From Amycolatopsis alkalitolerans (lineage in GTDB: Bacteria; Actinomycetota; Actinomycetes; Mycobacteriales; Pseudonocardiaceae), in the NCBI RefSeq assembly GCF_006152065.1, contig NZ_VDFW01000006.1:1-64000 (forward strand): a stretch of 64,000 nt of DNA, written 5' to 3'. Shown here in pieces: positions 1 through 64,000 of the stretch. The notes under the pieces were generated by a model. The model did not search any database and was not told where the DNA came from. It saw nothing but the letters and a program-made list of their open reading frames with translations. Position 1 is the first letter of the stretch; each line of letters begins with the position of its first letter. Both the position numbers and the translations under genes were made by a program.

Positions 1-39
1 TGTCTCATTGTCAGACACGCAGGCGCCACACAGACCCAC

Positions 40-66
40 TTGACATCAACTCGCAAGCCCTAACTA
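40..66 (+). promoter_or_regulatory. Putative promoter of the first secreted-protein gene
   Basis: TTGACA at 40-45 matches a -35 box, and TAACTA at 61-66 could be the -10 with a short 15-nt spacer. It lies about 70 nt before the first gene. An imperfect inverted repeat (TGTCT at 1-5, AGACA at 13-17) sits just upstream and could be an operator, but it is short. Inference from motifs only. Confidence 0.35.
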
Positions 67-138
67 CGCGGCATTGGGGTTAACCGCTGCCGGTTGGTCC
101 GAATGCAGTAGCGTGAGCGCGGTCTGGAGGGGGAATGA

Positions 139-885
139 ATGCGGAAGGTCGCCGGCCGGGCGCTCGTGCTCGGCTTCTTCGCCACGGTTTCAGTCGGTCT
201 GGCACTGCCGGGCACCGCCGTCGCGGACACCGATCCCGCGCTCTCGGGTGACTGCGCGACCACCCTCGGCGCGAATTCCGGCCAGGCTCTCACCCTCGAC
301 GCGGGCGCGCCGCTCAACCAGCCCCACGTGCTGACCCTGGGCACGGGCTCGAACGCGGCGAACTCCCCGGCGCTGCATCTCGACGTCGCCGATCTGGCCA
401 AGACGGTCAACCTCGGCCACGTGCCCGCCACGCGCGCCGTCGCCGACGCCTGCACCGGCGCGCAGGGGCTGGTCAACTCGCTGTCCGCCACGACACAGAC
501 CCTGCTCGGCGGTGGTGGGAAGGTCGCGCCGCCACCGGCACCGCCGGGCGGGTCACCGAAGCCGCCGTCGCGCCAGCCGCCCGTTGGTGCGGCGAGCCCG
601 GCCGATCTCGGCGCCGTGCCGCTGCCGCTGAACGCGACTTCCCCGGCCGCCGCGGCCGACCTGTCCTCGGTCATCGCCCCGCTCTCGATCGCGCCGGTGG
701 CGCAGGGCGTCATCCCGCCCACCGGGGCCGTCCCCGGCCAGGTGCCGCCGGATTCCGGCAGCGCGCAGGCCCTGCCCGCGGCCGCGACCGCCCCGGCCAA
801 GCTGCCGCTGCTACTGGCGGCCATCGCGCTGGCGCTGGCCGCGGCCGCGCTCGCGCACTACTGGCTGCGCCGCCGGCCGGGCTGA
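139..885 (+). CDS. Secreted protein with C-terminal membrane anchor (paralogue 1 of 3)
   Basis: This 248-residue protein has no function I recognise. Residues 1 to about 29 form a Sec signal peptide (basic start, hydrophobic core, ending near TAVA|DT). A low-complexity Pro/Ala/Gly-rich middle leads to a hydrophobic C-terminal helix (about 220-241) ending in the basic tail WLRRRPG, so the mature protein is probably held in the membrane by its C terminus. The start at 139 is preceded by GGAGGGGG at 126-133. The next two genes encode proteins of the same plan in the same direction. This copy keeps the signal peptide, anchor and a short SAQALP motif before the anchor, but lacks the RDY...IP segment of the other two. 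Likely an envelope protein (inference). Confidence 0.75.
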   Translation: MRKVAGRALVLGFFATVSVGLALPGTAVADTDPALSGDCATTLGANSGQALTLDAGAPLNQPHVLTLGTGSNAANSPALHLDVADLAKTVNLGHVPATRAVADACTGAQGLVNSLSATTQTLLGGGGKVAPPPAPPGGSPKPPSRQPPVGAASPADLGAVPLPLNATSPAAAADLSSVIAPLSIAPVAQGVIPPTGAVPGQVPPDSGSAQALPAAATAPAKLPLLLAAIALALAAAALAHYWLRRRPG

Positions 886-964
886 ATTAGTCCGCCGGAA
901 TCCCGTCACTCCGTTCGGTCATCGTCGTTGTTCCAGTGAGTGATGCCGTCACCGGAGGGCACGG

Positions 965-1825
965 ATGCAGGGTCGAACGCGTAAAGCCGCCGCGGTCGGG
1001 GCGGCGGCATTCGTACTGGCCGGCTCCGCGTTGCTGGCCACCCCCGGCACCGCGAGCGCGGCCACCATCACGGCGAAATGCGGTGACACGGTCACAGCGC
1101 ACCCCGGTGACACCATCCAGAGCCCGCTCGGCCTGACGACCGTGACCGACGGCCTCACCTCGCTCGTCGGCGGCCTCCTGTCCGGGCTGTGCAAGATCAC
1201 CGTCAACGTGGTCGACACCGTGGTCGCGCCCGTTCCCGTCGTCGGCCCGCCGGTCGCCGGCGCCGTGGACAGCACCGTCTCCGGTGCGACGAACACGGTC
1301 AGCGGCGCGGTCGGCACGGCCGGGAAAGCACTGACGGGTGGCAGTCAGCCCGCGCAGCAGAACCCGCCGAGCGATGGTTCGTCGCAGTCCGGCCCGAGCG
1401 GTGGCAGCAACGGCAACCAGAGCACCGGCCTGGCGAGCATGATTCCCGGATCCAGCAGCCCGGTCCTGGGCGGTGGCGACCCGGCGATGTTCACCATGCT
1501 GCCCTTCGGGGCCTCGGGTTACGCGCCGATGCGCGACTACAGCGGCATCCCGTACGCGCTCGCCGGGCTGTTCGCCCCCTCGCCCGGAGTCCGTTACGGC
1601 GGGCAGATCCCCGGTTACGCCCCGGAGGTCGGCTCGCTCGGTGACGGGTCGAGCCAGCAGAGCCGGCCGGTGCAGAACGCCGGGCAGGCACAGGCCCTTC
1701 CGGCCGATCACGGTCCCGTGCCCGGCGGCTCGACGCTGCCGATGCTGATCGCGGTACTCGCGCTTTCCGGTGTCAGCGCGGCGCTTGTGCGGACCTGGGT
1801 GCTGCGCCCGACCGCTACTCGTTAG
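965..1825 (+). CDS. Secreted protein with C-terminal membrane anchor (paralogue 2 of 3)
   Basis: A 286-residue protein of unknown function. It has a signal peptide (residues 1 to about 32, ending TASA|AT), two cysteines in the mature N-terminal part (one in AKCGDTV, one in GLCKITV) that could form a disulfide, and a Val/Gly-rich segment. A Gly/Ser/Gln-rich linker and a conserved block (RDYSGIP, then PGVRYGGQ, then VQNAGQAQALP) lead to a C-terminal helix LPMLIAVLALSGVSAALVRT with basic residues after it. The block and anchor closely match the next gene, so the two are duplicates. The start at 965 follows GGAGG at 954-958. Surface exposure is inferred from topology. Confidence 0.78.
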   Translation: MQGRTRKAAAVGAAAFVLAGSALLATPGTASAATITAKCGDTVTAHPGDTIQSPLGLTTVTDGLTSLVGGLLSGLCKITVNVVDTVVAPVPVVGPPVAGAVDSTVSGATNTVSGAVGTAGKALTGGSQPAQQNPPSDGSSQSGPSGGSNGNQSTGLASMIPGSSSPVLGGGDPAMFTMLPFGASGYAPMRDYSGIPYALAGLFAPSPGVRYGGQIPGYAPEVGSLGDGSSQQSRPVQNAGQAQALPADHGPVPGGSTLPMLIAVLALSGVSAALVRTWVLRPTATR

Positions 1826-1888
1826 TATCTCCGTGGCCTGCCGATCGTTGTCCCGACTTGAACGGCGTCCACCGGAGGGAAAGCACCT

Positions 1889-2734
1889 GTGCGCATGAAC
1901 CTGTTCAGGACGACGCGCCGGGTGCTCGTCGCCGGTGCGCTCGCGGTCATGTTCGGTGGCGCGGTGTTCACCGGGACGGCGTCCGCCAGCACAGTGCTCG
2001 CACAGGGCTGCACGGGCAGTGTCGTCGGCAATATCGGTGACGAGATCGCCGTGCAGGGCAAGGACGTCGCGGACCTGGTGCGTGCCGGCGCGAAGGAGCA
2101 GGAGATCTTCCTGCACCTCAACGGGGTCAACCCGGACGGGCTGGCCGACACGATCACCAAGGCGGGCGCGCTGCCCGTCGGTTCGGTGCCCAACGCCGCG
2201 AACGGCAGCATCACCGGGGACAACGTCGCCACCGCCGTGGCCGATGCGCTCAAGAACGCCGACGGGCTCGGGTTCTCCGCCGACCAGAGGCAGAAGACGC
2301 TGAACTCGATCAGCACCAAGGTCGCCGGCAACTGCGGGATGACCGTGTACGCGGGCAACTACTCCTCGCCGACGACGCTGCCTTCGAGCGGCGCGGTGCC
2401 GCCGCCTGCCACGACGCTGCCCACGAGCTCGCCGAGCACGGCGATCGCGCCGCCCCGCGACTACGGCAACATTCCCGCGGCCGTGCCCGGGGTCGCCGTC
2501 TCGCCCGGCGCGCGGTACCCGACCAGTGCCCCGATCGCCGGCCTGCCGACGCCGGAGGTCCTGCCCGGCAGCCCGACCGGCCAGACCGACGTCCGCAACG
2601 CCGGGGAAGCCGACGCGATCGCGGCCCCGCCCTCCTCCGGCACGGTGCAGTTGCCCATGCTGCTCGCGGTCGTCGCGCTCGCCGGAGTCAGCGCCGCGCT
2701 CGTCCGAACCTGGGTGCTGCGAAAACTGTCATAG
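1889..2734 (+). CDS. Secreted protein with C-terminal membrane anchor (paralogue 3 of 3)
   Basis: A 281-residue protein of the same family as the gene before it. It has a signal peptide (residues 1 to about 32, ending TASA|ST), an N-terminal domain of about 130 residues with two cysteines (QGCTGSV and GNCGMTV), a Pro/Ser/Thr linker, and the RDYGNIP / PGARYP / VRNAGEADAI block. The final helix is LPMLLAVVALAGVSAALVRT followed by WVLRKLS. The GTG start at 1889 is 8 nt after GGAGGGA (1874-1880); an ATG at 1895 is an alternative. Function unknown. The three-gene array just before a ribosomal operon looks like lineage-specific expansion. Confidence 0.78.
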   Translation: MRMNLFRTTRRVLVAGALAVMFGGAVFTGTASASTVLAQGCTGSVVGNIGDEIAVQGKDVADLVRAGAKEQEIFLHLNGVNPDGLADTITKAGALPVGSVPNAANGSITGDNVATAVADALKNADGLGFSADQRQKTLNSISTKVAGNCGMTVYAGNYSSPTTLPSSGAVPPPATTLPTSSPSTAIAPPRDYGNIPAAVPGVAVSPGARYPTSAPIAGLPTPEVLPGSPTGQTDVRNAGEADAIAAPPSSGTVQLPMLLAVVALAGVSAALVRTWVLRKLS

Positions 2735-2814
2735 CCGCCCGTTACTCTGGTACGCGGCAAACCCTCCTGCCACGGACAGTCCGTGGCCGCGAAGCCCACA
2801 GGAGGTGAGTGGTT

Positions 2815-3138
2815 GTGTCGCGCCATTACGAGGTAATGGTCATCCTCGATCCGACGCTCGACGAGCGCAACGTCGGCCCCATGCTGGACACGTTCCTCAA
2901 CGTGATCCGCACGTCCGGCGGCAGCGTGGAGAAGGTCGACGTCTGGGGTCGCCGCCGGCTGGCCTACGAGATCAAGAAGCACGCCGAGGGCATCTACGCC
3001 CTGCTCGACGTGAACGCCGAGCCCGACGCGGTCAAGGAACTCGACCGGCAGCTGTCGCTGCAGGAGAACGTCCTGCGGACCAAGGTCGTGCGCAAGGTCG
3101 CGCCGCGCAAGGCCGCCAAGATCGCGGCGAAGGCCTGA
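2815..3138 (+). CDS. rpsF: 30S ribosomal protein S6
   Basis: Primary 30S protein that pairs with S18 on the 16S rRNA platform. The 107-residue product begins [17 protein letters not shown] and contains [16 protein letters not shown], both hallmarks of bacterial S6. I chose the GTG at 2815 because the Shine-Dalgarno GGAGGTGA (2801-2808) lies 6 nt upstream; the in-frame GTG at 2809 would abut it. First gene of the rpsF-ssb-rpsR-rplI operon. A TACTCT at 2743-2748 could be its -10 box, but I see no good -35. Confidence 0.95.
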
Positions 3139-3145
3139 GGCGATC

Positions 3146-3640
3146 ATGGCCGGAGACACCGTGATCACCGTGGTCGGCAACCTGACCGCCGACCCGGAGC
3201 TGCGCTTCACCCCGTCCGGAGCAGCGGTCGCGAACTTCACCGTGGCCTCGACCCCGCGCACCTTCGACCGCCAGAGCGGTGAGTGGAAGGACGGCGAGGC
3301 GCTGTTCATGCGCTGCAACATCTGGCGCCAGGCGGCGGAGAACGTGGCCGAAAGCCTCACCCGCGGCGCGCGCGTCGTGGTGCAGGGCCGGCTCAAGCAG
3401 CGTTCGTTCGAGACCAAGGAAGGCGAGAAGCGCACCGTCGTCGAACTCGAGGTCGACGAAATCGGTCCGTCGCTTCGCTACGCCACCGCCAAGGTGAACA
3501 AGGTCAGCCGGGGCACCGGTGGCGGCGGCGGATACGGCGGTGGCGGTGGCGGCAGCAGCAGCGCGCCCGCCGACGATCCGTGGGGTTCGGCCCCGCCTGC
3601 CGGGGGCGGCGGCGGTTTCTCGGAAGAGCCCCCCTTCTAA
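3146..3640 (+). CDS. ssb: Single-stranded DNA-binding protein
   Basis: Coats single-stranded DNA during replication, repair and recombination and recruits partners through its C-terminal tip. The 164-residue protein has the OB fold in residues 1 to about 115 ([18 protein letters not shown], then [19 protein letters not shown]). A Gly-rich linker with DDPWGS follows, and then an acidic tip ending EEPPF. It starts 7 nt after the rpsF stop and sits between S6 and S18 genes, the usual bacterial arrangement. The glycine-rich tail is typical of actinobacterial SSB. Confidence 0.95.
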
Positions 3641-3676
3641 CCAACCACTCTTTTCGATTTCACCAGGAGCACCACC

Positions 3677-3925
3677 GTGGCCAAGCCACCCGTTCGCAAG
3701 CCCAAGAAGAAGGTCTGTGTGTTCTGCAAGGCCGAGCAGAAGGGCCGCCCGGAATTCATCGACTACAAGGACACCAACCTGCTGCGGAAGTACATCTCCG
3801 ACCGGCTCAAGATCCGTGCCCGGCGGGTCACCGGCAACTGCAGCCAGCACCAGCGTGACATCGCCATCGCGGTCAAGAACGCCCGCGAGATGGCGCTGCT
3901 GCCCTACACCTCGACCGCACGCTAA
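3677..3925 (+). CDS. rpsR: 30S ribosomal protein S18, zinc-ribbon (C+) form
   Basis: Small-subunit protein that binds next to S6. The 82-residue sequence carries CVFC near residues 14-17 and GNCSQH further on, giving a likely Cys-x2-Cys / Cys-x2-His zinc site, the so-called C+ form. The hallmark [18 protein letters not shown] is present. AGGAG at 3664-3668 precedes the ATG. In organisms that also carry a C- paralogue the two can be exchanged under zinc limitation; no second copy is in this window. Co-transcribed with ssb and rplI. Confidence 0.95.
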
Positions 3926-3937
3926 GGAGGCACGTCA

Positions 3938-4396
3938 ATGGCGAAGATCATTCTGACCACCGACGTGACCAACCTCGGCGGTCCCGGCGACATCGTCGAG
4001 GTCAAGGACGGGTACGCGCGCAACTACCTGCTCCCGCGGGGCTACGCCATCGTGGCCACCAAGGGCGCGGAGAAGAACATCCAGACCATCCGCCGCACCC
4101 AGGACGCGCGCCGGATCCGGGACCTGGACCACGCCAAGGAGATCAAGAACCAGCTCGAGCAGCTGGGCACCGTCGAGCTCACCGCCAAGGCGGCCGAGGG
4201 CTCGCGGAAGCTGTTCGGCTCGGTCACCACCGCCGACATCGCCGCGGCGATCAAGGCCGCCGGTGGCCCGCTGCTGGACAAGCGCATCCTGGACACCCAG
4301 GGGCACATCAAGACCGTCGGCAAGCACCAGGTCAGCGCGAAACTGCACCCGAGCGTGCAGGCGGCCGTGCGGATCGAGATCAAGGCCGGTCAGTAA
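3938..4396 (+). CDS. rplI: 50S ribosomal protein L9
   Basis: L9 bridges from the L1 stalk base and helps keep the reading frame. The 152-residue protein has the N-terminal domain with the family signature (GGPGDIVEVKDGYARNYLLP, residues 10-29). A long central helix rich in charged residues and a C-terminal domain follow; length is normal. AGGAGG at 3925-3930 precedes the ATG. Last gene of the operon; a strong terminator follows 16 nt after its stop codon. Confidence 0.95.
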   Translation: MAKIILTTDVTNLGGPGDIVEVKDGYARNYLLPRGYAIVATKGAEKNIQTIRRTQDARRIRDLDHAKEIKNQLEQLGTVELTAKAAEGSRKLFGSVTTADIAAAIKAAGGPLLDKRILDTQGHIKTVGKHQVSAKLHPSVQAAVRIEIKAGQ

Positions 4397-4411
4397 CCCG
4401 GTCACCAGCGA

Positions 4412-4449
4412 CGAGAAGCCCCCTTTTCAGCCGGAAAGGGGGCTTCTCG
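4412..4449 (+). terminator. Terminator of the rpsF-ssb-rpsR-rplI operon
   Basis: A perfect 15-bp stem (4412-4426 with 4435-4449) with an 8-nt loop, followed by CTTTCGC. It is GC-rich with only a weak T run, as is common in actinobacteria. It separates the ribosomal operon from the type VII cassette. Confidence 0.85.
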
Positions 4450-4535
4450 CTTTCGCGCACGGGAACCGCGGGGGCTGCGCTAGCATCCAAGATGCTGATC
4501 TCGCCCGCAGTGGGATGTGAAGGGGATTCGCCGCC

Positions 4536-4946
4536 ATGACGCAGCCAAACCCGGCCAATATGCCGGTGGACACGCTGACCTCGGTGCCGCCACCGGCCCC
4601 GATCCAGGTCGGCAAGAACGGTAGCCCTGGCGGATACAAGTTCGACCCCGATCAGGTCCAGGACGTCATCAACAAGTGGCAGACGCTGCTGGACGACGTC
4701 AACGAAGACATCAGGGAAGCCAAGACCATCGCACAGGTTCAGGCGCCCGGGAAAGAGTTCGCCAGCGGCGACTTCATCCAGAAGGGCGCGGGTCCGTCTG
4801 GTGACACGCTGCTGCAGCAGCACGAGCGCATGCAGGAGTACATCACCAACTACATCAATGCGCTCGAGAAGGCCAGCGGCAAGATCGCTCAGTCTGATGA
4901 CGAAGCGCGGCAGAAGGCCGCGCAGCAGGGACGGGAACTCACATGA
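4536..4946 (+). CDS. Small helical protein of type VII (ESX-like) cassette
   Basis: A 136-residue protein with no signal peptide. A Pro-rich start is followed by two predicted long helices (about 45-70 and 85-130) joined by a turn around PGKEFASGDF. This is the helical-hairpin shape of WXG100/PE-like ESX substrates, although a strict WXG motif is absent. The ATG at 4536 follows AAGGGGA, and TAGCAT at 4481-4486 could be the -10 box. Its stop overlaps the next start by 4 nt (ATGA). The next three genes encode a DUF3558 lipoprotein, a PPE-like protein and EspG, which supports a type VII role (inference). Confidence 0.7.
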   Translation: MTQPNPANMPVDTLTSVPPPAPIQVGKNGSPGGYKFDPDQVQDVINKWQTLLDDVNEDIREAKTIAQVQAPGKEFASGDFIQKGAGPSGDTLLQQHERMQEYITNYINALEKASGKIAQSDDEARQKAAQQGRELT

Positions 4947-5554
4947 GCAAGACCCGGGCCATCCAGCTCGGTGCGGCCGCGCTCGCGGCCGCCGGTGCGC
5001 TGTCGGCCTGCTCCGGCGGCACCGACGTCGGCAGCATTCCCCCAGCCACCTCGGGCGCTGCCGCGTCGAGCAGCTCGGCCGAACAGCTCGCGCCTCGGGT
5101 GCCCAGCCCACTGCCCACGGACGCGCTGGTGACCAACCCGTGCACCGGCGCGCTGTCCGTGGATCAGGTCTACAAGCAAGGCCTCAACAGCCCGGGCACT
5201 CCGCGTCAGAACCAGCAAACCGGCCCCAGCTGCACGTGGAAATCAGCCGCCTATGACGTCAACTCCGTCTCGATCACAGCGGTCACGCCCAACAAGAACG
5301 GGCTCAGCGACATCTACGCGAACAAGCCGAAGGACAAGTACTTCGAGCCAACGACCATCGCCGGATATCCGGCTGTCTACGCCGATGTCCAGGACGGTCG
5401 CTCGGACGGCGAATGTTCGCTCTGGGTCGGCGTGACCGACCAGCTCGCCGTGTATGTGCTGACCCAGCTCGGTGCTGGTCCGAACAAATCGAACCCGTGT
5501 CCGGTGGCCGAACGGGTGGCCACCGCGATGGTGCAGCACCTGCAGGGCTCATAG
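4943..5554 (+). CDS. DUF3558-family lipoprotein
   Basis: A 203-residue predicted lipoprotein. The signal peptide ends in the lipobox LSAC with Cys23 as lipidation site, followed by a Ser/Ala-rich tether. The globular part has the DUF3558 pattern (NPCTGALSVDQVYKQGL, SCTWKSA, GECSLWVGV, NPCPVAERVATAMV) with conserved cysteines. DUF3558 lipoproteins are common in Pseudonocardiaceae and mycobacteria and have no known biochemical role. The gene overlaps the helical-hairpin gene upstream by 4 nt and lies 6 nt before the PPE-like gene, so it belongs to the cassette and would sit on the outer face of the membrane. Confidence 0.85.
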   Translation: MSKTRAIQLGAAALAAAGALSACSGGTDVGSIPPATSGAAASSSSAEQLAPRVPSPLPTDALVTNPCTGALSVDQVYKQGLNSPGTPRQNQQTGPSCTWKSAAYDVNSVSITAVTPNKNGLSDIYANKPKDKYFEPTTIAGYPAVYADVQDGRSDGECSLWVGVTDQLAVYVLTQLGAGPNKSNPCPVAERVATAMVQHLQGS

Positions 5555-5560
5555 GAGGGG

Positions 5561-6853
5561 ATGGGCGAAATGGGTAATCTCGCGGGAGAGGGTATGGCCA
5601 TCGGTACGGTGATCATGCCCGGAGCGGGCACCGTGATCGGTGGGATGACCGGGGGGCTCATCAGCCTGTTCTCCAGCCCGGAAGCGCAGCAGCAGCAGGC
5701 CAATGTCGGCGGCCGCTCGATCGACGCGCGGCAGATCTGGGAGCAGATCCATCCCGGCAGCTCGGATTCGCTGCACGACGGGGCCAAGGCCGCGGGCACG
5801 CTCCAGTCGGTGCACGACAATCGGGCGAGCCAGATCGACGCGATCAACAAGGCGATGGATGCCGCCTGGCAAGGTGACGCTTCGCAGCAGGTGCAGGCCG
5901 GTGCGCACCCGCTCGGCGTCTGGCTGCGCGACTCGTCGGCCAACCTGCAGAAGAGCGGCACCTACCTGACCGACCAGGGCCACGCCTTCGACAGCGCGAA
6001 GTCCCAGGTGCAGGAGATCGCCGCGACGCCGCCGCATGAGAGCTTGCTGGACCATGTGAACCCGTTCAGCGACAAAGAAGACGAGATCAACAAGTACAAC
6101 CAGCAGGGCCAGACGAACGTCCAGGCGTTCCAGAACTACTACAACGCCAGTGCGCAGAACGCGGCGGGGATGCCGCAGTACAGCGCGTGGACGGGCAACA
6201 ACTTCTCCAGCAACAACCCGAACAATCCGAACAACCCCAGCAACAACCCGAACATCGGCACCACGCCGCCGCCGAGCGCTAGCCTCCCGCCGAGCGGTCT
6301 CGGCAACCCGCCCAACATCGGGAACACGCCGCCGCGTTACAACACGAAACTGCCCAGCACAACCGACCCGAACCAGGGCAAGTACCAGACGAGCCTGCCC
6401 AACACCGACAGCTACAAGCCGCCGGCCTGGAACGACGCCACCACGGCGGCCGGGTACACCCCGAGCACCACGAACCCGGACTTCAGCAGCGGCTTCGGCC
6501 CCTCCGGGTCCGGGTCGGGTTCCGGCTCCGGCGCCGGCTCTGGCGGGTACGGCGGTGGTTCGCTCGCCGGCGCGGGCTTCGGTCCGGCCGGTTCGCTCGG
6601 CGGCGGTGCGAGCACCGGAGCCGGTGCCAGCGGTGCGGCCGATGGCGCCGCGGGTGCGGGCCGTGGTGGCGTTGGCGGCGGGGCCGGGGCGAGCGGTCGC
6701 GCCGGCTCTCCGGGTATGGGCGGGATGGGTCGCGGCGCCGGCGGTAAGGGCGGCGACGACGAGGAGCACCAGACCAAGTACCTCGTCGGCGACGACCCCA
6801 ACGAACTGTTCGGCACCGACGAGCTGACCGCGCCACCGGTGATCGGCGAGTGA
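5561..6853 (+). CDS. PPE/WXG-like type VII secretion substrate with Gly/Pro/Asn-rich tail
   Basis: A 430-residue protein. Residues about 50-170 are helical and contain a WxG turn (W103-Q-G105), as in PPE and WXG100 proteins. From about 205 on it is low complexity: Asn/Pro repeats, then Gly/Ser and Gly/Ala stretches, ending in an acidic segment (DDEEHQTKYLVGDDPNELFG). There is no classical signal peptide; a Gly-rich hydrophobic stretch lies at 10-37. AGGAGGGG at 5553-5560 abuts this ATG, so the in-frame ATG at 5570 may be the true start. EspG is encoded immediately downstream, consistent with a chaperone-substrate pair. The ESX role is inferred from context and shape. Confidence 0.72.
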   Translation: MGEMGNLAGEGMAIGTVIMPGAGTVIGGMTGGLISLFSSPEAQQQQANVGGRSIDARQIWEQIHPGSSDSLHDGAKAAGTLQSVHDNRASQIDAINKAMDAAWQGDASQQVQAGAHPLGVWLRDSSANLQKSGTYLTDQGHAFDSAKSQVQEIAATPPHESLLDHVNPFSDKEDEINKYNQQGQTNVQAFQNYYNASAQNAAGMPQYSAWTGNNFSSNNPNNPNNPSNNPNIGTTPPPSASLPPSGLGNPPNIGNTPPRYNTKLPSTTDPNQGKYQTSLPNTDSYKPPAWNDATTAAGYTPSTTNPDFSSGFGPSGSGSGSGSGAGSGGYGGGSLAGAGFGPAGSLGGGASTGAGASGAADGAAGAGRGGVGGGAGASGRAGSPGMGGMGRGAGGKGGDDEEHQTKYLVGDDPNELFGTDELTAPPVIGE

Positions 6854-6854
6854 A

Positions 6855-7640
6855 GTGCTGAACGCTCCGATCAAGCTCGCCACCCCGATCCTGCTCAACC
6901 TGATCCGCCGTCGCGGCGGCGAGCCGCATCCGACGCTGTCGGGCATGGCCGTCTGGTACGACGAGGACGCGCAACGCGCGGCGGACCAGGAGGTCAACGC
7001 GCTGCTCACCCAGCACGGGCTGATGGGCGCCCGCGGGATGGACCGCGGGCTGCTCGACGCGATCGAGTCGATCTCGCGCCCTCAACTGGAGTACTACGGC
7101 TGGTTCGAAGGCGCGTTCTCCGACGCACCGAGGAAGTTCGCGGTGCTCGCCGGTAGCGGAGCAGGCGGCGCGTTCGTGCTGGTACGCGATATCGGCGAGG
7201 AAGCGGTGGTCCTCGTGGCCCAGCGCCCCGAGGGAGTGCTGGCGGGATTCATCGACCAGATCCCGGCCGCCCGCCCGGCGCCCGGCCAGCCGCTCGTCAC
7301 CACCAAGGCGGAGTTCCTCGCCGGCCGCGACGCGCAGCCCGAGGGCGAGTACACCGTCATGCGCTCGGCACGCGACACCTCTCGGCCCGCGCCCGCCAAG
7401 GAGATGAAGCGGCTCATGGAGGCGCCCCGCACGGGCGCCGGGACGCTCTACGTGGCCGCGCGGAGCCGCAGCGGCAGCAGGCGCCGGTGTGAACGGCCGC
7501 TGAACTTCGTGGATACGGCCGAAGGCCGCTGGTTGATGGAGGAGCGTCCTGCTCGCGGGGACGCTCTCGTCGTGTTCACGCCCGCATCGCCGCAGGTCCT
7601 CGGCGAGCGGTTACGGAACGCACAGAGTGCGCTCGGCTGA
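6855..7640 (+). CDS. EspG-family ESX secretion-associated chaperone
   Basis: EspG proteins are cytosolic chaperones that hold PE-PPE-type substrates before export by ESX/type VII systems. This 261-residue protein has the family features: N-terminal strand/helix start, WYDEDAQRAADQEVNALL, then YYGWF, VLAGSGAGGAFVLVRD, and a C-terminal ERPLNFVDTAEGRWLMEE segment. Translation starts at a GTG one base after the PPE-like gene's stop, suggesting coupling. It closes the cassette. No EccA-E or MycP genes are nearby, so an ESX machine elsewhere in the genome must be used. Confidence 0.8.
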   Translation: MLNAPIKLATPILLNLIRRRGGEPHPTLSGMAVWYDEDAQRAADQEVNALLTQHGLMGARGMDRGLLDAIESISRPQLEYYGWFEGAFSDAPRKFAVLAGSGAGGAFVLVRDIGEEAVVLVAQRPEGVLAGFIDQIPAARPAPGQPLVTTKAEFLAGRDAQPEGEYTVMRSARDTSRPAPAKEMKRLMEAPRTGAGTLYVAARSRSGSRRRCERPLNFVDTAEGRWLMEERPARGDALVVFTPASPQVLGERLRNAQSALG

Positions 7641-8095
7641 ACGTCGAACCGGCCACCCACATAGCCCATCCGGTTGACTGCCTACCGTCGGTAGCATCCA
7701 TCCACAGGCAGGCCGCGCCGGATCGGCCGCGCGCCGGCACGACACGCCGAGCGACCGTACTCCCACGACACGCCGACGAGTTTTCCGCGAAGTTTTCCAC
7801 AGCTTTCCCACAGGCCGTGAGCTGGGGAAATAGCGAAAGACCCGCTGGGTATCCCCAGGTTGTACACAGCCAACGGCCAACTTGTGATTCATTGCGGCCA
7901 CCCTTCCACAAGTTGTCCACAGGCTGTCCCCAGACGATCAACAGGCAGGTTTGCCTTGCTCCTTCCGGGCGATCTAGCGTGCCCGCGAAGTGGTAGCGCA
8001 CAGTGCGCGACACGCCCGCCGTCCGGGGTGGGCACCGGGCCGGAAGATCCGGCATAATCGAACTGGTGTTCGTTTGACGAGGAGGTGTCCGCGCG
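7641..8095. promoter_or_regulatory. dnaB upstream region with a DnaA-box-like cluster
   Basis: This 455-nt gap has no convincing gene. Between 7793 and 7921 it carries TTTTCCACA (7793-7801), TTTCCCACA (7804-7812), TTGTACACA (7860-7868), CCTTCCACA (7902-7910) and a perfect actinobacterial DnaA box TTGTCCACA (7913-7921). All five are on the plus strand, pointing at dnaB. It also contains the dnaB ribosome-binding site (GAGGAGGTG near 8080-8088). DnaA control of dnaB, or DnaA titration, is inferred from the boxes. Confidence 0.6.
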
Positions 8096-9499
8096 GTGGC
8101 GCTGACGGACGACCGCGGTCCCGCCTACCCGTCCGACCCCGGGCCGGAGGATCCCGGACCGCGGAGCGGGGAGTTCGACCGGCAACCGCCCCAGGACGTG
8201 ACTGCCGAGCAGTCCGTGCTGGGGGGCATGCTGCTGTCCAAGGACGCGATCGCCGACGTCGTCGAAGAACTGCGCCCCGGCGACTTCTACCTGCCGAAGC
8301 ATCAGGCGGTCTACGACTGCGTCCTCGATCTCTACGGCCGCGGCGAACCGGCCGACCCGATCACCGTGTCCGCGGAGCTGGAACGGCGCGGCGAGCTGGC
8401 GCGCGTCGGCGGCGCGCCGTACCTGCACACGCTGATCGCGACCGTGCCGACGGCGGCCAATGCCGGGTACTACGCGGAGATCGTGGCCGAGAAGGCGATC
8501 CTGCGGCGGCTTGTCGAGGCCGGCACCCGGATCGTGCAGTACGGCTACGGCGCGGCGAACGAAGGCGGCGAGATCAACGAGGTCGTCGACCGCGCGCAGG
8601 CCGCCATCTACGAGGTCACTGAGCGACGGACCAGTGAGGACTACGTCGCGCTGGAGGAACTGCTCCAGCCGACCATGGACGAGATCGACGCGATCGCGTC
8701 CCGCGGGGGCACCGCGCAGGGTGTGCCCACCGGGTTCCTGGACCTCGACGAGGTGACCAACGGGCTGCACCCGGGCCAGATGATCATCGTCGCCGCCCGG
8801 CCCGGTGTCGGCAAGTCGACACTGGGCCTGGACTTCGCGCGCTCGTGCTCGATCAAGCACGGTATGTCCAGCGTCATCTTCTCGCTGGAAATGAGCCGCA
8901 TCGAGATCGTGATGCGCATGCTCTCGGCCGAGGCCAGGATCCGGCTCGCCGACATGCGTGGCGGCCGCATGTCCGACGACGACTGGACGAGGCTGGCGCG
9001 GCGGATGAGCGAGATCAGCGAAGCGCCGCTGTTCATCGACGACTCGCCGAACATGACCATGATGGAGATCCGCGCGAAGGCCCGGCGGCTCAAGCAGCGC
9101 AACGATCTCAAGCTCGTGGTCGTGGACTACATGCAGCTGATGACCTCCGGCAAGCGCGTCGAATCGCGGCAGCAGGAGGTCTCGGAGTTCTCGCGGCAGC
9201 TGAAGCTGCTGGCGAAGGAGCTCGAGGTACCGGTGGTGGCGATCAGCCAGTTGAACCGTGGTCCCGAACAGCGCACCGACAAGCGCCCGATGCTGTCGGA
9301 CCTGCGCGAGTCCGGTTCGCTCGAGCAGGACGCCGACATGGTGCTGCTGATCAACCGGCCGGACGCGTGGGAGCGGGACGACCCGCGCGCCGGCGAGGCG
9401 GACCTGATCCTCGCGAAGCATCGTGCCGGCCCGACGAGCACGATCGTCGTGGCGCACCAGTTGCACTACAGCCGGTTCACCGATCTCGCGCAGGGTTGA
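8096..9499 (+). CDS. dnaB: Replicative DNA helicase DnaB
   Basis: Hexameric 5'-3' helicase that unwinds DNA at the replication fork. The 467-residue protein has the N-terminal DnaB domain (from about 35: QDVTAEQSVLGGMLLSKDAI) and the RecA-like domain with Walker A ARPGVGKST near residue 240. Further motifs are FSLEMSR, VVDYMQLM (Walker B) and QLNRGPEQR. Length is normal and, unlike the M. tuberculosis gene, no intein is inserted. GTG start at 8096 with GAGGAGGTG just upstream. It is monocistronic and convergent with the next gene. Confidence 0.96.
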   Translation: MALTDDRGPAYPSDPGPEDPGPRSGEFDRQPPQDVTAEQSVLGGMLLSKDAIADVVEELRPGDFYLPKHQAVYDCVLDLYGRGEPADPITVSAELERRGELARVGGAPYLHTLIATVPTAANAGYYAEIVAEKAILRRLVEAGTRIVQYGYGAANEGGEINEVVDRAQAAIYEVTERRTSEDYVALEELLQPTMDEIDAIASRGGTAQGVPTGFLDLDEVTNGLHPGQMIIVAARPGVGKSTLGLDFARSCSIKHGMSSVIFSLEMSRIEIVMRMLSAEARIRLADMRGGRMSDDDWTRLARRMSEISEAPLFIDDSPNMTMMEIRAKARRLKQRNDLKLVVVDYMQLMTSGKRVESRQQEVSEFSRQLKLLAKELEVPVVAISQLNRGPEQRTDKRPMLSDLRESGSLEQDADMVLLINRPDAWERDDPRAGEADLILAKHRAGPTSTIVVAHQLHYSRFTDLAQG

Positions 9500-9517
9500 T
9501 TCGCCGAAGGTGAGGCC

Positions 9518-9910
9518 CTACGACGGCACCGCGAGCCCGCGGCGGCGGAGGCTTTCCTCGACGCGGAGCCGTTCGATCTCACGCTCCAGCCCCTCGGGCA
9601 CGGTGTCGAGCCAGTGCTGTTCGCCGACGGCGTGGCACGCCTGGGCGAGCAGCGCGTCGTAGGCCTGGTTCGTCGCGCGGCGGCGTAACTCCGGAGAGTT
9701 CGGCGGCAATTGCTCCAGCACCCGGTGCACGCGACGCAGATCCGCGGCGAGCCGTTCGATGGGCGGCCCCTCCGGAAGGGGCCGGCGGCCGCGGTGCCGC
9801 TCCCCGATCGAGTCGACGAGCCGGGGGACCTTGGACCCCAGCCAGAACACGACGGGCGGTACGGCGCAGACCGCCAGGTAGATGAGCACGTTCCCGATCG
9901 GGACTGCCAT
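9518..9910 (-). CDS. Small conserved membrane protein of unknown function
   Basis: A 130-residue protein with one N-terminal transmembrane helix (about residues 7-25, NVLIYLAVCAVPPVVFWLG). A basic, mostly helical cytoplasmic part follows, including PPIERLAADLRRVHRVLEQL. I do not recognise a named family. TATCCT (plus strand 9916-9921, read leftward) lies 5 nt before the ATG and there is no ribosome-binding site, so the mRNA is probably leaderless. Divergent from the dioxygenase gene and convergent with dnaB. Confidence 0.7.
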   Translation of the reverse strand: MAVPIGNVLIYLAVCAVPPVVFWLGSKVPRLVDSIGERHRGRRPLPEGPPIERLAADLRRVHRVLEQLPPNSPELRRRATNQAYDALLAQACHAVGEQHWLDTVPEGLEREIERLRVEESLRRRGLAVPS

Positions 9911-10002
9911 GGCTCAGGATAGGCGCCGCCACCCGGTCCCTCGCCACACTTGACCGGTTCCGTGGAATATCGACCGCTCCCCGTGCGTCCGGTACAGTGT
10001 TG

Positions 10003-10014
10003 TTGAAGATTCAA
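10003..10014. promoter_or_regulatory. Inverted repeat TTGAA-GA-TTCAA before the dioxygenase gene
   Basis: Two 5-nt arms with a 2-nt spacer, ending 16 nt before the ATG at 10031. TTGAA/TTCAA half-sites are typical of MarR-type regulators that sense phenolics or quinones. No such regulator gene is adjacent, so the assignment is inference. Confidence 0.4.
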
Positions 10015-10030
10015 ACACATGGAGGCTGCG

Positions 10031-10807
10031 ATGGGTGCGACTCCCGTGCTCTACCTGAGCCATGGCGCGCCACCGCTCGCCGACGACGCGACGTGGACCC
10101 GGCAGCTCGCCGGCTGGTCGGCGAAACTGCCACGGCCCAAGGCGATCCTGGTCGTCTCGGCGCACTGGGAAGAGGCGCCGGTGACGCTCGGCGCCACCAC
10201 GACCGTGCCGCTGGTCTACGACTTCTGGGGCTTCCCCGAGCACTACTACCGGGTGACCTACCCGGCGCCCGGCGCTCCGGAGCTGGCCGACGAAGTGCGC
10301 AAGCTGCTGAACGGTCCCGGCACCCCGGTGCACGACGCGCCAGATCGCGGTCTGGACCATGGCGCGTACGTACCGCTGGTCGAAATGTATCCGGATGCGG
10401 ACATCCCGGTACTCCAGCTGTCGATGCCGTCGCTCGACCCGCGGGAACTGTTCGAGCTGGGCCGGAAGCTGGCGCCCCTTCGCGATGACGGGGTACTGAT
10501 CATCGGCAGCGGATTCTTCACGCACAATCTCTCGGCGATGCGTCAGGTCCGCGACACCGATGGGCAGCCGCCGCGCTGGTCCGCCGAGTTCGATCACTGG
10601 GGTGACGAGATGCTGCGCGCCGGGAATGTCGACGCGCTTCTGGACTTCCAGCGCAAGGCACCCGCCGCCACACTCGCGCATCCCCGGATCGAGCATTTCG
10701 CGCCGTTGTTCGTCTCGCTCGGCGCCGGTGACGGGGACGCCAGGCCCGAGACCGTGATCGACGGCTACTGGTACGGCCTCGCGAAACGCTCGATCCAGCT
10801 GGGCTGA
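10031..10807 (+). CDS. LigB-type ring-cleaving dioxygenase (DOPA-dioxygenase family)
   Basis: Class III extradiol dioxygenase of the 4,5-DOPA dioxygenase/YgiD type, which opens catechol rings with a metal cofactor. The 258-residue protein shows the metal- and acid-base-site histidines: LSHGAPP (His11), SAHWEE (His45), LDHGAYVPL and GSGFFTHNL, with EHFAPLFV near the end. I chose ATG 10031 because GGAGG at 10021-10025 precedes it; an in-frame ATG at 10019 overlaps that site. The natural substrate is unknown; many bacterial members act on DOPA-like catechols in vitro. It stands alone, with an inverted-repeat operator candidate upstream and a shared terminator downstream. Confidence 0.85.
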   Translation: MGATPVLYLSHGAPPLADDATWTRQLAGWSAKLPRPKAILVVSAHWEEAPVTLGATTTVPLVYDFWGFPEHYYRVTYPAPGAPELADEVRKLLNGPGTPVHDAPDRGLDHGAYVPLVEMYPDADIPVLQLSMPSLDPRELFELGRKLAPLRDDGVLIIGSGFFTHNLSAMRQVRDTDGQPPRWSAEFDHWGDEMLRAGNVDALLDFQRKAPAATLAHPRIEHFAPLFVSLGAGDGDARPETVIDGYWYGLAKRSIQLG

Positions 10808-10815
10808 CAGCGAAA

Positions 10816-10847
10816 CGGGTCCGGGAGCGCCGTTGCTCCCGGACCCG
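10816..10847. terminator. Bidirectional terminator between convergent genes
   Basis: A 13-bp perfect stem (10816-10828 with 10835-10847) and 6-nt loop GCCGTT between the dioxygenase gene and the chaplin-like repeat gene. The symmetric position suggests use from both sides. Confidence 0.7.
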
Positions 10848-10865
10848 CGATTCATGCCAGCCAGA

Positions 10866-13835
10866 TCACGCCTGGATGTGCATCCCCTTGCCGCTGACCG
10901 CGTCGGTCACCTTGGACAGCACCGCGGTGGGGTTCGCGGCGTCCAGGCTCGGCATGGCGGGCAGGTCGCCCTGCAGGGCGGGCAACTCGGCCTGCGGCAG
11001 CAGTTCGCCGATGGTCGGCGAAGGCAGGTTCGCACCGGGCAGGGTGCCCGGCGTCACCGGCAGCGAGGGAAGCGCACCGCTCAGACCGCCCACGGCGGGC
11101 ACCGACGGCAGTGAGGGCAGGCCGCCGGTGGGCAGTGCGGGCAGGTCCGCCCGCTCGGACTTCTGCATCGCCGGGAGCTTGGGCAGGCTCGTGGCCCCCA
11201 GCTCCGAGGTGGTGATCGGCAGGTCGATCTGCGGCTCGTGACCCGCGACCGAGATGTCGGTCGCGTTGTGGGTCACCGAGGTCACCACGCCGAGCAGACC
11301 GACCGGCACGTCGAAGACCTGCGCCACGACACCGATCGGGAACTGCTTCTTCAGCCCGGACAGCGCCTTGACCGAGGTGGGGCTGGTGGTGTCGGTCCCG
11401 CCCACCGTGCCGGTGGTGGTGTTGTCCGCCACCGCGTGCGCGACCCCGCCCAGCGAAGCCGCGACGCCGAACACCTGGGCCACCGCGGCCACCGGCACAT
11501 CGAAGATGTCGCCGGAGATCGCGCCACCCACACCCGAGGTCGTGATGTCGCCGCCCGAGGTGGTCTGGGTGCTGTTGATCCCGGTGCCGTGGGTGACCCC
11601 GGTCAGGCTCGCCGCGTCACCGAAGACCTGCGCGATCGGCATCAACTGGCCACTGATCACGTTGCCCGCGATCGAGCCGCCGTCGCCGTTGGTCTGCGAG
11701 TTGCCACCGGCGGTGGAGGAGACGTCGTTGGTGGCGTCGCCACCGGTGACGCCACCCCACACCGCGCCGACGCCGAACGCGTCGGCCGCGGCGGCCGCGG
11801 GCACCTGGATGATGTTGCCGGCCACCGAGCCGCCCTCACCGGTCGCGGAGGCGTCGCCACCGGCGGTCGAGTCGCTCATGTTCTGGCTCTCGCCGAACCC
11901 GTTGCCGATCCACGCGCCACCGATACCGTGCAGCGCGGTGGGCAGGGACACCGGCACCTCGCCGATGTTGCCGGCCGCGAAGCCCTTCTTGCCGTTGGCG
12001 TTGAGGTGGCCGCCCGCGGTCGAGGTGGTGTCGGTGTCGGCCGAGCCGTGGCCCTGGCCGATCCACGCGCCCCCGATACCGAACGCCTGCACCGGCGCCG
12101 AAACCGGGACGGAGACCAGGTTCGCGCTGCCGGCGCCGTGGTCGTCCTGGGTGTTGCCGCCGCCGCCGGCGGTGACGTCCTTGGTCTCGCTCGCGGTGCC
12201 GCTGCCCTGGCCGATCCAGGAGCCGCCGACGCCGAACACCTCGGCAGGCACGGACGTCGGGACCTGCACGACGTTGCCGCCGCCGGTCGAGTCGTTGCCC
12301 TGGCTGCCGTTGTAACCACCGGCCTTGACCGTCTTGTTCTCGGTGGCCGAACCGGACGCGTTACCGATCCACGACCCGCCGACGCCGAACACCTCGGCGG
12401 TGCCGGCCGGCTGCGCGCTCGCGCTGTTGCCGCCGAGGAAGCTGCCGTTGCCGTTGGTGTAGGTGCCGGAGCCCGCGGTCGCGTTGACGGTGTTGTCGCA
12501 GCCGCCCGCGTTGGCGTTGCCGATCCAGGTGCCACCGACGCAGAACACCTCGACGGGCACGGCGGCCGGGGCGTCGGCGATGTTGCCGGATCCGGCCGAG
12601 TTCTGGCCGCTGGTCGAGGAGAAGCCTCCAGCCGTCGCGGTGCTGCCCATGTTCGTAGCCTGGCGGTCGGCACCGCTGCCGGCGGTCGAGTTGCCGACCC
12701 AGGCCGCCGCGTTGCCGACGACCGTGCCCGGCGCGGCGGGCTGCGGCTGCGCGATGTTGCCCGACAGGAACGACGTGTCGCCGTCGGTCTGGATGTAGCT
12801 CGGGATGTCGTTCATCCCGGGCCGGGTTCCGCCCGCGTACGCGTCGGCGTTGGCGCTACCGGCCGAGTCCGCGTCGCCGCCCCACGAGACGGCGTTGTTC
12901 GAGGCCTTGAGCGGCAGGGCGACCGGCGCACCGCCGACGTTCCCGCTGCCCGCGCCCTTCGACCCGTGGCTCTCGATCGAGCCGCCGGAGCAGGCCTGGC
13001 TGTTGCCGCTGAAGTCCGTCTCGGCGTGACCGAGGAACCAGCCGAGCGCGTTGCCGGACACCTGCACCGGGGTGGCGCCCTGCGGGGCGACCACGTTTCC
13101 GGCCAGCCCGCCGTTGGTGCCGTCGGTGGTCGTCTCGCTGCCGGTGGTCGCGGACTGGGTCGCGCTGCCGGAGGTCTTGCCGCTGCCGCCGAGGCCGAGC
13201 GCGTTGCCCGAGATCTGCACCGGCAGGGCCCAGTCGAGGTTGACCACGTTGCCGGCGAGGCCGCCGCCCGCACCGCTGGTGTTCACATCGGACTGGTGCT
13301 CGTAGGTCTGGGTCTCGTCGGAGTCGACCGACGCGTTGCCCAGCACGCCCAGTGCGTTACCGGTGATCTGGATCGGCAGCGCGACGTTGCCGACGACCTT
13401 GTTGCCCATCATCGGGTCGCCGTTCGAGGTGACCGACGGCTGGGCGTCCGCGCGCTGGCCGGCCTTGCCGAGTGACTGGCCGAGCTGCTGGGTGGCCGCG
13501 GTGGCCTTCGAGGTGACCTGGTTCGCCGTGTTCACCGCCGGGGCGGCCGCCTTGTACGCCTCGGTCTTCGTGACCGGGGCGAGCGCCTTGTTGACCTTGT
13601 CGGTGACCGGCTTGGTGCTGATCTCCTTGTGCATTTCCGGCAGGTTGACCTGCTTGCCGAGGGTCCCGATCGCGTTGTGCGAGATGTCGACCGGAACGCT
13701 CGCGGTGACGTCGAGCGGGCCGGCCGGCATGTCGGGGTTGACATTCTCGTCGGCAGACGCGATGCCGGTGCCCAGCATCATCAGGCCACCCGTGACCAGC
13801 GCGGTCTGAAGTCCGCGCTTTGCCCAGGTCTGCAT
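10866..13835 (-). CDS. Large exported protein built of about 15 chaplin-like repeats
   Basis: A 989-residue exported protein. A signal peptide (1-27, ending GIASA|DE) precedes about 15 tandem repeats of roughly 50-60 residues. Each repeat has a core GN[IV]xxxPxxxPV[EQ][VI]xGxGxxWIGN followed by a Gly/Ser/Thr/Asn-rich loop. Examples are SGNIADAPAAVPVEVFCVGG, GNVVQVPTSVPAEVFGVGG and GNVVNLDWALPVQISGNALG. The core resembles the chaplin domain (SGNxxxxPxxxPVxVCGN). One repeat keeps two cysteines (FCVGG...GGCDN); most have none. The tail after about residue 860 is Leu-Pro-rich (LPSLP, LPALP). ATG 13835 follows AAGGAGAAAG; an upstream in-frame start would only add an implausible basic tail. A beta-rich, amphipathic surface coat is inferred. 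Confidence 0.75.
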   Translation of the reverse strand: MQTWAKRGLQTALVTGGLMMLGTGIASADENVNPDMPAGPLDVTASVPVDISHNAIGTLGKQVNLPEMHKEISTKPVTDKVNKALAPVTKTEAYKAAAPAVNTANQVTSKATAATQQLGQSLGKAGQRADAQPSVTSNGDPMMGNKVVGNVALPIQITGNALGVLGNASVDSDETQTYEHQSDVNTSGAGGGLAGNVVNLDWALPVQISGNALGLGGSGKTSGSATQSATTGSETTTDGTNGGLAGNVVAPQGATPVQVSGNALGWFLGHAETDFSGNSQACSGGSIESHGSKGAGSGNVGGAPVALPLKASNNAVSWGGDADSAGSANADAYAGGTRPGMNDIPSYIQTDGDTSFLSGNIAQPQPAAPGTVVGNAAAWVGNSTAGSGADRQATNMGSTATAGGFSSTSGQNSAGSGNIADAPAAVPVEVFCVGGTWIGNANAGGCDNTVNATAGSGTYTNGNGSFLGGNSASAQPAGTAEVFGVGGSWIGNASGSATENKTVKAGGYNGSQGNDSTGGGNVVQVPTSVPAEVFGVGGSWIGQGSGTASETKDVTAGGGGNTQDDHGAGSANLVSVPVSAPVQAFGIGGAWIGQGHGSADTDTTSTAGGHLNANGKKGFAAGNIGEVPVSLPTALHGIGGAWIGNGFGESQNMSDSTAGGDASATGEGGSVAGNIIQVPAAAAADAFGVGAVWGGVTGGDATNDVSSTAGGNSQTNGDGGSIAGNVISGQLMPIAQVFGDAASLTGVTHGTGINSTQTTSGGDITTSGVGGAISGDIFDVPVAAVAQVFGVAASLGGVAHAVADNTTTGTVGGTDTTSPTSVKALSGLKKQFPIGVVAQVFDVPVGLLGVVTSVTHNATDISVAGHEPQIDLPITTSELGATSLPKLPAMQKSERADLPALPTGGLPSLPSVPAVGGLSGALPSLPVTPGTLPGANLPSPTIGELLPQAELPALQGDLPAMPSLDAANPTAVLSKVTDAVSGKGMHIQA

Positions 13836-13999
13836 TGAGACTTTCTCCTTTTCCTTGGGTTCCCTTGCGGGGCTTGTGGAATGGGTGAACTCACCCGGGT
13901 CGCGAACGTCGGTTCGCGAGGGACAAGCGGGGTGCGGGGAACGCGCTGCCGGCAAAGGAGGCACGGCGGACAGGGCGCGTTCAGCTACCCCGCCGTGTG

Positions 14000-14935
14000 T
14001 CAGTCAGGCGTGACGCCGGGCTGAGCGCCCGGCTGAACCGGCGTGTGCCGGAGGCCGAAGCGGACGGCACGCAGGCCGCTCGCGTCGACAACGGTGACCG
14101 CGTTGGCGGGAACGCCGAAGAGCGGACCGTCGAGATGACCGCCGGCGGCGGAACCGCCGGGCGTCGAGGGGACTCCGGACGGGGCCAGCGGGCCACGCGC
14201 CGGGTCGAACGGGAACGGGTCGGGCTGTGCGCCGCCCGGCCTCTTGGGCTCGTTCCGGGAACCGAGATGGCCCGCGGGGAATTGCTCCCGGGGCAGTGTG
14301 GTCGCGACCGGACCCATCGGGCCGGCGGGCGCCGGAGCACTCGCGACCGCGACCGGCGGCTCCACCTGCGTGTGCTGGTGGCCACCACCGTGTGTGCCGG
14401 GCAGGGCCGGCAAGTTGATCAGCGCTGAACCGTCCGGGCGCAGGAAGTTCCAGAAGCCCGGCGGCGGGGTCAGCGCCTGGCTGATCACGCGCGGCGCGTC
14501 CTGCGGCTCGCGGGTGATCTGCTCCGCGGAGCCGAGCAGGCGGTCGGCCGGGTTGAGCACCGCATACTGGGTGAACTGGTGCATGGCGTCCCGGACATCG
14601 CCGGCGGCCTCTGCGCCACGGGCGATGCTGTCGGGGGACTGGACACCGGTGCCGAGGCGGACGGCTGCTCCTGCCGAGTCGCCCGCCAACTGCTCGGTGC
14701 CGAGCAGGACGTCGTCACCGGTGCCGAGCACGGCGTCGGTGACCGGGGTGGCCTGCTCGCTCGTCACGTCTTGAGCCGGGGCGGGGGGCGCGGTCGCGGC
14801 GGAGGCCGACGCGGTGCCGATCGCCCACGCCGCGGCCGTGCCGGCGACGGCGCCGCCGACCACGAGCAGCGCACGTCCGAGCCAGCGGCCGGCGCGTGCC
14901 GGACCCCGCTCCACGGACGTGTGTTGCTGCTTCAC
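14000..14935 (-). CDS. Secreted protein of unknown function
   Basis: A 311-residue predicted exported protein. The start is GTG 14935, because AGGAGA lies just upstream; the open frame extends further but without a ribosome site. A twin-basic start leads to a hydrophobic segment (about 19-42, ending ASAS), likely a signal peptide or anchor. The next 120 residues are helical and moderately hydrophobic (EQLAGDSAGAAVRLGTG, MHQFTQYAVLNPADRLLGS). The rest is Pro/Gly/His-rich with a short final domain (NAVTVVDASGLRAVRFG). No family recognised. It lies between the chaplin-like gene and two small exported-protein genes, all read leftward, so a shared role at the cell surface is plausible. Confidence 0.65.
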   Translation of the reverse strand: MKQQHTSVERGPARAGRWLGRALLVVGGAVAGTAAAWAIGTASASAATAPPAPAQDVTSEQATPVTDAVLGTGDDVLLGTEQLAGDSAGAAVRLGTGVQSPDSIARGAEAAGDVRDAMHQFTQYAVLNPADRLLGSAEQITREPQDAPRVISQALTPPPGFWNFLRPDGSALINLPALPGTHGGGHQHTQVEPPVAVASAPAPAGPMGPVATTLPREQFPAGHLGSRNEPKRPGGAQPDPFPFDPARGPLAPSGVPSTPGGSAAGGHLDGPLFGVPANAVTVVDASGLRAVRFGLRHTPVQPGAQPGVTPD

Positions 14936-15138
14936 CGATCTCCTGCCGAGAAAATTCACTACCGTATCTGAAACGAATTCGAATGGGTTCGCCTCGATAC
15001 GAAACGGCCTTGCACCGAAGACATAACCAAAACTCGGGACGCGCGTGCACGTTCGACACGACTTGATCGCACGATCGTGTGAAGAACTCCGCGTGTGGTC
15101 CAACCTGACCGACCGTGCCCGACGGTCGGATCGATAGA

Positions 15139-15177
15139 AATGGCCCGCCCGGGTGGATCCTGCCCGGGCGGGCCATT
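15139..15177 (-). terminator. Terminator after the small exported-protein genes
   Basis: A perfect 15-bp stem (15139-15153 with 15163-15177), 9-nt loop. Read on the minus strand it is followed by TTTCTAT, and it starts 16 nt after the stop codon of the 85-residue gene. Confidence 0.85.
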
Positions 15178-15193
15178 GTCAGCGGGAGAGGAT

Positions 15194-15451
15194 TCAGCCG
15201 AGCGAGCCGGCGGCACCCTGGATGATCGACGGGATGGCACCAGCCCACGCGGAGCTGAGCAGGCCCGCGGCACCGGCGCCAAGGAGCGCGCCGGACTGGT
15301 TCCAGGCGTTCACGTAGTCGGCACCGGTCGGGTGCGACGGCACGGCCACCGGAGCGGTCAGTTCGTCGGCCGAGGCGACACCGCCGGCGAGGCCCAGAGC
15401 ACCCGCCGAGAGGGCGAGGACGGCGACGGTGCGGGTGAGGGTCTTGCGCAT
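15194..15451 (-). CDS. Small exported protein (tandem duplicate A)
   Basis: An 85-residue protein. Signal peptide 1-28 (ending GVASA|DE), then a mature peptide of about 57 residues ending in TGADYVNAWNQSGALLGAGA and then GLLSSAWAGAIPSIIQG. The C-terminal 45 residues are nearly identical to those of the upstream neighbour, also at DNA level, showing a recent duplication. ATG 15451 follows GAAGGGA. The hydrophobic, Gly/Ala-rich end could self-assemble or insert in a membrane, but I know no characterised homologue. Terminator follows. Confidence 0.75.
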   Translation of the reverse strand: MRKTLTRTVAVLALSAGALGLAGGVASADELTAPVAVPSHPTGADYVNAWNQSGALLGAGAAGLLSSAWAGAIPSIIQGAAGSLG

Positions 15452-15498
15452 GGAACTGTTCCCTTCTGTTGGTGTTACTTCGTGGTGATGGCGACGAT

Positions 15499-15945
15499 TC
15501 AGCCGACTGAGCCGGTGGCGCCCTGGATGATGGACGGGATGGCTCCCGCCCACGCGGAGCTGATCAGGCCTGCCGCGCCGGCGCCGAGGCAGGTGCCGGA
15601 CTGGTTCCAGGCGTTGACGTAGTCGGCACCGGTCGAGTTGTCCGGGACGACCGCAGGGCAGCCGATGCCACCCGTGCCGGGCTCGGATGGGGCCGGCTGC
15701 TCGGGCGCCGGTGCGGGCTGCTCAGGCGCCGGTGCGGGCTTTTCGGGGGCAGGTGCGGGCTTTTCGGGGGCCGGCTGCGGCGCCGGGAAGCAACCGCACC
15801 GCGGGTCGAACTGAACCGCTCCCGACGCCTCGTGCGCGGTGTTCGTGGCCGCCAGCGCCGGGGAGCCCGCGGCCCCCAGTGCCAGCACACCGGCCGCGGC
15901 CGCCACCGTCGTGACGACTACCTTACGGGCCTTGCTGAACTTCAC
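15499..15945 (-). CDS. Small exported protein with Pro-Ala-Glu repeats (tandem duplicate B)
   Basis: A 148-residue protein. Signal peptide 1-33 (ending PALA|AT), then a Cys-x-Cys motif (RCGCFPAP) and repeats of PAPEKPAP / PAPEQPAP that probably form a stiff spacer. The same 45-residue end as duplicate A follows (STGADYVNAWNQSGTCLGAG, then GLISSAWAGAIPSIIQG). This copy has four cysteines in the mature part (two in CGC, one in GCPAVV, one in GTCLG); duplicate A has none. AGGAGA lies just before the ATG. The spacer and cysteines suggest the terminal domain is presented away from the membrane or peptidoglycan (inference). Confidence 0.75.
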   Translation of the reverse strand: MKFSKARKVVVTTVAAAAGVLALGAAGSPALAATNTAHEASGAVQFDPRCGCFPAPQPAPEKPAPAPEKPAPAPEQPAPAPEQPAPSEPGTGGIGCPAVVPDNSTGADYVNAWNQSGTCLGAGAAGLISSAWAGAIPSIIQGATGSVG

Positions 15946-16426
15946 GAGTTCTCCTCGAATTGCTACACCGGCTTCTGATTCGCTCGTGTTCTCGAATTAG
16001 CCACCGGCGGGTTGGCTGCGGGAATCCGTGCCTCCCACGCCGAGAACGTTAAACATCCTCGCAATCCTTTTTCCACCCCGCTTACCTGATCGTGTGGCAC
16101 CTGATAGGAGGAATGATCCGGACGGTCAAAGGGCATGACAAAATACGTACTCACCCATATCGGAAGTACGCCGAGAATGCTGCGAATTACGAAAAGGAAT
16201 CGGGTTACGGCGCCGTTCGGCCGCCTCTGGCGGGCATCTGTCGCGTCATGTCGCGCACTGGCTCCCGTGAAGTCTGGATCATGCTGTCTGTGGAAGATTC
16301 GCAGACAACCCGGCCAGCCCGCACATCGTGCACGGGTAGTTGGCCTGATCGGGTGATCTCGACACCTCCGCCGGGGTAGCCGGCTTCCCGGCTCGTCCGA
16401 AACGCCCAACTCGCTAGGGTGAGCGA
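15946..16426. other. 481-nt intergenic region, less GC-rich than its surroundings
   Basis: Upstream region of the leftward exported-protein genes. It is visibly AT-richer between 15960 and 16200. Short open frames exist, for example from 16092 and 16135 on the plus strand, but neither has a good ribosome site or recognisable product, so I do not call them. The right end holds the AI-2E permease promoter. I see no convincing hairpin or RNA motif. Confidence 0.5.
16415..16420 (+). promoter_or_regulatory. -10 box of the AI-2E permease gene (leaderless)
   Basis: TAGGGT, 6 nt before the GTG at 16427, with no ribosome-binding site between. Confidence 0.5.
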
Positions 16427-17614
16427 GTGACCGACCGCGAGGTGCCCCCGTTCCCCGGCGAAGACTCCGTCGCCACCAGCGCCGTGCCGAAGGGGCTCCG
16501 GGTCGCCGCCGCGCTGGCCTGGCGGTTCCTGCTGGTGATCGCGGCGCTGTACGTGATCATGTGGCTGCTCGGCCGGCTGTCGGTCGTCGTGATCCCGGTT
16601 TCGATCGCCCTGCTGCTGTCCGCGCTGCTGGCGCCGGCCGTCGCGCACCTGGTCAAGGTCAGGGTGCCACGCGGGCTGGCCACCGCGATCGTGCTGATCG
16701 GCGGGCTCGCGGTGCTCGGCGGGCTGCTCGCGTTCGTCGTCATCCAGTTCACCGACGGCCTGCCCCAACTGCAGCAACAGCTCAACAACAGCCTTGGCCA
16801 AGTCCGCGACTGGCTGATCAACGATCTGCACCTGCGCCAGGAGCAGATCCAGCAGTTCATCGACAATGTGATCGGCTTCCTGCAGAACAACCAGGCGACG
16901 ATCACGACCGGCGCGCTGACCACGGCAGGCACCGTCGGCGAGATCCTCACCGGGTTCCTGCTGACGCTGTTCGTGACCATCTTCTTCCTCGCCAGCGGCA
17001 GCCAGATCTGGACGTTCCTGATGAAGGCCGTTCCGCAGCAGGTCCGCGCCCGCGCCGATGTGGCTGGCCGCCGCGGGTTCGCGTCCCTGGTCGCGTTCGT
17101 GCGGGCGACGGCCGCGGTCGCCGTCGTGGACGCGGTCGGGATCGGCATCGGGCTGTGGATCGTGCGGGTGCCGCTGGTCGTGCCGCTCGCGACACTCGTG
17201 TTCCTCGCCGCGTTCGTCCCGATCATCGGTTCGGTGGTCGCCGGCACGGTCGCCGTGCTGGTCGCGCTCGTGACGAACGGTTTCGTCACCGCGCTGATCG
17301 TGCTCGGCATCGTGATCCTGGTGATGCAGTTGGAAAGCCATATCCTGCAACCGCTGCTGCTCGGCCGCGCGGTCAAGCTGCACCCGCTCGCGGTGGTGCT
17401 CGCGATCGCGGTCGGGCTGGTGGTCGCGGGGATCGCGGGTGCGCTGCTCGCCGTGCCGCTGCTCGCGGTGCTCAACGCGGGCATCCGTTCCCTGCTGCAC
17501 GAGACGGATCCGCATCCGGAGGAGGTGGACGTGCTGCACGATAGGGATGTGCCAGCGGCGGCCACATCCACGGACGATCCGGCCGAAGTCGTGGACGAGC
17601 CCGAGAAGTCATGA
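16427..17614 (+). CDS. AI-2E family transporter (membrane permease)
   Basis: A 395-residue polytopic membrane protein of the AI-2E/UPF0118 family. It has paired N-terminal helices (about 25-75), a soluble segment of about 70 residues with QLQQQLNNSLGQVRDWLIND, and then five or so further helices. Family motifs PIIGSVVAGTVAV and ESHILQPLLLGRAVKLHPLAV are present. Members have been linked to autoinducer-2 export, Na+/H+ antiport or unknown substrates, so the substrate here is open. The C-terminal tail is acidic and cytosolic. GTG start 6 nt after TAGGGT suggests a leaderless mRNA. The stop overlaps the histidine-kinase start (ATGA), so the three genes probably form one operon. Confidence 0.88.
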   Translation: MTDREVPPFPGEDSVATSAVPKGLRVAAALAWRFLLVIAALYVIMWLLGRLSVVVIPVSIALLLSALLAPAVAHLVKVRVPRGLATAIVLIGGLAVLGGLLAFVVIQFTDGLPQLQQQLNNSLGQVRDWLINDLHLRQEQIQQFIDNVIGFLQNNQATITTGALTTAGTVGEILTGFLLTLFVTIFFLASGSQIWTFLMKAVPQQVRARADVAGRRGFASLVAFVRATAAVAVVDAVGIGIGLWIVRVPLVVPLATLVFLAAFVPIIGSVVAGTVAVLVALVTNGFVTALIVLGIVILVMQLESHILQPLLLGRAVKLHPLAVVLAIAVGLVVAGIAGALLAVPLLAVLNAGIRSLLHETDPHPEEVDVLHDRDVPAAATSTDDPAEVVDEPEKS

Positions 17615-18756
17615 CCAAGCGGTTCGGGCCGACCGCGGTCGAACCGGCCACCCCGCTGTGGTGGGGCGGGATCGCGTTGCGGGTGCTGACCTGGTTGTTC
17701 GCGCTCGGCGCGGTGATCGTGCACCAGAACGACTTCCAGCGCCCGGCGCTCGCGTGGATCGTGCTCGGCGCCATGGCCGTGTGGACGGTCCTGACCGGCC
17801 TCGTCTACTCGCGCGAGGCGTTGCGCTGGCGGTGGCGCTGGTTCGTGGTCCTCGACGTCGTGGTCGTGTGCGGGCTGATGCTGACCTCGCCACTGATCCT
17901 CAGCCACACCCAGCTGTCCGGGGTGGACCCGCTGATCACCACGGTGTGGGTGGCCGGGGTGCCGGTGGCCGCCGGCACCCGGTTCGGCGGCTACGGCGGG
18001 ATGGCCGCGGGTCTGGTCGTCGGCGCCGCGACGGCCGTGGCGCGGCAGGCGTTCACCCTCGACGTCGCCCGCGACGGGGTCCTGCTGGTCGCGACCGGCC
18101 TGCTGATCGGGATGAGCGCCACGACCGCGCGCCGGTCGGCCGCCGCACTGGCCGAGGCCTGGCGCAGGGAGGTGGCGAACGCCGAACGGGAACGGCTCGC
18201 GCGCTCGATCCACGACAGTGTGCTCCAGGTACTCGCCCGCGTCCGCCGGCGCGGCGCGGAGGTCGGCGGGGAAGCGGCGGAACTGGCGGCGCTGGCCGGT
18301 GAACAGGAGATCGCGTTGCGAGCGCTGGTGTCCACCGAACCGAGCGGCGCGGGCACCGGCGAAGCAGACCTGCGAAGGGCACTGCAACTGCTCGCGTCGC
18401 CGAAGGTGCAGGTCGCGGCGCCCGCCGGGGACGTGCTGTTGCCCGCCGCCATGACGGCCGAACTGGTCGCCGTCGCACGCGAGGCCCTGTCCAATGTGGA
18501 CAAGCACGCGCCCCGCGCGCGGGTGTGGATCCTGCTGGAGAACCTCGCGACGGAGATCGTGCTCACCATCCGCGACAACGGACCGGGCATTCCCGAAGGC
18601 AGGCTCGCGGCGGCGGAAGCCGCGGGACATCTCGGGGTGGCCCGGTCCATGCGTGGCCGGGTGGCCGAGCTGGGTGGGACGATCTCGCTGGAAACCGGTC
18701 CCGATCGCGGGACCGAATGGGAGGTTCGGGTGCCGAAGGCGGGAACGAAACGATGA
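17611..18756 (+). CDS. Sensor histidine kinase (NarL-type two-component system, MacS-like)
   Basis: A 381-residue membrane sensor kinase. Four to five transmembrane helices in residues 20-170 (DUF5931-like sensor region) are followed by the dimerisation/phosphoacceptor helix RLARSIHDSVLQVLARV with His201. An HATPase domain completes it (N box EALSNVDKHA; G boxes DNGPGIPEG and GHLGVARSMRGRVAELGG). Such kinases pair with LuxR-type regulators, and exactly such a gene follows with a 4-nt overlap. Streptomyces MacS-MacR controls morphology and antibiotic-related genes; whether this is the orthologue is not certain. The stimulus is unknown. Confidence 0.9.
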   Translation: MTKRFGPTAVEPATPLWWGGIALRVLTWLFALGAVIVHQNDFQRPALAWIVLGAMAVWTVLTGLVYSREALRWRWRWFVVLDVVVVCGLMLTSPLILSHTQLSGVDPLITTVWVAGVPVAAGTRFGGYGGMAAGLVVGAATAVARQAFTLDVARDGVLLVATGLLIGMSATTARRSAAALAEAWRREVANAERERLARSIHDSVLQVLARVRRRGAEVGGEAAELAALAGEQEIALRALVSTEPSGAGTGEADLRRALQLLASPKVQVAAPAGDVLLPAAMTAELVAVAREALSNVDKHAPRARVWILLENLATEIVLTIRDNGPGIPEGRLAAAEAAGHLGVARSMRGRVAELGGTISLETGPDRGTEWEVRVPKAGTKR

Positions 18757-19403
18757 TCTCGGTGATGGTCGTCGACGATCACCCCATCTGGCGTGACGGC
18801 GTCGCGCGGGATCTGACCGAGAACGGGTTCGACGTCCGCGCGACGGCGCCCGATGCCACCGCCGCGGTGCGCATCGCCACCGCCGTGCGTCCCGACGTGG
18901 TGCTGATGGACATCAACCTCGGCGGGACCTCGGGCGTGGACGCGACGCGCGAGATCACGATGGCGCTGCCGGACACCCGGGTTCTCGTGCTGTCGGCGAG
19001 CGGCGAGCACACCGATGTCCTCGAAGCGGTGAAGGCGGGCGCGTCCGGTTATCTGGTGAAGTCGGCGTCGGCGCGGGAGCTCGTCGAGGCGGTCGAACGC
19101 ACCGCCGAGGGCGATCCCGTGTTCACCCCTGGCCTGGCCGGACTCGTGCTCGGCGAGTACCGGCGAATGGCCGACACTCCGGACGACGGGGCGCCCCCGC
19201 CACGGCTGACCGACCGCGAGACCGACGTCCTGCGCCTGGTCGCGAAAGGGCTCACGTCACGGCAGATCGCGGAACGGCTCGTGCTCTCGCACCGGACGGT
19301 GGAGAATCACGTGCAGTCGACGCTGCGCAAGCTCCAGTTACACAACCGGGTCGAGCTCGCGCGCTACGCGATCGAGCACGGCCTGGACGCCGACGAGGGG
19401 TAA
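18753..19403 (+). CDS. LuxR/NarL-family response regulator
   Basis: A 216-residue regulator partnered with the kinase encoded upstream. The receiver domain (1-120) carries the acidic pocket VVDDH, phosphoacceptor Asp53 in VVLMDINLGG, and Lys in GYLVKSAS. The C-terminal HTH (about 148-208) has LTDRETDVLRLVAKGLTSRQ and the recognition helix segment LSHRTVENHVQSTLRKL. ATG 18753 overlaps the kinase stop. The frame stays open upstream into the kinase gene but the receiver fold begins here. Targets are unknown; the permease in the same operon is one candidate. Confidence 0.93.
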   Translation: MISVMVVDDHPIWRDGVARDLTENGFDVRATAPDATAAVRIATAVRPDVVLMDINLGGTSGVDATREITMALPDTRVLVLSASGEHTDVLEAVKAGASGYLVKSASARELVEAVERTAEGDPVFTPGLAGLVLGEYRRMADTPDDGAPPPRLTDRETDVLRLVAKGLTSRQIAERLVLSHRTVENHVQSTLRKLQLHNRVELARYAIEHGLDADEG

Positions 19404-19443
19404 GTCGGGGTTTTTCCCGGATCCGTCCCCGGCTTCGCGCTTC

Positions 19444-19449
19444 TACCCT
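19444..19449 (+). promoter_or_regulatory. -10 box of the DUF1707 gene (leaderless)
   Basis: TACCCT, 7 nt before the ATG at 19457, with no ribosome-binding site. Confidence 0.45.
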
Positions 19450-19456
19450 CGAAGCC

Positions 19457-20062
19457 ATGGGCGAAGAATCCGAGGCGACGGCCGACCCCCGCAACCTGCG
19501 AGTCTCCGATGAGGAGCGCGAGCACGTCGTCGGGGTGCTGCAGAAGGCGATCGGCCGTGGCATGCTCGATCTCGACGAGTTCACCGAGCGCACCGACGTC
19601 GTGCTCGCCGCCCGCACGCGCGGCGAGCTGAACGCGGTGCTGGTGGACATCCCGGGGCTGGTGAACCGTGAGCTGGGGGCACCGCCGCCGATGGTGAGCT
19701 CCGACCGGCGGCTCGTGCTGTCCGCGAAGTACTCCTCGCTCGTCCGCCGCGGCCGCTGGCTCGTGCCGCCGGAAGTGATCGTGCAGAACAAGTACGGCTC
19801 GACGAAGCTCGACTTCACCGAGGCCCAGGTGTCGAGCCCGACGGTGCACATCGAGCTCGACAGCAAATGGGGTTCGGTCGAGGTGACCATCCCCGAGCAG
19901 GCCGCGGTCGACCTCAACGCGATCACCGAGATCAAGTACGGCTCGCTCGAGGACAAGACCGGGACGGACGGCCGACCCGGCACGCCGCGGCTGGTGTTCT
20001 CCGGGCGCGTACACGGGGGCTCGCTCGTTATCCGGAATCCCCGTCGCGGGCTGTTCTCCTAG
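19457..20062 (+). CDS. DUF1707 domain protein with LiaF-like C-terminal half
   Basis: A 201-residue cytosolic protein without membrane segments. The N terminus has DUF1707 (LRVSDEEREHVVGVLQKAIG then GRGMLDLDEFTERTDVVLAA, residues about 14-60), a short SHOCT-like helical domain common in actinobacteria. The C-terminal half is a beta-rich repeat of the cell-wall-active antibiotic response (LiaF/YvqF) type, with NKYGSTKLDF, SKWGSVEVTI and IKYGSLEDKT. Function unknown; the domains suggest envelope-stress sensing. TACCCT (19444-19449) 7 nt before the ATG indicates a leaderless transcript. Its last 35 nt overlap the 3' end of convergent ptsI. Confidence 0.82.
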   Translation: MGEESEATADPRNLRVSDEEREHVVGVLQKAIGRGMLDLDEFTERTDVVLAARTRGELNAVLVDIPGLVNRELGAPPPMVSSDRRLVLSAKYSSLVRRGRWLVPPEVIVQNKYGSTKLDFTEAQVSSPTVHIELDSKWGSVEVTIPEQAAVDLNAITEIKYGSLEDKTGTDGRPGTPRLVFSGRVHGGSLVIRNPRRGLFS

Positions 20063-21665
20063 CCTCAGCCGGATCCGCGGTTTCGAGTACCCGGGCCGCG
20101 ATCGCCTCGCACTGGGCGAGAGTGACGCCCGCGAGGCTCGCCCCGACGGCACGGATCGCGGGCACGTTCATCGAAAGGCTGGTCAGGCCGAGGCCGGTGA
20201 ACACGCGCGCCAGCACCGGGTCGGCCGCCGCCTCGCCGCAGACGCCCGCGGGTTTGCCAGCCGCCTTCGCGGCGGAGCCGATCAGCTCGAGTAACCGCAG
20301 CAGCGCGGGCTGCCACGGGTCGTTGAGCTTCGCGACCGCGCCCAGCTGCCGGTCCGCGGCGAAGGTGTACTGGGCGAGATCGTTGGTGCCGACCGAAACG
20401 AAGTCGACCGCGGCCAGGATCTCCGTGGCCGACAGTGCCGCGGCGGGTATCTCGATCATCACGCCGGCCCGCGCGATCCCGGCCGCGCGCACGCGCTCGG
20501 CGAACCAGGCGGCCTCCGCCGCGGTCGCCACCATCGGTGCCATCACCGAGACCTCGGCCCCGGAATCCTGCGCCGCACCGGCGATCGCCTCGAGCTGACG
20601 GTCGAGGACCTCGGGCCGGTCGAACGCGACGCGCAGGCCCCGCACACCGAGCGCGGGGTTGGGTTCGGCTGCCGGGGAGAGGAAGGCGAGCGGTTTGTCG
20701 GCTCCGGCGTCGAGCGTGCGCACGATGACGGGCTTCCCGGCGAACGGGGTGAGCACGGCGGCGTAGGCGGCCCGCTGCTCGGCGACGGGCGGTTCGGCTT
20801 CCGCGTCCAGGTAGCAGAATTCGGTGCGAAAGAGCCCGACGCCTTCGGCACCCGCGTCCGCCGCTGCCTGCGCGTCGGCGGGCGAGCCGACGTTGCCGAG
20901 GACCTTGACGTGATGACCGTCCGAAGTGGTCCCGACGCCGTTCCACTCCGCCGGGCCGGCCGCGACCGCGGTGAGGACCGGCGCGCTGGCCTCGGCCACC
21001 TCGACCACGCCCGTGTCGCCGTCGACGAGCAGGGCGTCCGCCTCGAGTGAGAGCAGGCCGCGCACCGCGACGACGGCCGGGATTCCCAATGCCCTGGCGA
21101 GGATCGCGGTATGACTCGTCGGGCCGCCCTCCTCCGTCGCGAGCGCGAGCACCTTGGCCGGGTCGAGCCCCGCCGTGTCCGCCGGGGCCAGATCGCGGGC
21201 GACGAGCACGCTGGGCGTGGCGAACTCGGGCACCCCCGGGGGCTCGACGCTGAGCAGTTCGGCGACGACCCGGTCCCGCACGTCCTCGATGTCGCGCACT
21301 CGCTCGGCGAGGTACCCGCCTGCGGCGGCGAGCGTCTTGGCGAAGCCGTTGGCCGATTCGTAGATCGCGCGCGGGGCGGGCAGCCCTTCGGCAGTCACCA
21401 GCCGCTCAGCCTCGCTGATCAGCGCGGGGTCGCCGGCCATCGCCGCCGTGGTGAGCAGGATCGTGGCGGCCTCACCGGAAGCGCCCTCGGAAAGCGCCTC
21501 CAGGCGAGCGGCGACGGCCTGCGTGGCCGGGGCGATCCGGGCCGCCTCGGCCTGCGGATCGGCGGGGGCCGGGGCCTTCGCGGGCTCACCGAGCGGTTCG
21601 GCGACGCGGACGACGGGGCCGCGCGCGCGACCCGGGCTCACGGCGACTCCGGACAGTGGGGTCAT
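20028..21665 (-). CDS. ptsI: Phosphoenolpyruvate-protein phosphotransferase (PTS enzyme I)
   Basis: Transfers phosphate from PEP to HPr at the head of the sugar phosphotransferase system. The 545-residue protein has the swivelling domain with the active-site histidine (GGPTSHTAILARALGIPAVV, His185). The PEP-binding barrel has LFRTEFCYLD, GVRGLRVAF, VMAPMVATAAEA, the FVSVGTNDLAQYTFAADR signature and GVCGEAAADP with the catalytic Cys. No HPr or EII gene is nearby. TAGGTT lies 6 nt before the ATG on the minus strand, so the message is probably leaderless. The 3' end overlaps the DUF1707 gene by 35 nt. Confidence 0.95.
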   Translation of the reverse strand: MTPLSGVAVSPGRARGPVVRVAEPLGEPAKAPAPADPQAEAARIAPATQAVAARLEALSEGASGEAATILLTTAAMAGDPALISEAERLVTAEGLPAPRAIYESANGFAKTLAAAGGYLAERVRDIEDVRDRVVAELLSVEPPGVPEFATPSVLVARDLAPADTAGLDPAKVLALATEEGGPTSHTAILARALGIPAVVAVRGLLSLEADALLVDGDTGVVEVAEASAPVLTAVAAGPAEWNGVGTTSDGHHVKVLGNVGSPADAQAAADAGAEGVGLFRTEFCYLDAEAEPPVAEQRAAYAAVLTPFAGKPVIVRTLDAGADKPLAFLSPAAEPNPALGVRGLRVAFDRPEVLDRQLEAIAGAAQDSGAEVSVMAPMVATAAEAAWFAERVRAAGIARAGVMIEIPAAALSATEILAAVDFVSVGTNDLAQYTFAADRQLGAVAKLNDPWQPALLRLLELIGSAAKAAGKPAGVCGEAAADPVLARVFTGLGLTSLSMNVPAIRAVGASLAGVTLAQCEAIAARVLETADPAEARRTARDGDSG

Positions 21666-21671
21666 GGTATG

Positions 21672-21677
21672 AACCTA
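21672..21677 (-). promoter_or_regulatory. -10 box of ptsI (leaderless)
   Basis: TAGGTT on the minus strand, 6 nt before the ATG at 21665, with no Shine-Dalgarno sequence. It overlaps the very end of the ParB-fold gene (stop at 21675). Confidence 0.55.
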
Positions 21678-22475
21678 TCTGCAGCGCCTCGCGCTTCCGT
21701 TGAGGTGGTGGTGGGGAAGCGGCTGGCGCATATCTTGGTTGGCGAGCGCACGGACATAGGCTTCCACGTCACGGGGAGGCAGGCACACCCCGCGCGCCCT
21801 CAGTTTCGTCACCACGGGTAGCACCTCCTGCTCCCACCAGCGCTGGGCCAGCGCGCAGCGATCCCTCAGGTCGTTGCGAAACCCCCACGCCTCCGCGGAT
21901 TCCGCCAGGCGCAGCCACTGGGCGGGTTCGTCCAGCCACAGCCCGGTACGCACGTCGTCGGGCAGCGGCACACGTTCCAGGAACATCCGCTCCGCGGTCT
22001 TCGACGGGAGATCGGCGAGGGTGAGGCAACGGTGCGCGCACGCGATCGTGCAGATCGCGTGCACCTTGGCCCGGATCGTGTCCTGATCCCTCGCCCTGGC
22101 CACGGACACGCGGTGGTGCCCGTCCATGACGAAATACAGTTCGCCGAGCCGCACCAGGGACACCGGCGGCAGTTCGCGGCACAGCGCGGCGAGTGCGTCC
22201 CAGCGCTCCCGCAGCTTCCGGTTGCGCGGGCGGAACTCGCGGTCGAAGTCGCCGGCCCTGGCGACCGTGCCCACGATCCCGGCGACGGGGACCTCGCGGT
22301 AGCCCTCGTCGTGCTCGCTTTGCTTGCCCAGCGCGGCGACCGCCTCGTCGAGCGGGATGATCTCCAGCTCACCCGGTCTGCGTGCGGCCAGCAGCGATTT
22401 CAGCTGCGCGAGGTAGCCCTGTCGCCGGAGCGCGTCGAACGTCGCTGGGCTCATGTGCGTCACAACACGGCTCAC
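21675..22475 (-). CDS. ParB-fold (ParB/Srx-type) protein of unknown function
   Basis: A 266-residue cytosolic protein. The centre carries ELPPVSLVRLGELYFVMDGH then HRVSVARA (His120, His121, Arg122), matching the ParB N-terminal domain box with GxxR. It lacks the DNA-binding HTH of true ParB. The first 80 residues are helical; the C terminus (from about 150) is helical and Trp-rich (WLDEPAQWLRLAESAEAWGF). There are Cys clusters in CTIACAHRC. The GTG at 22475 overlaps the ribokinase stop (GTGA), so the two are translationally coupled. ParB-fold domains bind or hydrolyse nucleotides such as CTP or ATP in several families; nothing here shows which. Not part of the ParABS locus at 50 kb. Confidence 0.75.
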   Translation of the reverse strand: MSRVVTHMSPATFDALRRQGYLAQLKSLLAARRPGELEIIPLDEAVAALGKQSEHDEGYREVPVAGIVGTVARAGDFDREFRPRNRKLRERWDALAALCRELPPVSLVRLGELYFVMDGHHRVSVARARDQDTIRAKVHAICTIACAHRCLTLADLPSKTAERMFLERVPLPDDVRTGLWLDEPAQWLRLAESAEAWGFRNDLRDRCALAQRWWEQEVLPVVTKLRARGVCLPPRDVEAYVRALANQDMRQPLPHHHLNGSARRCR

Positions 22476-23341
22476 CCCGCGGACAATTCCTCCGCGGCAG
22501 GATAGGAGGGCTGCGCGCCCTGCCGGGTCACCGAGATCGCCGCGACCCGGACCGCCTTGCGGGCCGCGGTTTCGAGCGTGACGCCGGTCGCGAGCGAGGC
22601 GGCCAACGCCCCCGTGAACGCGTCACCGGCGCCGGTCGTGTCGACGGCCTCGACCTTGGGGGAGGCGACCTCGGTCAGGCCGTCCCCGGTGATCACGAGT
22701 GCGCCACGGGCGCCGAGCGTCACGACCGCGGACCGCGGTCCGAGTTCGAGCAACTTCGCCGGCTCCGCGCCGGATCCCAGCAGCCACGCGGCTTCATGCT
22801 CGTTGACCAGCAGTACGTCGAGCGCGGCGAGCGTCCGCGCAGACACCGCGGCGGCCGGCGAGAGGTTCAGCAGCGCGCAGGCCCCGGCCTCGGCGGCGGC
22901 CGCGACGGCGCGCTCCACCGTGGGCAGCGGGATCTCCATCGACGCCACCATGACCTTCACTCCGGTCAAGGCGCCCTCGACCGCCGACGGCTCGAGCGCG
23001 GCGTTGGCGCCGGGCGAGACGAGGATCGAGTTCTCGCCGTCGGGCGTGACCGTGATGTACGCGATCCCGGTCGGACGGGCGACGGTGGCGAGCAGGTCGG
23101 TGCGCACACCCGCGGCGAGGAGCGATTCGGTGAGCATGCGGCCGTACGCGTCATCGCCGACCGCGCCCAGCAACGCGACGTCCGCGCCGAGTTTCGCGGC
23201 GGCGACCGCCGTGTTCGCACCCTTGCCACCAGGCAGCACGGTGGTGTCGCCACCCAGGACGGTCTCCCCACCGGACGGGCGCCGTTCGGCGGCCACGACG
23301 AGGTCGGCGTTCGCGGACCCGACCACTAAAACTTCTCGCAT
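22472..23341 (-). CDS. rbsK: Ribokinase (PfkB family sugar kinase)
   Basis: Phosphorylates ribose (or a related sugar) at O5 with ATP. The 289-residue protein has both PfkB signatures: LPGGKGANTAVAAAKLGADV near residues 37-56, and DTTGAGDAFTGALAASL near 240, with the catalytic Asp in GAGD. NEHEAAWLLG and VVTLGARGALV are further family blocks. No ribose transporter or RbsD is adjacent; instead it is coupled to the ParB-fold gene. True substrate could be another pentose or a nucleoside. Confidence 0.88.
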   Translation of the reverse strand: MREVLVVGSANADLVVAAERRPSGGETVLGGDTTVLPGGKGANTAVAAAKLGADVALLGAVGDDAYGRMLTESLLAAGVRTDLLATVARPTGIAYITVTPDGENSILVSPGANAALEPSAVEGALTGVKVMVASMEIPLPTVERAVAAAAEAGACALLNLSPAAAVSARTLAALDVLLVNEHEAAWLLGSGAEPAKLLELGPRSAVVTLGARGALVITGDGLTEVASPKVEAVDTTGAGDAFTGALAASLATGVTLETAARKAVRVAAISVTRQGAQPSYPAAEELSAG

Positions 23342-23651
23342 GGCCGACAGTCTCCACTATTGGCGAATGTGAAGAAGTTTGTAACTTCCGCACCCGAGAA
23401 TGCGACACTAGAGTGAGCGTCCGGTCAGCGTCACCCGTTTGGGGGAACCTGGCCGCCGGGCCGTCCCGGCGGCCCGGCATCGGACTCTCCTCAGCTGTCC
23501 GTTCCCGGTCCCACCGGCGGCGGGCATCGGGTCGCCGGTACCGATCGCGTAGCCCCCCGAGTGATCGGTACCGGCGGCGCCCACGCCGGGCAAACCGAGC
23601 TGATCTCGCGTTATCCGCGAATCGGGCGCGCGGAACTTCTAGAATGCTCGA
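23342..23651. other. 310-nt intergenic region between divergent rbsK and tetR
   Basis: Holds the rbsK and tetR promoters. An unassigned TAGAGT with a following GTG lies near 23409-23415, but the frame it opens runs into tetR and encodes only Arg/Ser-rich sequence, so no gene is called. No clear operator palindrome was found. Confidence 0.4.
23640..23645 (+). promoter_or_regulatory. -10 box of the TetR gene (leaderless)
   Basis: TAGAAT, 6 nt before the ATG at 23652, with no ribosome-binding site between. Confidence 0.55.
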
Positions 23652-24392
23652 ATGGACAAGCCGACGCGCAGGGGCCGCGTGCGCGTGGCGACCGACCAGG
23701 ACATCCGGCGGACAGCGCGCACTCTGCTCGTCGAGCGCGGGCCGGAGGCGGTGACGCTGCGGGCGATCGCGCGTGAACTCGGCATCACGGCCCCCGCCCT
23801 GTACCGGTACTACGGATCCCGCGACGACCTGATCGAGCACCTGCGGCTCGACGTGATCGCCGACCTCGGCGCCGAGTTGAGCGAGGAGGTCGCCGGCCTC
23901 ACCGACAACGGCGCGCAGCAACTGTTCGCGATCTGCCGCGGGTTCCGGCGCTGGGCGCTGACCCATACCAGGGAGTTCACGCTCGTCTTCGCCTCGCCGA
24001 CGGGCGAGGTCGGATCCGCGGCAGGCAGCGCGCTGCACCGGGTCGGCGAACCGTTCGGGCGGATCTTCCTCATCGCGGCGGGGCGCATCCTCGCGACCCA
24101 CCGGCTGACGATCCCGCCGCCGGACGCGGTCCCGCCCGAACTGCGCGAGGATCTCGCCACGTTCCAGTCCGAACTGACGGCGGTGCTGAACGAGTCCGGC
24201 GCCGAATTGCCGCCGGACAAGCTGAACCTCGGCACGACGTACGTGATGATCCAGTTCTGGGCACGGCTCTACGGCCACATCACGCTCGAGGTCTTCGGGA
24301 ACTACCCGATCCCGCTGTCCAAACCGGACGCGGTATTCGACGCCCTGCTAGCCGATCTCGCGCAGCAGATCGGCCTGGAGAGCCCGTACTAG
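23652..24392 (+). CDS. TetR-family transcriptional regulator
   Basis: A 246-residue repressor-type protein. The N-terminal HTH (about 15-62) contains [40 protein letters not shown] and the following helix. The C-terminal domain has the WHG-type pattern found in a subgroup of actinobacterial TetR proteins ([19 protein letters not shown]). The ligand and targets are unknown; divergent rbsK is the only close neighbour that could share its promoter region. Leaderless start likely. Its TAG stop is interleaved with the leuS stop in CTAG (24389-24392). Confidence 0.9.
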
Positions 24393-27220
24393 ACCACGAC
24401 GTTGACGAGGCGGCCGGGAACGACGATCACCTTGCGGGGCGCACCGCCGCCCAGCATGGCCGCGATCTTCTCCTCCGCCAGCGCCGCCGACCGCACCGCG
24501 TCCTGGCCGGCGTCGGCCGCGACGACGACGCGCGCGCGCACCTTCCCGTTGACCTGGATCGGGTACTCGATCGTGTCTTCGACCAGGTACTGCTCGTCGG
24601 CCACCGGGAACGGCCCGTGCACCAGCGAGTCCTCATGGCCCAGCCGGCGCCACAGCTCCTCGGCGATATGCGGGCACAGCGGCGCCAGCATCAGCACCAG
24701 CGGCTCGGCCAGCTCGCGCGGGGCGCCCTCGCTCGCGCCGTACACCTTCGTCAGGTGGTTGTTCAGCTCGATCAGCTTGGCGCCCGCGGTGTTGAACCGC
24801 AGCTCCGCGTAGTCCTCGCGGACCCCGGCGATGGTCCTGTGCAGCTGCTTGCGGTCCTCGGTCGACGCCTCCGCCTGCGAAACCCGCAGCTCACCGGTCT
24901 GCTCGTCGACCACCAAGCGCCACAGCCGCTGCAGGAACCTCTGCGCGCCGACGACGTCCTTGGTCGCCCACGGGCGGGAATCGGCCAGCGGGCCCATCGC
25001 CATCTCGTAGAAGCGGAACGTGTCGGCCCCGTAGTCCGCCGACATCTGGTCGGGCGTGACCACGTTCTTCAGGCTCTTGCCCATCTTCCCGTATTCCTGC
25101 TTGACCTCTTCGCCGCGGTGGAAGAACTTTCCGTCCTTCTCCTCGACTTCTTCGGCAGGAACGTAGATACCGCGCGAGTCGGTGTACGCGTACGCCTGGA
25201 TGTAGCCCTGGTTGAACAGGCGCCGGTACGGCTCCTTCGCGGACACGTGGCCCAGGTCGTACAGCACCTTCTGCCAGAACCGCGAGTACAGCAGGTGCAG
25301 CACCGCGTGCTCCACCCCGCCGACGTACAGGTCCAGACCACCTGGGTCATGCACACCGTGTTCGGCCGGGCGCGGGCCCATCCAGTACTGCTCGTTCTCG
25401 GGCGCGACGAACTCTTCGGAGTTGGTCGGGTCGATGTAGCGCAGCTGGTACCAGCACGAACCCGCCCACTGCGGCATCACGTTGGTGTCGCGGCGGTACT
25501 GCTTCGGCCCGTCGCCGAGGTCCAGCGTCACGTTGACCCACTCGGTCGCCTTGGCCAGCGGCGGCGACGGCTCGGAGTCCGCGTCGTCCGGGTCGAACGT
25601 CTGCGGCGAGTAGTCGTCGACCTCGGGCAGTTCGACCGGCAGTTCGCTGTCCGGCAACGGGATGGGCGTGCCTTCTTCGTCGTAGACGATCGGGAACGGC
25701 TCGCCCCAGTACCGCTGCCGCGCGAACAGCCAGTCACGCAGCTTGTACTGGGTGGTGCCGACCCCGTGGCCGTGTTCCTCCAGCCACTCGATGATCGTCT
25801 TCTTGGCCTCGTCGACGGCCATCCCGTCCAGGAAGCCAGAGTTGATCGCCGGGCCCTCGCCGGTGTACGCCTCGCCGTCGAAGTCTTCCGACGGCCGCAC
25901 GGTGCGGACTATGTCCAGGTCGAACTTCTTCGCGAAGTCCCAGTCGCGCTGGTCCTGCCCGGGCACCGCCATGATCGCGCCGGTGCCGTAGCCCATCAGC
26001 ACGTAGTCGGCGATGAAGACCGGGATCTCCTTGCCGTTGGCCGGATTTACCGCGGTGACGCCGATGAACACGCCCGTCTTCTCGCGGTTTTCCTGACGGT
26101 CCAGTTCGGACTTGCGCGAGGCAGCCAGCCGGTAGGCCTTGACCGCGTCCGCCGGGGTGGCCGCGCCACCCGTCCATGACTGGTCCACAGTGGACGGCCA
26201 GGTGGCCGCGGTCAGCTCGTCCACCAGCGGGTGTTCCGGCGCCAGCACCAGGTACGTCGCGCCGAACAGCGTGTCGGGCCGGGTGGTGAAGACCTCGACC
26301 TTCTCGTCGCCGGCGGCGAACTTCACGCGCGCACCCCGCGAGCGACCGATCCAGTTCCGCTGCATCGACTTGACCTTCTCGGGCCAGTCCAGCAACTCCA
26401 GGTCGTCCAGCAGGCGGTCGGCGTACGCGGTGATCCGCATCATCCACTGGCGCAGGTTCTTGCGGAACACCGGGAAGTTGCCGCGATCGCTCCGGCCGTC
26501 GGCGGTGACCTCCTCGTTCGCGACCACGGTGCCAAGGCCGGGGGCCCAGTTCACCGGCGCCTCGGAGATGTACACCAGGCGATGCGAGTCGATGATCTCG
26601 CGCTGCTCCTTGCGAGTCAGCTCACACCAGTTGCGGCCGTCCGGAGTGCGGCGCTTGTCCTGCGCGTACTCCTTCTCCAGCTCGAGCACCGGGCGGGCCT
26701 TGCCCTGCTTCTCGTCGTACCAGGAGTTGTAGATCTGCAGGAAGATCCACTGTGTCCACCGGTAGTACTCGGGGTCGATCGTGGCGATCCGACGCCGCTC
26801 GTCGTGGCCGAGGCCCAGCCTGCGAATCTGGCGCAGGTAGGTTTCGATGTTCTCCTCGGTGGTCTTGCGCGGATGCTGCCCGGTCTGCACCGCGTACTGC
26901 TCGGCGGGCAGGCCGAACGCGTCGAAGCCCATGGTGTGCAGCACGTTCCGCCCGATCATCCGGTGGTAGCGGGCGTACACGTCGGTGCCGATGAAGCCCA
27001 GCGGATGGCCGACGTGCAGGCCGGAACCCGACGGGTACGGGAACATGTCCTGCACGAACAACTTGTCCGAGGGGAGCGGGGTTTCGGCGAGCGGGCCGAC
27101 CGGGTTCGGCGCGTTGTAGGAGCCGTGATCGGCCCAGTAGTTCTGCCAGCGCAGCTCGATCCGCCCGGCCAGCTCCGCGTTGTAGCGGTGGCCGGGTGTC
27201 TCCTCGGTTGCCTCACTCAC
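24389..27220 (-). CDS. leuS: Leucine-tRNA ligase
   Basis: Charges tRNA-Leu. The 943-residue class I synthetase has the HIGH-type motif in [19 protein letters not shown], followed by the CP1 editing domain ([20 protein letters not shown]). The KMSKS-type loop appears as [12 protein letters not shown], and a C-terminal anticodon-binding domain closes it. Length fits the actinobacterial form. GTG start at 27220 with TACCAT 6 nt upstream on the minus strand and no Shine-Dalgarno, so probably leaderless. Convergent with tetR, sharing CTAG at the stop codons. Confidence 0.97.
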
Positions 27221-27226
27221 ACACCA

Positions 27227-27232
27227 ATGGTA
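27227..27232 (-). promoter_or_regulatory. -10 box of leuS (leaderless)
   Basis: TACCAT on the minus strand, 6 nt before the GTG at 27220. The divergent SdpI-like gene has its own -10 (TATCCT, 27262-27267) 30 nt away. Confidence 0.55.
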
Positions 27233-27273
27233 GGCCGGGGGTCGAAACGGATAATGACCCGTATCCTGTGCGG

Positions 27274-27657
27274 GTGTTCGCCATCGCGTTGATACCCGTC
27301 GTACTCGGTCTCGTCGTGGCCTGGGGCGGCCTGCTCGGCTGGCGCGAGAAGCTCGCCGACCGCGGCGCCGGCGTCCGCACGGAGGCGACCCTGCGGTCCG
27401 AGGACGCGTTCCGGATCGGCAACAAGATCGCCGGCCTGCCGACGATCGTGGCCGGGGTCGTGGGGATCTTCGCGGGCGTCGCCGGGCTCGTCATGCCCAC
27501 GACGGCGGGCACCATCACCGCGACCGTCGTCGGCGTGGTCGGGATGTTCGCGCTCGTCGTGGCCGGCGGGCTACTCGGGCACCGCGCGGCGCTCACCGTC
27601 CCCGAGCCCGTGCCGGCCGGATGTGCCGGCTGCTCGTGCGGGACCTGCGGCGGCTAG
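27274..27657 (+). CDS. SdpI-family small membrane protein with Cys-rich tail
   Basis: A 127-residue protein with three transmembrane helices. The SdpI-like core has [20 protein letters not shown], followed by two more helices. The end is [12 protein letters not shown], four cysteines in ten residues, which could bind a metal or form disulfides. Start: TATCCT at 27262-27267 lies exactly 6 nt before GTG 27274, the leaderless spacing seen nearby; GTG 27268 is an alternative. SdpI of Bacillus is an immunity and signalling protein, but most relatives are uncharacterised. The stop codon interleaves with that of the convergent YqgE gene in CTAG (27654-27657). Confidence 0.72.
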
Positions 27658-28235
27658 TTCCGTTGCAGGTCGCCGGGGTGGGTGGCGAGTAGCGCGGTCG
27701 GCACGCCCTGGCGGCGCAGCACCTGACCCCACAGATCCCGGTCCGGCAGCGCGAGGACGTCCGAGGGCAGTGCGGGCACGATGAGCCAGTCCCCCCGGTC
27801 GATCTCGCCGTCGAGTTGCCCGGCGTCCCAGCCCGCGTAGCCGGCGAACACCCGCAACCCGCGCACCTTCGGCACCAGCAGGTCCGGATCGGCGTCGAGA
27901 TCGACCAGCGCTACCGGGCCCCGTACCCCGATCAGGCCGGGCACCGCGGCCGCCGTCTCACCCGCCCGGAGCGCGGCAAGGCACAGCGCGGTCTTCTTCT
28001 CCACCGGACCGCCGACGAAGACCGACTGCGGTTCGACCACATGGCGGCCCCAGCTGGGCAGCACGTCGTCGACCGGCACGTCGCTCGGCCGGTTCAGGAC
28101 GACACCGAGGGTGCCCTCGTCCCGGTGGTCGATGACGAAGACGACCGTCCGGCGGAAATTGGGATCGAACATCGTGGGTGCGGCAACCAGGAGCGAGCCC
28201 GGTTCAACCTCGGCGTCCGCTGGCACGCCAGCCAT
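27654..28235 (-). CDS. YqgE/AlgH family protein (UPF0301)
   Basis: A 193-residue cytosolic protein of a widespread family of unknown biochemical role. Hallmarks are EPGSLLVAAPTMFDPNFRRT, VVFVIDHRDEGTLGVVLNRP, VFVGGPVEKKTALCL, and RVFAGYAGWDAGQLDGEI. The start is ATG 28235, where the conserved domain begins and a G-rich ribosome site lies upstream. The frame stays open for about 119 further codons but this stretch is Arg/Ser/Cys-rich and unlike the family. AlgH was named for alginate regulation in Pseudomonas; that role should not be transferred. Confidence 0.9.
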   Translation of the reverse strand: MAGVPADAEVEPGSLLVAAPTMFDPNFRRTVVFVIDHRDEGTLGVVLNRPSDVPVDDVLPSWGRHVVEPQSVFVGGPVEKKTALCLAALRAGETAAAVPGLIGVRGPVALVDLDADPDLLVPKVRGLRVFAGYAGWDAGQLDGEIDRGDWLIVPALPSDVLALPDRDLWGQVLRRQGVPTALLATHPGDLQRN

Positions 28236-28608
28236 GATCCCACCCCCCGCGCGGAGGACTCGACCGGAGCGGGAACAACACGCCGCCGCGGCCCGTTGGA
28301 GTGAGTGGCCGGCGCACTCCGTGTCCCCCGGGCCCACTTGAGAAGAGCCTTTGTGGAATACCGTTCGGCTGGAGCCGCACTGCGCCACGCCGCCGAGAGG
28401 CGAGATGGAGTGGGCCGGCCACCTATGTTCGGTGTCCTTTCGGGCCACCTTCCCCACTGCCCCCTCCGTCATCATGTTGGGGGGCCGAGCCCCCCATGCC
28501 CCCCGCGGTGCGAGCTTCTCGCCGGGGCGGACGCTGGGCACGTTTCGCTGTGACCAGCATCGGTTTCGTGTGCTTTGGTCCTTGCTCGACACCGTATGCT
28601 TTCGTGTT
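28236..28608. other. 373-nt intergenic region between yqgE-type and MFS genes
   Basis: No convincing gene: the open frames crossing it are extensions of the flanking genes or Arg/Pro-rich. It contains a G/C-run hairpin, GGGGGGC (28479-28485) pairing with GCCCCCC (28489-28495) around CGA. TATGCT at 28595-28600 is the likely -10 box of the MFS gene. The unusual homopolymer runs (CCCCCC, GGGGGG) stand out from the surroundings. Confidence 0.5.
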
Positions 28609-29904
28609 GTGACAGCGAGCGCGGAAGCTGGGGTGAGGCGACTCGGCCCGCGCGCTTACTTCTCGATGCCGGGCTTCCGGCGGCTGCTGTACTCCCGCTT
28701 CTCCGCGCAGTGGTCCGATGGCGTCTTCCGCGCCGGGCTGGCCGGTGCGGTGCTGTTCAATCCCGAGCGCGGCGCCGATCCGCTGACCATCGCCGGCGGT
28801 TTCGCCGTGCTGCTGCTGCCCTATTCGCTGATCGGCCCGTTCGCGGGTGCGCTGCTGGACCGGTGGGACCGGCGCCGCGTGCTCGTGCTGGCGAACCTGT
28901 TGCGGGCACTCGCGGTGATCGCCGCGTCCGCCGCCGTCGGATTCGGCGTGGCGGGCATGGAACTGTTCGTGATCGCACTGATCGTCGAGGGCATCTCACG
29001 GTTCGTGGGCTCGGGTATGTCCGCTTCGCTGCCCCATGTCGTGCCGTCGTCCGCGCTGGTGACGGCGAACGCGCTGGCCACGACGCTCGGCGCGATCGTC
29101 GCCGTGATCGGCGGTGGTTGCGCGATCCTGCTGCGCTCGCTGTTCGGCGCGGGCAACACGGGTTCGGCGTGGACGACCTCGTTCGCGGTGCTCGGCGCGA
29201 TTGTCGCCGCGTTGATCGCGTCGCGGTTCGCCCGGGGCAGCCTCGGCCCCGACTCGGTCGACGAACCGGAGGACGCGTTCGTCGCGGTCGCCCGTGGTCT
29301 CGCCGACGGTGGCCGGGCCGCGCTCGCGGTGCCGACGGTCACCGCGGGATTCATCGCGCTGTTCGCGCACCGCGCGTCCTACGGGATCTCGTTGCTCCTG
29401 ACCGTATTGCTGCTGCGGTACTCCTTCCACGACGTGGGTTTCGTCAAGGCCGGCCTGCCCGGGCTCGGGCAACTCGCGGTGATGGCGGCCGCGGGCATCC
29501 TGCTCGCCGGCTTCAGCACCCCGCGCCTGGTCCGGAGGTTCGGGCAGCGTCGCGTCGTGACCTGCTCGTTGCTGCTGGCGGCCGCGAGCCAGGCCGGGCT
29601 CGGGCTGCCGATGCGGCTGCCGACCGCGCTCGCCGCGGCGTTCCTCATCACCGGTGCCGGGCAGGTGCTCAAGCTGTGCGTCGATTCCGCCGTGCAGCGC
29701 GATGTCGGCGACGAGTCCCGAGGGCGGGTGTTCGCCCTCTACGACACTCTCTTCAACGTCACCCAGGTGGTCGCCGTCGCGGTCGCCGCCGCGTTCGTGC
29801 CGCTCGATGGCCACTCGCCCGCGCTGCTGATCGTCGCCACCGTCGTGTACCTGCTCGGCGGAGCCGGGTATCTCCTTGCCGTCAAGCGCAATCCGCGAGT
29901 CTGA
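28609..29904 (+). CDS. MFS transporter
   Basis: A 431-residue major facilitator with about 12 transmembrane helices. The loop 2-3 motif is present as GPFAGALLDRWDRRRVLVLA, typical of drug or metabolite efflux members. FSTPRLVRRFGQRRVV is its counterpart in the second half, and GRVFALYDTLFNVTQV lies near the end. GTG 28609 was chosen because TATGCT lies 8 nt upstream (leaderless) and the protein then begins just before the first helix; the longer open frame has no signal. Substrate unknown. Next gene starts 29 nt downstream with its own promoter. Confidence 0.85.
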   Translation: MTASAEAGVRRLGPRAYFSMPGFRRLLYSRFSAQWSDGVFRAGLAGAVLFNPERGADPLTIAGGFAVLLLPYSLIGPFAGALLDRWDRRRVLVLANLLRALAVIAASAAVGFGVAGMELFVIALIVEGISRFVGSGMSASLPHVVPSSALVTANALATTLGAIVAVIGGGCAILLRSLFGAGNTGSAWTTSFAVLGAIVAALIASRFARGSLGPDSVDEPEDAFVAVARGLADGGRAALAVPTVTAGFIALFAHRASYGISLLLTVLLLRYSFHDVGFVKAGLPGLGQLAVMAAAGILLAGFSTPRLVRRFGQRRVVTCSLLLAAASQAGLGLPMRLPTALAAAFLITGAGQVLKLCVDSAVQRDVGDESRGRVFALYDTLFNVTQVVAVAVAAAFVPLDGHSPALLIVATVVYLLGGAGYLLAVKRNPRV

Positions 29905-29919
29905 GCGCCCGTTCTCGCT

Positions 29920-29925
29920 TAGAGT
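29920..29925 (+). promoter_or_regulatory. -10 box of the first TNT-like gene (leaderless)
   Basis: TAGAGT, 7 nt before the ATG at 29933, with no ribosome-binding site. Confidence 0.5.
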
Positions 29926-29932
29926 GATCGCG

Positions 29933-31030
29933 ATGGACGCCAGACCCGGTCAACCCCTCGCCGTCACCTTCCGGCACGCACGAGTGGTCGATGCGCATCG
30001 CGCGGGCGAGGTCCCGGTCGTGGACCGGGCGCAGGTGCCCGAAGAGGAGATCCCGCGGGTGCTGCGGTACCTGGAACGGCAGCCTGCGGTCCTGGTCGGC
30101 AGCGGGCTGGGGCCGGACATCTTCAGCGGCGGCACGGAGTCCGACGTGCCGGAGAGCTACCACACCGACGGCACGTGGGTCTGGCACGCGTCGGTGCCGC
30201 ATTACCTGCGCAAGTACGGCACCCCGCCGGAGCCGGCGTTCCTCGAGCACATCCGTGCGCAGGAGTTCCAGCCCCCGTATGTCGACAAGTTGCTCAGACG
30301 CACCGCGGCCGCCGATCTGCTCGGCAGGCCACGGCCCCGCGCCGACCCACGGGATCTCGGCCCCACCAGCGGGGACGTCGCCGCCGCACTCGAAACGCGG
30401 GTGGATCCGGACCTCGACGATCCGGCGCTGCTCGTCGTGCTGGCGCAGCGCCTGGGCGAGCAGGGGGTCTGGCCGGACGCGTACCGGATCGCGGCGCGGG
30501 CAGACCAGGCGTGGTGCCTCAACGCGACGGAGAGGGGGTGGGAGGTCGCCTGGCACGAGGATTCCGCGCCGGCCGAACCTCGCTACTTCGACCACGTTCA
30601 GGATGCGGCCCAGTTCCTGCTCGGCGCGCTGTTGCTGCACCCGGCCCGGAGAACCGGCGGCCTCGAGACACCGCTGGAGACCGCCGCCGAACTCGCCGAC
30701 TGGCCGATCCAGCCGACCGAGGGGGAGCCACCGCTGACGCTGCTGCGCAACAAGCGCCTCGTTCGTCTGGGCGCGGGCACGGTGGTGCTGCGGTTCGGCG
30801 GCGACGGCGGGAACCTGGTGCACCACGACGAAGCCCGCTTCCCGACCACCTCGCTCCCGATCGAGCGGGAACGGCAGGAACGCAAGTACCGGCTGTGCCG
30901 GCCACTGTCGGTGATCCTCGGCATCGCGGTGCCGTGGGCGAAACTGCCCGGTGGGGCCGTGAGCTATGTCCTGCCGAAGGCAATTCGCGACCACGTCGCC
31001 GAAGGCGCCATCGAGCGCGTTGTCGGCTAG
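29933..31030 (+). CDS. TNT-related protein (NADase-toxin-like C-terminal domain), short paralogue
   Basis: A 365-residue cytosolic protein without signal peptide. The first 130 residues hold a block shared with the next gene (VPHYLRKYGTPPEPAFLEHI). The middle (about 150-230) is a second shared domain (LAQRLGEQGVWPDAYRI ... AAQFLLGALLLHPAR). The last 90 residues match the TNT (tuberculosis necrotizing toxin) layout: RLGAGTVVLRFGGDGGNLV, then a Pro-containing loop, YRLCRPLSVILGIAVPW, and LPGGAVSYVLP. Known active TNT NAD glycohydrolases have a Gln in the segment where this reads GGAVSY, so activity is doubtful. Probably a regulator, immunity-like or domesticated version (inference). Confidence 0.7.
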   Translation: MDARPGQPLAVTFRHARVVDAHRAGEVPVVDRAQVPEEEIPRVLRYLERQPAVLVGSGLGPDIFSGGTESDVPESYHTDGTWVWHASVPHYLRKYGTPPEPAFLEHIRAQEFQPPYVDKLLRRTAAADLLGRPRPRADPRDLGPTSGDVAAALETRVDPDLDDPALLVVLAQRLGEQGVWPDAYRIAARADQAWCLNATERGWEVAWHEDSAPAEPRYFDHVQDAAQFLLGALLLHPARRTGGLETPLETAAELADWPIQPTEGEPPLTLLRNKRLVRLGAGTVVLRFGGDGGNLVHHDEARFPTTSLPIERERQERKYRLCRPLSVILGIAVPWAKLPGGAVSYVLPKAIRDHVAEGAIERVVG

Positions 31031-31059
31031 GTTTGACTGGTCTTTCACAAGGGGGAGTA

Positions 31060-32898
31060 GTGCGGTATCGAGTCGAGCTCACCGGCCAACCGGACGGGCT
31101 GTACGGGGTGTGGCAGGGCCGCGCCTTCCAGGCGGAACGGTCCACGGCGGACGGCACGCTCCTGCTCGCCGCCGCCCCCGACGAGGAACCGCCCGAGGAT
31201 TTCGACACCGAGTGGCAGTCCCGCCCGGCGAAGGTGATCGCGCAGGACCAGGCCGAGGCCACCTTCAGCCTGCACACCCACTGCCTGTTCGACGACGAGG
31301 TCTTCGAGGTGGCCGCCGACCGCGACCCGCGATCGCTCACGCTGCGCTGGGCAGGTCGCGACGAGGTGCGCGCACGCCAACTGGGCCTGGCGGACCTGAC
31401 CGCGACGGCGACGCTCGACGAGATCAGCGCCTTGTGGCAGGAGCGGCACGACTTCCCGGGCACGGCCGGGCCCGAACCCGGCACGGGGGAGCCGGAGGCC
31501 CTGGTCCGGGCGATCGCGCGCTCGGTGCGCACGATCCTGCCCGACGGCTGGGAGCGCGTGGCGGCGCAGTTCCGGCAGGTGGGTGAGTACGCCGAGATCG
31601 AGATCAGGGCGGTCGGCGACGGCGAGTCGGTGTCGCTGTGCGCGCCGCCGCGGCTGGGGCAACTGTTCGCGCAACTGCGGTCGGCGATGTACCGGCCGGA
31701 GACCGGCACCTGGTTCAAGGGCACTCTCACGCTCGAAGCACCGTCGTCGTTCCAGTTCGACTACGACACCACGAACGAGCCCACCTGGCGCCAGTCCCCG
31801 GTGGGCCGGCTGACCGCCCGCGTCTACGAGGCGGAGCTGGAGCGGTACCCGCGGGATCGCAAGCAGGTGCCCGACTGGCTGGCGGCCAAGGCCGGCCTGC
31901 CGGTGGACGTGACGTTCCGGCAGGCACGGTTGCCCGAGCGGCCGCAGGCGTTGCCGCAGGAGGAGATCCGCCCGGTGCTCGACTACCTGTATCGCGCGTC
32001 GGTGGTGGTGAGCAGGCCGGGACGGCTGCCGGACACGGTCAACCCGGGTGGACCCGCCGACGTGCCGGACGCGTTCCACACCGACGGCGCGTGGATCTGG
32101 CCGGCCGCGGTGCCACATTACCTGCGCAAGTACGGGATCCCACCGGAGCCGGAGCTGCTGGAGCGGATCCGCGCGAGTTCCTACCGGGTGCCGTACCTGT
32201 CCACCGAACTGCGGACGGCGGCGGAGGCCGAGGTGCTCGGACAGCCGCATCCGCCGGCCGTCGCGGCGCCCGAACCCGACGCGGTCACGCTCATCGACCG
32301 CGGTGCCGAACCGCCGCTGGGGCTGCGGGCTTCGGAAGTGCTCGCGGTGCTGGAGCGGCGCCTGGCGGAGTACGGGATCCCGCCGTCGGCGTATTCGATC
32401 GGCGAACGGGTGGAGGGCGTGTGGAGCCTGCACCGGACGAAGACGAGCTGGGAGGTGCTGGGACCGGACGCCGGTGAGCCGGCGGCGTTCGCGCATGTCG
32501 AGGAGGCGGCGCGGTTCCTGCTGGGCTCGTTGCTGCTTTACCCCGCGAGGACACCGGAGCAGGAATCGCTGGAGTGGCCGATCGCGCCGCTGCGCGGCGA
32601 GCCCCCGCTCACCTTCTTCCGCGCCAAGCGGATGATCGTGCTCCCGGCCGGGACGACGTTGGTGCGCTTCGGGAACGAAGGGGGCAACCTCCTGCACGAC
32701 CCGTCGACGCGGTTCCCGGAGGCTTCGCTGGCGCCGGAACGCGAGGGGCTGCGGCAGCTGTACCGCCTGGTCAGGGGCCTGCTGACGCTGACCGGCGTGA
32801 CCTTGCCGTGGGGCCCGATGCCGGGCGGCGCGGTCGGGTACCTGCTACCGCTCGCCATCGGACAGCACCTGGAGGCGGGGGCGCTGGAGCGGGTTTAG
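31060..32898 (+). CDS. TNT-related protein, long paralogue with N-terminal extension
   Basis: A 612-residue protein. Residues 1-110 form a domain beginning VRYRVELTGQPDGLYGVWQG; residues about 150-250 form a second (AIARSVRTILPDGWERVAAQ; YDTTNEPTWRQSP) resembling immunity-type or DUF domains I cannot name. From about 270 it parallels the gene before it: VPHYLRKYGIPPEPELLERI, LERRLAEYGIPPSAYSIGER, AARFLLGSLLLYPAR, then the TNT-like end (VRFGNEGGNLLHD, GVTLPWGPMPGGAVGYLLP). The usual catalytic Gln is again absent. GGGGGAG at 31051-31057 precedes the GTG start. It is 29 nt downstream of its paralogue, so probably an operon. Confidence 0.7.
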   Translation: MRYRVELTGQPDGLYGVWQGRAFQAERSTADGTLLLAAAPDEEPPEDFDTEWQSRPAKVIAQDQAEATFSLHTHCLFDDEVFEVAADRDPRSLTLRWAGRDEVRARQLGLADLTATATLDEISALWQERHDFPGTAGPEPGTGEPEALVRAIARSVRTILPDGWERVAAQFRQVGEYAEIEIRAVGDGESVSLCAPPRLGQLFAQLRSAMYRPETGTWFKGTLTLEAPSSFQFDYDTTNEPTWRQSPVGRLTARVYEAELERYPRDRKQVPDWLAAKAGLPVDVTFRQARLPERPQALPQEEIRPVLDYLYRASVVVSRPGRLPDTVNPGGPADVPDAFHTDGAWIWPAAVPHYLRKYGIPPEPELLERIRASSYRVPYLSTELRTAAEAEVLGQPHPPAVAAPEPDAVTLIDRGAEPPLGLRASEVLAVLERRLAEYGIPPSAYSIGERVEGVWSLHRTKTSWEVLGPDAGEPAAFAHVEEAARFLLGSLLLYPARTPEQESLEWPIAPLRGEPPLTFFRAKRMIVLPAGTTLVRFGNEGGNLLHDPSTRFPEASLAPEREGLRQLYRLVRGLLTLTGVTLPWGPMPGGAVGYLLPLAIGQHLEAGALERV

Positions 32899-32907
32899 CC
32901 GCGCTTG

Positions 32908-34209
32908 CTACCGCGGCATCCACAACGTCACCCTCGTCCCGCTGCCCGGGCTCGACTCCACCGTCGCCCGGCCGCCCGCCTCGGCCAGCCGCGCCGTGAT
33001 CGACTCACTGATGCCGAAGCCCGCGGGCCGGTTGGACTCGTCGAAACCCTTGCCGTGATCGCGGATCACCACGGTGATCCCGCCGTCCTCCTCGTCCACC
33101 CGCACCACGACCTGATCGGTGCCCGCATGCTTCAGCGTGTTCCGCATCGCCTCTCGCGCGGCGTCGCGGATGGCCAGCTGCCGCACCTCCGACAGCGTTT
33201 CCTCGTCGAGTTCCGCCATCACCAGCTGTGCCCGCAGTCCCTCGCGCGCCATCTCCGCCGCCAGCGCGGTGAGCTTCTCACCCAGCGGGCGCGCCGCTTC
33301 CTCGTCGGACTCGCGTTGCGCCGTCTCGATCAGCTGCCGCACCTCGATCGCCTGCGCGCGAGCGATCCGGCGCACCTCCTCGAGTTGCCGTTCCGGTTCG
33401 CCTTGCCGGGGCAGCGCCAGCAGCTCCAGCGTCTGCAGCACCGAGTCGTGCAGGGCACGGTGCTGCCGTGCCCGCTCGGCGAGCCGGCCGTTCCGGATCC
33501 CGTACGCGAGCGCCAGCCGTGTACCGAGGCCGAGCAGCACGAGTGCGCCGGTCGCGGTCAGCACGACCCCGAGCATCGTACCGAGATCGGCGAACCCTTG
33601 TTTCACGTTGAACATGCCCGTGCTGGCCCACCACGCGAGCATCCGCAACGGGATGCTCAGCACCATCAGCCCGGCGCCGTAGCCGAGTCCGAGCACGAGG
33701 GTGAGCAGGGCGATCCCGCCGAGCAGTTCCTTGCCGGGCACCTGCATCGCCGCGTCGAAGGACGAAGCCGGCACCGAGATCGCGACCACCAGGTACGCGA
33801 TCAGCGTGAAGGCCACGTCGAACGCCAGCAGGCGCATCATCGCGCCACCGTGGAACGGCGCCGTCCGCACCAGCCACCGCAGGCCGAGCACGTTGAGCAG
33901 CACGCACAGCGCCGCCACCACGACGACCGCGGCGGAGTCACCGCCGCCGGCCAGGAACTCGCCCAGCGCGCCGAGCACCGCGACGATCCGGTACGCGAGC
34001 GGCACCATCGCGACGTACCGTGTCGCGCGCAGCAGCAGGTTGTCGCGCACCGCCGGGTCCACCTGACCCGCCATGGTGCGCATCCGCCGCAAGGCGCTGA
34101 CCGGCGCCGGGTCGGCCATCCCCTCGTCGAGGTCGCTCGTCGCGGTCGCCATCGCGGGCGCACCGCGGCGCAACAAAGTCACCAGGAACCCGGCTCGTTG
34201 GGAGGTCAC
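32908..34209 (-). CDS. Membrane sensor histidine kinase (orphan)
   Basis: A 433-residue sensor kinase with about six transmembrane helices between residues 70 and 240. The phosphoacceptor helix ARQHRALHDSVLQTLELLAL follows (His254), then a coiled segment and an HATPase domain (N box EAMRNTLKHAG, G1 RDHGKGFD, G2 GFGISESITARLAEAGG). No response regulator is adjacent, so its partner is elsewhere. GTG 34209 is the most upstream reasonable start; an ATG near residue 20 is possible. Convergent with the long TNT-like gene with only 9 nt between stops. Confidence 0.85.
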   Translation of the reverse strand: MTSQRAGFLVTLLRRGAPAMATATSDLDEGMADPAPVSALRRMRTMAGQVDPAVRDNLLLRATRYVAMVPLAYRIVAVLGALGEFLAGGGDSAAVVVVAALCVLLNVLGLRWLVRTAPFHGGAMMRLLAFDVAFTLIAYLVVAISVPASSFDAAMQVPGKELLGGIALLTLVLGLGYGAGLMVLSIPLRMLAWWASTGMFNVKQGFADLGTMLGVVLTATGALVLLGLGTRLALAYGIRNGRLAERARQHRALHDSVLQTLELLALPRQGEPERQLEEVRRIARAQAIEVRQLIETAQRESDEEAARPLGEKLTALAAEMAREGLRAQLVMAELDEETLSEVRQLAIRDAAREAMRNTLKHAGTDQVVVRVDEEDGGITVVIRDHGKGFDESNRPAGFGISESITARLAEAGGRATVESSPGSGTRVTLWMPR

Positions 34210-34240
34210 GTCACTAGAGTCCCCCGAAGGTCCGCGGGGG

Positions 34241-35674
34241 TTACGGGATGCCGTTCTCCTCGGCCCACCTCCGCAGTTCGGCCACCGCCTCGTCATGCGT
34301 GAGGGGACCGCGGTCGAGCCTCAGCTCCTTGAGGTACCGCCAGGCCTTGCCGACGAGCGGACCGGGCGGCAGCCCGAGCAGCTTCATGATCTCGTTGCCG
34401 TCGAGGTCCGGGCGGACGCGCGCGAGGTCCTCCTCCTCGGCGATCCGGGCGATCCGCTCCTCCAGCTCGTCATAGGTGCGCTGCAGCGCGGCGGCCTTGC
34501 GCTTGTTGCGGGTCGTGCAGTCGGCCCGCACCAGCTTGTGCAACCGCTGGAGCAGCGGGCCCGCGTCGGTGGCGTACCGGCGGACCGCCGAGTCCGTCCA
34601 CTCGCCCCTGCCGTACCCGTGGAACCGCAGGTGCAGGAACACCAACTGGCTCACGTCGTCGATGATCTGCTTCGAGTACCTCAGCGCACGCAGGCGCTTT
34701 CGCACCATCTTCGCGCCGACGACCTCGTGGTGATGGAAGCTCACCCCGCCGCCCGCCTCGAACCGGCGGGTTGCGGGCTTGCCGATGTCGTGCAGCAGCG
34801 CGGCCAGGCGCAGCACCAGGTCCGGACCGTCCTGTTCGAGCGCGATCGCCTGCTCCAGGACGGTGAGCGAATGCTGGTAGACGTCCTTGTGCTGATGGTG
34901 CTCGTCGATGGCCAGCCGCATGCCGGGCAGTTCGGGCAGCACCCGTTCGGCGAGCCCGGTGCCGACCACCAGCTCCAGCCCGCGGCGCGGATGCTCGCCG
35001 AGCAGGAGCTTCGACAGCTCCGCCTGCACGCGTTCGGCGGTGATCCGCTCGATCTCACCCGCCATCGCGGTCATCGCCTCGGTCACCCGGGGCGCCGGCG
35101 AGAAGTCCAGCTGCGAGACGAACCGCGCGGCCCGCAGCATGCGCAGCGGGTCGTCGGCGAAGGACTCCTGCGGCGTGGCGGGCGTGTCCAGGACCCGTTG
35201 TGCGAGGGTGTCCAGCCCGTTGTGCGGGTCGACGAACTCCTTTGTCGAGATGTCGATCGCCATCGCGTTGACGGTGAAGTCGCGGCGCAGCAGGTCGCCT
35301 TCGATGGTGTCGCCGAAGGTCACCTCCGGGTTGCGGCTCACGCGGTCGTAGGTGTCCGCGCGGAACGTCGTGATCTCCAGGGTCGAACCGCGTTTGGTCA
35401 CCCCGACCGTGCCGAAGTCGATACCGGTGTCCCATACCCCGTCGGCCCAGCCGCGGACGATCCCGAGAATCTGCTGTGGCCTGGCGTCCGTGGTGAAGTC
35501 GAGGTCGGCCGACAGCCTGCCGAGCAGCGCGTCACGGACGCTGCCGCCCACGAGGTACAGCCGGTGACCGGCCTTGGCGAACAGACCGGCCAGCTCGTCG
35601 GCCAAGGGCGAGATCCGCATCAGCTCGATCACCGCATTCCGCTTGGCAGCGAGTTCGTTCACGGGGACAGACAC
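34241..35674 (-). CDS. cca: CCA tRNA nucleotidyltransferase
   Basis: Adds or repairs the 3' CCA end of tRNAs. The 477-residue protein has the nucleotidyltransferase head (LVGGSVRDALLGR, then DLDFTTDARP with the catalytic Asp pair), RRDFTVNAMAID and DPLRMLRAARF. An HD domain follows (LAALLHDIGKPATR; FHHHEVVGAKM), as in the bacterial type with an HD tail. Start at GTG 35674, 8 nt after TAGGCT on the minus strand: leaderless, and the upstream extension looks non-coding. Position next to the divergent NUDIX gene matches the mycobacterial origin region. Confidence 0.93.
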   Translation of the reverse strand: MSVPVNELAAKRNAVIELMRISPLADELAGLFAKAGHRLYLVGGSVRDALLGRLSADLDFTTDARPQQILGIVRGWADGVWDTGIDFGTVGVTKRGSTLEITTFRADTYDRVSRNPEVTFGDTIEGDLLRRDFTVNAMAIDISTKEFVDPHNGLDTLAQRVLDTPATPQESFADDPLRMLRAARFVSQLDFSPAPRVTEAMTAMAGEIERITAERVQAELSKLLLGEHPRRGLELVVGTGLAERVLPELPGMRLAIDEHHQHKDVYQHSLTVLEQAIALEQDGPDLVLRLAALLHDIGKPATRRFEAGGGVSFHHHEVVGAKMVRKRLRALRYSKQIIDDVSQLVFLHLRFHGYGRGEWTDSAVRRYATDAGPLLQRLHKLVRADCTTRNKRKAAALQRTYDELEERIARIAEEEDLARVRPDLDGNEIMKLLGLPPGPLVGKAWRYLKELRLDRGPLTHDEAVAELRRWAEENGIP

Positions 35675-35682
35675 AGGGAACC

Positions 35683-35688
35683 AGCCTA
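35683..35688 (-). promoter_or_regulatory. -10 box of cca (leaderless)
   Basis: TAGGCT on the minus strand, 8 nt before the GTG at 35674, with no Shine-Dalgarno sequence. Confidence 0.45.
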
Positions 35689-35749
35689 CCGATCGACCGA
35701 AAGTGAGGGTGCAACTACGCGTTCGAGACCGCTGAGCGTGTGCAACGAC

Positions 35750-35755
35750 TAGCAT
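35750..35755 (+). promoter_or_regulatory. -10 box of the NUDIX-murJ operon (leaderless)
   Basis: TAGCAT, 6 nt before the ATG at 35762. The divergent cca -10 (TAGGCT, minus strand, 35683-35688) lies about 62 nt to the left. Confidence 0.5.
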
Positions 35756-35761
35756 CGCAGC

Positions 35762-36286
35762 ATGTCTGGATCGGCCGGTCACTCCGGTGGCGGCAAGCCG
35801 CGACGCAGGTCGCGACGCCGCCGCGGCAGGAAGATGACCACGGTCGACGAGACCTCGGCCGGCGGCCTGGTGGTCGACGAGGACCGGGAGCGGGCAGTGC
35901 TCATCGGCCGCCTCGACCGCGGCGGCAAACTCCTGTGGTCACTGCCCAAGGGTCATATCGAAGAAGGCGAGACGGTCGAAGAGACGGCGCTGCGCGAAGT
36001 CAAGGAGGAGACCGGGATCAGCGCGCGCGTGCTGTTCCCGCTCGGCACGATCGACTACTGGTTCGTGGCCGAGCGCCGGCGGGTGCACAAGACAGTGCAT
36101 CATTTCGTCCTGGAAGCCGTCGGCGGCGAGCTCTCCGACGAAGACGTCGAAGTCACCGAGGTGGCCTGGGTCCGCATCGCGGACCTGGAGGACAGGCTCG
36201 CCTACACCGACGAGCGTGCCCTCGTGCGCAAGGCCCTCGAACTGTTCGCGGGTGAAGAGCCGGCGACCGAAGGAGTCGGAGAGTGA
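35762..36286 (+). CDS. NUDIX hydrolase
   Basis: Hydrolyses a nucleoside diphosphate linked to another group; exact substrate unknown. The 174-residue protein has a very basic N-terminal tail (residues 8-24), then the NUDIX fold with the box [20 protein letters not shown] followed by TGI (residues 64-86). Position before DUF6049 and murJ corresponds to mutT4 of M. tuberculosis. The next gene starts inside the stop codon overlap (GTGA, 36283-36286), so translation is coupled. Leaderless start. Confidence 0.92.
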
Positions 36287-38409
36287 AGCGGTTCGCCGCC
36301 GTCATGTCGGTCGCGATCCTGATCGTCCTGCTCGCACCGCTGTCGGCCGGTGCGCAGCCGGCCACGGACGCGCCGACCCGGTTGCGGCTGGACGTCACGC
36401 AGATGAACCCGCGCACGGTGACGTCCACCTCCACCACGCTCACCGTCAACGGCACCGTGACGAACACCGGCGACCGCCGGATCAGCGATCTGCAGGTACG
36501 CCTGGAGCTCGGCGAAAAGCTGGGCACCGAACGGCGCGTGCGCTCGGCGATGTCGGGCAACCCGGCCGCCGCGATGTCCAGCACCAAGTTCCTCGACGTC
36601 GAACCCGGCACGCTCGAGCCGGGGCAGACCGGTCAGCTGAACATCACCGTGCGCCTCGACGGCTCCGCCAACGGGCTGCACGTGAGCGGCCCCGGCAGCT
36701 ATCCACTGCTGGTCAACGTCAACGGCACCCCGGACTACGGCGGAGCCGCCCGGCTCGCGTCGTTGAGCCTGCTGCTGCCGGTACTCGGCGCACCCGGCAG
36801 GACCGACGCGCAGCCGCCAAGCCGGCCGGCCGAGGTCACCGTGCTGTGGCCGATCACCGACACCAGGCCGCGGATCGTCGCGGCGCCGTTCAACGGTCGC
36901 GTGGTGCTGGGTGACGACATCCTGGCCGGTGAGCTGCGCCCCGGTGGGCGGCTCGACGCGCTGGTCTCCTCGGCGCTCGCGGCGCAGGACGATCCCCGGC
37001 TGCGCCGGGCGCTCTGCTACGCGGTCGACCCCGACCTGCTCGACACGGTGGACGCGATGAGCCACGGCTACGACGTCCGCACCCCCACGGGCAACGTGCC
37101 CGGTTCCGGGGCCGAGGCGGCGAAGGCCTGGCTCGCCTCGCTGCGCCGGCTCGTGGCGAACCAGTGCGTGGTCCAGCTGCCCTACGCCGACGCCGATCTG
37201 TCCGCGCTCGCGGGTGTCCGCGGCGGCGATCTGATGAACTACGCGCTCAACACCAGTCAACACGTCCAGCAGCTCATCGGCGCCCAGCCGCTGCCGGGCG
37301 TGCTGTGGGCGAACGGCCCACTCGACTCGGCCGCGCTGGGCTCCTTGCAGGCCAACGGAATCAACACGCTCATCACGGATCCAGCCGATCTGTCGTCCGG
37401 CAGTGCCGGCGCTGGCGTGACGATCAAAGGCACGTCGCTGCGCGGGCAGCCGGTCGACTCGCTGGTCTCGACCGGTCTCGCCGGCGTCTCGGGAGGATCC
37501 GCTTCGACCCCGCCCGACGATCCGGCGGTCGGCGCCCAGAACGGGCTGGCCGCGCTGGCGTACCGCGGGATGACCGGGGGCGGCGGCTCGGTGCTCGTCG
37601 CGCCGCCGCGGCGCTGGTCTCTCCCGGAAGCCGAGCTGAGCCAGCTGCTCCAGTCGCTGGGCGAGCTGCTGGACCGCCAGTTCCTGTCCGCGGCCTCGCT
37701 TCCCCAGTTGCTGCGCACCGCCCCGTCGGGCAGCGCGTCGATGAACTACACCGCCGAAGACGTCGCCGCGGCCACTCCCGCGCAGGTCACCGACTCGATG
37801 AGCACGGTCGAGAGCACGATGGCCGATCTGCGCGCCGCGATGGCCGTCGATCCGGCCGCCCAGGTCGACCCCGACCAGCTGCTGATGCCGCTGCGCTACG
37901 CACTCGTCCGCAACTGTTCGACCGCCTGGCAGGGCAGCGGCGACGCGGCCGAGGTCTCCGCGAACGACTCCCGCACCGAGTTGCGTGCCCTGCTCGGCCA
38001 GGTCACCGTGGACACCCCCGCGGTACCGATCTCGCTCGCCTCGGGCTCCGCGCCACTGCCGGTGTTCCTCAGCAACACGCTGCCCGTGCAGGTCGCCGTG
38101 CGGATCACGCTCAGCAACAGCAACGGCCTGCGCACGGGTGACATCGGCGACCAGTGGCTGCCGGCCGGGCTGAGCGCGAACCGCAAGGTCACCATCCCGG
38201 CCGAGGCGCTGCGGGCCGGCCGGTTCAGCATCACCGTCGCGCTGACCACGCCGGACGGCACCCCGCTCGGCAACCCCGCGCGGTTCGAACTGCGCTCGAA
38301 CCAGTACGGCTGGGTGACCCTCGTGCTGACCATCGCCGGCGGGGTCGCGCTCGTCCTGCTGTCGGGGCGGCAGATCTATCGCCGGATCCGGGCGCGCAAC
38401 GGCGGATGA
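36283..38409 (+). CDS. DUF6049-family secreted/membrane protein
   Basis: A 708-residue exported protein. Signal peptide 1-24 (ending SAGA|QP), an immunoglobulin-like beta domain (about 30-160: [20 protein letters not shown]), a large central alpha/beta region ([33 protein letters not shown]), a second beta domain, and one C-terminal transmembrane helix (about 675-697) with a short basic tail. This matches the membrane-anchored protein encoded before mviN/murJ in actinobacteria (Rv3909 position). Function unknown; the conserved linkage suggests a role with MurJ in cell-wall assembly (inference). Confidence 0.88.
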
Positions 38410-38441
38410 TTACCCTGGAGTGACCGTATCGACCGCCGGAG

Positions 38442-40550
38442 ATGGGGCACGCGTTGGAGAGAGAGCCGGGGTGGCCACCCGAGCGTCCCGCCGAACGTGT
38501 CACGCGGCGGGCGCCGGACCGTAACCCGCCGCCGGAACAACCCACGCGGCGGGTACCACCGCCCACGAACGGGCGCCGCGGGCAGCCTCCGCCGCGCGGG
38601 CAGCAGGGCCAGCTGCCACCGGCCCGGCAGCAACCGCCGCGCCAGCCGCCGCCGCGCCGCCAGCCGGTCCGGCCGTGGCGACAGGAACAGGCGCAGCAGG
38701 ACAGCATGCCGTTCGGCGCGCCGCCGCTGCAGCCGAACGATCCTGACGCGACGGTGTTCATCCCACGGATCGGCGGGGTGCCGGCCAGCTCAAAATGGCC
38801 GGTCGCCGACCCCGACTCGATGCGCCCGTACGACTCGCTGGCCACCCGGATGCTCCCGCGCCTGCCGGGCACGGCCTCCGGTCCGGCCGCTGGTTCCTCG
38901 TTCGGCGAAGGTCCCGGCCTCGACGCGACCGGTTACCTGCCGAAGGTCGAGAAGCCGGCCGTCGCGACGCCCTCATTGGCGAAGTCCAGCAGCAAGATGG
39001 CGGTCGCTTCGCTGGTCAGCCGGATCACCGGCTTCCTGTGGAAGATCATGCTGGTCTGGGCGGTCGGCACCGGGGTCGTCAACGACTCGTTCAACATCGG
39101 CAACACGCTGCCGAACCAGGTCTTCGAACTGCTGCTCGGCGGCGTGCTCAGCAGCGTCGTGGTGCCGCTGCTCGTGCGGTCGCAGGACGATCTGGACGGC
39201 GGCGAGGCCTACACGCAGCGCATGCTGACACTGGGCTTGGTGGTCCTGCTCGCGGGCACGGTCATCGCCGTGATCGCCGCGCCCGCCATCACGTCGCTGT
39301 ACCTGGAGCACGGGGGCAAGGCCAGCCCGGAGCTGACCACGGCGTTCGCCCGGCTGCTGCTGCCGGAGATCTTCTTCTATGGCGTCTTCGCGCTGCTTTC
39401 GGCGATCCTCAACGCGAAGCACATCTTCGGGCCGACGGCGTGGGCACCGGTGATGAACAACCTCGTGGTGATCGTGACGCTGTCGCTGTTCATGGCGCTG
39501 CCCGGCAAGATCAGCTTCGACCCGGTGCACATGGGCGAACCGAAACTGCTCGTACTGGGCATCGGCGTGACGATGGGCATCGTGGTGCAGGCGGTCATGC
39601 TGGTGCCGCCGTTGCTGCGCACCGGGTTCCGGTTCAGGTGGCGCTGGGGTATCGACCGCCGGATGAAGGAGTTCGGCGGGCTCGCGATGTGGATCCTTGG
39701 CTACGTCGCGGTCAGCCAGATCGGGCTGACGATCAACACCCGGGTCCTGACCAGCGGTGATCCCGGCGGCGTGACCATCTACTCCAACGCCTGGCTGCTG
39801 TTCCAGCTGCCCTACGGCGTCATCGGGGTTTCGCTGCTGACCGCGATCATGCCGCGGCTGAGCCGCAACGCCGCTGACGGCGACACCCGCAAGGTCGTCG
39901 CGGACCTGTCGTACGCCTCCCGGATCTCGACGGTCATGCTCGTGCCGATCGCCGCGGTGATGAGCGTGATCGGGTCCTCGATCGGCGTCGCGCTGTTCAG
40001 CGGCGGGGCGAACTCGACCACGGAGGCGGGGCGGCTCGGCGAGGCGCTGGCGATCTCCGCGTTCGGCCTGCTGCCGTACGCCCTGGTCATGCTGCAGCTG
40101 CGGGTGTTCTACGCGATGAAGGACGCGCGCACCCCGACGCTGATCATGATCGTGATGACGATCGTGAAGATCCCGCTGCTGTACCTGTGCCAGGCGCTGC
40201 TGTCCGACCAGAACATCGTGCTGGGCGCGATGATGGTGAACTCGCTGACGTTCGTGATCGGCGCGATCATGGGTCAGGTCTGGCTGTGGGTGAGCCTCGG
40301 CAACCTGCGCAGCAAGCGCGTGCTCGGGGTCATCCTGTTCACCGTCGTGGCGAGCGGGCTCGGCGTGGTGGCGGCGGTGCTGGCCGGCGCGATCGTGCCG
40401 GACTTCGGCCCGCGGATCACCGCGTGGATCAAGGTGATCCTGCAGGGGATGGTCGGGCTCGGCGTGTCGTTCGGGGTGCTCGCGGCGCTCAAGGTCGAGG
40501 AACTGGCCCCGGCCACGAAGCGCATCACCCGTTTGATCAAGCGCCGGTAA
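38442..40550 (+). CDS. murJ: Lipid II flippase MurJ (MviN)
   Basis: Moves the peptidoglycan precursor lipid II across the membrane. The 702-residue protein has a long Pro/Arg/Gln-rich cytosolic N-terminal extension of about 170 residues, then about 14 transmembrane helices. Family motifs are SRITGFLWKIMLVWAVGTG, NIGNTLPNQVFELLLGGVLS, LLLPEIFFYGVFALLSAILN and LPYGVIGVSLLTAIMPRLSR. It ends soon after the last helix (ITRLIKRR). M. tuberculosis MviN continues into a pseudokinase and a sugar-binding-like domain; here those are in the next gene. GGAG abuts the ATG, so a start slightly downstream (TTG 38454) cannot be excluded. Confidence 0.93.
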   Translation: MGHALEREPGWPPERPAERVTRRAPDRNPPPEQPTRRVPPPTNGRRGQPPPRGQQGQLPPARQQPPRQPPPRRQPVRPWRQEQAQQDSMPFGAPPLQPNDPDATVFIPRIGGVPASSKWPVADPDSMRPYDSLATRMLPRLPGTASGPAAGSSFGEGPGLDATGYLPKVEKPAVATPSLAKSSSKMAVASLVSRITGFLWKIMLVWAVGTGVVNDSFNIGNTLPNQVFELLLGGVLSSVVVPLLVRSQDDLDGGEAYTQRMLTLGLVVLLAGTVIAVIAAPAITSLYLEHGGKASPELTTAFARLLLPEIFFYGVFALLSAILNAKHIFGPTAWAPVMNNLVVIVTLSLFMALPGKISFDPVHMGEPKLLVLGIGVTMGIVVQAVMLVPPLLRTGFRFRWRWGIDRRMKEFGGLAMWILGYVAVSQIGLTINTRVLTSGDPGGVTIYSNAWLLFQLPYGVIGVSLLTAIMPRLSRNAADGDTRKVVADLSYASRISTVMLVPIAAVMSVIGSSIGVALFSGGANSTTEAGRLGEALAISAFGLLPYALVMLQLRVFYAMKDARTPTLIMIVMTIVKIPLLYLCQALLSDQNIVLGAMMVNSLTFVIGAIMGQVWLWVSLGNLRSKRVLGVILFTVVASGLGVVAAVLAGAIVPDFGPRITAWIKVILQGMVGLGVSFGVLAALKVEELAPATKRITRLIKRR

Positions 40551-40630
40551 CAATTGACACACGGATACGCCTGAATGACCGGTCGTACTCGCGTACGCTC
40601 GACTGTTGTGCGCGAAAGAGAGAGCCTGGG

Positions 40631-42199
40631 GTGAACGAGAAGCGGAGTGAGCAGGTCGGAGTCCGCGCGCGGGGAGGGTCACTCGCGCCCGGAAGTGTCG
40701 TCGGTGACGGCAGGTACCGGCTCCTTGCCCAGTTCGGCATCGACGAACGCGCGGGCGCTCATCTCTGGCGGGCCCGGGACGGCCAACTGCGCCGCGACGT
40801 CGCGCTGACGATGCTGGTCGGCGACCCGGCGGACGCCGAAGCCGCCCGCGCCGCCCGCCGCACCCTCGAACGCGCCGCCCACGCCGCGAAGTTCAATCAC
40901 GACGCCGTCGCGCGCGTGCTCGATGTGCTCAGCCTCGGCAGCGGCATCACCTCGGGCGAGGGGCTGCTTGGCGTCGTCGTGACGGAGTGGACCAAGGGCA
41001 CCGACCTCATCGACCTGGTCGCCGAGCATCCCGTCGCACCGCTCACCGCGGCGCGGATGGTGCAGAAGCTGGCCGAGGCGGTCGAGCGTGCGCACCACTC
41101 GGGCCTCGTGCTCGGCCTCGACCATCCCCAGCGCCTGCGGCTCACTGCGGACGGCACGCTCCGGCTGGCCTTCCCGGGTCCGCTGCCCGATGCGACGCTG
41201 CGCGACGACGTCAAGGCGATCGGCGCGGTGCTGTACCTGCTGCTGACGGGCCGCTGGGCGCTGCCGGGCGGGCCGGCCGCGATCCCGGCGGCGCCGCACG
41301 CGCCGAACCAGCGCCTCGTCCCGCCACGTTCGCTGGTGCCGTCGGTGCCTGCCGAGCTGTCTTCGCTCGCCGTCCGCACGATCGAGGACGGCGGCCACGG
41401 CGGGATCCGCACCAGCGCGGCGATCCTGCGCGCGCTCGAACTCGCGGCGGAGGCCGAGGAGCGCACGCAGCTGATCAACGCGGCCGGGGTGAAACCCGAA
41501 GACGACGGCACGATCTGGACCACGAAGAAGCCGGTCAAGGACAAGGCGCGGCGCCGCAAGCTCGCCCTGGGCGTGACCGTGCTGGTCGTCGCCGCGGTCG
41601 GCATCCTGGCCTGGCTCGGCATGCTCGCGATCAGCTTCTTCCAGGACAGCCCGAACACCGGTCCGCCGATCAACGTCGCCGCGCCGACCACAACGGCCGC
41701 CCCGCCGAGTTCCGCGGCGCCGCCGCCGGCGAGCAGCCCGGCCGGGCAGCCGAAGATCGGTGCCCCGGTCGAGCCGGCGAGCGCCACCGTCTACAACCCG
41801 GACGGCTCCGGGGACAACACCAGCCGCGCGAAGTACCTGATCGACGGCAACCCCGGCACGTCATGGCGCACGGACCAGTACCGCCAGCAGCTCCCGACGA
41901 TCAAGACGGGTGTCGGGATCCTCGCGAGCTTCGACAACCCGATCAACCTGGCGAAGGTGACGATCGCGGGTGGCAGCGAGGGCACGCAGGTCGAACTGCG
42001 GGCGGCCGACTCGAACGACCCCGATTTCGGCTCGACCCACGTGCTCGGAACGGCCACCCTCAACGGCCCGTCCACCGACATCACGCTGCCGCAGCCCCAA
42101 TCGGGTCAGTACTTCATCATCTGGATCACCCACCTGAGTGGCGATGGTGGGAAGTACCAGTCCCAGATCGGCGAATTGACGTTCTTGCCCGCCCAGTAG
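40631..42199 (+). CDS. Membrane pseudokinase with extracellular carbohydrate-binding-like domain (split MviN partner)
   Basis: A 522-residue protein. A protein-kinase fold (about 20-290) starts at SVVGDGRYRLLAQFG, but the usual ATP-site Lys is Thr (RDVALTMLV), the HRD catalytic loop reads LVLGLDHPQRL, and DFG is replaced by AFPGP. It therefore cannot be an ordinary kinase. A basic linker, one transmembrane helix (about 318-340), a Pro/Ser/Thr linker and a beta-sandwich of discoidin/galactose-binding type follow (YLIDGNPGTSWRTDQY; VGILASFDNPINLAKVTI). In mycobacteria these domains form the C terminus of MviN, where the pseudokinase binds the regulator FhaA when phosphorylated by PknB. GTG 40631 start. 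Confidence 0.88.
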   Translation: MNEKRSEQVGVRARGGSLAPGSVVGDGRYRLLAQFGIDERAGAHLWRARDGQLRRDVALTMLVGDPADAEAARAARRTLERAAHAAKFNHDAVARVLDVLSLGSGITSGEGLLGVVVTEWTKGTDLIDLVAEHPVAPLTAARMVQKLAEAVERAHHSGLVLGLDHPQRLRLTADGTLRLAFPGPLPDATLRDDVKAIGAVLYLLLTGRWALPGGPAAIPAAPHAPNQRLVPPRSLVPSVPAELSSLAVRTIEDGGHGGIRTSAAILRALELAAEAEERTQLINAAGVKPEDDGTIWTTKKPVKDKARRRKLALGVTVLVVAAVGILAWLGMLAISFFQDSPNTGPPINVAAPTTTAAPPSSAAPPPASSPAGQPKIGAPVEPASATVYNPDGSGDNTSRAKYLIDGNPGTSWRTDQYRQQLPTIKTGVGILASFDNPINLAKVTIAGGSEGTQVELRAADSNDPDFGSTHVLGTATLNGPSTDITLPQPQSGQYFIIWITHLSGDGGKYQSQIGELTFLPAQ

Positions 42200-42200
42200 T

Positions 42201-42815
42201 GTGTCGCGGGTGACCGCAGCCGTACCGACGGACGCCGAACTGATCGCGGCCCATGCCGCTGGTGATGGCTCGGCGTTCAGTGAACTGGTGCGGCGGCATC
42301 GGGACCGGATGTGGGCCGTCGCGCTGCGCACGCTGCGTGACCCCGAAGAGGCGGCCGACGCACTGCAGGACGCCTTCATCTCCGCGTTCCGGGCCGCCGG
42401 CAACTTCCGCGCCGAATCCCAGGTGACCACTTGGCTGCACCGGATCGTGGTGAACGCCTGCCTCGACCGCATGCGCCGAAGGCAGGCGCGCCCCACGGTC
42501 CCGCTCCCGGAAACCGGGCAGGGCGAGCCCGCCACCCCGCGCGATTCGATGGCCGATCGGGAGACCAAGCTGGTCGTCCAGGCCGCGCTCGACCAGTTGC
42601 CCGAGGACCAGCGGGCACCGATCGTGCTGGTCGACGTCGAGGGCTACTCCGTGAGCGAGACCGCCAAGCTCCTCGGGATCGCCGAAGGCACGGTGAAGAG
42701 CAGGTGTGCTCGAGGTCGCGCCAAGCTCGCGAAGGTTCTCGGACATCTGCGGAACCCGGATGCGATTGCGAACGTCCCAACTTCCGAAAGCAAACGCCGA
42801 GGGGAGGCTCGATGA
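42201..42815 (+). CDS. sigM: ECF RNA polymerase sigma factor SigM
   Basis: Directs RNA polymerase to stress promoters. The 204-residue protein has region 2 (AFSELVRRHRDRMWAVALRT, then DPEEAADALQDAFISAFR) and region 4 (LPEDQRAPIVLVDVEGYSVS, then EGTVKSRCARGRAKL). The GTG start lies 1 nt after the pseudokinase stop; GTG 42210 is an alternative. Order murJ-sigM-anti-sigma-trxB-trxA matches SigM in mycobacteria, where it responds to oxidative stress and controls ESX-type substrates. The stimulus here is inferred. Confidence 0.93.
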   Translation: MSRVTAAVPTDAELIAAHAAGDGSAFSELVRRHRDRMWAVALRTLRDPEEAADALQDAFISAFRAAGNFRAESQVTTWLHRIVVNACLDRMRRRQARPTVPLPETGQGEPATPRDSMADRETKLVVQAALDQLPEDQRAPIVLVDVEGYSVSETAKLLGIAEGTVKSRCARGRAKLAKVLGHLRNPDAIANVPTSESKRRGEAR

Positions 42816-42867
42816 GCGGCGTGGCCGGGAATCTTCGGGCCGAGCGCGGGCAAGCACGGGAGGGACG

Positions 42868-43605
42868 ATGACGGACGAGAGTCGGGGGATCGGGGCCGCC
42901 GGCCCGCCCTGGTCTGTCGATCTGCTTGCCGACCTGCACGCGGGCGTGCTGGACGAGCGTGAAGCGGCGCAGCTGTGGCCGCGCGTGCAAGCCGACCCGG
43001 AGGCGCGGGCCGTCATCGAAGCGCTCGAAGTGACCACCGCGGATCTGGCGAGCCTGGCCTCCGCGCCGGCGCCGCCGATGCCCGCGCACGTGGCAGCCCG
43101 GATCGACGCCGCCCTCGCCTCCGAAGCACGGGGGCTCGCGCCGGTGGTGGATCTCGCCGCGGCGCGGCGGCGGCGCAACAAGCGCATCGGCTGGGTCAGC
43201 GGCGTGGTGGCCGTCGCCGCGGCCGCGGTGGCCGCCGTCGCCATCGTCGTGCCCGGTTCTTCGAACACCACCGGCACCCCGGTCGCGGAGCCGCCGTCGA
43301 GCAGCCAGCCGGGCGGCTCCGAGCTGGCCATCCGCAGTGACCAGCCGCAGGCCGCGGTCGGGCGGCTGAGCACCGGCGTGAAGGACTACGGCCCGCTCGG
43401 TGACGCCAACGGGCTGAGCACCTGCCTGCAGCAGGCCGGGTTCGCGGCGACGGCTTCGCCGATCGGGGTCCGGCCGGGCACGGTCGACGGCAAGCCCGCC
43501 GTGCTGGTGCTGCTCACCACGGGCAAGCTGGCGGAGTTCCGCCTCGTCGCGCTTTCGCCCGAATGCGGCCCGAAACCCCTGCTCGACCAGGTCGTGGGCA
43601 AGTAG
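42868..43605 (+). CDS. Anti-sigma-M factor, membrane-anchored
   Basis: A 245-residue protein that should hold SigM at the membrane. The cytosolic N-terminal domain (1-105: DLLADLHAGVLDEREAAQLW) is followed by RRRRNKRIG and one transmembrane helix (about 112-131). The extracellular part has one Cys in STCLQQAGF and one in SPECGPKP. The zinc-binding HxxxCxxC of ZAS anti-sigmas is not seen. ATG 42868 was chosen because GGGAGGG precedes it. Equivalent to the RsmA/Rv3912 position. Confidence 0.85.
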   Translation: MTDESRGIGAAGPPWSVDLLADLHAGVLDEREAAQLWPRVQADPEARAVIEALEVTTADLASLASAPAPPMPAHVAARIDAALASEARGLAPVVDLAAARRRRNKRIGWVSGVVAVAAAAVAAVAIVVPGSSNTTGTPVAEPPSSSQPGGSELAIRSDQPQAAVGRLSTGVKDYGPLGDANGLSTCLQQAGFAATASPIGVRPGTVDGKPAVLVLLTTGKLAEFRLVALSPECGPKPLLDQVVGK

Positions 43606-43636
43606 TTTTTCACCAGGCGCGACGGGCGTCACCGCC

Positions 43637-43663
43637 GGGAACACCTGACCTTACGATCGTGTT
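43637..43663 (+). promoter_or_regulatory. SigR/SigH-type promoter before trxBA
   Basis: GGGAAC at 43637-43642, an 18-nt spacer, then GTT at 43661-43663. This matches the GGGAAT-N18-GTT consensus of the thiol-oxidative-stress sigma factor SigR (SigH in mycobacteria), whose known regulon includes trxBA. A GTG start follows 38 nt later. Assigned by motif match only. Confidence 0.65.
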
Positions 43664-43701
43664 GAGCCTGGTACGCAGGTCACGACGAGTGGAGGTCACG
43701 G

Positions 43702-44694
43702 GTGGCAGCGGAAAACGTTCGGAACCTGATCATCGTAGGATCCGGACCGGCTGGGTACACGGCGGCGGTGTACGCCGCGCGAGCACAGCTCGAGCCACTG
43801 GTGTTCGAGGGTTCCCAGTTCGGTGGCGCGCTGATGACGACGACCGAGGTGGAGAACTACCCGGGCTACAAAGACGGGATCCAGGGTCCCGACCTCATGG
43901 ACGAGATGCGCAAGCAGGCGGAGCGCTTCGGCGCGGAGCTGCGCGCGGAGGACGTCGAAGAGGTCGAGCTGACCGGTGAGACCAAGTACGTGACCGCGAA
44001 CGGCGTCCGCTACGCGGCCAAGGCCGTGGTGCTCGCGATGGGCGCCGCCGCGCGCTATCTGCACGTGCCCGGCGAGCAGGAGCTGTTGGGCCACGGAGTG
44101 TCGGCCTGTGCGACCTGTGACGGGTTCTTCTTCCGCGACCAGGACATCGCGGTCATCGGTGGTGGCGACTCGGCCATGGAGGAGGCGACCTTCCTCACGA
44201 AGTTCGCGAAGTCGGTGACCGTCATCCACCGGCGCGAGGAGTTCCGCGCCTCGAAGATCATGCTGGCGCGCGCCCGCGCGAACGACAAGATCCGCTGGGC
44301 GCTGAACAAGCAGGTCGCCGAGGTGCTGGGCGACGGCAAGGTGCAGGGGGTCAAGCTGCGTGACACCGTGTCCGGCGAGGAGTCGACGCTGGATGTCACG
44401 GGCTTCTTCGTCGCCATCGGCCACGACCCGCGCAGTGCGCTGGTCAAGGGCCAGGTCGAGCTCGACGAGGACGGCTACGTGCTGACGAAGGGCCGGACCT
44501 CGTACACGAACCTGCCCGGGGTGTTCGCCTCCGGCGACCTCGTCGACCGCACCTACCGCCAGGCGATCACCGCCGCGGGTTCCGGCTGCAGCGCCGCGAT
44601 CGACGCGGAGCGCTGGCTCGCCGAACACGCCGAAACCGAACACGCCGAAACCGCACCGGAACTGGTCGGCGGCGGCTACGGTCCGGCCAACTGA
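43702..44694 (+). CDS. trxB: Thioredoxin reductase
   Basis: NADPH-dependent FAD enzyme that reduces thioredoxin. The 330-residue protein has FAD motif [19 protein letters not shown], the redox pair CATC (Cys136, Cys139), NADPH motif [19 protein letters not shown] and the FAD-binding [21 protein letters not shown] short Ala/Glu/Thr-rich tail with a repeated EHAET is unusual but not in the catalytic core. GTG start with GGAGG at 43691-43695. Operon with trxA. Confidence 0.96.
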
Positions 44695-44732
44695 CCAGCT
44701 GGCTCCATATCCCACAGGTAAGGAGAAGATCC

Positions 44733-45059
44733 ATGTCCGACACCGTGAAGGTGACCGACAACTCGTTCGCGGACGACGTGCTGACCAGCGAGACCCCGGT
44801 GCTGGTCGACTTCTGGGCGCCCTGGTGCGGGCCGTGCAAGATGGTCGCGCCCGTGCTTGAGGAGATCGCGACCGAGCACAAGGAAAAGATCAAGATCGCC
44901 AAGCTGGACATCGACGAGAACCCGGGCACGGCGCGCGACTACCAGGTGATGTCGATCCCGACGCTGATCCTGTTCCAGGGTGGCAAGCCGGTGAAGCAGA
45001 TCGTCGGGGCGAAGCCGAAGGCCGCGCTGCTCTCGGATCTTTCCGACGTTCTCGCCTGA
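44733..45059 (+). CDS. trxA: Thioredoxin
   Basis: Small dithiol oxidoreductase, the substrate of the reductase encoded just upstream. The 108-residue protein has FWAPWCGPCKM with Cys32 and Cys35, and the cis-Pro loop MSIPTLILFQGG. AAGGAGAAG precedes the ATG. Operon-final gene; a terminator follows 13 nt after the stop. Confidence 0.96.
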   Translation: MSDTVKVTDNSFADDVLTSETPVLVDFWAPWCGPCKMVAPVLEEIATEHKEKIKIAKLDIDENPGTARDYQVMSIPTLILFQGGKPVKQIVGAKPKAALLSDLSDVLA

Positions 45060-45072
45060 GCGAGGCAACCTG

Positions 45073-45112
45073 AACCCGGGGGCCCGCGTCTTCTCTGGAC
45101 GGCCCCCGGGTT
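45073..45112 (+). terminator. Terminator of trxB-trxA
   Basis: A 12-bp perfect stem (45073-45084 with 45101-45112) with a 16-nt loop, its 3' arm ending in TT and followed by TCTTGC. Confidence 0.75.
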
Positions 45113-45268
45113 TCTTGCTGCCTTCGACAAGGCCGGCTGACGCACCCACCGGCCCTGCGTGATCACGCAGAGTCCACAAGGCAGAATAGGAGTCCGGGCC
45201 AGCTGCCCGAAACTGTCTGTGCCGCACCGGATTCGCCACGCCGGTGCCCAAGGAAGAGCGAGGAGTGC

Positions 45269-46414
45269 ATGCGGGTACTCCGCCGCGGTGACGCCGGTGA
45301 AGACGTCGCTGAGATCCGGTCGATGCTGATGTCGCTGGGCCTGCTCAAGACGATTGGCGAGCGGGACGGGCAGGTGCTCTTCGATCACGAGGTCGAGCGG
45401 GCCGTCCGTGGTTTCCAGCAGCGCCGGGGCCTGATCACCGACGGCGTCGTCGGGCCCGCCACGTACCAGGTGTTGCGCGGCGCGACCTATCACCTGGGCA
45501 GCCGCCCGCTCGCGTACCTGATTTCCGCTCCCGTGCACGGTGACGACGTGTTCGCCCTGCAGGACCGGCTCACCGAACTGGGGTACGACGCCGGCCGCCC
45601 GGATGGGCTGTTCGGCGGTCGTACCGAGAAGGCGCTGCGGAACTTCCAGCGCGACTACGGCCTGACCGTCGACGGCATCTGCGGTCCGGCGACGGTGCGC
45701 GCGCTGCGCCAACTGTCCCCCCGGGCACGTGGCGGCCGCCCGGTGTTCCTGCGCGAGCAGGAGCAGGTACGGCAGGCGGGGCCGCGGCTGCGCGGCAAGC
45801 GCATCGTGATCGACCCGGGGCACGGCGGTCCGGACACCGGCGTCGTGGTCGACGGTGTGCGTGAAGCGGATCTGGCCTGGGATCTGGCGCGCCGCCTCGA
45901 AGGCCGGATGAAGGCCACCGGCATGGAGGCGCTGATCTCGCGCGGCCCGGACGCCGGCCCGACGGAAGCCGATCGGGCGGCGTTCGCGAACGAAGCCGGG
46001 GCGGATCTGTTCCTGTCGTTGCACTGCGATGTGAACCAGTCGCCGCACGCCCAGGGCGTCGCGACCTTCCACTTCGGCAACGGGTACGGCACGACGTCCA
46101 CCGTGGGCGAGTTGCTCGCGGGCTACATCCAGCGGGAACTCGCGGCGCGGACCGGCCTGCTGGACTGCCGGACGCATGCGAAGACCTGGGAGATCCTGCG
46201 CCTGACCCGGTGCCCGGCGGTCCGGATCGAGATCGGCTACCTGAGCAACCCGAACGACCGGGCCCGGATGTCCGACCCGGCGTTCCGCGATGTGGTCGCC
46301 GAAGGCATCCTCGTCGCCGTGAAGCGCCTGTACTTGCTGGGCGAGGGCGACCAACCGACCGGCACGTTCACGTTCGCCGACGTGCTGGCCCACGAGCTCG
46401 CGAAAGCGGAGTAG
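45269..46414 (+). CDS. cwlM: CwlM-type N-acetylmuramoyl-L-alanine amidase homologue
   Basis: A 381-residue protein without signal peptide. It has two peptidoglycan-binding repeats (about 1-70 with FQQRRGLITDGVVGPATYQV, and 85-150 with FQRDYGLTVDGICGPATVRA), then an amidase_3 domain (175-350) with zinc-site residues in VIDPGHGGPDTG, READLAW, SLHCDVN and RIEIGYLSN. In mycobacteria CwlM is a cytosolic PknB substrate that activates MurA rather than a hydrolase. The lack of a signal peptide and the conserved Thr-rich tail TGTFTFADVL fit that role. Regulation by phosphorylation is inferred. GAGGAG precedes the ATG. Confidence 0.92.
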   Translation: MRVLRRGDAGEDVAEIRSMLMSLGLLKTIGERDGQVLFDHEVERAVRGFQQRRGLITDGVVGPATYQVLRGATYHLGSRPLAYLISAPVHGDDVFALQDRLTELGYDAGRPDGLFGGRTEKALRNFQRDYGLTVDGICGPATVRALRQLSPRARGGRPVFLREQEQVRQAGPRLRGKRIVIDPGHGGPDTGVVVDGVREADLAWDLARRLEGRMKATGMEALISRGPDAGPTEADRAAFANEAGADLFLSLHCDVNQSPHAQGVATFHFGNGYGTTSTVGELLAGYIQRELAARTGLLDCRTHAKTWEILRLTRCPAVRIEIGYLSNPNDRARMSDPAFRDVVAEGILVAVKRLYLLGEGDQPTGTFTFADVLAHELAKAE

Positions 46415-46435
46415 CGGTCCCGCCGGTATCATCGC

Positions 46436-46476
46436 TGTGGACAAGTCGACAGATTCGTCCACAGACTTGTGGACAA
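46436..46476. promoter_or_regulatory. Three DnaA boxes between cwlM and the GNAT gene
   Basis: TGTGGACAA at 46436-46444 and 46468-46476 are perfect actinobacterial DnaA boxes (reverse of TTGTCCACA). TCGTCCACA at 46455-46463 is a one-mismatch box in the opposite direction. They fill a convergent gap that needs no promoter, so DnaA titration or a reactivation-type site is more likely than gene control (inference). Confidence 0.7.
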
Positions 46477-47124
46477 CTATGCGCGCAGCGTGCTCGGTTC
46501 AGCCGTTTGGACGGTCACCTGGCCGAGCAGGCGCTCGAGGGCGGCCTCGACGTCTTCCTTCCAGGAGATCGCCGAGCGCAGTTCCAGGCGCAGCCGCGGC
46601 CACTTCGGGTGCGGCCGGACGGTCTTGAACCCCACCGCGGTGAGGAAGTCCGCCGGAATGACGCACGCGTGCGCCGTCGCGTCGGTCACCGGCTCATCCG
46701 GTTTCGCGTCGCCGAACGCTTCGATCGCGCGCACACCACGGCGCGTGAGATCCTTTGCCACCGCCTGGACCAGCGTCCGGCCCAAGCCGCCGCCGCGGAA
46801 CTCCGGCAGCACGTGGAACCCGGTCAGCAGCACGGCGTCGGCGCTGGGCGGGGAGGTCGGGAACGCGCTGGCCCTGGGCACGGCGCTCGGCGGTGCGTAC
46901 AGCACGAACCCGACCGGCAGGCTGTCACTGAAGATGAGCCGGCCGCACGAGCCCCATTCCAGCAGCACGCTGGACACCCAGGCTTCCTTCTCCACCTCGG
47001 TCGAGCCGTACTCCTCGGCCTGGGCCCGCAGGTGCGGCGCCACCTCCCAGTACACGCACCGGCGGCACTGCTTGGGCAGCAGGTCCAGATTGTCCAGCGT
47101 GACGCCCACGACGCGACGCGACAC
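46477..47124 (-). CDS. GNAT-family N-acetyltransferase
   Basis: A 215-residue acetyltransferase. The acetyl-CoA loop is seen as FHVLPEFRGGGLGRTLVQAV with flanking strands VLLTGFHV and IEAFGD. The N terminus has a Cys pair (KQCRRCVYWE) typical of this conserved subfamily next to parB in actinobacteria (Rv3916c position). The start is GTG 47124 because GGGAGGT precedes it; the frame is open further but Ser/Arg-rich. Substrate unknown. Its stop codon abuts the DnaA-box cluster. Confidence 0.85.
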   Translation of the reverse strand: MSRRVVGVTLDNLDLLPKQCRRCVYWEVAPHLRAQAEEYGSTEVEKEAWVSSVLLEWGSCGRLIFSDSLPVGFVLYAPPSAVPRASAFPTSPPSADAVLLTGFHVLPEFRGGGLGRTLVQAVAKDLTRRGVRAIEAFGDAKPDEPVTDATAHACVIPADFLTAVGFKTVRPHPKWPRLRLELRSAISWKEDVEAALERLLGQVTVQTAEPSTLRA

Positions 47125-47295
47125 CAGACCTCCCAGATGACGTTCACGACCGGCCGACGGGCGTGCTGAACCGCCACAAGGTTTCGACCGCCCCTGCAGC
47201 ATAAGCGGATGTGACACAGGCCGAAAGGCCGCGAAAGTCACAAGGACGGGTGGTTACACTCGACGAACTGACCGCCGACTCGCTTGCGAAGTGCC

Positions 47296-48609
47296 ATGAC
47301 TGCCTCCACGCCCGACAGATCCGGCCGACACAACCTCGACCCGCACCTGGACCGGTACGCCGCCCGGACCGCCGGGATGACGGCGTCGGAGATCCGAGCG
47401 TTGTTCGCGGTGGCGAGCAGGCCCGAGGTGGTTTCGCTGGCGGGCGGGATGCCGAACCTCGCCGCGCTCCCGCTGGACAGCCTCTCCGCCCAGATCGGCG
47501 AGTTGATCGCCGAAGACGGGCTCGTAGCGCTCCAGTACGGCTCCGCGCACGGCATCCCGGTACTGCGCGAGCAGATCTGCGAGATCATGGCTCTGGAGGG
47601 GGTCTCCGCCCATCCTGACGACGTCGTGGTGACCGTCGGCTCCCAGATGGGCCTCGACATGGTCACCCGCCTCTTCTGCGACCCGGGCGACATCGTGCTC
47701 GCGGAGGGACCGTCGTACGTCGGGGCGCTCGGGTCGTTCGCGGCGTACCAGGCGCAGGTCGTGCACGTCGCCATGGACGACGACGGGCTGGTGCCGGAAG
47801 CCCTGCGCGAAGCGCTCGCCCAGGCCGGGAAAGCCGGCAAGCGCGTCAAGTTCCTCTACACGATCCCGAACTTCCACAACCCGGCCGGTGTGACGCTCGC
47901 GGTCGAGCGGCGGGCGGAGATCCTCGAGATCTGCCGGGCGCATGGCGTTCTGGTGGTCGAGGACAACCCGTACGGCCTGCTCGGCTTCGACGGGCAGACG
48001 TACCCGGCGCTGCGCTCGCTCGATCCGGACAACGTGGTCTACCTGGGCTCGTTCTCCAAGACGTTCGCCTCGGGGCTGCGCGTCGGCTGGGTGCTCGCGC
48101 CGCACGCGGTGCGCGAGAAGCTGGTGCTCGCGGCCGAGTCCGCGACGCTGTGCCCGCCGACGCTGAACCAGATGATCGTTTCGCGTTACCTGGCCACCCA
48201 CGACTGGAAGGGCCAGATCAAGACCTTCCGCGAGAACTACCGCGAGCGCCGCGACGCGATCCTCGGCGCGCTCGACCAGCACATGCCGGCCGGCTGCGGC
48301 TGGACCAGACCCGAGGGCGGGTTCTACGTCTGGGTGACCGTGCCGGAGGGCGTCGACACCAAAGCCATGTTGCCGCGCGCGGTCACCGCCCGCGTCGCCT
48401 ACGCGTCGGGGACGGGCTTCTACGCCGACGGGTTCGGCAGCAGGCAGATGCGGTTGTCCTACTGCTACCCGACGCCGGAGCGGATCCGCGAGGGCGTGCG
48501 GCGGCTCGCCGCGGTGCTCGAGTCCGAAATGGACCTGGTCCGCACGTTCGGTAACGTCAGCATGAAGCCGATTTCCGGGCCGGAGAATCCGGCCCCGGAC
48601 ACGGCCTGA
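47296..48609 (+). CDS. PLP-dependent aminotransferase (class I/II, LysN/2-aminoadipate type)
   Basis: A 437-residue fold-type I enzyme. The PLP lysine lies in YLGSFSKTFASGLRVGW; other blocks are VSLAGGMPNLAALPLDSL, YGSAHGIPVLREQICEIM, YTIPNFHNPAG, VEDNPYG and GFYVWVTVPEG. No GntR HTH is present, so it is the enzyme form and not an MocR regulator. The likely reaction is transfer between a branched/aromatic or aminoadipate-type amino acid and 2-oxoglutarate; specificity is not evident. ATG 47296 was chosen over TTG 47284. Located 35 nt before the Ddl-like gene. Confidence 0.87.
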   Translation: MTASTPDRSGRHNLDPHLDRYAARTAGMTASEIRALFAVASRPEVVSLAGGMPNLAALPLDSLSAQIGELIAEDGLVALQYGSAHGIPVLREQICEIMALEGVSAHPDDVVVTVGSQMGLDMVTRLFCDPGDIVLAEGPSYVGALGSFAAYQAQVVHVAMDDDGLVPEALREALAQAGKAGKRVKFLYTIPNFHNPAGVTLAVERRAEILEICRAHGVLVVEDNPYGLLGFDGQTYPALRSLDPDNVVYLGSFSKTFASGLRVGWVLAPHAVREKLVLAAESATLCPPTLNQMIVSRYLATHDWKGQIKTFRENYRERRDAILGALDQHMPAGCGWTRPEGGFYVWVTVPEGVDTKAMLPRAVTARVAYASGTGFYADGFGSRQMRLSYCYPTPERIREGVRRLAAVLESEMDLVRTFGNVSMKPISGPENPAPDTA

Positions 48610-48644
48610 TCGCTGTCCACAATAGACATTCAGGGGAGTACGGC

Positions 48645-49592
48645 GTGGTGATGCCCACCGTCGCAGTTCTAGCAGGCGGGCTCTCGCACGAGCGAGACGT
48701 CTCCCTGCGTTCCGGCAGGCGGCTGTCCGCCGCCCTGCGCGCGCAGGGACTGACCGTCGAGGAGTGGGACACCGACGCGGGTCTGCTGAACCGCCTCCGC
48801 ACCGAACGTCCCGACGCGGCGGTGATCGCGTTGCACGGCGGCGAGGGGGAGAACGGCTCGGTCCAGACCATCCTGGAGATGCTGAAGGTGCCGTATGTCG
48901 GCACGAGTTCGCAGGGCTGCCGGCGCGCGTGGGACAAGCCGACCGCGAAGGCACTGATCGCCGACGCCGGGTTCTCGACCCCGGCCTGGGTCGCGCTGCC
49001 CAACAGCACCTTCCGGGAACTGGGTGCGCAGGAAGTGCTGGACGCGATCGTCGAACATCTCGGCCTGCCGCTGATCCTCAAGCCGGACCAGAGCGGCTCC
49101 GCGCTGGGCACGCAGGTGGTCAGGGACGCGTCGGAGTTGCCTGCCGCGATGGTCGGCTGCTTCGCGTACGGCGACACGGTCCTGGCCGAGCGGCTCATCG
49201 ACGGGACTGAGATCGCGATCGGGGTCGTCGAGCGTGACGGCGGCCCGCAGGCGCTGCCGGCTGTCGAGATCGTGCCGGAGAGCGGGGTCTACAACTACAC
49301 CGCCCGCTACACCGCCGGGCTGACCGACTTCTTCTCGCCGGCCCGCCTGACCGAAGAACCGGCCAAGGCGGTCGGCGAACTCGCCGTCGCCGCGCACCGG
49401 CTGCTCGGCATGCGCGACATCTCACGGACCGACGCGATCGTCGCGCGCGACGGCACGGTGCAGTTCCTCGAAGTGAACTCGTCGCCCGGGCTCACAGAGA
49501 CCTCGACTGTGCCGATGGCGATGGAATCGGCCGGGACGAGCCTCGGCGAGGTCTTCGCCGACCTCGTCACCCGCGCCATCGACCGCGCCTGA
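48645..49592 (+). CDS. D-alanine-D-alanine ligase family protein (ATP-grasp)
   Basis: A 315-residue ATP-grasp ligase. It has the N-terminal VAVLAGGLSHERDVSLRSGR, the segment IALHGGEGENGSVQTILEML, VPYVGTSSQGCRRAWDKPTA, the ATP-binding LPLILKPDQSGSALGTQVV and the metal site FLEVNSSPGLTETSTVP. Length is typical of Ddl, joining two D-Ala for peptidoglycan. It is unclear whether this is the only Ddl of the cell or a second copy of altered specificity. GGGGAG precedes GTG 48645. ATG 48651 is an alternative. A DnaA-like CTGTCCACA (48613-48621) lies upstream. Confidence 0.85.
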   Translation: MVMPTVAVLAGGLSHERDVSLRSGRRLSAALRAQGLTVEEWDTDAGLLNRLRTERPDAAVIALHGGEGENGSVQTILEMLKVPYVGTSSQGCRRAWDKPTAKALIADAGFSTPAWVALPNSTFRELGAQEVLDAIVEHLGLPLILKPDQSGSALGTQVVRDASELPAAMVGCFAYGDTVLAERLIDGTEIAIGVVERDGGPQALPAVEIVPESGVYNYTARYTAGLTDFFSPARLTEEPAKAVGELAVAAHRLLGMRDISRTDAIVARDGTVQFLEVNSSPGLTETSTVPMAMESAGTSLGEVFADLVTRAIDRA

Positions 49593-49653
49593 CCCCCTCG
49601 CCGGTCGCGAAGGGGCCTCCGGCTATTCATCACCGTGACGAAATGACCTGGTG

Positions 49654-50649
49654 TCATTCCTCATTGGAATCAGGTGTCCGAATTGTCGCATCCGGCGCCA
49701 TCAGGGCCACGATCCGCTCCAGATCGTCGACCGAGCCGAACTCCACGACGATCCGGCCCTTCCGGCGACCGAGGTCGACCTTGACCCGGGTGTCGAACGT
49801 GTCGGAGAGGCGGGTCGCCAAGTCCTGCAAACCGGGAGCCTGCATCGCCTTGCGCGGCTGCGGTTTCGGCTTGGCCGGCGCCTCGCTCTTCTTCAGCGTC
49901 ACCGCTTCCTCGGTCGCGCGGACGGACAGGCCCTCGGCGACGATGCGCGTCGCGAGCTCCTCCTGCGACTCGGCTTCCTCCAGGGAAAGCAGTGCGCGTG
50001 CGTGCCCGGCCGAGAGCACCCCAGCGGCGACCCGGCGCTGCACGGGGAGGGGGAGCTTCAGCAGGCGGATGGTGTTCGTGATGACGGGGCGGCTGCGGCC
50101 GATCCGGCCGGCCAGCTCCTCGTGCGTCACCTCGAACTCGTCGAGCAGCTGCTGGTACGCGGCCGCCTCTTCGAGCGGGTTCAGCTGGACGCGGTGGATG
50201 TTCTCCAGGAGCGCGTCCCGCAGCATGGCTTCGTCGGCGGTCTGGCGGACGATGGCTGGGATCTTCTCGAGCTCGGCCTGCTGCGAAGCACGCAACCGGC
50301 GCTCGCCCATGACGAGCTCGTACTCACCGTCAAGCAGTTCCCGGACGACGATGGGCTGCATGAGCCCGAACTCGCGGATCGAGTGCTCCAGTTCGGCGAG
50401 CGCGTCCTCGTCGAACACCTGCCGCGGCTGCTTCGGGTTCGGCTTGATCGCCTCGACGGGGACCTCGCGATAGACCGCGCCGGCCACCTCGCCGCCGGTC
50501 ACTTCCATCGCGTTGTTCGCGGCGAACCAGTCCTTGTCGCCGTTGCGCGAAGGCGGCTCGAGCCGGACCTCTGGTTGCTCGCCGACCGCCGGTCCGGTGG
50601 GAATCAGCGCCGCGAGGCCGCGGCCGAGCCCTCCTTTGCGCTCCGTCAT
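49654..50649 (-). CDS. parB: Chromosome partitioning protein ParB
   Basis: CTP-dependent DNA clamp that loads at parS and spreads to organise the origin. The 331-residue protein has the N-terminal ParA-interaction stretch ([15 protein letters not shown]), ParB domain with [18 protein letters not shown] and the nucleotide-site [10 protein letters not shown], an HTH ([20 protein letters not shown], then [14 protein letters not shown]), and a dimerisation domain ([17 protein letters not shown]). Its start overlaps parA by 4 nt. Three parS sites lie within 3 kb. Confidence 0.96.
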
Positions 50650-51560
50650 AACGTTCCGCTCCTCGATCCGTTGGTGCTTCCGCGTTCGGCGATCTCCTTC
50701 GCGGCGTCCACATAGCTCATCGCGCCGCGCGAGCCCGGGTCGTACGCCAGCACGGTCTGGCCGTAGCTGGGCGCCTCCGAGACCTTCACATTGCGAGGGA
50801 TGACCGTCTTGAGGACGACGTCACCGAAGTGGCCGCGAACCTCGGCGGTCACCTGGTCGGCCAGCTTCGTCCGGCCGTCGTACATCGTGAGCAGGATCGT
50901 GGACACGGACAGGCCGGGATTCAGATGCTTCTGCACGAGATCGATGTTGCTCAGCAACTGCCCGAGGCCTTCCAGCGCGTAGTACTCGCACTGGATCGGG
51001 ATGAGCACCTCGCGCGCCGCGACCATCGCGTTGACCGTAAGCAGGCCGAGCGAGGGCGGGCAGTCGATGAAGATGTAGTCCGCGCCGATCTGGTCGATGG
51101 CCTCGACCGACAGCGCCTCCTTCAGGCGGGACTCGCGGTTCTCCATCTCGACGAGTTCGATCTCGGCACCGGCGAGGTCGATCGTCGCGGGCACGCACAG
51201 AAGGTTGGGCGACTGCTCGCTGACGGCCGCCGCGTCCGCAAGCGGAACCTCGCCGAGGAGGACCTCGTACACGGAGGGGGTGCCCGAGCGGTGGTCCACG
51301 TTGAGCGCCGTACTGGCGTTGCCCTGCGGGTCGAGGTCGATCACCAGTGTCTTGAGCCCGTGCACCGCGAGCGCGGCGGCGAGGTTGACCGCACTGGTGG
51401 TCTTGCCGACCCCGCCCTTCTGGTTGGCGACCGTCAGAACCCGGCGGTTGTCGGGACGGGGGAGCATATTCGATTCGGGATGCAGAACGCGCGCTGCGCG
51501 CTCGGCCTCTTCGGCGATCGGAGTCCAGTCTGCTGCAGGCGGGGTCACCGGCCGAGCCAC
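50646..51560 (-). CDS. parA: Chromosome partitioning ATPase ParA
   Basis: Walker-type ATPase that moves ParB-parS complexes. The 304-residue protein has an N-terminal extension of about 40 residues, then the deviant Walker [21 protein letters not shown], Walker A' [12 protein letters not shown] and Walker [18 protein letters not shown] start at 51560, with a parS-like site 38 nt upstream. Part of the leftward rsmG-parA-parB operon. Confidence 0.96.
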
Positions 51561-51597
51561 CTCTCAGGTATCGACATTCCACCGCGCACACCGCACG

Positions 51598-51611
51598 GTT
51601 TCACGTGGAAC
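51598..51611. promoter_or_regulatory. parS-like site between rsmG and parA
   Basis: GTTTCACGTGGAAC, one mismatch from the parS palindrome GTTTCACGTGAAAC. It lies between rsmG (stop 51624) and the parA start, so ParB bound here could also regulate parAB. Confidence 0.8.
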
Positions 51612-51623
51612 ATGGCCATCTTT

Positions 51624-52319
51624 TCATCCCGCCCGCTTCGACCGGACACCGACAGTGTTTCGACGGCGTTTCCCGTGCGCCGACGCCTGCGGGCGGATTC
51701 GCTCGACAATCACAACGGTGGTGGGGACCTCCACGAGGCCGGCTCCACATTCGGAGACCGTCGGCGTACCGCCGCTGGCCCGAGTTACCGCGTCCGCGTC
51801 GCGGGCGACTTCGTCCCGCGCGCTGGCCCCCTTCATTGCAAGCATCATGCCACCCTCGCGGAGAAGGGGGAGGCACCAGCCCACCAGCCGGGCCAGGGGA
51901 GCGACCGCCCGGGCGGTCACGACATCCACCGTCCCGATCTCCGCCCGCACCGCCTTCTCCTCGGCTCGCCCCCGAAGGACGCGCACATCCAGATCGAGGT
52001 CGTCGACCACCTCGGTCAGCCACTCGACGCGACGCGCCATCGGCTCCACGAGCGTGATCCGAAGGTCCGGCCGCGCGATCGCGAGCGGGATTCCCGGAAG
52101 GCCGGCGCCGGAGCCGACATCGACCACCTCGACCTCCGGCGGGATGCGCTCACCGATCACCGCCGAGTTGAGCAGGTGCCGTTCCCAGAGCCGGTCGACC
52201 TCACGGGGACCGATCAGGCCGCGCTCGACACCGTGCCGCTCCAGTAGCGCAGCGAACCGTTCGGCCCGGCTCAGTCCGGCACCGAACACCTCAGCAGCCG
52301 CGCGTCTGACGTCCGCCAC
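51624..52319 (-). CDS. rsmG: 16S rRNA (guanine-527-N7)-methyltransferase
   Basis: SAM-dependent enzyme that methylates G527 of 16S rRNA; loss gives low-level streptomycin resistance in several bacteria. The 231-residue protein has DRLWERHLLNSAVIGERI, SAM motif VVDVGSGAGLPGIPLAI, EPMARRVEWLTEV and VTARAVAPLARLVGWCLP. A basic C-terminal tail (HGKRRRNTVGVRSKRAG) extends it slightly. GTG start at 52319. Conserved neighbour of parA at actinobacterial origins. Confidence 0.95.
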   Translation of the reverse strand: MADVRRAAAEVFGAGLSRAERFAALLERHGVERGLIGPREVDRLWERHLLNSAVIGERIPPEVEVVDVGSGAGLPGIPLAIARPDLRITLVEPMARRVEWLTEVVDDLDLDVRVLRGRAEEKAVRAEIGTVDVVTARAVAPLARLVGWCLPLLREGGMMLAMKGASARDEVARDADAVTRASGGTPTVSECGAGLVEVPTTVVIVERIRPQASAHGKRRRNTVGVRSKRAG

Positions 52320-52329
52320 TCCTCACCCC

Positions 52330-52343
52330 GTTTCACGTGAAAC
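52330..52343. promoter_or_regulatory. parS site
   Basis: GTTTCACGTGAAAC, a perfect parS palindrome, in the rsmG-jag gap, 11 nt upstream of the rsmG start. Confidence 0.93.
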
Positions 52344-52397
52344 CTGCGTCGGCGCCAATTGTCCCCGACGCCAACATCAAGAGTGGGAGGCGGACCC

Positions 52398-52411
52398 GTT
52401 TCACGTGAAAC
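52398..52411. promoter_or_regulatory. parS site
   Basis: A second perfect GTTTCACGTGAAAC, 54 nt from the first, between rsmG and the jag terminator. Confidence 0.93.
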
Positions 52412-52423
52412 GGGGCGCATAAA

Positions 52424-52457
52424 GAAACGGCCCGCCGTATTCCCGGCGGGCCGTTTC
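52424..52457 (-). terminator. Terminator after jag (rpmH-rnpA-yidD-yidC-jag operon)
   Basis: A perfect 14-bp stem (52424-52437 with 52444-52457) and 6-nt loop; read on the minus strand it runs into TTTCTTTA. It separates the jag operon from rsmG-parAB. Confidence 0.85.
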
Positions 52458-52471
52458 CGAATCCTGGTTCG

Positions 52472-53011
52472 TCAGTCCTCGTTGTCGGGGAGCACCACGA
52501 CGCGACGCTTGGGCTCCTCGCCCTCGCTCTCGCTCCGCACACCCTCCACCGCCGCCACGGCGTCGTGCACGACCTTCCGCTCGAACGGGCTCATCGGCTG
52601 GAGTCGCACCTTCTCACCGGAGGCCACCACCGACTCCGCGGTGGAGCGGCCGAGTTCGCGCAGTTCCGCCCGGCGCCCCGCCCGCCAGCCGGCGATGTCC
52701 AGCATCAGCCGGCTCCGCGTACCGGTCTCCTGCTGGACCGCGAGCCGCGTCAACTCCTGCAGCGCCTCGAGCACCTGGCCCCGGCTGCCGACCAGCTTCT
52801 CCAGATCGTCCCCGCCGTCAATGCTCACCACCGCGCGACCCGCTTCGACATCCAGATCGATATCGCCGTCGTAGTCCAGCAGATCCAGCAGGCGTTCGAG
52901 ATAGTCCCCCGCGATGTCGCCTTCCCGAACCAGCAGTTCCGCGTTGGTCGGACCGCTCTCTTCGGCCTCGGCACTACCCTCGGCCTCGATCACCTCGACC
53001 GTCTCAGACAT
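52472..53011 (-). CDS. jag: Jag/KhpB-family RNA-binding protein (KH and R3H domains)
   Basis: A 179-residue protein with an acidic N-terminal tail, a KH-like domain (about 75-110: VSIDGGDDLEKLVGSRGQVL) and a C-terminal R3H domain (GWRAGRRAELRELGRSTAES, then RLQPMSPFERKVVHDAV). The GSRGQVLEAL loop is the RNA-contact loop of KH domains. Family members (EloR, KhpB, SpoIIIJ-associated protein) bind RNA and influence cell elongation. It follows yidC by 27 nt, the conserved order. Confidence 0.93.
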   Translation of the reverse strand: MSETVEVIEAEGSAEAEESGPTNAELLVREGDIAGDYLERLLDLLDYDGDIDLDVEAGRAVVSIDGGDDLEKLVGSRGQVLEALQELTRLAVQQETGTRSRLMLDIAGWRAGRRAELRELGRSTAESVVASGEKVRLQPMSPFERKVVHDAVAAVEGVRSESEGEEPKRRVVVLPDNED

Positions 53012-53038
53012 CTTTCGTCTCCTCTCCCGGGGAAGCCG

Positions 53039-54127
53039 TCAGCGACGCTTCTGCCCCGAGCCTTTCTGTCCTGGATTCTTGCCGCCCGATGCCGGTTTCT
53101 TCCGCTGCTGTGCCTGCCCGGCCCTCGGGCGCTGCGGCTGCTGGGCGAACCGGTGTGGCGAGCCGGCCTTGGCGTTCCGCTTGCTGCCGTTCGACGAAGC
53201 GTCGTCGGTTGCCGATTCGCTCTCCTCGGCGGCGGGCTTGCTCTGCTGCGCCGGCTTCTGGCCGGGCTTGGGCTTCGCGCCGGGCTTCGGGGCGAGCGAG
53301 TCGCGCTTCTCTTTCGCTTCGACCTTCTTCGCTTCCTCTTCCTTGTCGATCCGCGTGTAGACCAGACGCTGCTGCATCAGGGTCCAGCCGTTGTTGGACA
53401 GCCAGTAGACGAGCAGGCCGATCGGGAAGAACGCACCGAAGACGAGCACACCGAGCGGGAAGATGTACATCGTCAGCTTCTGCATCATCGCGGTCTGGGG
53501 ATTCCCCTGCGCGGTGACCGTCTGCCGTTGCGCCGAGTGTCGCGCGGTCAGGTGGGTCAGGATGCTCGCCAGGATCATCAGCGGGATGGCGACCGGGGCG
53601 ACGTTCCAGTTCCAGCCGCCGCCGGTACCGCCGAGAACCGACGCGTGGTGGATGGCGTCACCGATGTTGACCCCGAACAGCTTGGCGTGGATGTAGGAAT
53701 CCACCCCGGCCTGATCGAAGAAGTAGTTGTTGGTCTTCGGGCTGCCGTCCTTCGGCTGGATCGAGAACGCGCGCAACACCCAGTTCAGACCGATGAACGC
53801 GGGGATCTGCAACACCATCGGGAGGCAACTGCCGAGCGGGTTGACACCGTGCTCGCGCTGGAGCTTCTGCATCTCCTGCGCCTGGCGCTGCTTGTCGTTC
53901 GCGTACTTCTTCTGGATCTTCTTCAGTTCCGGCGCGAAATCCTGCATCTTCTTCATCGACCGGACCTGTTTCACGAACGGCTTGAACATGATGCCGCGGA
54001 CCGTGAAGGTCAGGAACATGATCGCCAGGATCCAGGCGATCGCGTTGTTGTCCCCGAAGACGAAGCCGAAGACCTTGTGCCAACACCAGAGGATGAAGGA
54101 CACGGGGTAGTAGATGAAGTCGAGCAC
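53039..54127 (-). CDS. yidC: Membrane protein insertase YidC
   Basis: Inserts and folds membrane proteins, alone or with SecYEG. The 362-residue protein lacks the large periplasmic domain of Gram-negative YidC. Five membrane segments are recognisable: the start (FIYYPVSFILWCWHKVFGF), IAWILAIMFLTFTVRGIMFK, then the conserved cytosolic loop MKKMQDFAPELKKIQKKY, NPLGSCLPMVLQIPAFIGLN and the later helices ending YWLSNNGWTLMQQR. The hydrophilic-groove Arg is in TFTVRGIM. The C-terminal tail (about 90 residues) is Lys/Pro/Gln-rich and could contact ribosomes. Four nucleotides separate it from yidD. Confidence 0.95.
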   Translation of the reverse strand: MLDFIYYPVSFILWCWHKVFGFVFGDNNAIAWILAIMFLTFTVRGIMFKPFVKQVRSMKKMQDFAPELKKIQKKYANDKQRQAQEMQKLQREHGVNPLGSCLPMVLQIPAFIGLNWVLRAFSIQPKDGSPKTNNYFFDQAGVDSYIHAKLFGVNIGDAIHHASVLGGTGGGWNWNVAPVAIPLMILASILTHLTARHSAQRQTVTAQGNPQTAMMQKLTMYIFPLGVLVFGAFFPIGLLVYWLSNNGWTLMQQRLVYTRIDKEEEAKKVEAKEKRDSLAPKPGAKPKPGQKPAQQSKPAAEESESATDDASSNGSKRNAKAGSPHRFAQQPQRPRAGQAQQRKKPASGGKNPGQKGSGQKRR

Positions 54128-54131
54128 TGAG

Positions 54132-54449
54132 CTACTCCTCGGTTGAGAAACCAGGTCTGGTGTGGCGCCAGGAGAACTTCTCGGGCACCGGGTCGCGGCC
54201 GGGCATCGTCCACGGGCCGCATCGCAGCAACCGGCGCACCGCGAGATACGAACCGCGAGCGGCGCCGAAGCGGGTCAGGGCCTCAACCGCGTACGTGCTG
54301 CAGCTCGGGTAGAAGCGGCAGCTCGGCGGGAGGAAGGGGGAGATCCATCTGCGATAGAGGCGAAGCGGGAGCAGCAGAACCCAGGCGACGGGGCCCGGGC
54401 GGTTGACATGCTGGGTCTCGTCGCCGATCGCGGTCGTGTTCTCGTTCAC
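54132..54449 (-). CDS. yidD: Membrane protein insertion efficiency factor YidD
   Basis: A 105-residue protein of the YidD family, which assists YidC-mediated insertion. Hallmarks are YRRWISPFLPPSCRFYPSCS, TYAVEALTRFGAARGSYLAV, RLLRCGPW and DPVPEKFSW, with the two conserved cysteines of CRFYPSC. The GTG start at 54449 overlaps the rnpA stop by 4 nt. Confidence 0.94.
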   Translation of the reverse strand: MNENTTAIGDETQHVNRPGPVAWVLLLPLRLYRRWISPFLPPSCRFYPSCSTYAVEALTRFGAARGSYLAVRRLLRCGPWTMPGRDPVPEKFSWRHTRPGFSTEE

Positions 54450-54844
54450 ACCGCAGGCCCATCGTCGTCGTGGTCGCCGGACCGGTCGGGGCGCCGGTCC
54501 TTCAGGAGGCTCAGCCGCTTGAGCGCCGCGTCGAGGTCCGCGCCGAGTTCCGCGCTGGACGCCGTCGCCGCCGGCGGCAATGCCCGTATCACCAACGCCG
54601 TGGCGGGCGGCACGGTTCCGAGACGAGCCGCGACCAGATGCCGCAGCCGCCTGCTCACCCGATGCCGGACCACCGAATTGCCGACAGCCTTGCTCACCAC
54701 AAGACCCGCCCGCGACGGTGCCGCGGACGGGTCTTGGGCCTGCAACGCGTGAACGACCAGACGCCGCCGCCCCGCACGGGACCCGCGGCGCATCACTTCG
54801 CGGAAGTCCTCACTTCGCCGCAGACGCGCGGCCGCGGGCAGCAT
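54446..54844 (-). CDS. rnpA: Ribonuclease P protein component
   Basis: Protein subunit of RNase P, which trims the 5' end of pre-tRNAs. The 132-residue protein starts MLPAAARLRRSEDFREVMRR, and has the RNA-binding RNR-type motif region VVRHRVSRRLRHLVAARL. Slightly acidic C-terminal tail (DRSGDHDDDG). It lies 24 nt after rpmH and overlaps yidD, as is usual. Confidence 0.94.
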   Translation of the reverse strand: MLPAAARLRRSEDFREVMRRGSRAGRRRLVVHALQAQDPSAAPSRAGLVVSKAVGNSVVRHRVSRRLRHLVAARLGTVPPATALVIRALPPAATASSAELGADLDAALKRLSLLKDRRPDRSGDHDDDGPAV

Positions 54845-54868
54845 GGGATGCGCCTGGCGGTGGCGCGA

Positions 54869-55012
54869 TCAGGCGGACAGCTTCTCGCGGCCCTTGCGAC
54901 GACGGGCCGAAAGGATCGCCCGGCCGGCACGGGTGCGCATGCGCAACCGGAATCCGTGCGTGCGGGCGCGTCGGCGGTTGTTCGGCTGGAAGGTGCGCTT
55001 ACCCTTGCTCAC
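54869..55012 (-). CDS. rpmH: 50S ribosomal protein L34
   Basis: The 47-residue product ([20 protein letters not shown], then [20 protein letters not shown]) is typical L34. GTG start at 55012, with AGGAGA just upstream on the minus strand. The frame is open further upstream but is not part of the protein. First gene of the leftward rpmH-rnpA-yidD-yidC-jag operon; TAAAGT (minus strand, 55123-55128) may be its -10 box, giving a leader of about 100 nt. Confidence 0.96.
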
Positions 55013-55522
55013 GACTCTGCTTCTCCTGGTCTCGACATACCGGCGGCGCCAAGCCACCGTCAGGTCTGGTGTCCCCGGACTCGCGAACGCGGACACGCGA
55101 AGGCGCCCGCGGCAAGCGGGGTACTTTACGAGAGTACGCACTCGCTTCGGTGACCTGGCAACCGGCCCCCGCCAGTACGGTCGAGGATCGACTGGCGACG
55201 GCGCGTAGAGCGTGGAATCCTTCTCCCACACGGCGTCTTGTCTGACAGCGCGAGGCTTGTTAGCGTGTCTCCTCTTGAGTCACCCCGTCCGTGGGGCTCG
55301 GCGCCGCCGACGAAAAGGTGTGGAGGCTCTGGCTGGCGTAGGTTGCACCCGCAGATGGAGTCGCTGCGGGTCGCCGTACATTAGTGCACAGTTGTGGACA
55401 ACTCTGTGGATGACCGCTGCGCGCGGTCATCGTCGTTGCCGCCGAAGCCGCTCGATGGAGTGGGCCGGTAGCCGGCGAGGGTGATTTCGTCTGGGGTGGA
55501 CGAGGGGAGGGGAGCGAAGTCG
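55013..55522. promoter_or_regulatory. rpmH-dnaA divergent regulatory region with DnaA boxes
   Basis: This 510-nt region has no convincing gene. It holds the rpmH promoter on the left, a dnaA promoter at 55236-55264, and two DnaA boxes: TGTGGACAA (55393-55401, perfect) and TGTGGATGA (55405-55413, two mismatches from TGTGGATAA). The boxes lie downstream of the dnaA promoter, in the leader, where bound DnaA could autoregulate. GAGGGGAGGGGAGCG (55502-55516) is the dnaA ribosome site. Confidence 0.75.
55236..55264 (+). promoter_or_regulatory. dnaA promoter
   Basis: TTGTCT (55236-55241), exactly 17 nt, then TAGCGT (55259-55264). This predicts a leader of about 250 nt before the dnaA start at 55523. 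Motif-based. Confidence 0.6.
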
Positions 55523-57112
55523 GTGTCCGAGCACCAGATGAACCTGGGTGTCGTCTGGGAGCAGGTCGTCCGTGAACTGTCGGACGGCACCCTGTCCCCC
55601 CAGCAGCGCGCATGGATGCGCGTCACGCGGCCGATCGGCCTGCTCGATGGCACCGCGTTGCTCGCCGCACCGAGCGACTTCGCGAAGGAGGCGATCGAGC
55701 GCGCGCTGCGCGAGCCGATCACCCACGCGCTGTCGCGGCGTCTCGGCCGTCCCGTGTCACTCGCGGTCAAGGTCGACAGCACAGAGGTCGCCCCGGCGCC
55801 CCAGGCCCAGTACGCTCCGTCACCCGCGCGAGCGGAAAACGGCGCCCCCGACGCGCCGCCGCTCCCGCCGGTGATGCCTCCGCTGGACGACGGCATGCTC
55901 CCGCCCTTGCACCGCACGCGCGCGGGGGCCGAGCCGGCGCCTCCCGAAGACGACGGCGAAGACGAGGTCGACGAAGAGGGCGACGCGCTCGCCGCCGCGC
56001 ACGAAATCTGGCCGATGTTCTCCGGGCAACCGGCCGCCGGCCAGCCCTACACGGCGCCCGCGCAACCGCAGACCTCGAAGACGCGCCTGAACGAGAAGTA
56101 CACCTTCGACACCTTCGTGATCGGTGCCTCCAACCGGTTCGCGCACGCGGCCGCCTTCGCGGTCGCCGAAGCGCCTTCCCGCGCGTATAACCCGCTTTTC
56201 ATCTGGGGCGAGTCCGGGCTCGGCAAGACGCACCTGCTGCACGCCGTCGGGCACTACGCGCAACGGCTGTTCCCCGGGATGCGCGTGCGCTACGTGTCGA
56301 CCGAGGAATTCACCAACGACTTCATCAACTCGCTGCGCGACGACCGGAAGGTGGCCTTCCAGCGCCGCTACCGCGACATCGACATCCTGCTCGTCGACGA
56401 CATCCAGTTCCTGGAAGGCAAGGAAGGGACTCAGGAGGAGTTCTTCCACACCTTCAACACGCTGCACAACGCGAACAAGCAGATCGTCGTCTCCTCCGAC
56501 CGGCCCCCGAAGCGCCTGGAAACGCTGGAAGACCGGCTGCGCACGCGGTTCGAGTGGGGACTGATCACCGACATCCAGCCGCCGGAGCTCGAGACGCGGA
56601 TCGCGATCCTGCGCAAGAAGGCCGCGCAGGATCGGCTCGCGGTGCCGGGCGAGGTGCTGGAGTTCATCGCCTCCCGGGTGGAGGCGAACATTCGCGAACT
56701 CGAGGGCGCGCTCATCCGCGTCACCGCGTTCGCCTCGCTGAACCAGCAGCCGGTCGACGTCGGCCTTGCCGAGATCGTGCTGCGCGATCTCATTCCGGAT
56801 TCGCAGGCGCCGGAAATCAGCGCGGCGACGATCATGGCGACGACCGCCGAGTTCTTCGACGTGACGATCGACGATCTGTGCGGTCCCGGAAAGACCAAGG
56901 CGCTCGCCACCGCGCGCCAGATCGCGATGTACCTGTGCCGCGAACTGACCGACATGTCGCTACCGAAGATCGGGCAGACGTTCGGCGGCCGCGACCATAC
57001 GACGGTCATGCACGCGGACAAGAAGATCCGCAAGGAAATGGCGGAGCGGCGCCGGATCTACGACCAGGTGCAGGAACTGACCTTCCGGATCAAGCAGCGC
57101 GCGCGCCAATAG
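55523..57112 (+). CDS. dnaA: Chromosomal replication initiator protein DnaA
   Basis: Binds DnaA boxes as ATP form, opens oriC and loads helicase. The 529-residue protein has domain I ([20 protein letters not shown]), a Pro/Glu-rich linker domain II (about 95-185), the AAA+ domain (Walker [16 protein letters not shown], Walker [10 protein letters not shown], sensor SSDRPPKRL) and the domain IV signature [18 protein letters not shown] 55523 was chosen because domain I starts here and a G-rich ribosome site precedes it; a further in-frame ATG lies 42 nt upstream. Confidence 0.97.
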
Positions 57113-57805
57113 CCGCGCGCACACCGCAGCCCGCTATTCCTTCGCGTCGTGCGCGATCCGTTGCACGATCAGCACATCCGAGTGTTCAAGTAGGACAGTC
57201 GCGGATGGTCGCGGCGCGCTCGCCGCTTGTGATGCCGGCAACGAGAGTGCATCGAAAAAAGATCTCGGTAGCTCACAGGGGTGAAGAAACAAGTGCCGCG
57301 GTGGTGCGCGGTGGCTGGGCACAACTGCGCTCACAACTGGGGAAGATCATGTGGACAACTGTGGATGGATGTGGACGGGTTGAGCGCCGCGCGAACTTGT
57401 CCACGGATCGCCGAAACTGTCCACCGCGCGTGCTCCCCAGCTGTCCACATGCCGCCGCGCCGTCCGACCTGCGACGACACCAGCTGTCCACACAACCCAC
57501 AGCCCCTATTACTGTTACTGCCCTTGTTCTTCTCAAGAAAATCTTCTAGAGCGAAAACAGGTGGCTGTGGACTTGGGGACAAGCGCCACCACGTCGACAA
57601 GTCGATCGCCTGCCCCGAATGACGCCGGGCCGGGTCACGTTCTAACGTGGGTATCCACACCCAAGCCCGCACGTCGTTGGCGACATCGGCTCCGGGCTCC
57701 ACCACACGCGAGATCCCTGGTCAGCGCGCTGCGCACCGCACGTCCAGGGCCGTTTGCCGACCTTCTCGAGCCAAGGGGTGGCTCGGCTGTCGAAAGGATG
57801 GGCGC
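57113..57805. other. oriC: Replication origin oriC (dnaA-dnaN spacer)
   Basis: A 693-nt gene-free region with many DnaA boxes. Read as TGTGGAYNN: 57350-57358 (TGTGGACAA, perfect), 57360-57368, 57370-57378, 57566-57574. Read as NTGTCCACN or near: 57397-57405, 57417-57425, 57441-57449, 57484-57492, and GTATCCACA at 57651-57659. The sequence 57507-57560 is clearly AT-richer (CCTATTACTGTTACTG, CAAGAAAATCTTCTAG) and is the likely unwinding element. Boxes to its left form two opposed clusters. Short open frames in it have no gene-like features. Position between dnaA and dnaN is standard in actinobacteria. Confidence 0.9.
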
Positions 57806-58939
57806 ATGAAGATCCGCGTCGAGCGAGATGGGCTGGCCGACGCCGTCGCTTGGGTCGCCCGCAGCCTGCCGTCGAGGCCGCCGGTTCCCGTACTGGGCGG
57901 CGTCCTCCTCGATGCCGGTTCCGACGGGACGACCGACGCACTCACGGTGTCCGGCTTCGACTACGAGGTCTCGGCCACGGTCGGGGTCCCGGCGACGATC
58001 GCCGACGGCGGCCGGCTGCTCGTGTCCGGACGGCTACTCGCCGACATCACCAAGTCACTACCCGCTCAGCCGGTCGAGATCTTCGTCGACGGCGCCCGCG
58101 CCTCCATCACGTGTGGCAACGCCCGGTTCTCCCTGCCGACCATGCCGGTCGAGGACTATCCGGCCCTGCCGGCGCAGCCCGCGCTCGCCGGTGAGGTCGC
58201 GGGCGACGTGTTCGGCCAGGCGGTCACCCAGGTCGCCGTCGCCGCCGGCAAGGACGACACGCTCCCGATGCTGACCGGCATGCGGCTGGAGATCTCCGGC
58301 AACTCGCTCACCCTCGTGGCCACCGACCGGTTCCGCCTCGCCATGCGCGAGTTCACCTGGGAACCGGCCCAAGGGCTCGACGACGCGGCGGTCCTCGTCC
58401 CGGCGCGCACGCTCGCCGAAGCCGCGAAGTCGCTCGCCGCGAGCGGAGCCAAGGTCGCCCTGAGTCTCGCCAGCGGCGAGGGCCTACTCGGTCTCGCCGG
58501 CTCCGGCCGCTACACCACCACCCGGCTGCTCGACGCGGAGTTCCCTCCGTACCGCCAGCTGCTGCCGTCCCAGCACACGTCGCGCGCGGTGATCGACGTC
58601 GCACCGCTTTCGGAGGCGATCAAACGCGTCTCGCTGGTCGCCGAACGGGGCACCCAGGTAAGGCTGGAATTCGCGGACGGCCTGCTCCGGCTTTCCGCGG
58701 GCGGTGACGACGAAGGCAGCGCCGAAGAGGAGCTGCCGGTGGACTACGAGGGCGAACCGGTGACGATCGCGTTCAACCCGGGCTACTTCGTCGACGGTCT
58801 CGGCGCCCTGCACGCCGACCGCGCGGAGCTCACCTTCACCACCCCGAACCGGCCGGCTTTGATCAAGCCGGCAGACGAGCAGGGCCAGGTCGTTCCTGGT
58901 TACCTCTACTTGTTGATGCCGGTCCGCCTACCCGGCTGA
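57806..58939 (+). CDS. dnaN: DNA polymerase III sliding clamp (beta subunit)
   Basis: Ring-shaped processivity factor that tethers polymerase. The 377-residue protein shows three repeated clamp domains: start [20 protein letters not shown], mid [20 protein letters not shown] then TDRFRLAM, and the C-terminal end [16 protein letters not shown], the usual YLLMPVR ending. AAAGGA precedes ATG 57806. First gene right of oriC; gnd follows 30 nt later. Confidence 0.97.
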
Positions 58940-58969
58940 CCGGATACGACCGACAAAGGGGATTTTTCG

Positions 58970-59860
58970 ATGGTGCAGCTGGGACTCGTCGGCCTCGGCA
59001 AAATGGGCTTCAACATGCGCGAGCGGCTCCGGGCCGCCGGGCACGAGGTGGTCGGCTACGACCGCAACGAGGCTGTGAGCGACTCCTCTTCGCTGGCGGA
59101 CATCGTGTCCAAGCTCGCCGGCCCGCGCATCGTATGGATCATGGTGCCCGCCGGGGGGCCGACCAGGGACACCGTCGCCGAGCTCGGCGAGCTGCTGTCC
59201 GAGGGCGATCTCGTGATCGACGGCGGCAACTCGAAGTTCACCGATGACAAGCACAACTCCGAGGTGCTGGCCGCGAAGAAGATCGGCTATCTCGACTGCG
59301 GGGTCTCGGGTGGCGTGTGGGGCAAGGAGAACGGCTACGGCCTGATGGTCGGCGGCGCCGCCGAGGACGTCGAGCGCGCGATGCCGATCTTCGACACGCT
59401 GCGCCCGGAAGGCCCGCGCGAGGAAGGGTTCTCGCACGCGGGCTCCGTCGGCGCCGGTCACTACGCCAAGATGGTCCACAACGGCATCGAGTACGGCATC
59501 ATGCAGGCCTACGCCGAGGGCTTCGAGCTGCTGGAAGCCGCGAAGGTGGTCGAGGACGTGCCCGCGGTGATCAAGGGCTGGCAGCGGGGCACCGTGGTCC
59601 GGTCCTGGCTGCTCGACCTGCTGGTCCGCGCGCTCGACGAGGACCCGGAGCTGGACGACCTCGAAGGGTACGTCGAGGATTCGGGCGAGGGCCGGTGGAC
59701 GCTGGAGGAAGCGATCAACAACGCGGTGCCCGCGCCGGTGATCTCGGCCGCCCTGTTCGCCCGGTTCTCCTCCCGACAGAAGGACTCCGCGGCGATGCGT
59801 GCCGTCGCCGCGCTGCGCAACCAGTTCGGCGGGCACTCGGTCAAGAAGGCCGGTCAGTAG
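58970..59860 (+). CDS. gnd: 6-phosphogluconate dehydrogenase, short (GndA-like) form
   Basis: Oxidative decarboxylation of 6-phosphogluconate to ribulose 5-phosphate. The 296-residue protein is the short form, in contrast to the 470-residue enzyme. It has [20 protein letters not shown] (dinucleotide site), [30 protein letters not shown] (substrate site) and the catalytic [11 protein letters not shown]. The glycine-rich loop is followed by an acidic-lacking GYDRNE, so cofactor choice (NAD or NADP) is open. Insertion between dnaN and recF is conserved in Streptomyces and some mycobacteria. Confidence 0.93.
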
Positions 59861-59870
59861 GGCGCGCGCC

Positions 59871-61025
59871 TTGTACCTCCGTCATCTTCAGGTCACCGAC
59901 TTCCGCTCCTGGGAGCACGCGGACCTGCCGCTGACGCCGGGGCCGACCGTGCTGGTCGGCCCGAACGGCCGGGGCAAGACCAACCTGCTGGAGGCGGTCG
60001 GCTACCTCGCGACGCTCGGTTCACACCGGGTCGCCACCGACGCGCCGCTCGTCCGGCACGGCTGTGAGCGCGCCCTGGTCCGGGCAGCCGTGGTCAACGA
60101 GGACCGCGAGCTGACCATCGAACTCGAGATCACGCCGGGCAAGGCGAACCGCGCGCGGGTCAACCGCGGCGCGGTCGGCAAACCGCGCGACATTCTCGGC
60201 ATCCTGCGCACGGTGCTGTTCGCGCCGGAGGATCTGGCGCTCGTGCGCGGCGATCCCGGTGAGCGAAGGCGGTTTCTCGACGAGTTGCTCGTCCTTCGCG
60301 CGCCTCGCTGGGCCGGGGTCCGTTCGGACTACGAACGGGTGCTGCGGCAACGGAACGCGTTGCTGAAGACAGCGGGAAAGAGAAAGGGAGCGCGCGAAGA
60401 TCCGTACGCGCTCTCGACGCTGGAGGTGTGGGACAACCACCTGGCGGCTGCCGGCGCGCAGTTGCTCGCCGCCAGACTCGACCTTGTCGCGGACCTGGGG
60501 CCGCACACTTCCGCCGCCTATGCCGGGGTCGCGCCCGACTCGCTGCCCGCGACGATTTCCTACCGGTCGAGTCTCGGTGACGCGCTGCCCACCGGGTACG
60601 GAAAACCTGGCGGGGAACGTGCCGATCCGGACAAACTGACCGGTATCCTGACCGCGGCGCTCGGTGACGCCCGCCAGGCCGAGCTCGAACGAGGGGTGAG
60701 CCTGGTCGGGCCGCACCGGGACGAACTCGAGCTGGTGCTCGGCGAGGCGCCGGCGAAGGGGTACGCGAGTCATGGGGAGTCGTGGTCGTTCGCGCTCGCG
60801 CTGCGGCTCGGGTCGTATGAGCTGCTGCGCAGCGAGAACGGGGAACCGGTGCTGCTGTTGGACGACGTGTTCGCGGAGCTCGACCGGCGCCGCCGCGCAC
60901 GCCTGGCCGAGGTGGCGGCCGGCGCCGAGCAGGTGTTGATCACCGCGGCGGTGGACGAGGACGTCCCCGGGGAGCTGTCCGGCACCCGGTTCACGATCTC
61001 GAACGGGGAGGTCAGGCGTGGTTGA
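59871..61025 (+). CDS. recF: DNA replication/repair protein RecF
   Basis: SMC-like ATPase that helps load RecA at gaps. The 384-residue protein starts [20 protein letters not shown], with Walker [17 protein letters not shown], the [17 protein letters not shown] segment, signature [20 protein letters not shown] and Walker [14 protein letters not shown]. The start is TTG 59871, 10 nt after gnd; upstream in-frame ATG lies within gnd and gives non-homologous residues. The end overlaps dciA by 8 nt. Confidence 0.94.
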
Positions 61026-61758
61026 GGAGGAACCCACAAGATCCATTCGGGCACCGGGCGTGACCGGCGCCACACAATTTACCCACCGATCTGGGGACAA
61101 GTCTGTGGACAGTGTGGATAACCCGGTGAACGAGTCATCGCCGCGGGTGATCAAGGGGCTGAACGAGTCAGCTGGCGTGACACCTACGGGGACTGGCTCA
61201 GCGGACGAAACTGCATCCACAACACAGAGTGACACGGCTGCTGGGCCGAACGTGTCCGGCCGCGATCTGGCGCGGCAGGCCCTGGCCGCCGCACGGGCGA
61301 AGGCCGAGGCGAGGGGTGTGGAACCCGGCGTACGGAAGCGTACGGCAGGGGCCTCCGGCCAGAATCCGCGGCGCCGCCGTTGGTCCGGACCAGGCGCCGA
61401 CCCGCGTGACCCGCAGCCGATCGGCCGCGTGATGTCGCGGCTGGCGACCGATCGTGGCTGGTCACAGCGCCTCACCGACGGTCAGGTTTTCGGCCAGTGG
61501 GCGAAACTCGTCGGTGAGGAGGTCGCTGAGCACGCCCAGCCGGTCTCCCTGAAGGACGGTGAGCTCACCGTCCGCGCCACGTCCACCGCCTGGGCCACCC
61601 AGCTACGCCTGCTGCAGGGGCAGTTGCTCACCAAGATCGCCGTCGCCGTCGGGCACGGCGTCGTCAAGCGGATGCGTATCCATGGGCCCACCGCACCCAG
61701 CTGGCGCAAGGGCGCCAGGCACGTCTCCGGACGAGGTCCCCGCGACACGTACGGCTGA
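61018..61758 (+). CDS. dciA: DciA-family protein (DUF721), helicase-loading partner
   Basis: DciA proteins interact with DnaB and are needed for replication in bacteria lacking DnaC/DnaI. The 246-residue protein has a long disordered N terminus (about 1-130, Ser/Thr/Pro then Arg-rich) and the DUF721 domain at about 135-235 ([60 protein letters not shown]). The GTG start overlaps recF. DnaA boxes occur inside its first 70 codons, where the sequence codes for a non-conserved tail. Start could be further downstream. Confidence 0.9.
61104..61121. promoter_or_regulatory. DnaA boxes in the recF/dciA junction
   Basis: TGTGGATAA at 61113-61121 is a perfect classical DnaA box (reverse of TTATCCACA), overlapping by its flank TGTGGACAG at 61104-61112. 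A third, weaker box is GCATCCACA at 61213-61221. All lie in the variable, disordered N-terminal coding part of dciA. Confidence 0.65.
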
Positions 61759-63965
<2,207 letters not shown>

Positions 63966-64000
63966 TCGAAGCCTCCACTTAGCACTGTCCACTCGAGAAG

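What the first reader, a model, noticed from the sequence alone, without database searches (positions are those of the whole stretch)
10866..13835. A 989-residue exported protein made of about 15 chaplin-like repeats
Seen: after a signal peptide, about 15 units each carry GN[IV]xxxPxxxPV[EQ][VI]..., the same core as the chaplin domain (SGNxxxxPxxxPVxVCGN). Known: chaplins are short secreted amyloid proteins that coat aerial hyphae in Streptomyces. Inference: this lineage may have concatenated the unit into one long coat or adhesin with one cysteine-bearing repeat (FCVGG...GGCDN), perhaps a single crosslink point. It sits in a leftward block of exported proteins, suggesting a surface-layer locus.
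Basis: partly seen in the sequence, partly recalled or inferred. Interest (0 to 1): 0.75.

Follow-up and report, generated by a model that had tools for sequence, protein, structure and literature searches.

The report
Fourteen chaplin repeats in one rod
An actinomycete close to Amycolatopsis encodes one long, likely secreted protein built from fourteen repeats related to chaplins, the small coat proteins that Streptomyces makes separately; the repeats are predicted to stack into one stiff rod that likely coats the cell surface, which would give a testable model for how chaplins pack.

Summary
The repeat array is real. P0001 (window 10866-13835, minus strand, 989 aa) has 14 units of about 51 residues plus a degenerate N-terminal one; BLOSUM autocorrelation at lag 51 is 1.04, the best of 200 shuffles -0.22. 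The chaplin kinship is real but distant: P0001 itself misses Pfam's chaplin cut-off (12.7 of 21 bits), yet 37 of 39 sampled family members match PF03777 (P0001 is one of the two misses), and 13 of its 14 unit profiles beat all 30 column shuffles against a chaplin profile. Only the first two-thirds of the domain is kept. AlphaFold2 gives a confident beta-solenoid (672 of 989 residues at pLDDT 90 or more), and residue coupling peaks at exactly one unit (z 17.7). All 14 units are present in 116 of 117 aligned proteins. Multi-chaplin proteins are already named in databases, so concatenation itself is not new; the fixed 14-unit solenoid form without a sortase signal, the only chaplin-like gene found in this genome, is. 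Coat function is inferred.

The parts
10866..13835 (-). chaplin-like array gene, 989 aa
   Evidence: ORF with ribosome-binding site AAGGAG at 13845-13850; relatives keep the same start
13752..13835 (-). signal peptide, residues 1-28 (predicted by eye: hydrophobic stretch ending ASA)
   Evidence: sequence; 93% mean identity to P0001 over 117 aligned proteins
13656..13751 (-). residues 29-60, degenerate N-terminal chaplin-like unit (by eye)
   Evidence: sequence; 64% mean identity
13443..13655 (-). residues 61-131, variable linker
   Evidence: 35% mean identity; low pLDDT at 91-138
11211..13442 (-). residues 132-875, 14 tandem chaplin-like units, predicted beta-solenoid
   Evidence: lag-51 repeat, hhalign to chaplins, AlphaFold2, all 14 units in 116 of 117 aligned proteins
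12468..12623 (-). unit 6 (residues 405-456) with the Cys432-Cys446 pair
   Evidence: cysteine pairing
12162..12314 (-). unit 8 (residues 508-558), best match to the chaplin profile
   Evidence: hhalign probability 94.9
10869..11210 (-). residues 876-989, Leu-Pro-rich tail, no sortase signal or membrane tail seen
   Evidence: sequence; region 871-989 has 34% mean identity and is 18-457 aa long in the 117 aligned proteins; low pLDDT
14000..15103 (-). co-oriented, likely exported protein of 367 aa (start uncertain), conserved neighbour
   Evidence: tblastn match in 13 of 14 named loci, in some only over short stretches; no Pfam match over its cut-off
13900..13919 (-). inverted repeat TCGCGAAC-N4-GTTCGCGA in the gap before the array gene
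   Evidence: sequence; similar arms in some relatives

Best explanation
This gene encodes a likely secreted protein whose 14 tandem units are distant homologues of the first two-thirds of the chaplin domain and are predicted to stack in register into one stiff beta-solenoid rod that likely coats the hyphal surface. Shown: the repeats, the chaplin relationship, the fixed unit number in close relatives, the paired cysteines. Predicted: the solenoid, with each unit probably one coil. Inferred: the hydrophobic chaplin-like cores (GRAVY +0.76) line one part of the rod and the Ser/Thr/Asn/Asp-rich stretches (GRAVY -0.73) another, so the rod is amphipathic; rods pack side by side at the wall-air interface and make the surface water-repellent. 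It would be a chaplin fibre segment built within one chain instead of by polymerising separate peptides. The one in-unit disulfide would clamp a single coil. How the rod is held on the wall is unknown, since it carries no sortase signal.
Confidence: 0.55

Rival explanations
1. It is a beta-helical adhesin or matrix protein used for attachment in submerged growth, with no role at the air interface.
For: The predicted fold resembles adhesin passengers such as antigen 43 and pertactin, without a significant Foldseek match; the array is overall not hydrophobic; some Streptomyces chaplins act in attachment (PMC4255298, passage).
Against: Sequence kinship found is to chaplins. Unit number is fixed in close relatives, whereas adhesin repeats often vary (recalled).
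Confidence: 0.27
2. The units are beads on a string: each nucleates intermolecular amyloid as short chaplins do, and the solenoid model is an artefact of repeat sequence.
For: Short chaplins form cross-beta fibrils singly (PMC3079736, abstract and two sections). AlphaFold2 can overpredict solenoids on repeats (recalled). The sister array was not predicted confidently.
Against: Units are only 25% identical on average, confidence is very high, and lag-51 coupling with side bands at 49, 50, 52 and 53 fits in-register stacking.
Confidence: 0.15
3. It is a PE-PGRS protein, as several database entries call its relatives.
For: Source names; glycine 17%.
Against: No PE domain match at E up to 5 in P0001, nor at E 0.001 in any of 39 family members; chaplin match instead.
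Confidence: 0.02

Closest known systems
Streptomyces chaplins, short ChpD-H and long ChpA-C (PF03777)
   Same: GN-x13-GN-like core with P often at +7 and +11, hydrophobic core, likely secretion; cysteine pair in some units
   Different: 14 units against 1 or 2; last third of the domain replaced; cysteine pair in one unit of 14; no sortase signal; P0001 below the Pfam cut-off
Database multi-chaplin proteins of Nonomuraea, Actinomadura, Microbispora and Fodinicola (P0121, P0127 and others)
   Same: tandem chaplin array in one likely secreted chain; cysteine spacing 14 in the units read, as in unit 6; tail rich in Leu-Pro in P0121
   Different: P0121 and P0127 have 8 and 7 chaplin stretches; 91 of 120 listed have exactly 14 Cys, against a median of 2 here; the four sequences read (P0121, P0122, P0124, P0127) end in a hydrophobic tail, though 0 of 120 match an LPxTG pattern
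Automatically named 'PE-PGRS family' or 'beta strand repeat-containing' proteins of Amycolatopsis and Prauserella
   Same: these are the direct relatives of P0001, 44-86% identical in the best 120 listed of 442
   Different: only the name; no PE domain found in the 39 scanned
Curli and HET-s type solenoid amyloids (recalled; HET-s solenoid seen in a PMC6173796 passage)
   Same: stacked coils forming a solenoid
   Different: no sequence kinship tested; here 14 predicted coils lie in one chain

Membership tests
Chaplin (PF03777) | Match above Pfam's gathering cut-off (21 bits) | tested here: not met
   P0001 12.7 bits, E 0.12; but 37 of 39 sampled family members, P0001 being one of the two misses, match at E 0.001 or better
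Chaplin (PF03777) | Profile similarity of the unit to chaplin domains in the same register | tested here: met
   13 of 14 units beat 30 of 30 column shuffles (unit 12 is reached by 1 of 30); the 4 alignments printed, of 14, share one register over the first two-thirds
Chaplin (PF03777) | Three GN motifs 12-13 residues apart (PMC13251363) | tested here: not met
   first GN intact in 11 of 14 units (G in 12, N in 12); at the second, G in 11 and N in 5; third not kept
Chaplin (PF03777) | Two cysteines per domain | tested here: not met
   a pair in 1 of 14 units of P0001; ChpE also lacks them (PMC5618241)
Chaplin (PF03777) | Strongly hydrophobic mature protein | tested here: not met
   GRAVY -0.05 overall, +0.76 for the 14 cores alone; short chaplins 0.163 to 0.600 (PMC3079736)
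Long chaplin (ChpA-C) | C-terminal sortase signal | tested here: not met
   none in P0001 by pattern and reading; of 120 family members 1 fits one pattern (no membrane tail) and 4 a looser one (not read)
Chaplin (PF03777) | Forms amyloid and lowers surface tension | not testable with these tools
   needs purified protein
PE-PGRS | N-terminal PE domain | tested here: not met
   no match in P0001 at E up to 5, none in 39 family members at E 0.001
Beta-helix adhesins and enzymes in the PDB | Significant structural match | tested here: inconclusive

The most novel reading that the evidence does not exclude
Amycolatopsis and its kin have replaced the multi-gene chaplin system by one protein that is a ready-made chaplin fibre of fixed length: 14 chaplin units folded as the coils of one amphipathic beta-solenoid, clamped by one disulfide that moves between units 1, 4 and 6.
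Probability: 0.35. Interest if true: 0.75.

Novelty: new variant of a known kind. Interest (0 to 1): 0.55.

Why it matters
Chaplins are classic functional amyloids, but a sequence search with one short chaplin found no PDB chain better than E 0.8, a ferredoxin taken as chance. A covalently linked, confidently predicted 14-unit version would offer a defined-length stand-in for crystallography or cryo-EM. It would also explain how a genus known for aerial growth (recalled) manages without recognisable short chaplins, and it corrects a misleading database name (PE-PGRS) carried by many of its relatives.

Tried and rejected
Sigma-BldN-like promoter (hexamers recalled, not from a call): searched 400 bases upstream in 29 loci. 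Six of them (L015, L017, L018, L020, L028, L029) turned out to be on the wrong strand and do not count. Of the other 23 (some are the same genome fetched twice; the window's own copy, L015, is among the six and was only read by eye), 2 had a site with 3 mismatches, over 330 bases upstream; rejected. The hairpin before the gene was not followed beyond reading.

Paper searches that bore on novelty: no title or abstract start in the listings describes multi-chaplin arrays in Amycolatopsis or Nonomuraea; 'PE-PGRS' with 'Amycolatopsis' gave 0 papers. In several listings only the top 20 were shown. A 2013 survey whose genome set includes Amycolatopsis mediterranei names other genera, not Amycolatopsis, as having chaplin-like proteins (PMC4255298, passages). 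One search was about BldN promoters. Only listings were read except PMC4255298, PMC5618241, PMC7766987, PMC13251363 and PMC6173796 (passages) and PMC3079736 (abstract and two sections). PMC3116418 is not held.

Viral fold library: no match at E 0.001, best 2.1e-3. PHROGs: none at E 0.1. PDB by sequence: none for P0001 at E up to 1. NCBIfam: for P0001 one match taken as chance, a histidine kinase model at 13.2 bits against a cut-off of 740.

Family-wide Pfam scan of all 117 rows of A1 was too large, so 39 of the 120 listed proteins were scanned. A1 leaves out P0019, P0083 and P0103 of the 120 listed; 442 proteins passed in all. The Nonomuraea-type alignment A2 used 94 of 120 listed, of 462. The chaplin set for one search was picked by a pattern that demands two GN-type motifs and a final cysteine, so it favours classical chaplins.

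Full report
What is there. The ORF at 10866-13835 on the minus strand encodes 989 residues. A likely signal peptide (1-28) is followed by a degenerate unit, a variable linker, 14 units over residues 132-875 and a Leu-Pro-rich tail. The repeat is far beyond chance: mean BLOSUM62 score at lag 51 is 1.04, at lag 102 it is 0.50, and the best value over lags 20-119 in 200 shuffles is -0.22. Units are 25% identical on average, 10-51% between neighbours.

Is it a chaplin? P0001 itself scores 12.7 bits against PF03777, below the cut-off of 21, and its genome has no PF03777 match at E 0.001. But relatives with 68-79% identity pass: P0015 52.3 bits, P0012 42.9, P0003 28.5. In a sample of 39 of the 120 listed family members, 37 match PF03777 at E 0.001 (P0001 is one of the two that do not); the only other family, GLTT, matches one. 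Each of the 14 unit profiles was aligned to it: 13 beat all 30 column shuffles, the exception (unit 12) being reached by 1 of 30, and 7 units reach a probability above 80%, unit 8 94.9%; the others run from 3.6% (unit 12) to 54%. The four alignments printed share one register and cover only the first two-thirds of the chaplin domain. The last third is replaced by a hydrophilic stretch. According to a review passage, ChpH has two amyloidogenic regions and only the C-terminal one takes part in rodlet formation (PMC7766987); the array lacks the part that would correspond to it, so I expect a coat without chaplin-type rodlets (inference).

Independent bridge. A protein search with it passes 462 proteins; the 120 listed, many named chaplin family protein, come from Nonomuraea, Actinomadura, Microbispora and others. 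P0121 has 8 chaplin stretches and 172.8 bits. A profile of 94 of these matches only the window gene in the window's own genome, in two pieces, E 6.7e-12 and 1.6e-6. So the Amycolatopsis array belongs to this wider set of tandem chaplins; that it lost cysteines, rather than the others gaining them, is inference.

Distribution. In 61 genomes, 36 match P0001: 18 of 19 in the genus (the miss, G015, is in 900 contigs). Of 18 genomes from other genera of the family, 11 match strongly, 5 only in the N-terminal part and 2 not at all; in other families of the order 2 of 24 match. In the 19 genus genomes, PF03777 matches at E 0.001 occur in 10 and all lie in open frames of 979-1039 aa; no short chaplin was seen. 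Positive control: the same search finds short chaplins at E near 1e-29 elsewhere; none of the tool's 14 named control genomes rang. Limit: a short chaplin as diverged as P0001 would be missed.

Fixed unit number. All 14 units are present in 116 of 117 aligned proteins (P0094 has 10); the array length lies within 26 residues of P0001's in 112 of 117, four others being 45-54 residues longer, while the tail ranges from 18 to 457 aa.

Cysteines. P0001 has Cys282, 432 and 446. In 117 aligned proteins 204 of 244 cysteines form 102 pairs inside one unit, 13-17 apart, against 2.6 by random placement (maximum 7 in 200). Exactly one pair occurs in 80 sequences, two in 11, none in 26 (21 of the 120 listed have no cysteine at all), and only in units 1, 4 or 6. 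Relatedness inflates this count. The first cysteine sits at the chaplin position or one beyond. This fits an in-unit disulfide, not a single crosslink point; Cys282 has no partner in its unit. In Streptomyces the ChpH cysteines matter in vivo though reduced peptides still form fibrils, and those authors also propose intermolecular disulfides (PMC3079736), so a crosslink is not excluded.

Amphipathic design. The 14 cores have GRAVY +0.76, the stretches between -0.73, the whole mature protein -0.05; chaplin domains average 0.41. If each unit is a coil, these would stack into a hydrophobic and a hydrophilic part (inference).

Context. In 14 of 14 named loci the array lies between dnaB and an AI-2E-type transporter; the 367-aa neighbour matches in 13 of 14 (in some only over short stretches) and the small tandem proteins in 7 of 14. 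Four sortase matches lie in the genome but no sortase signal was found on this protein.

Verdict. Observation confirmed; chaplin origin supported; membership in the strict chaplin family not met on several features; mechanism as an amphipathic solenoid coat is the best reading at about 0.55.

Noticed in passing
window 5561-7640: A PPE-family protein (PF00823, 33 bits) followed directly by an EspG-family protein (PF14011, 136 bits), a type VII secretion pair.
   Followed up: partly
window 139-2734: Three co-oriented, likely exported proteins in a row, each ending in a similar hydrophobic tail with LPLL or LPML; no Pfam match at E 0.01.
   Followed up: no
window 15194-15945: Two neighbouring small, likely exported proteins share a C-terminal stretch (GADYVNAWNQSG...AGAIPSIIQGA); similar copies in 7 of 14 named loci.
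   Followed up: partly
L076 and L077: In two other genera the N-terminus MQTWA[KR]RG...ALVTGG of the array sits on a quite different, non-repeat protein, as if one secretion module serves unrelated bodies.
   Followed up: no
window 13883-13919: Two inverted repeats before the array gene; some relatives keep a hairpin with changed arms (by eye).
   Followed up: no
relatives of P0001: Automated names call many of these proteins PE-PGRS although no PE domain was found in the 39 scanned.
   Followed up: yes
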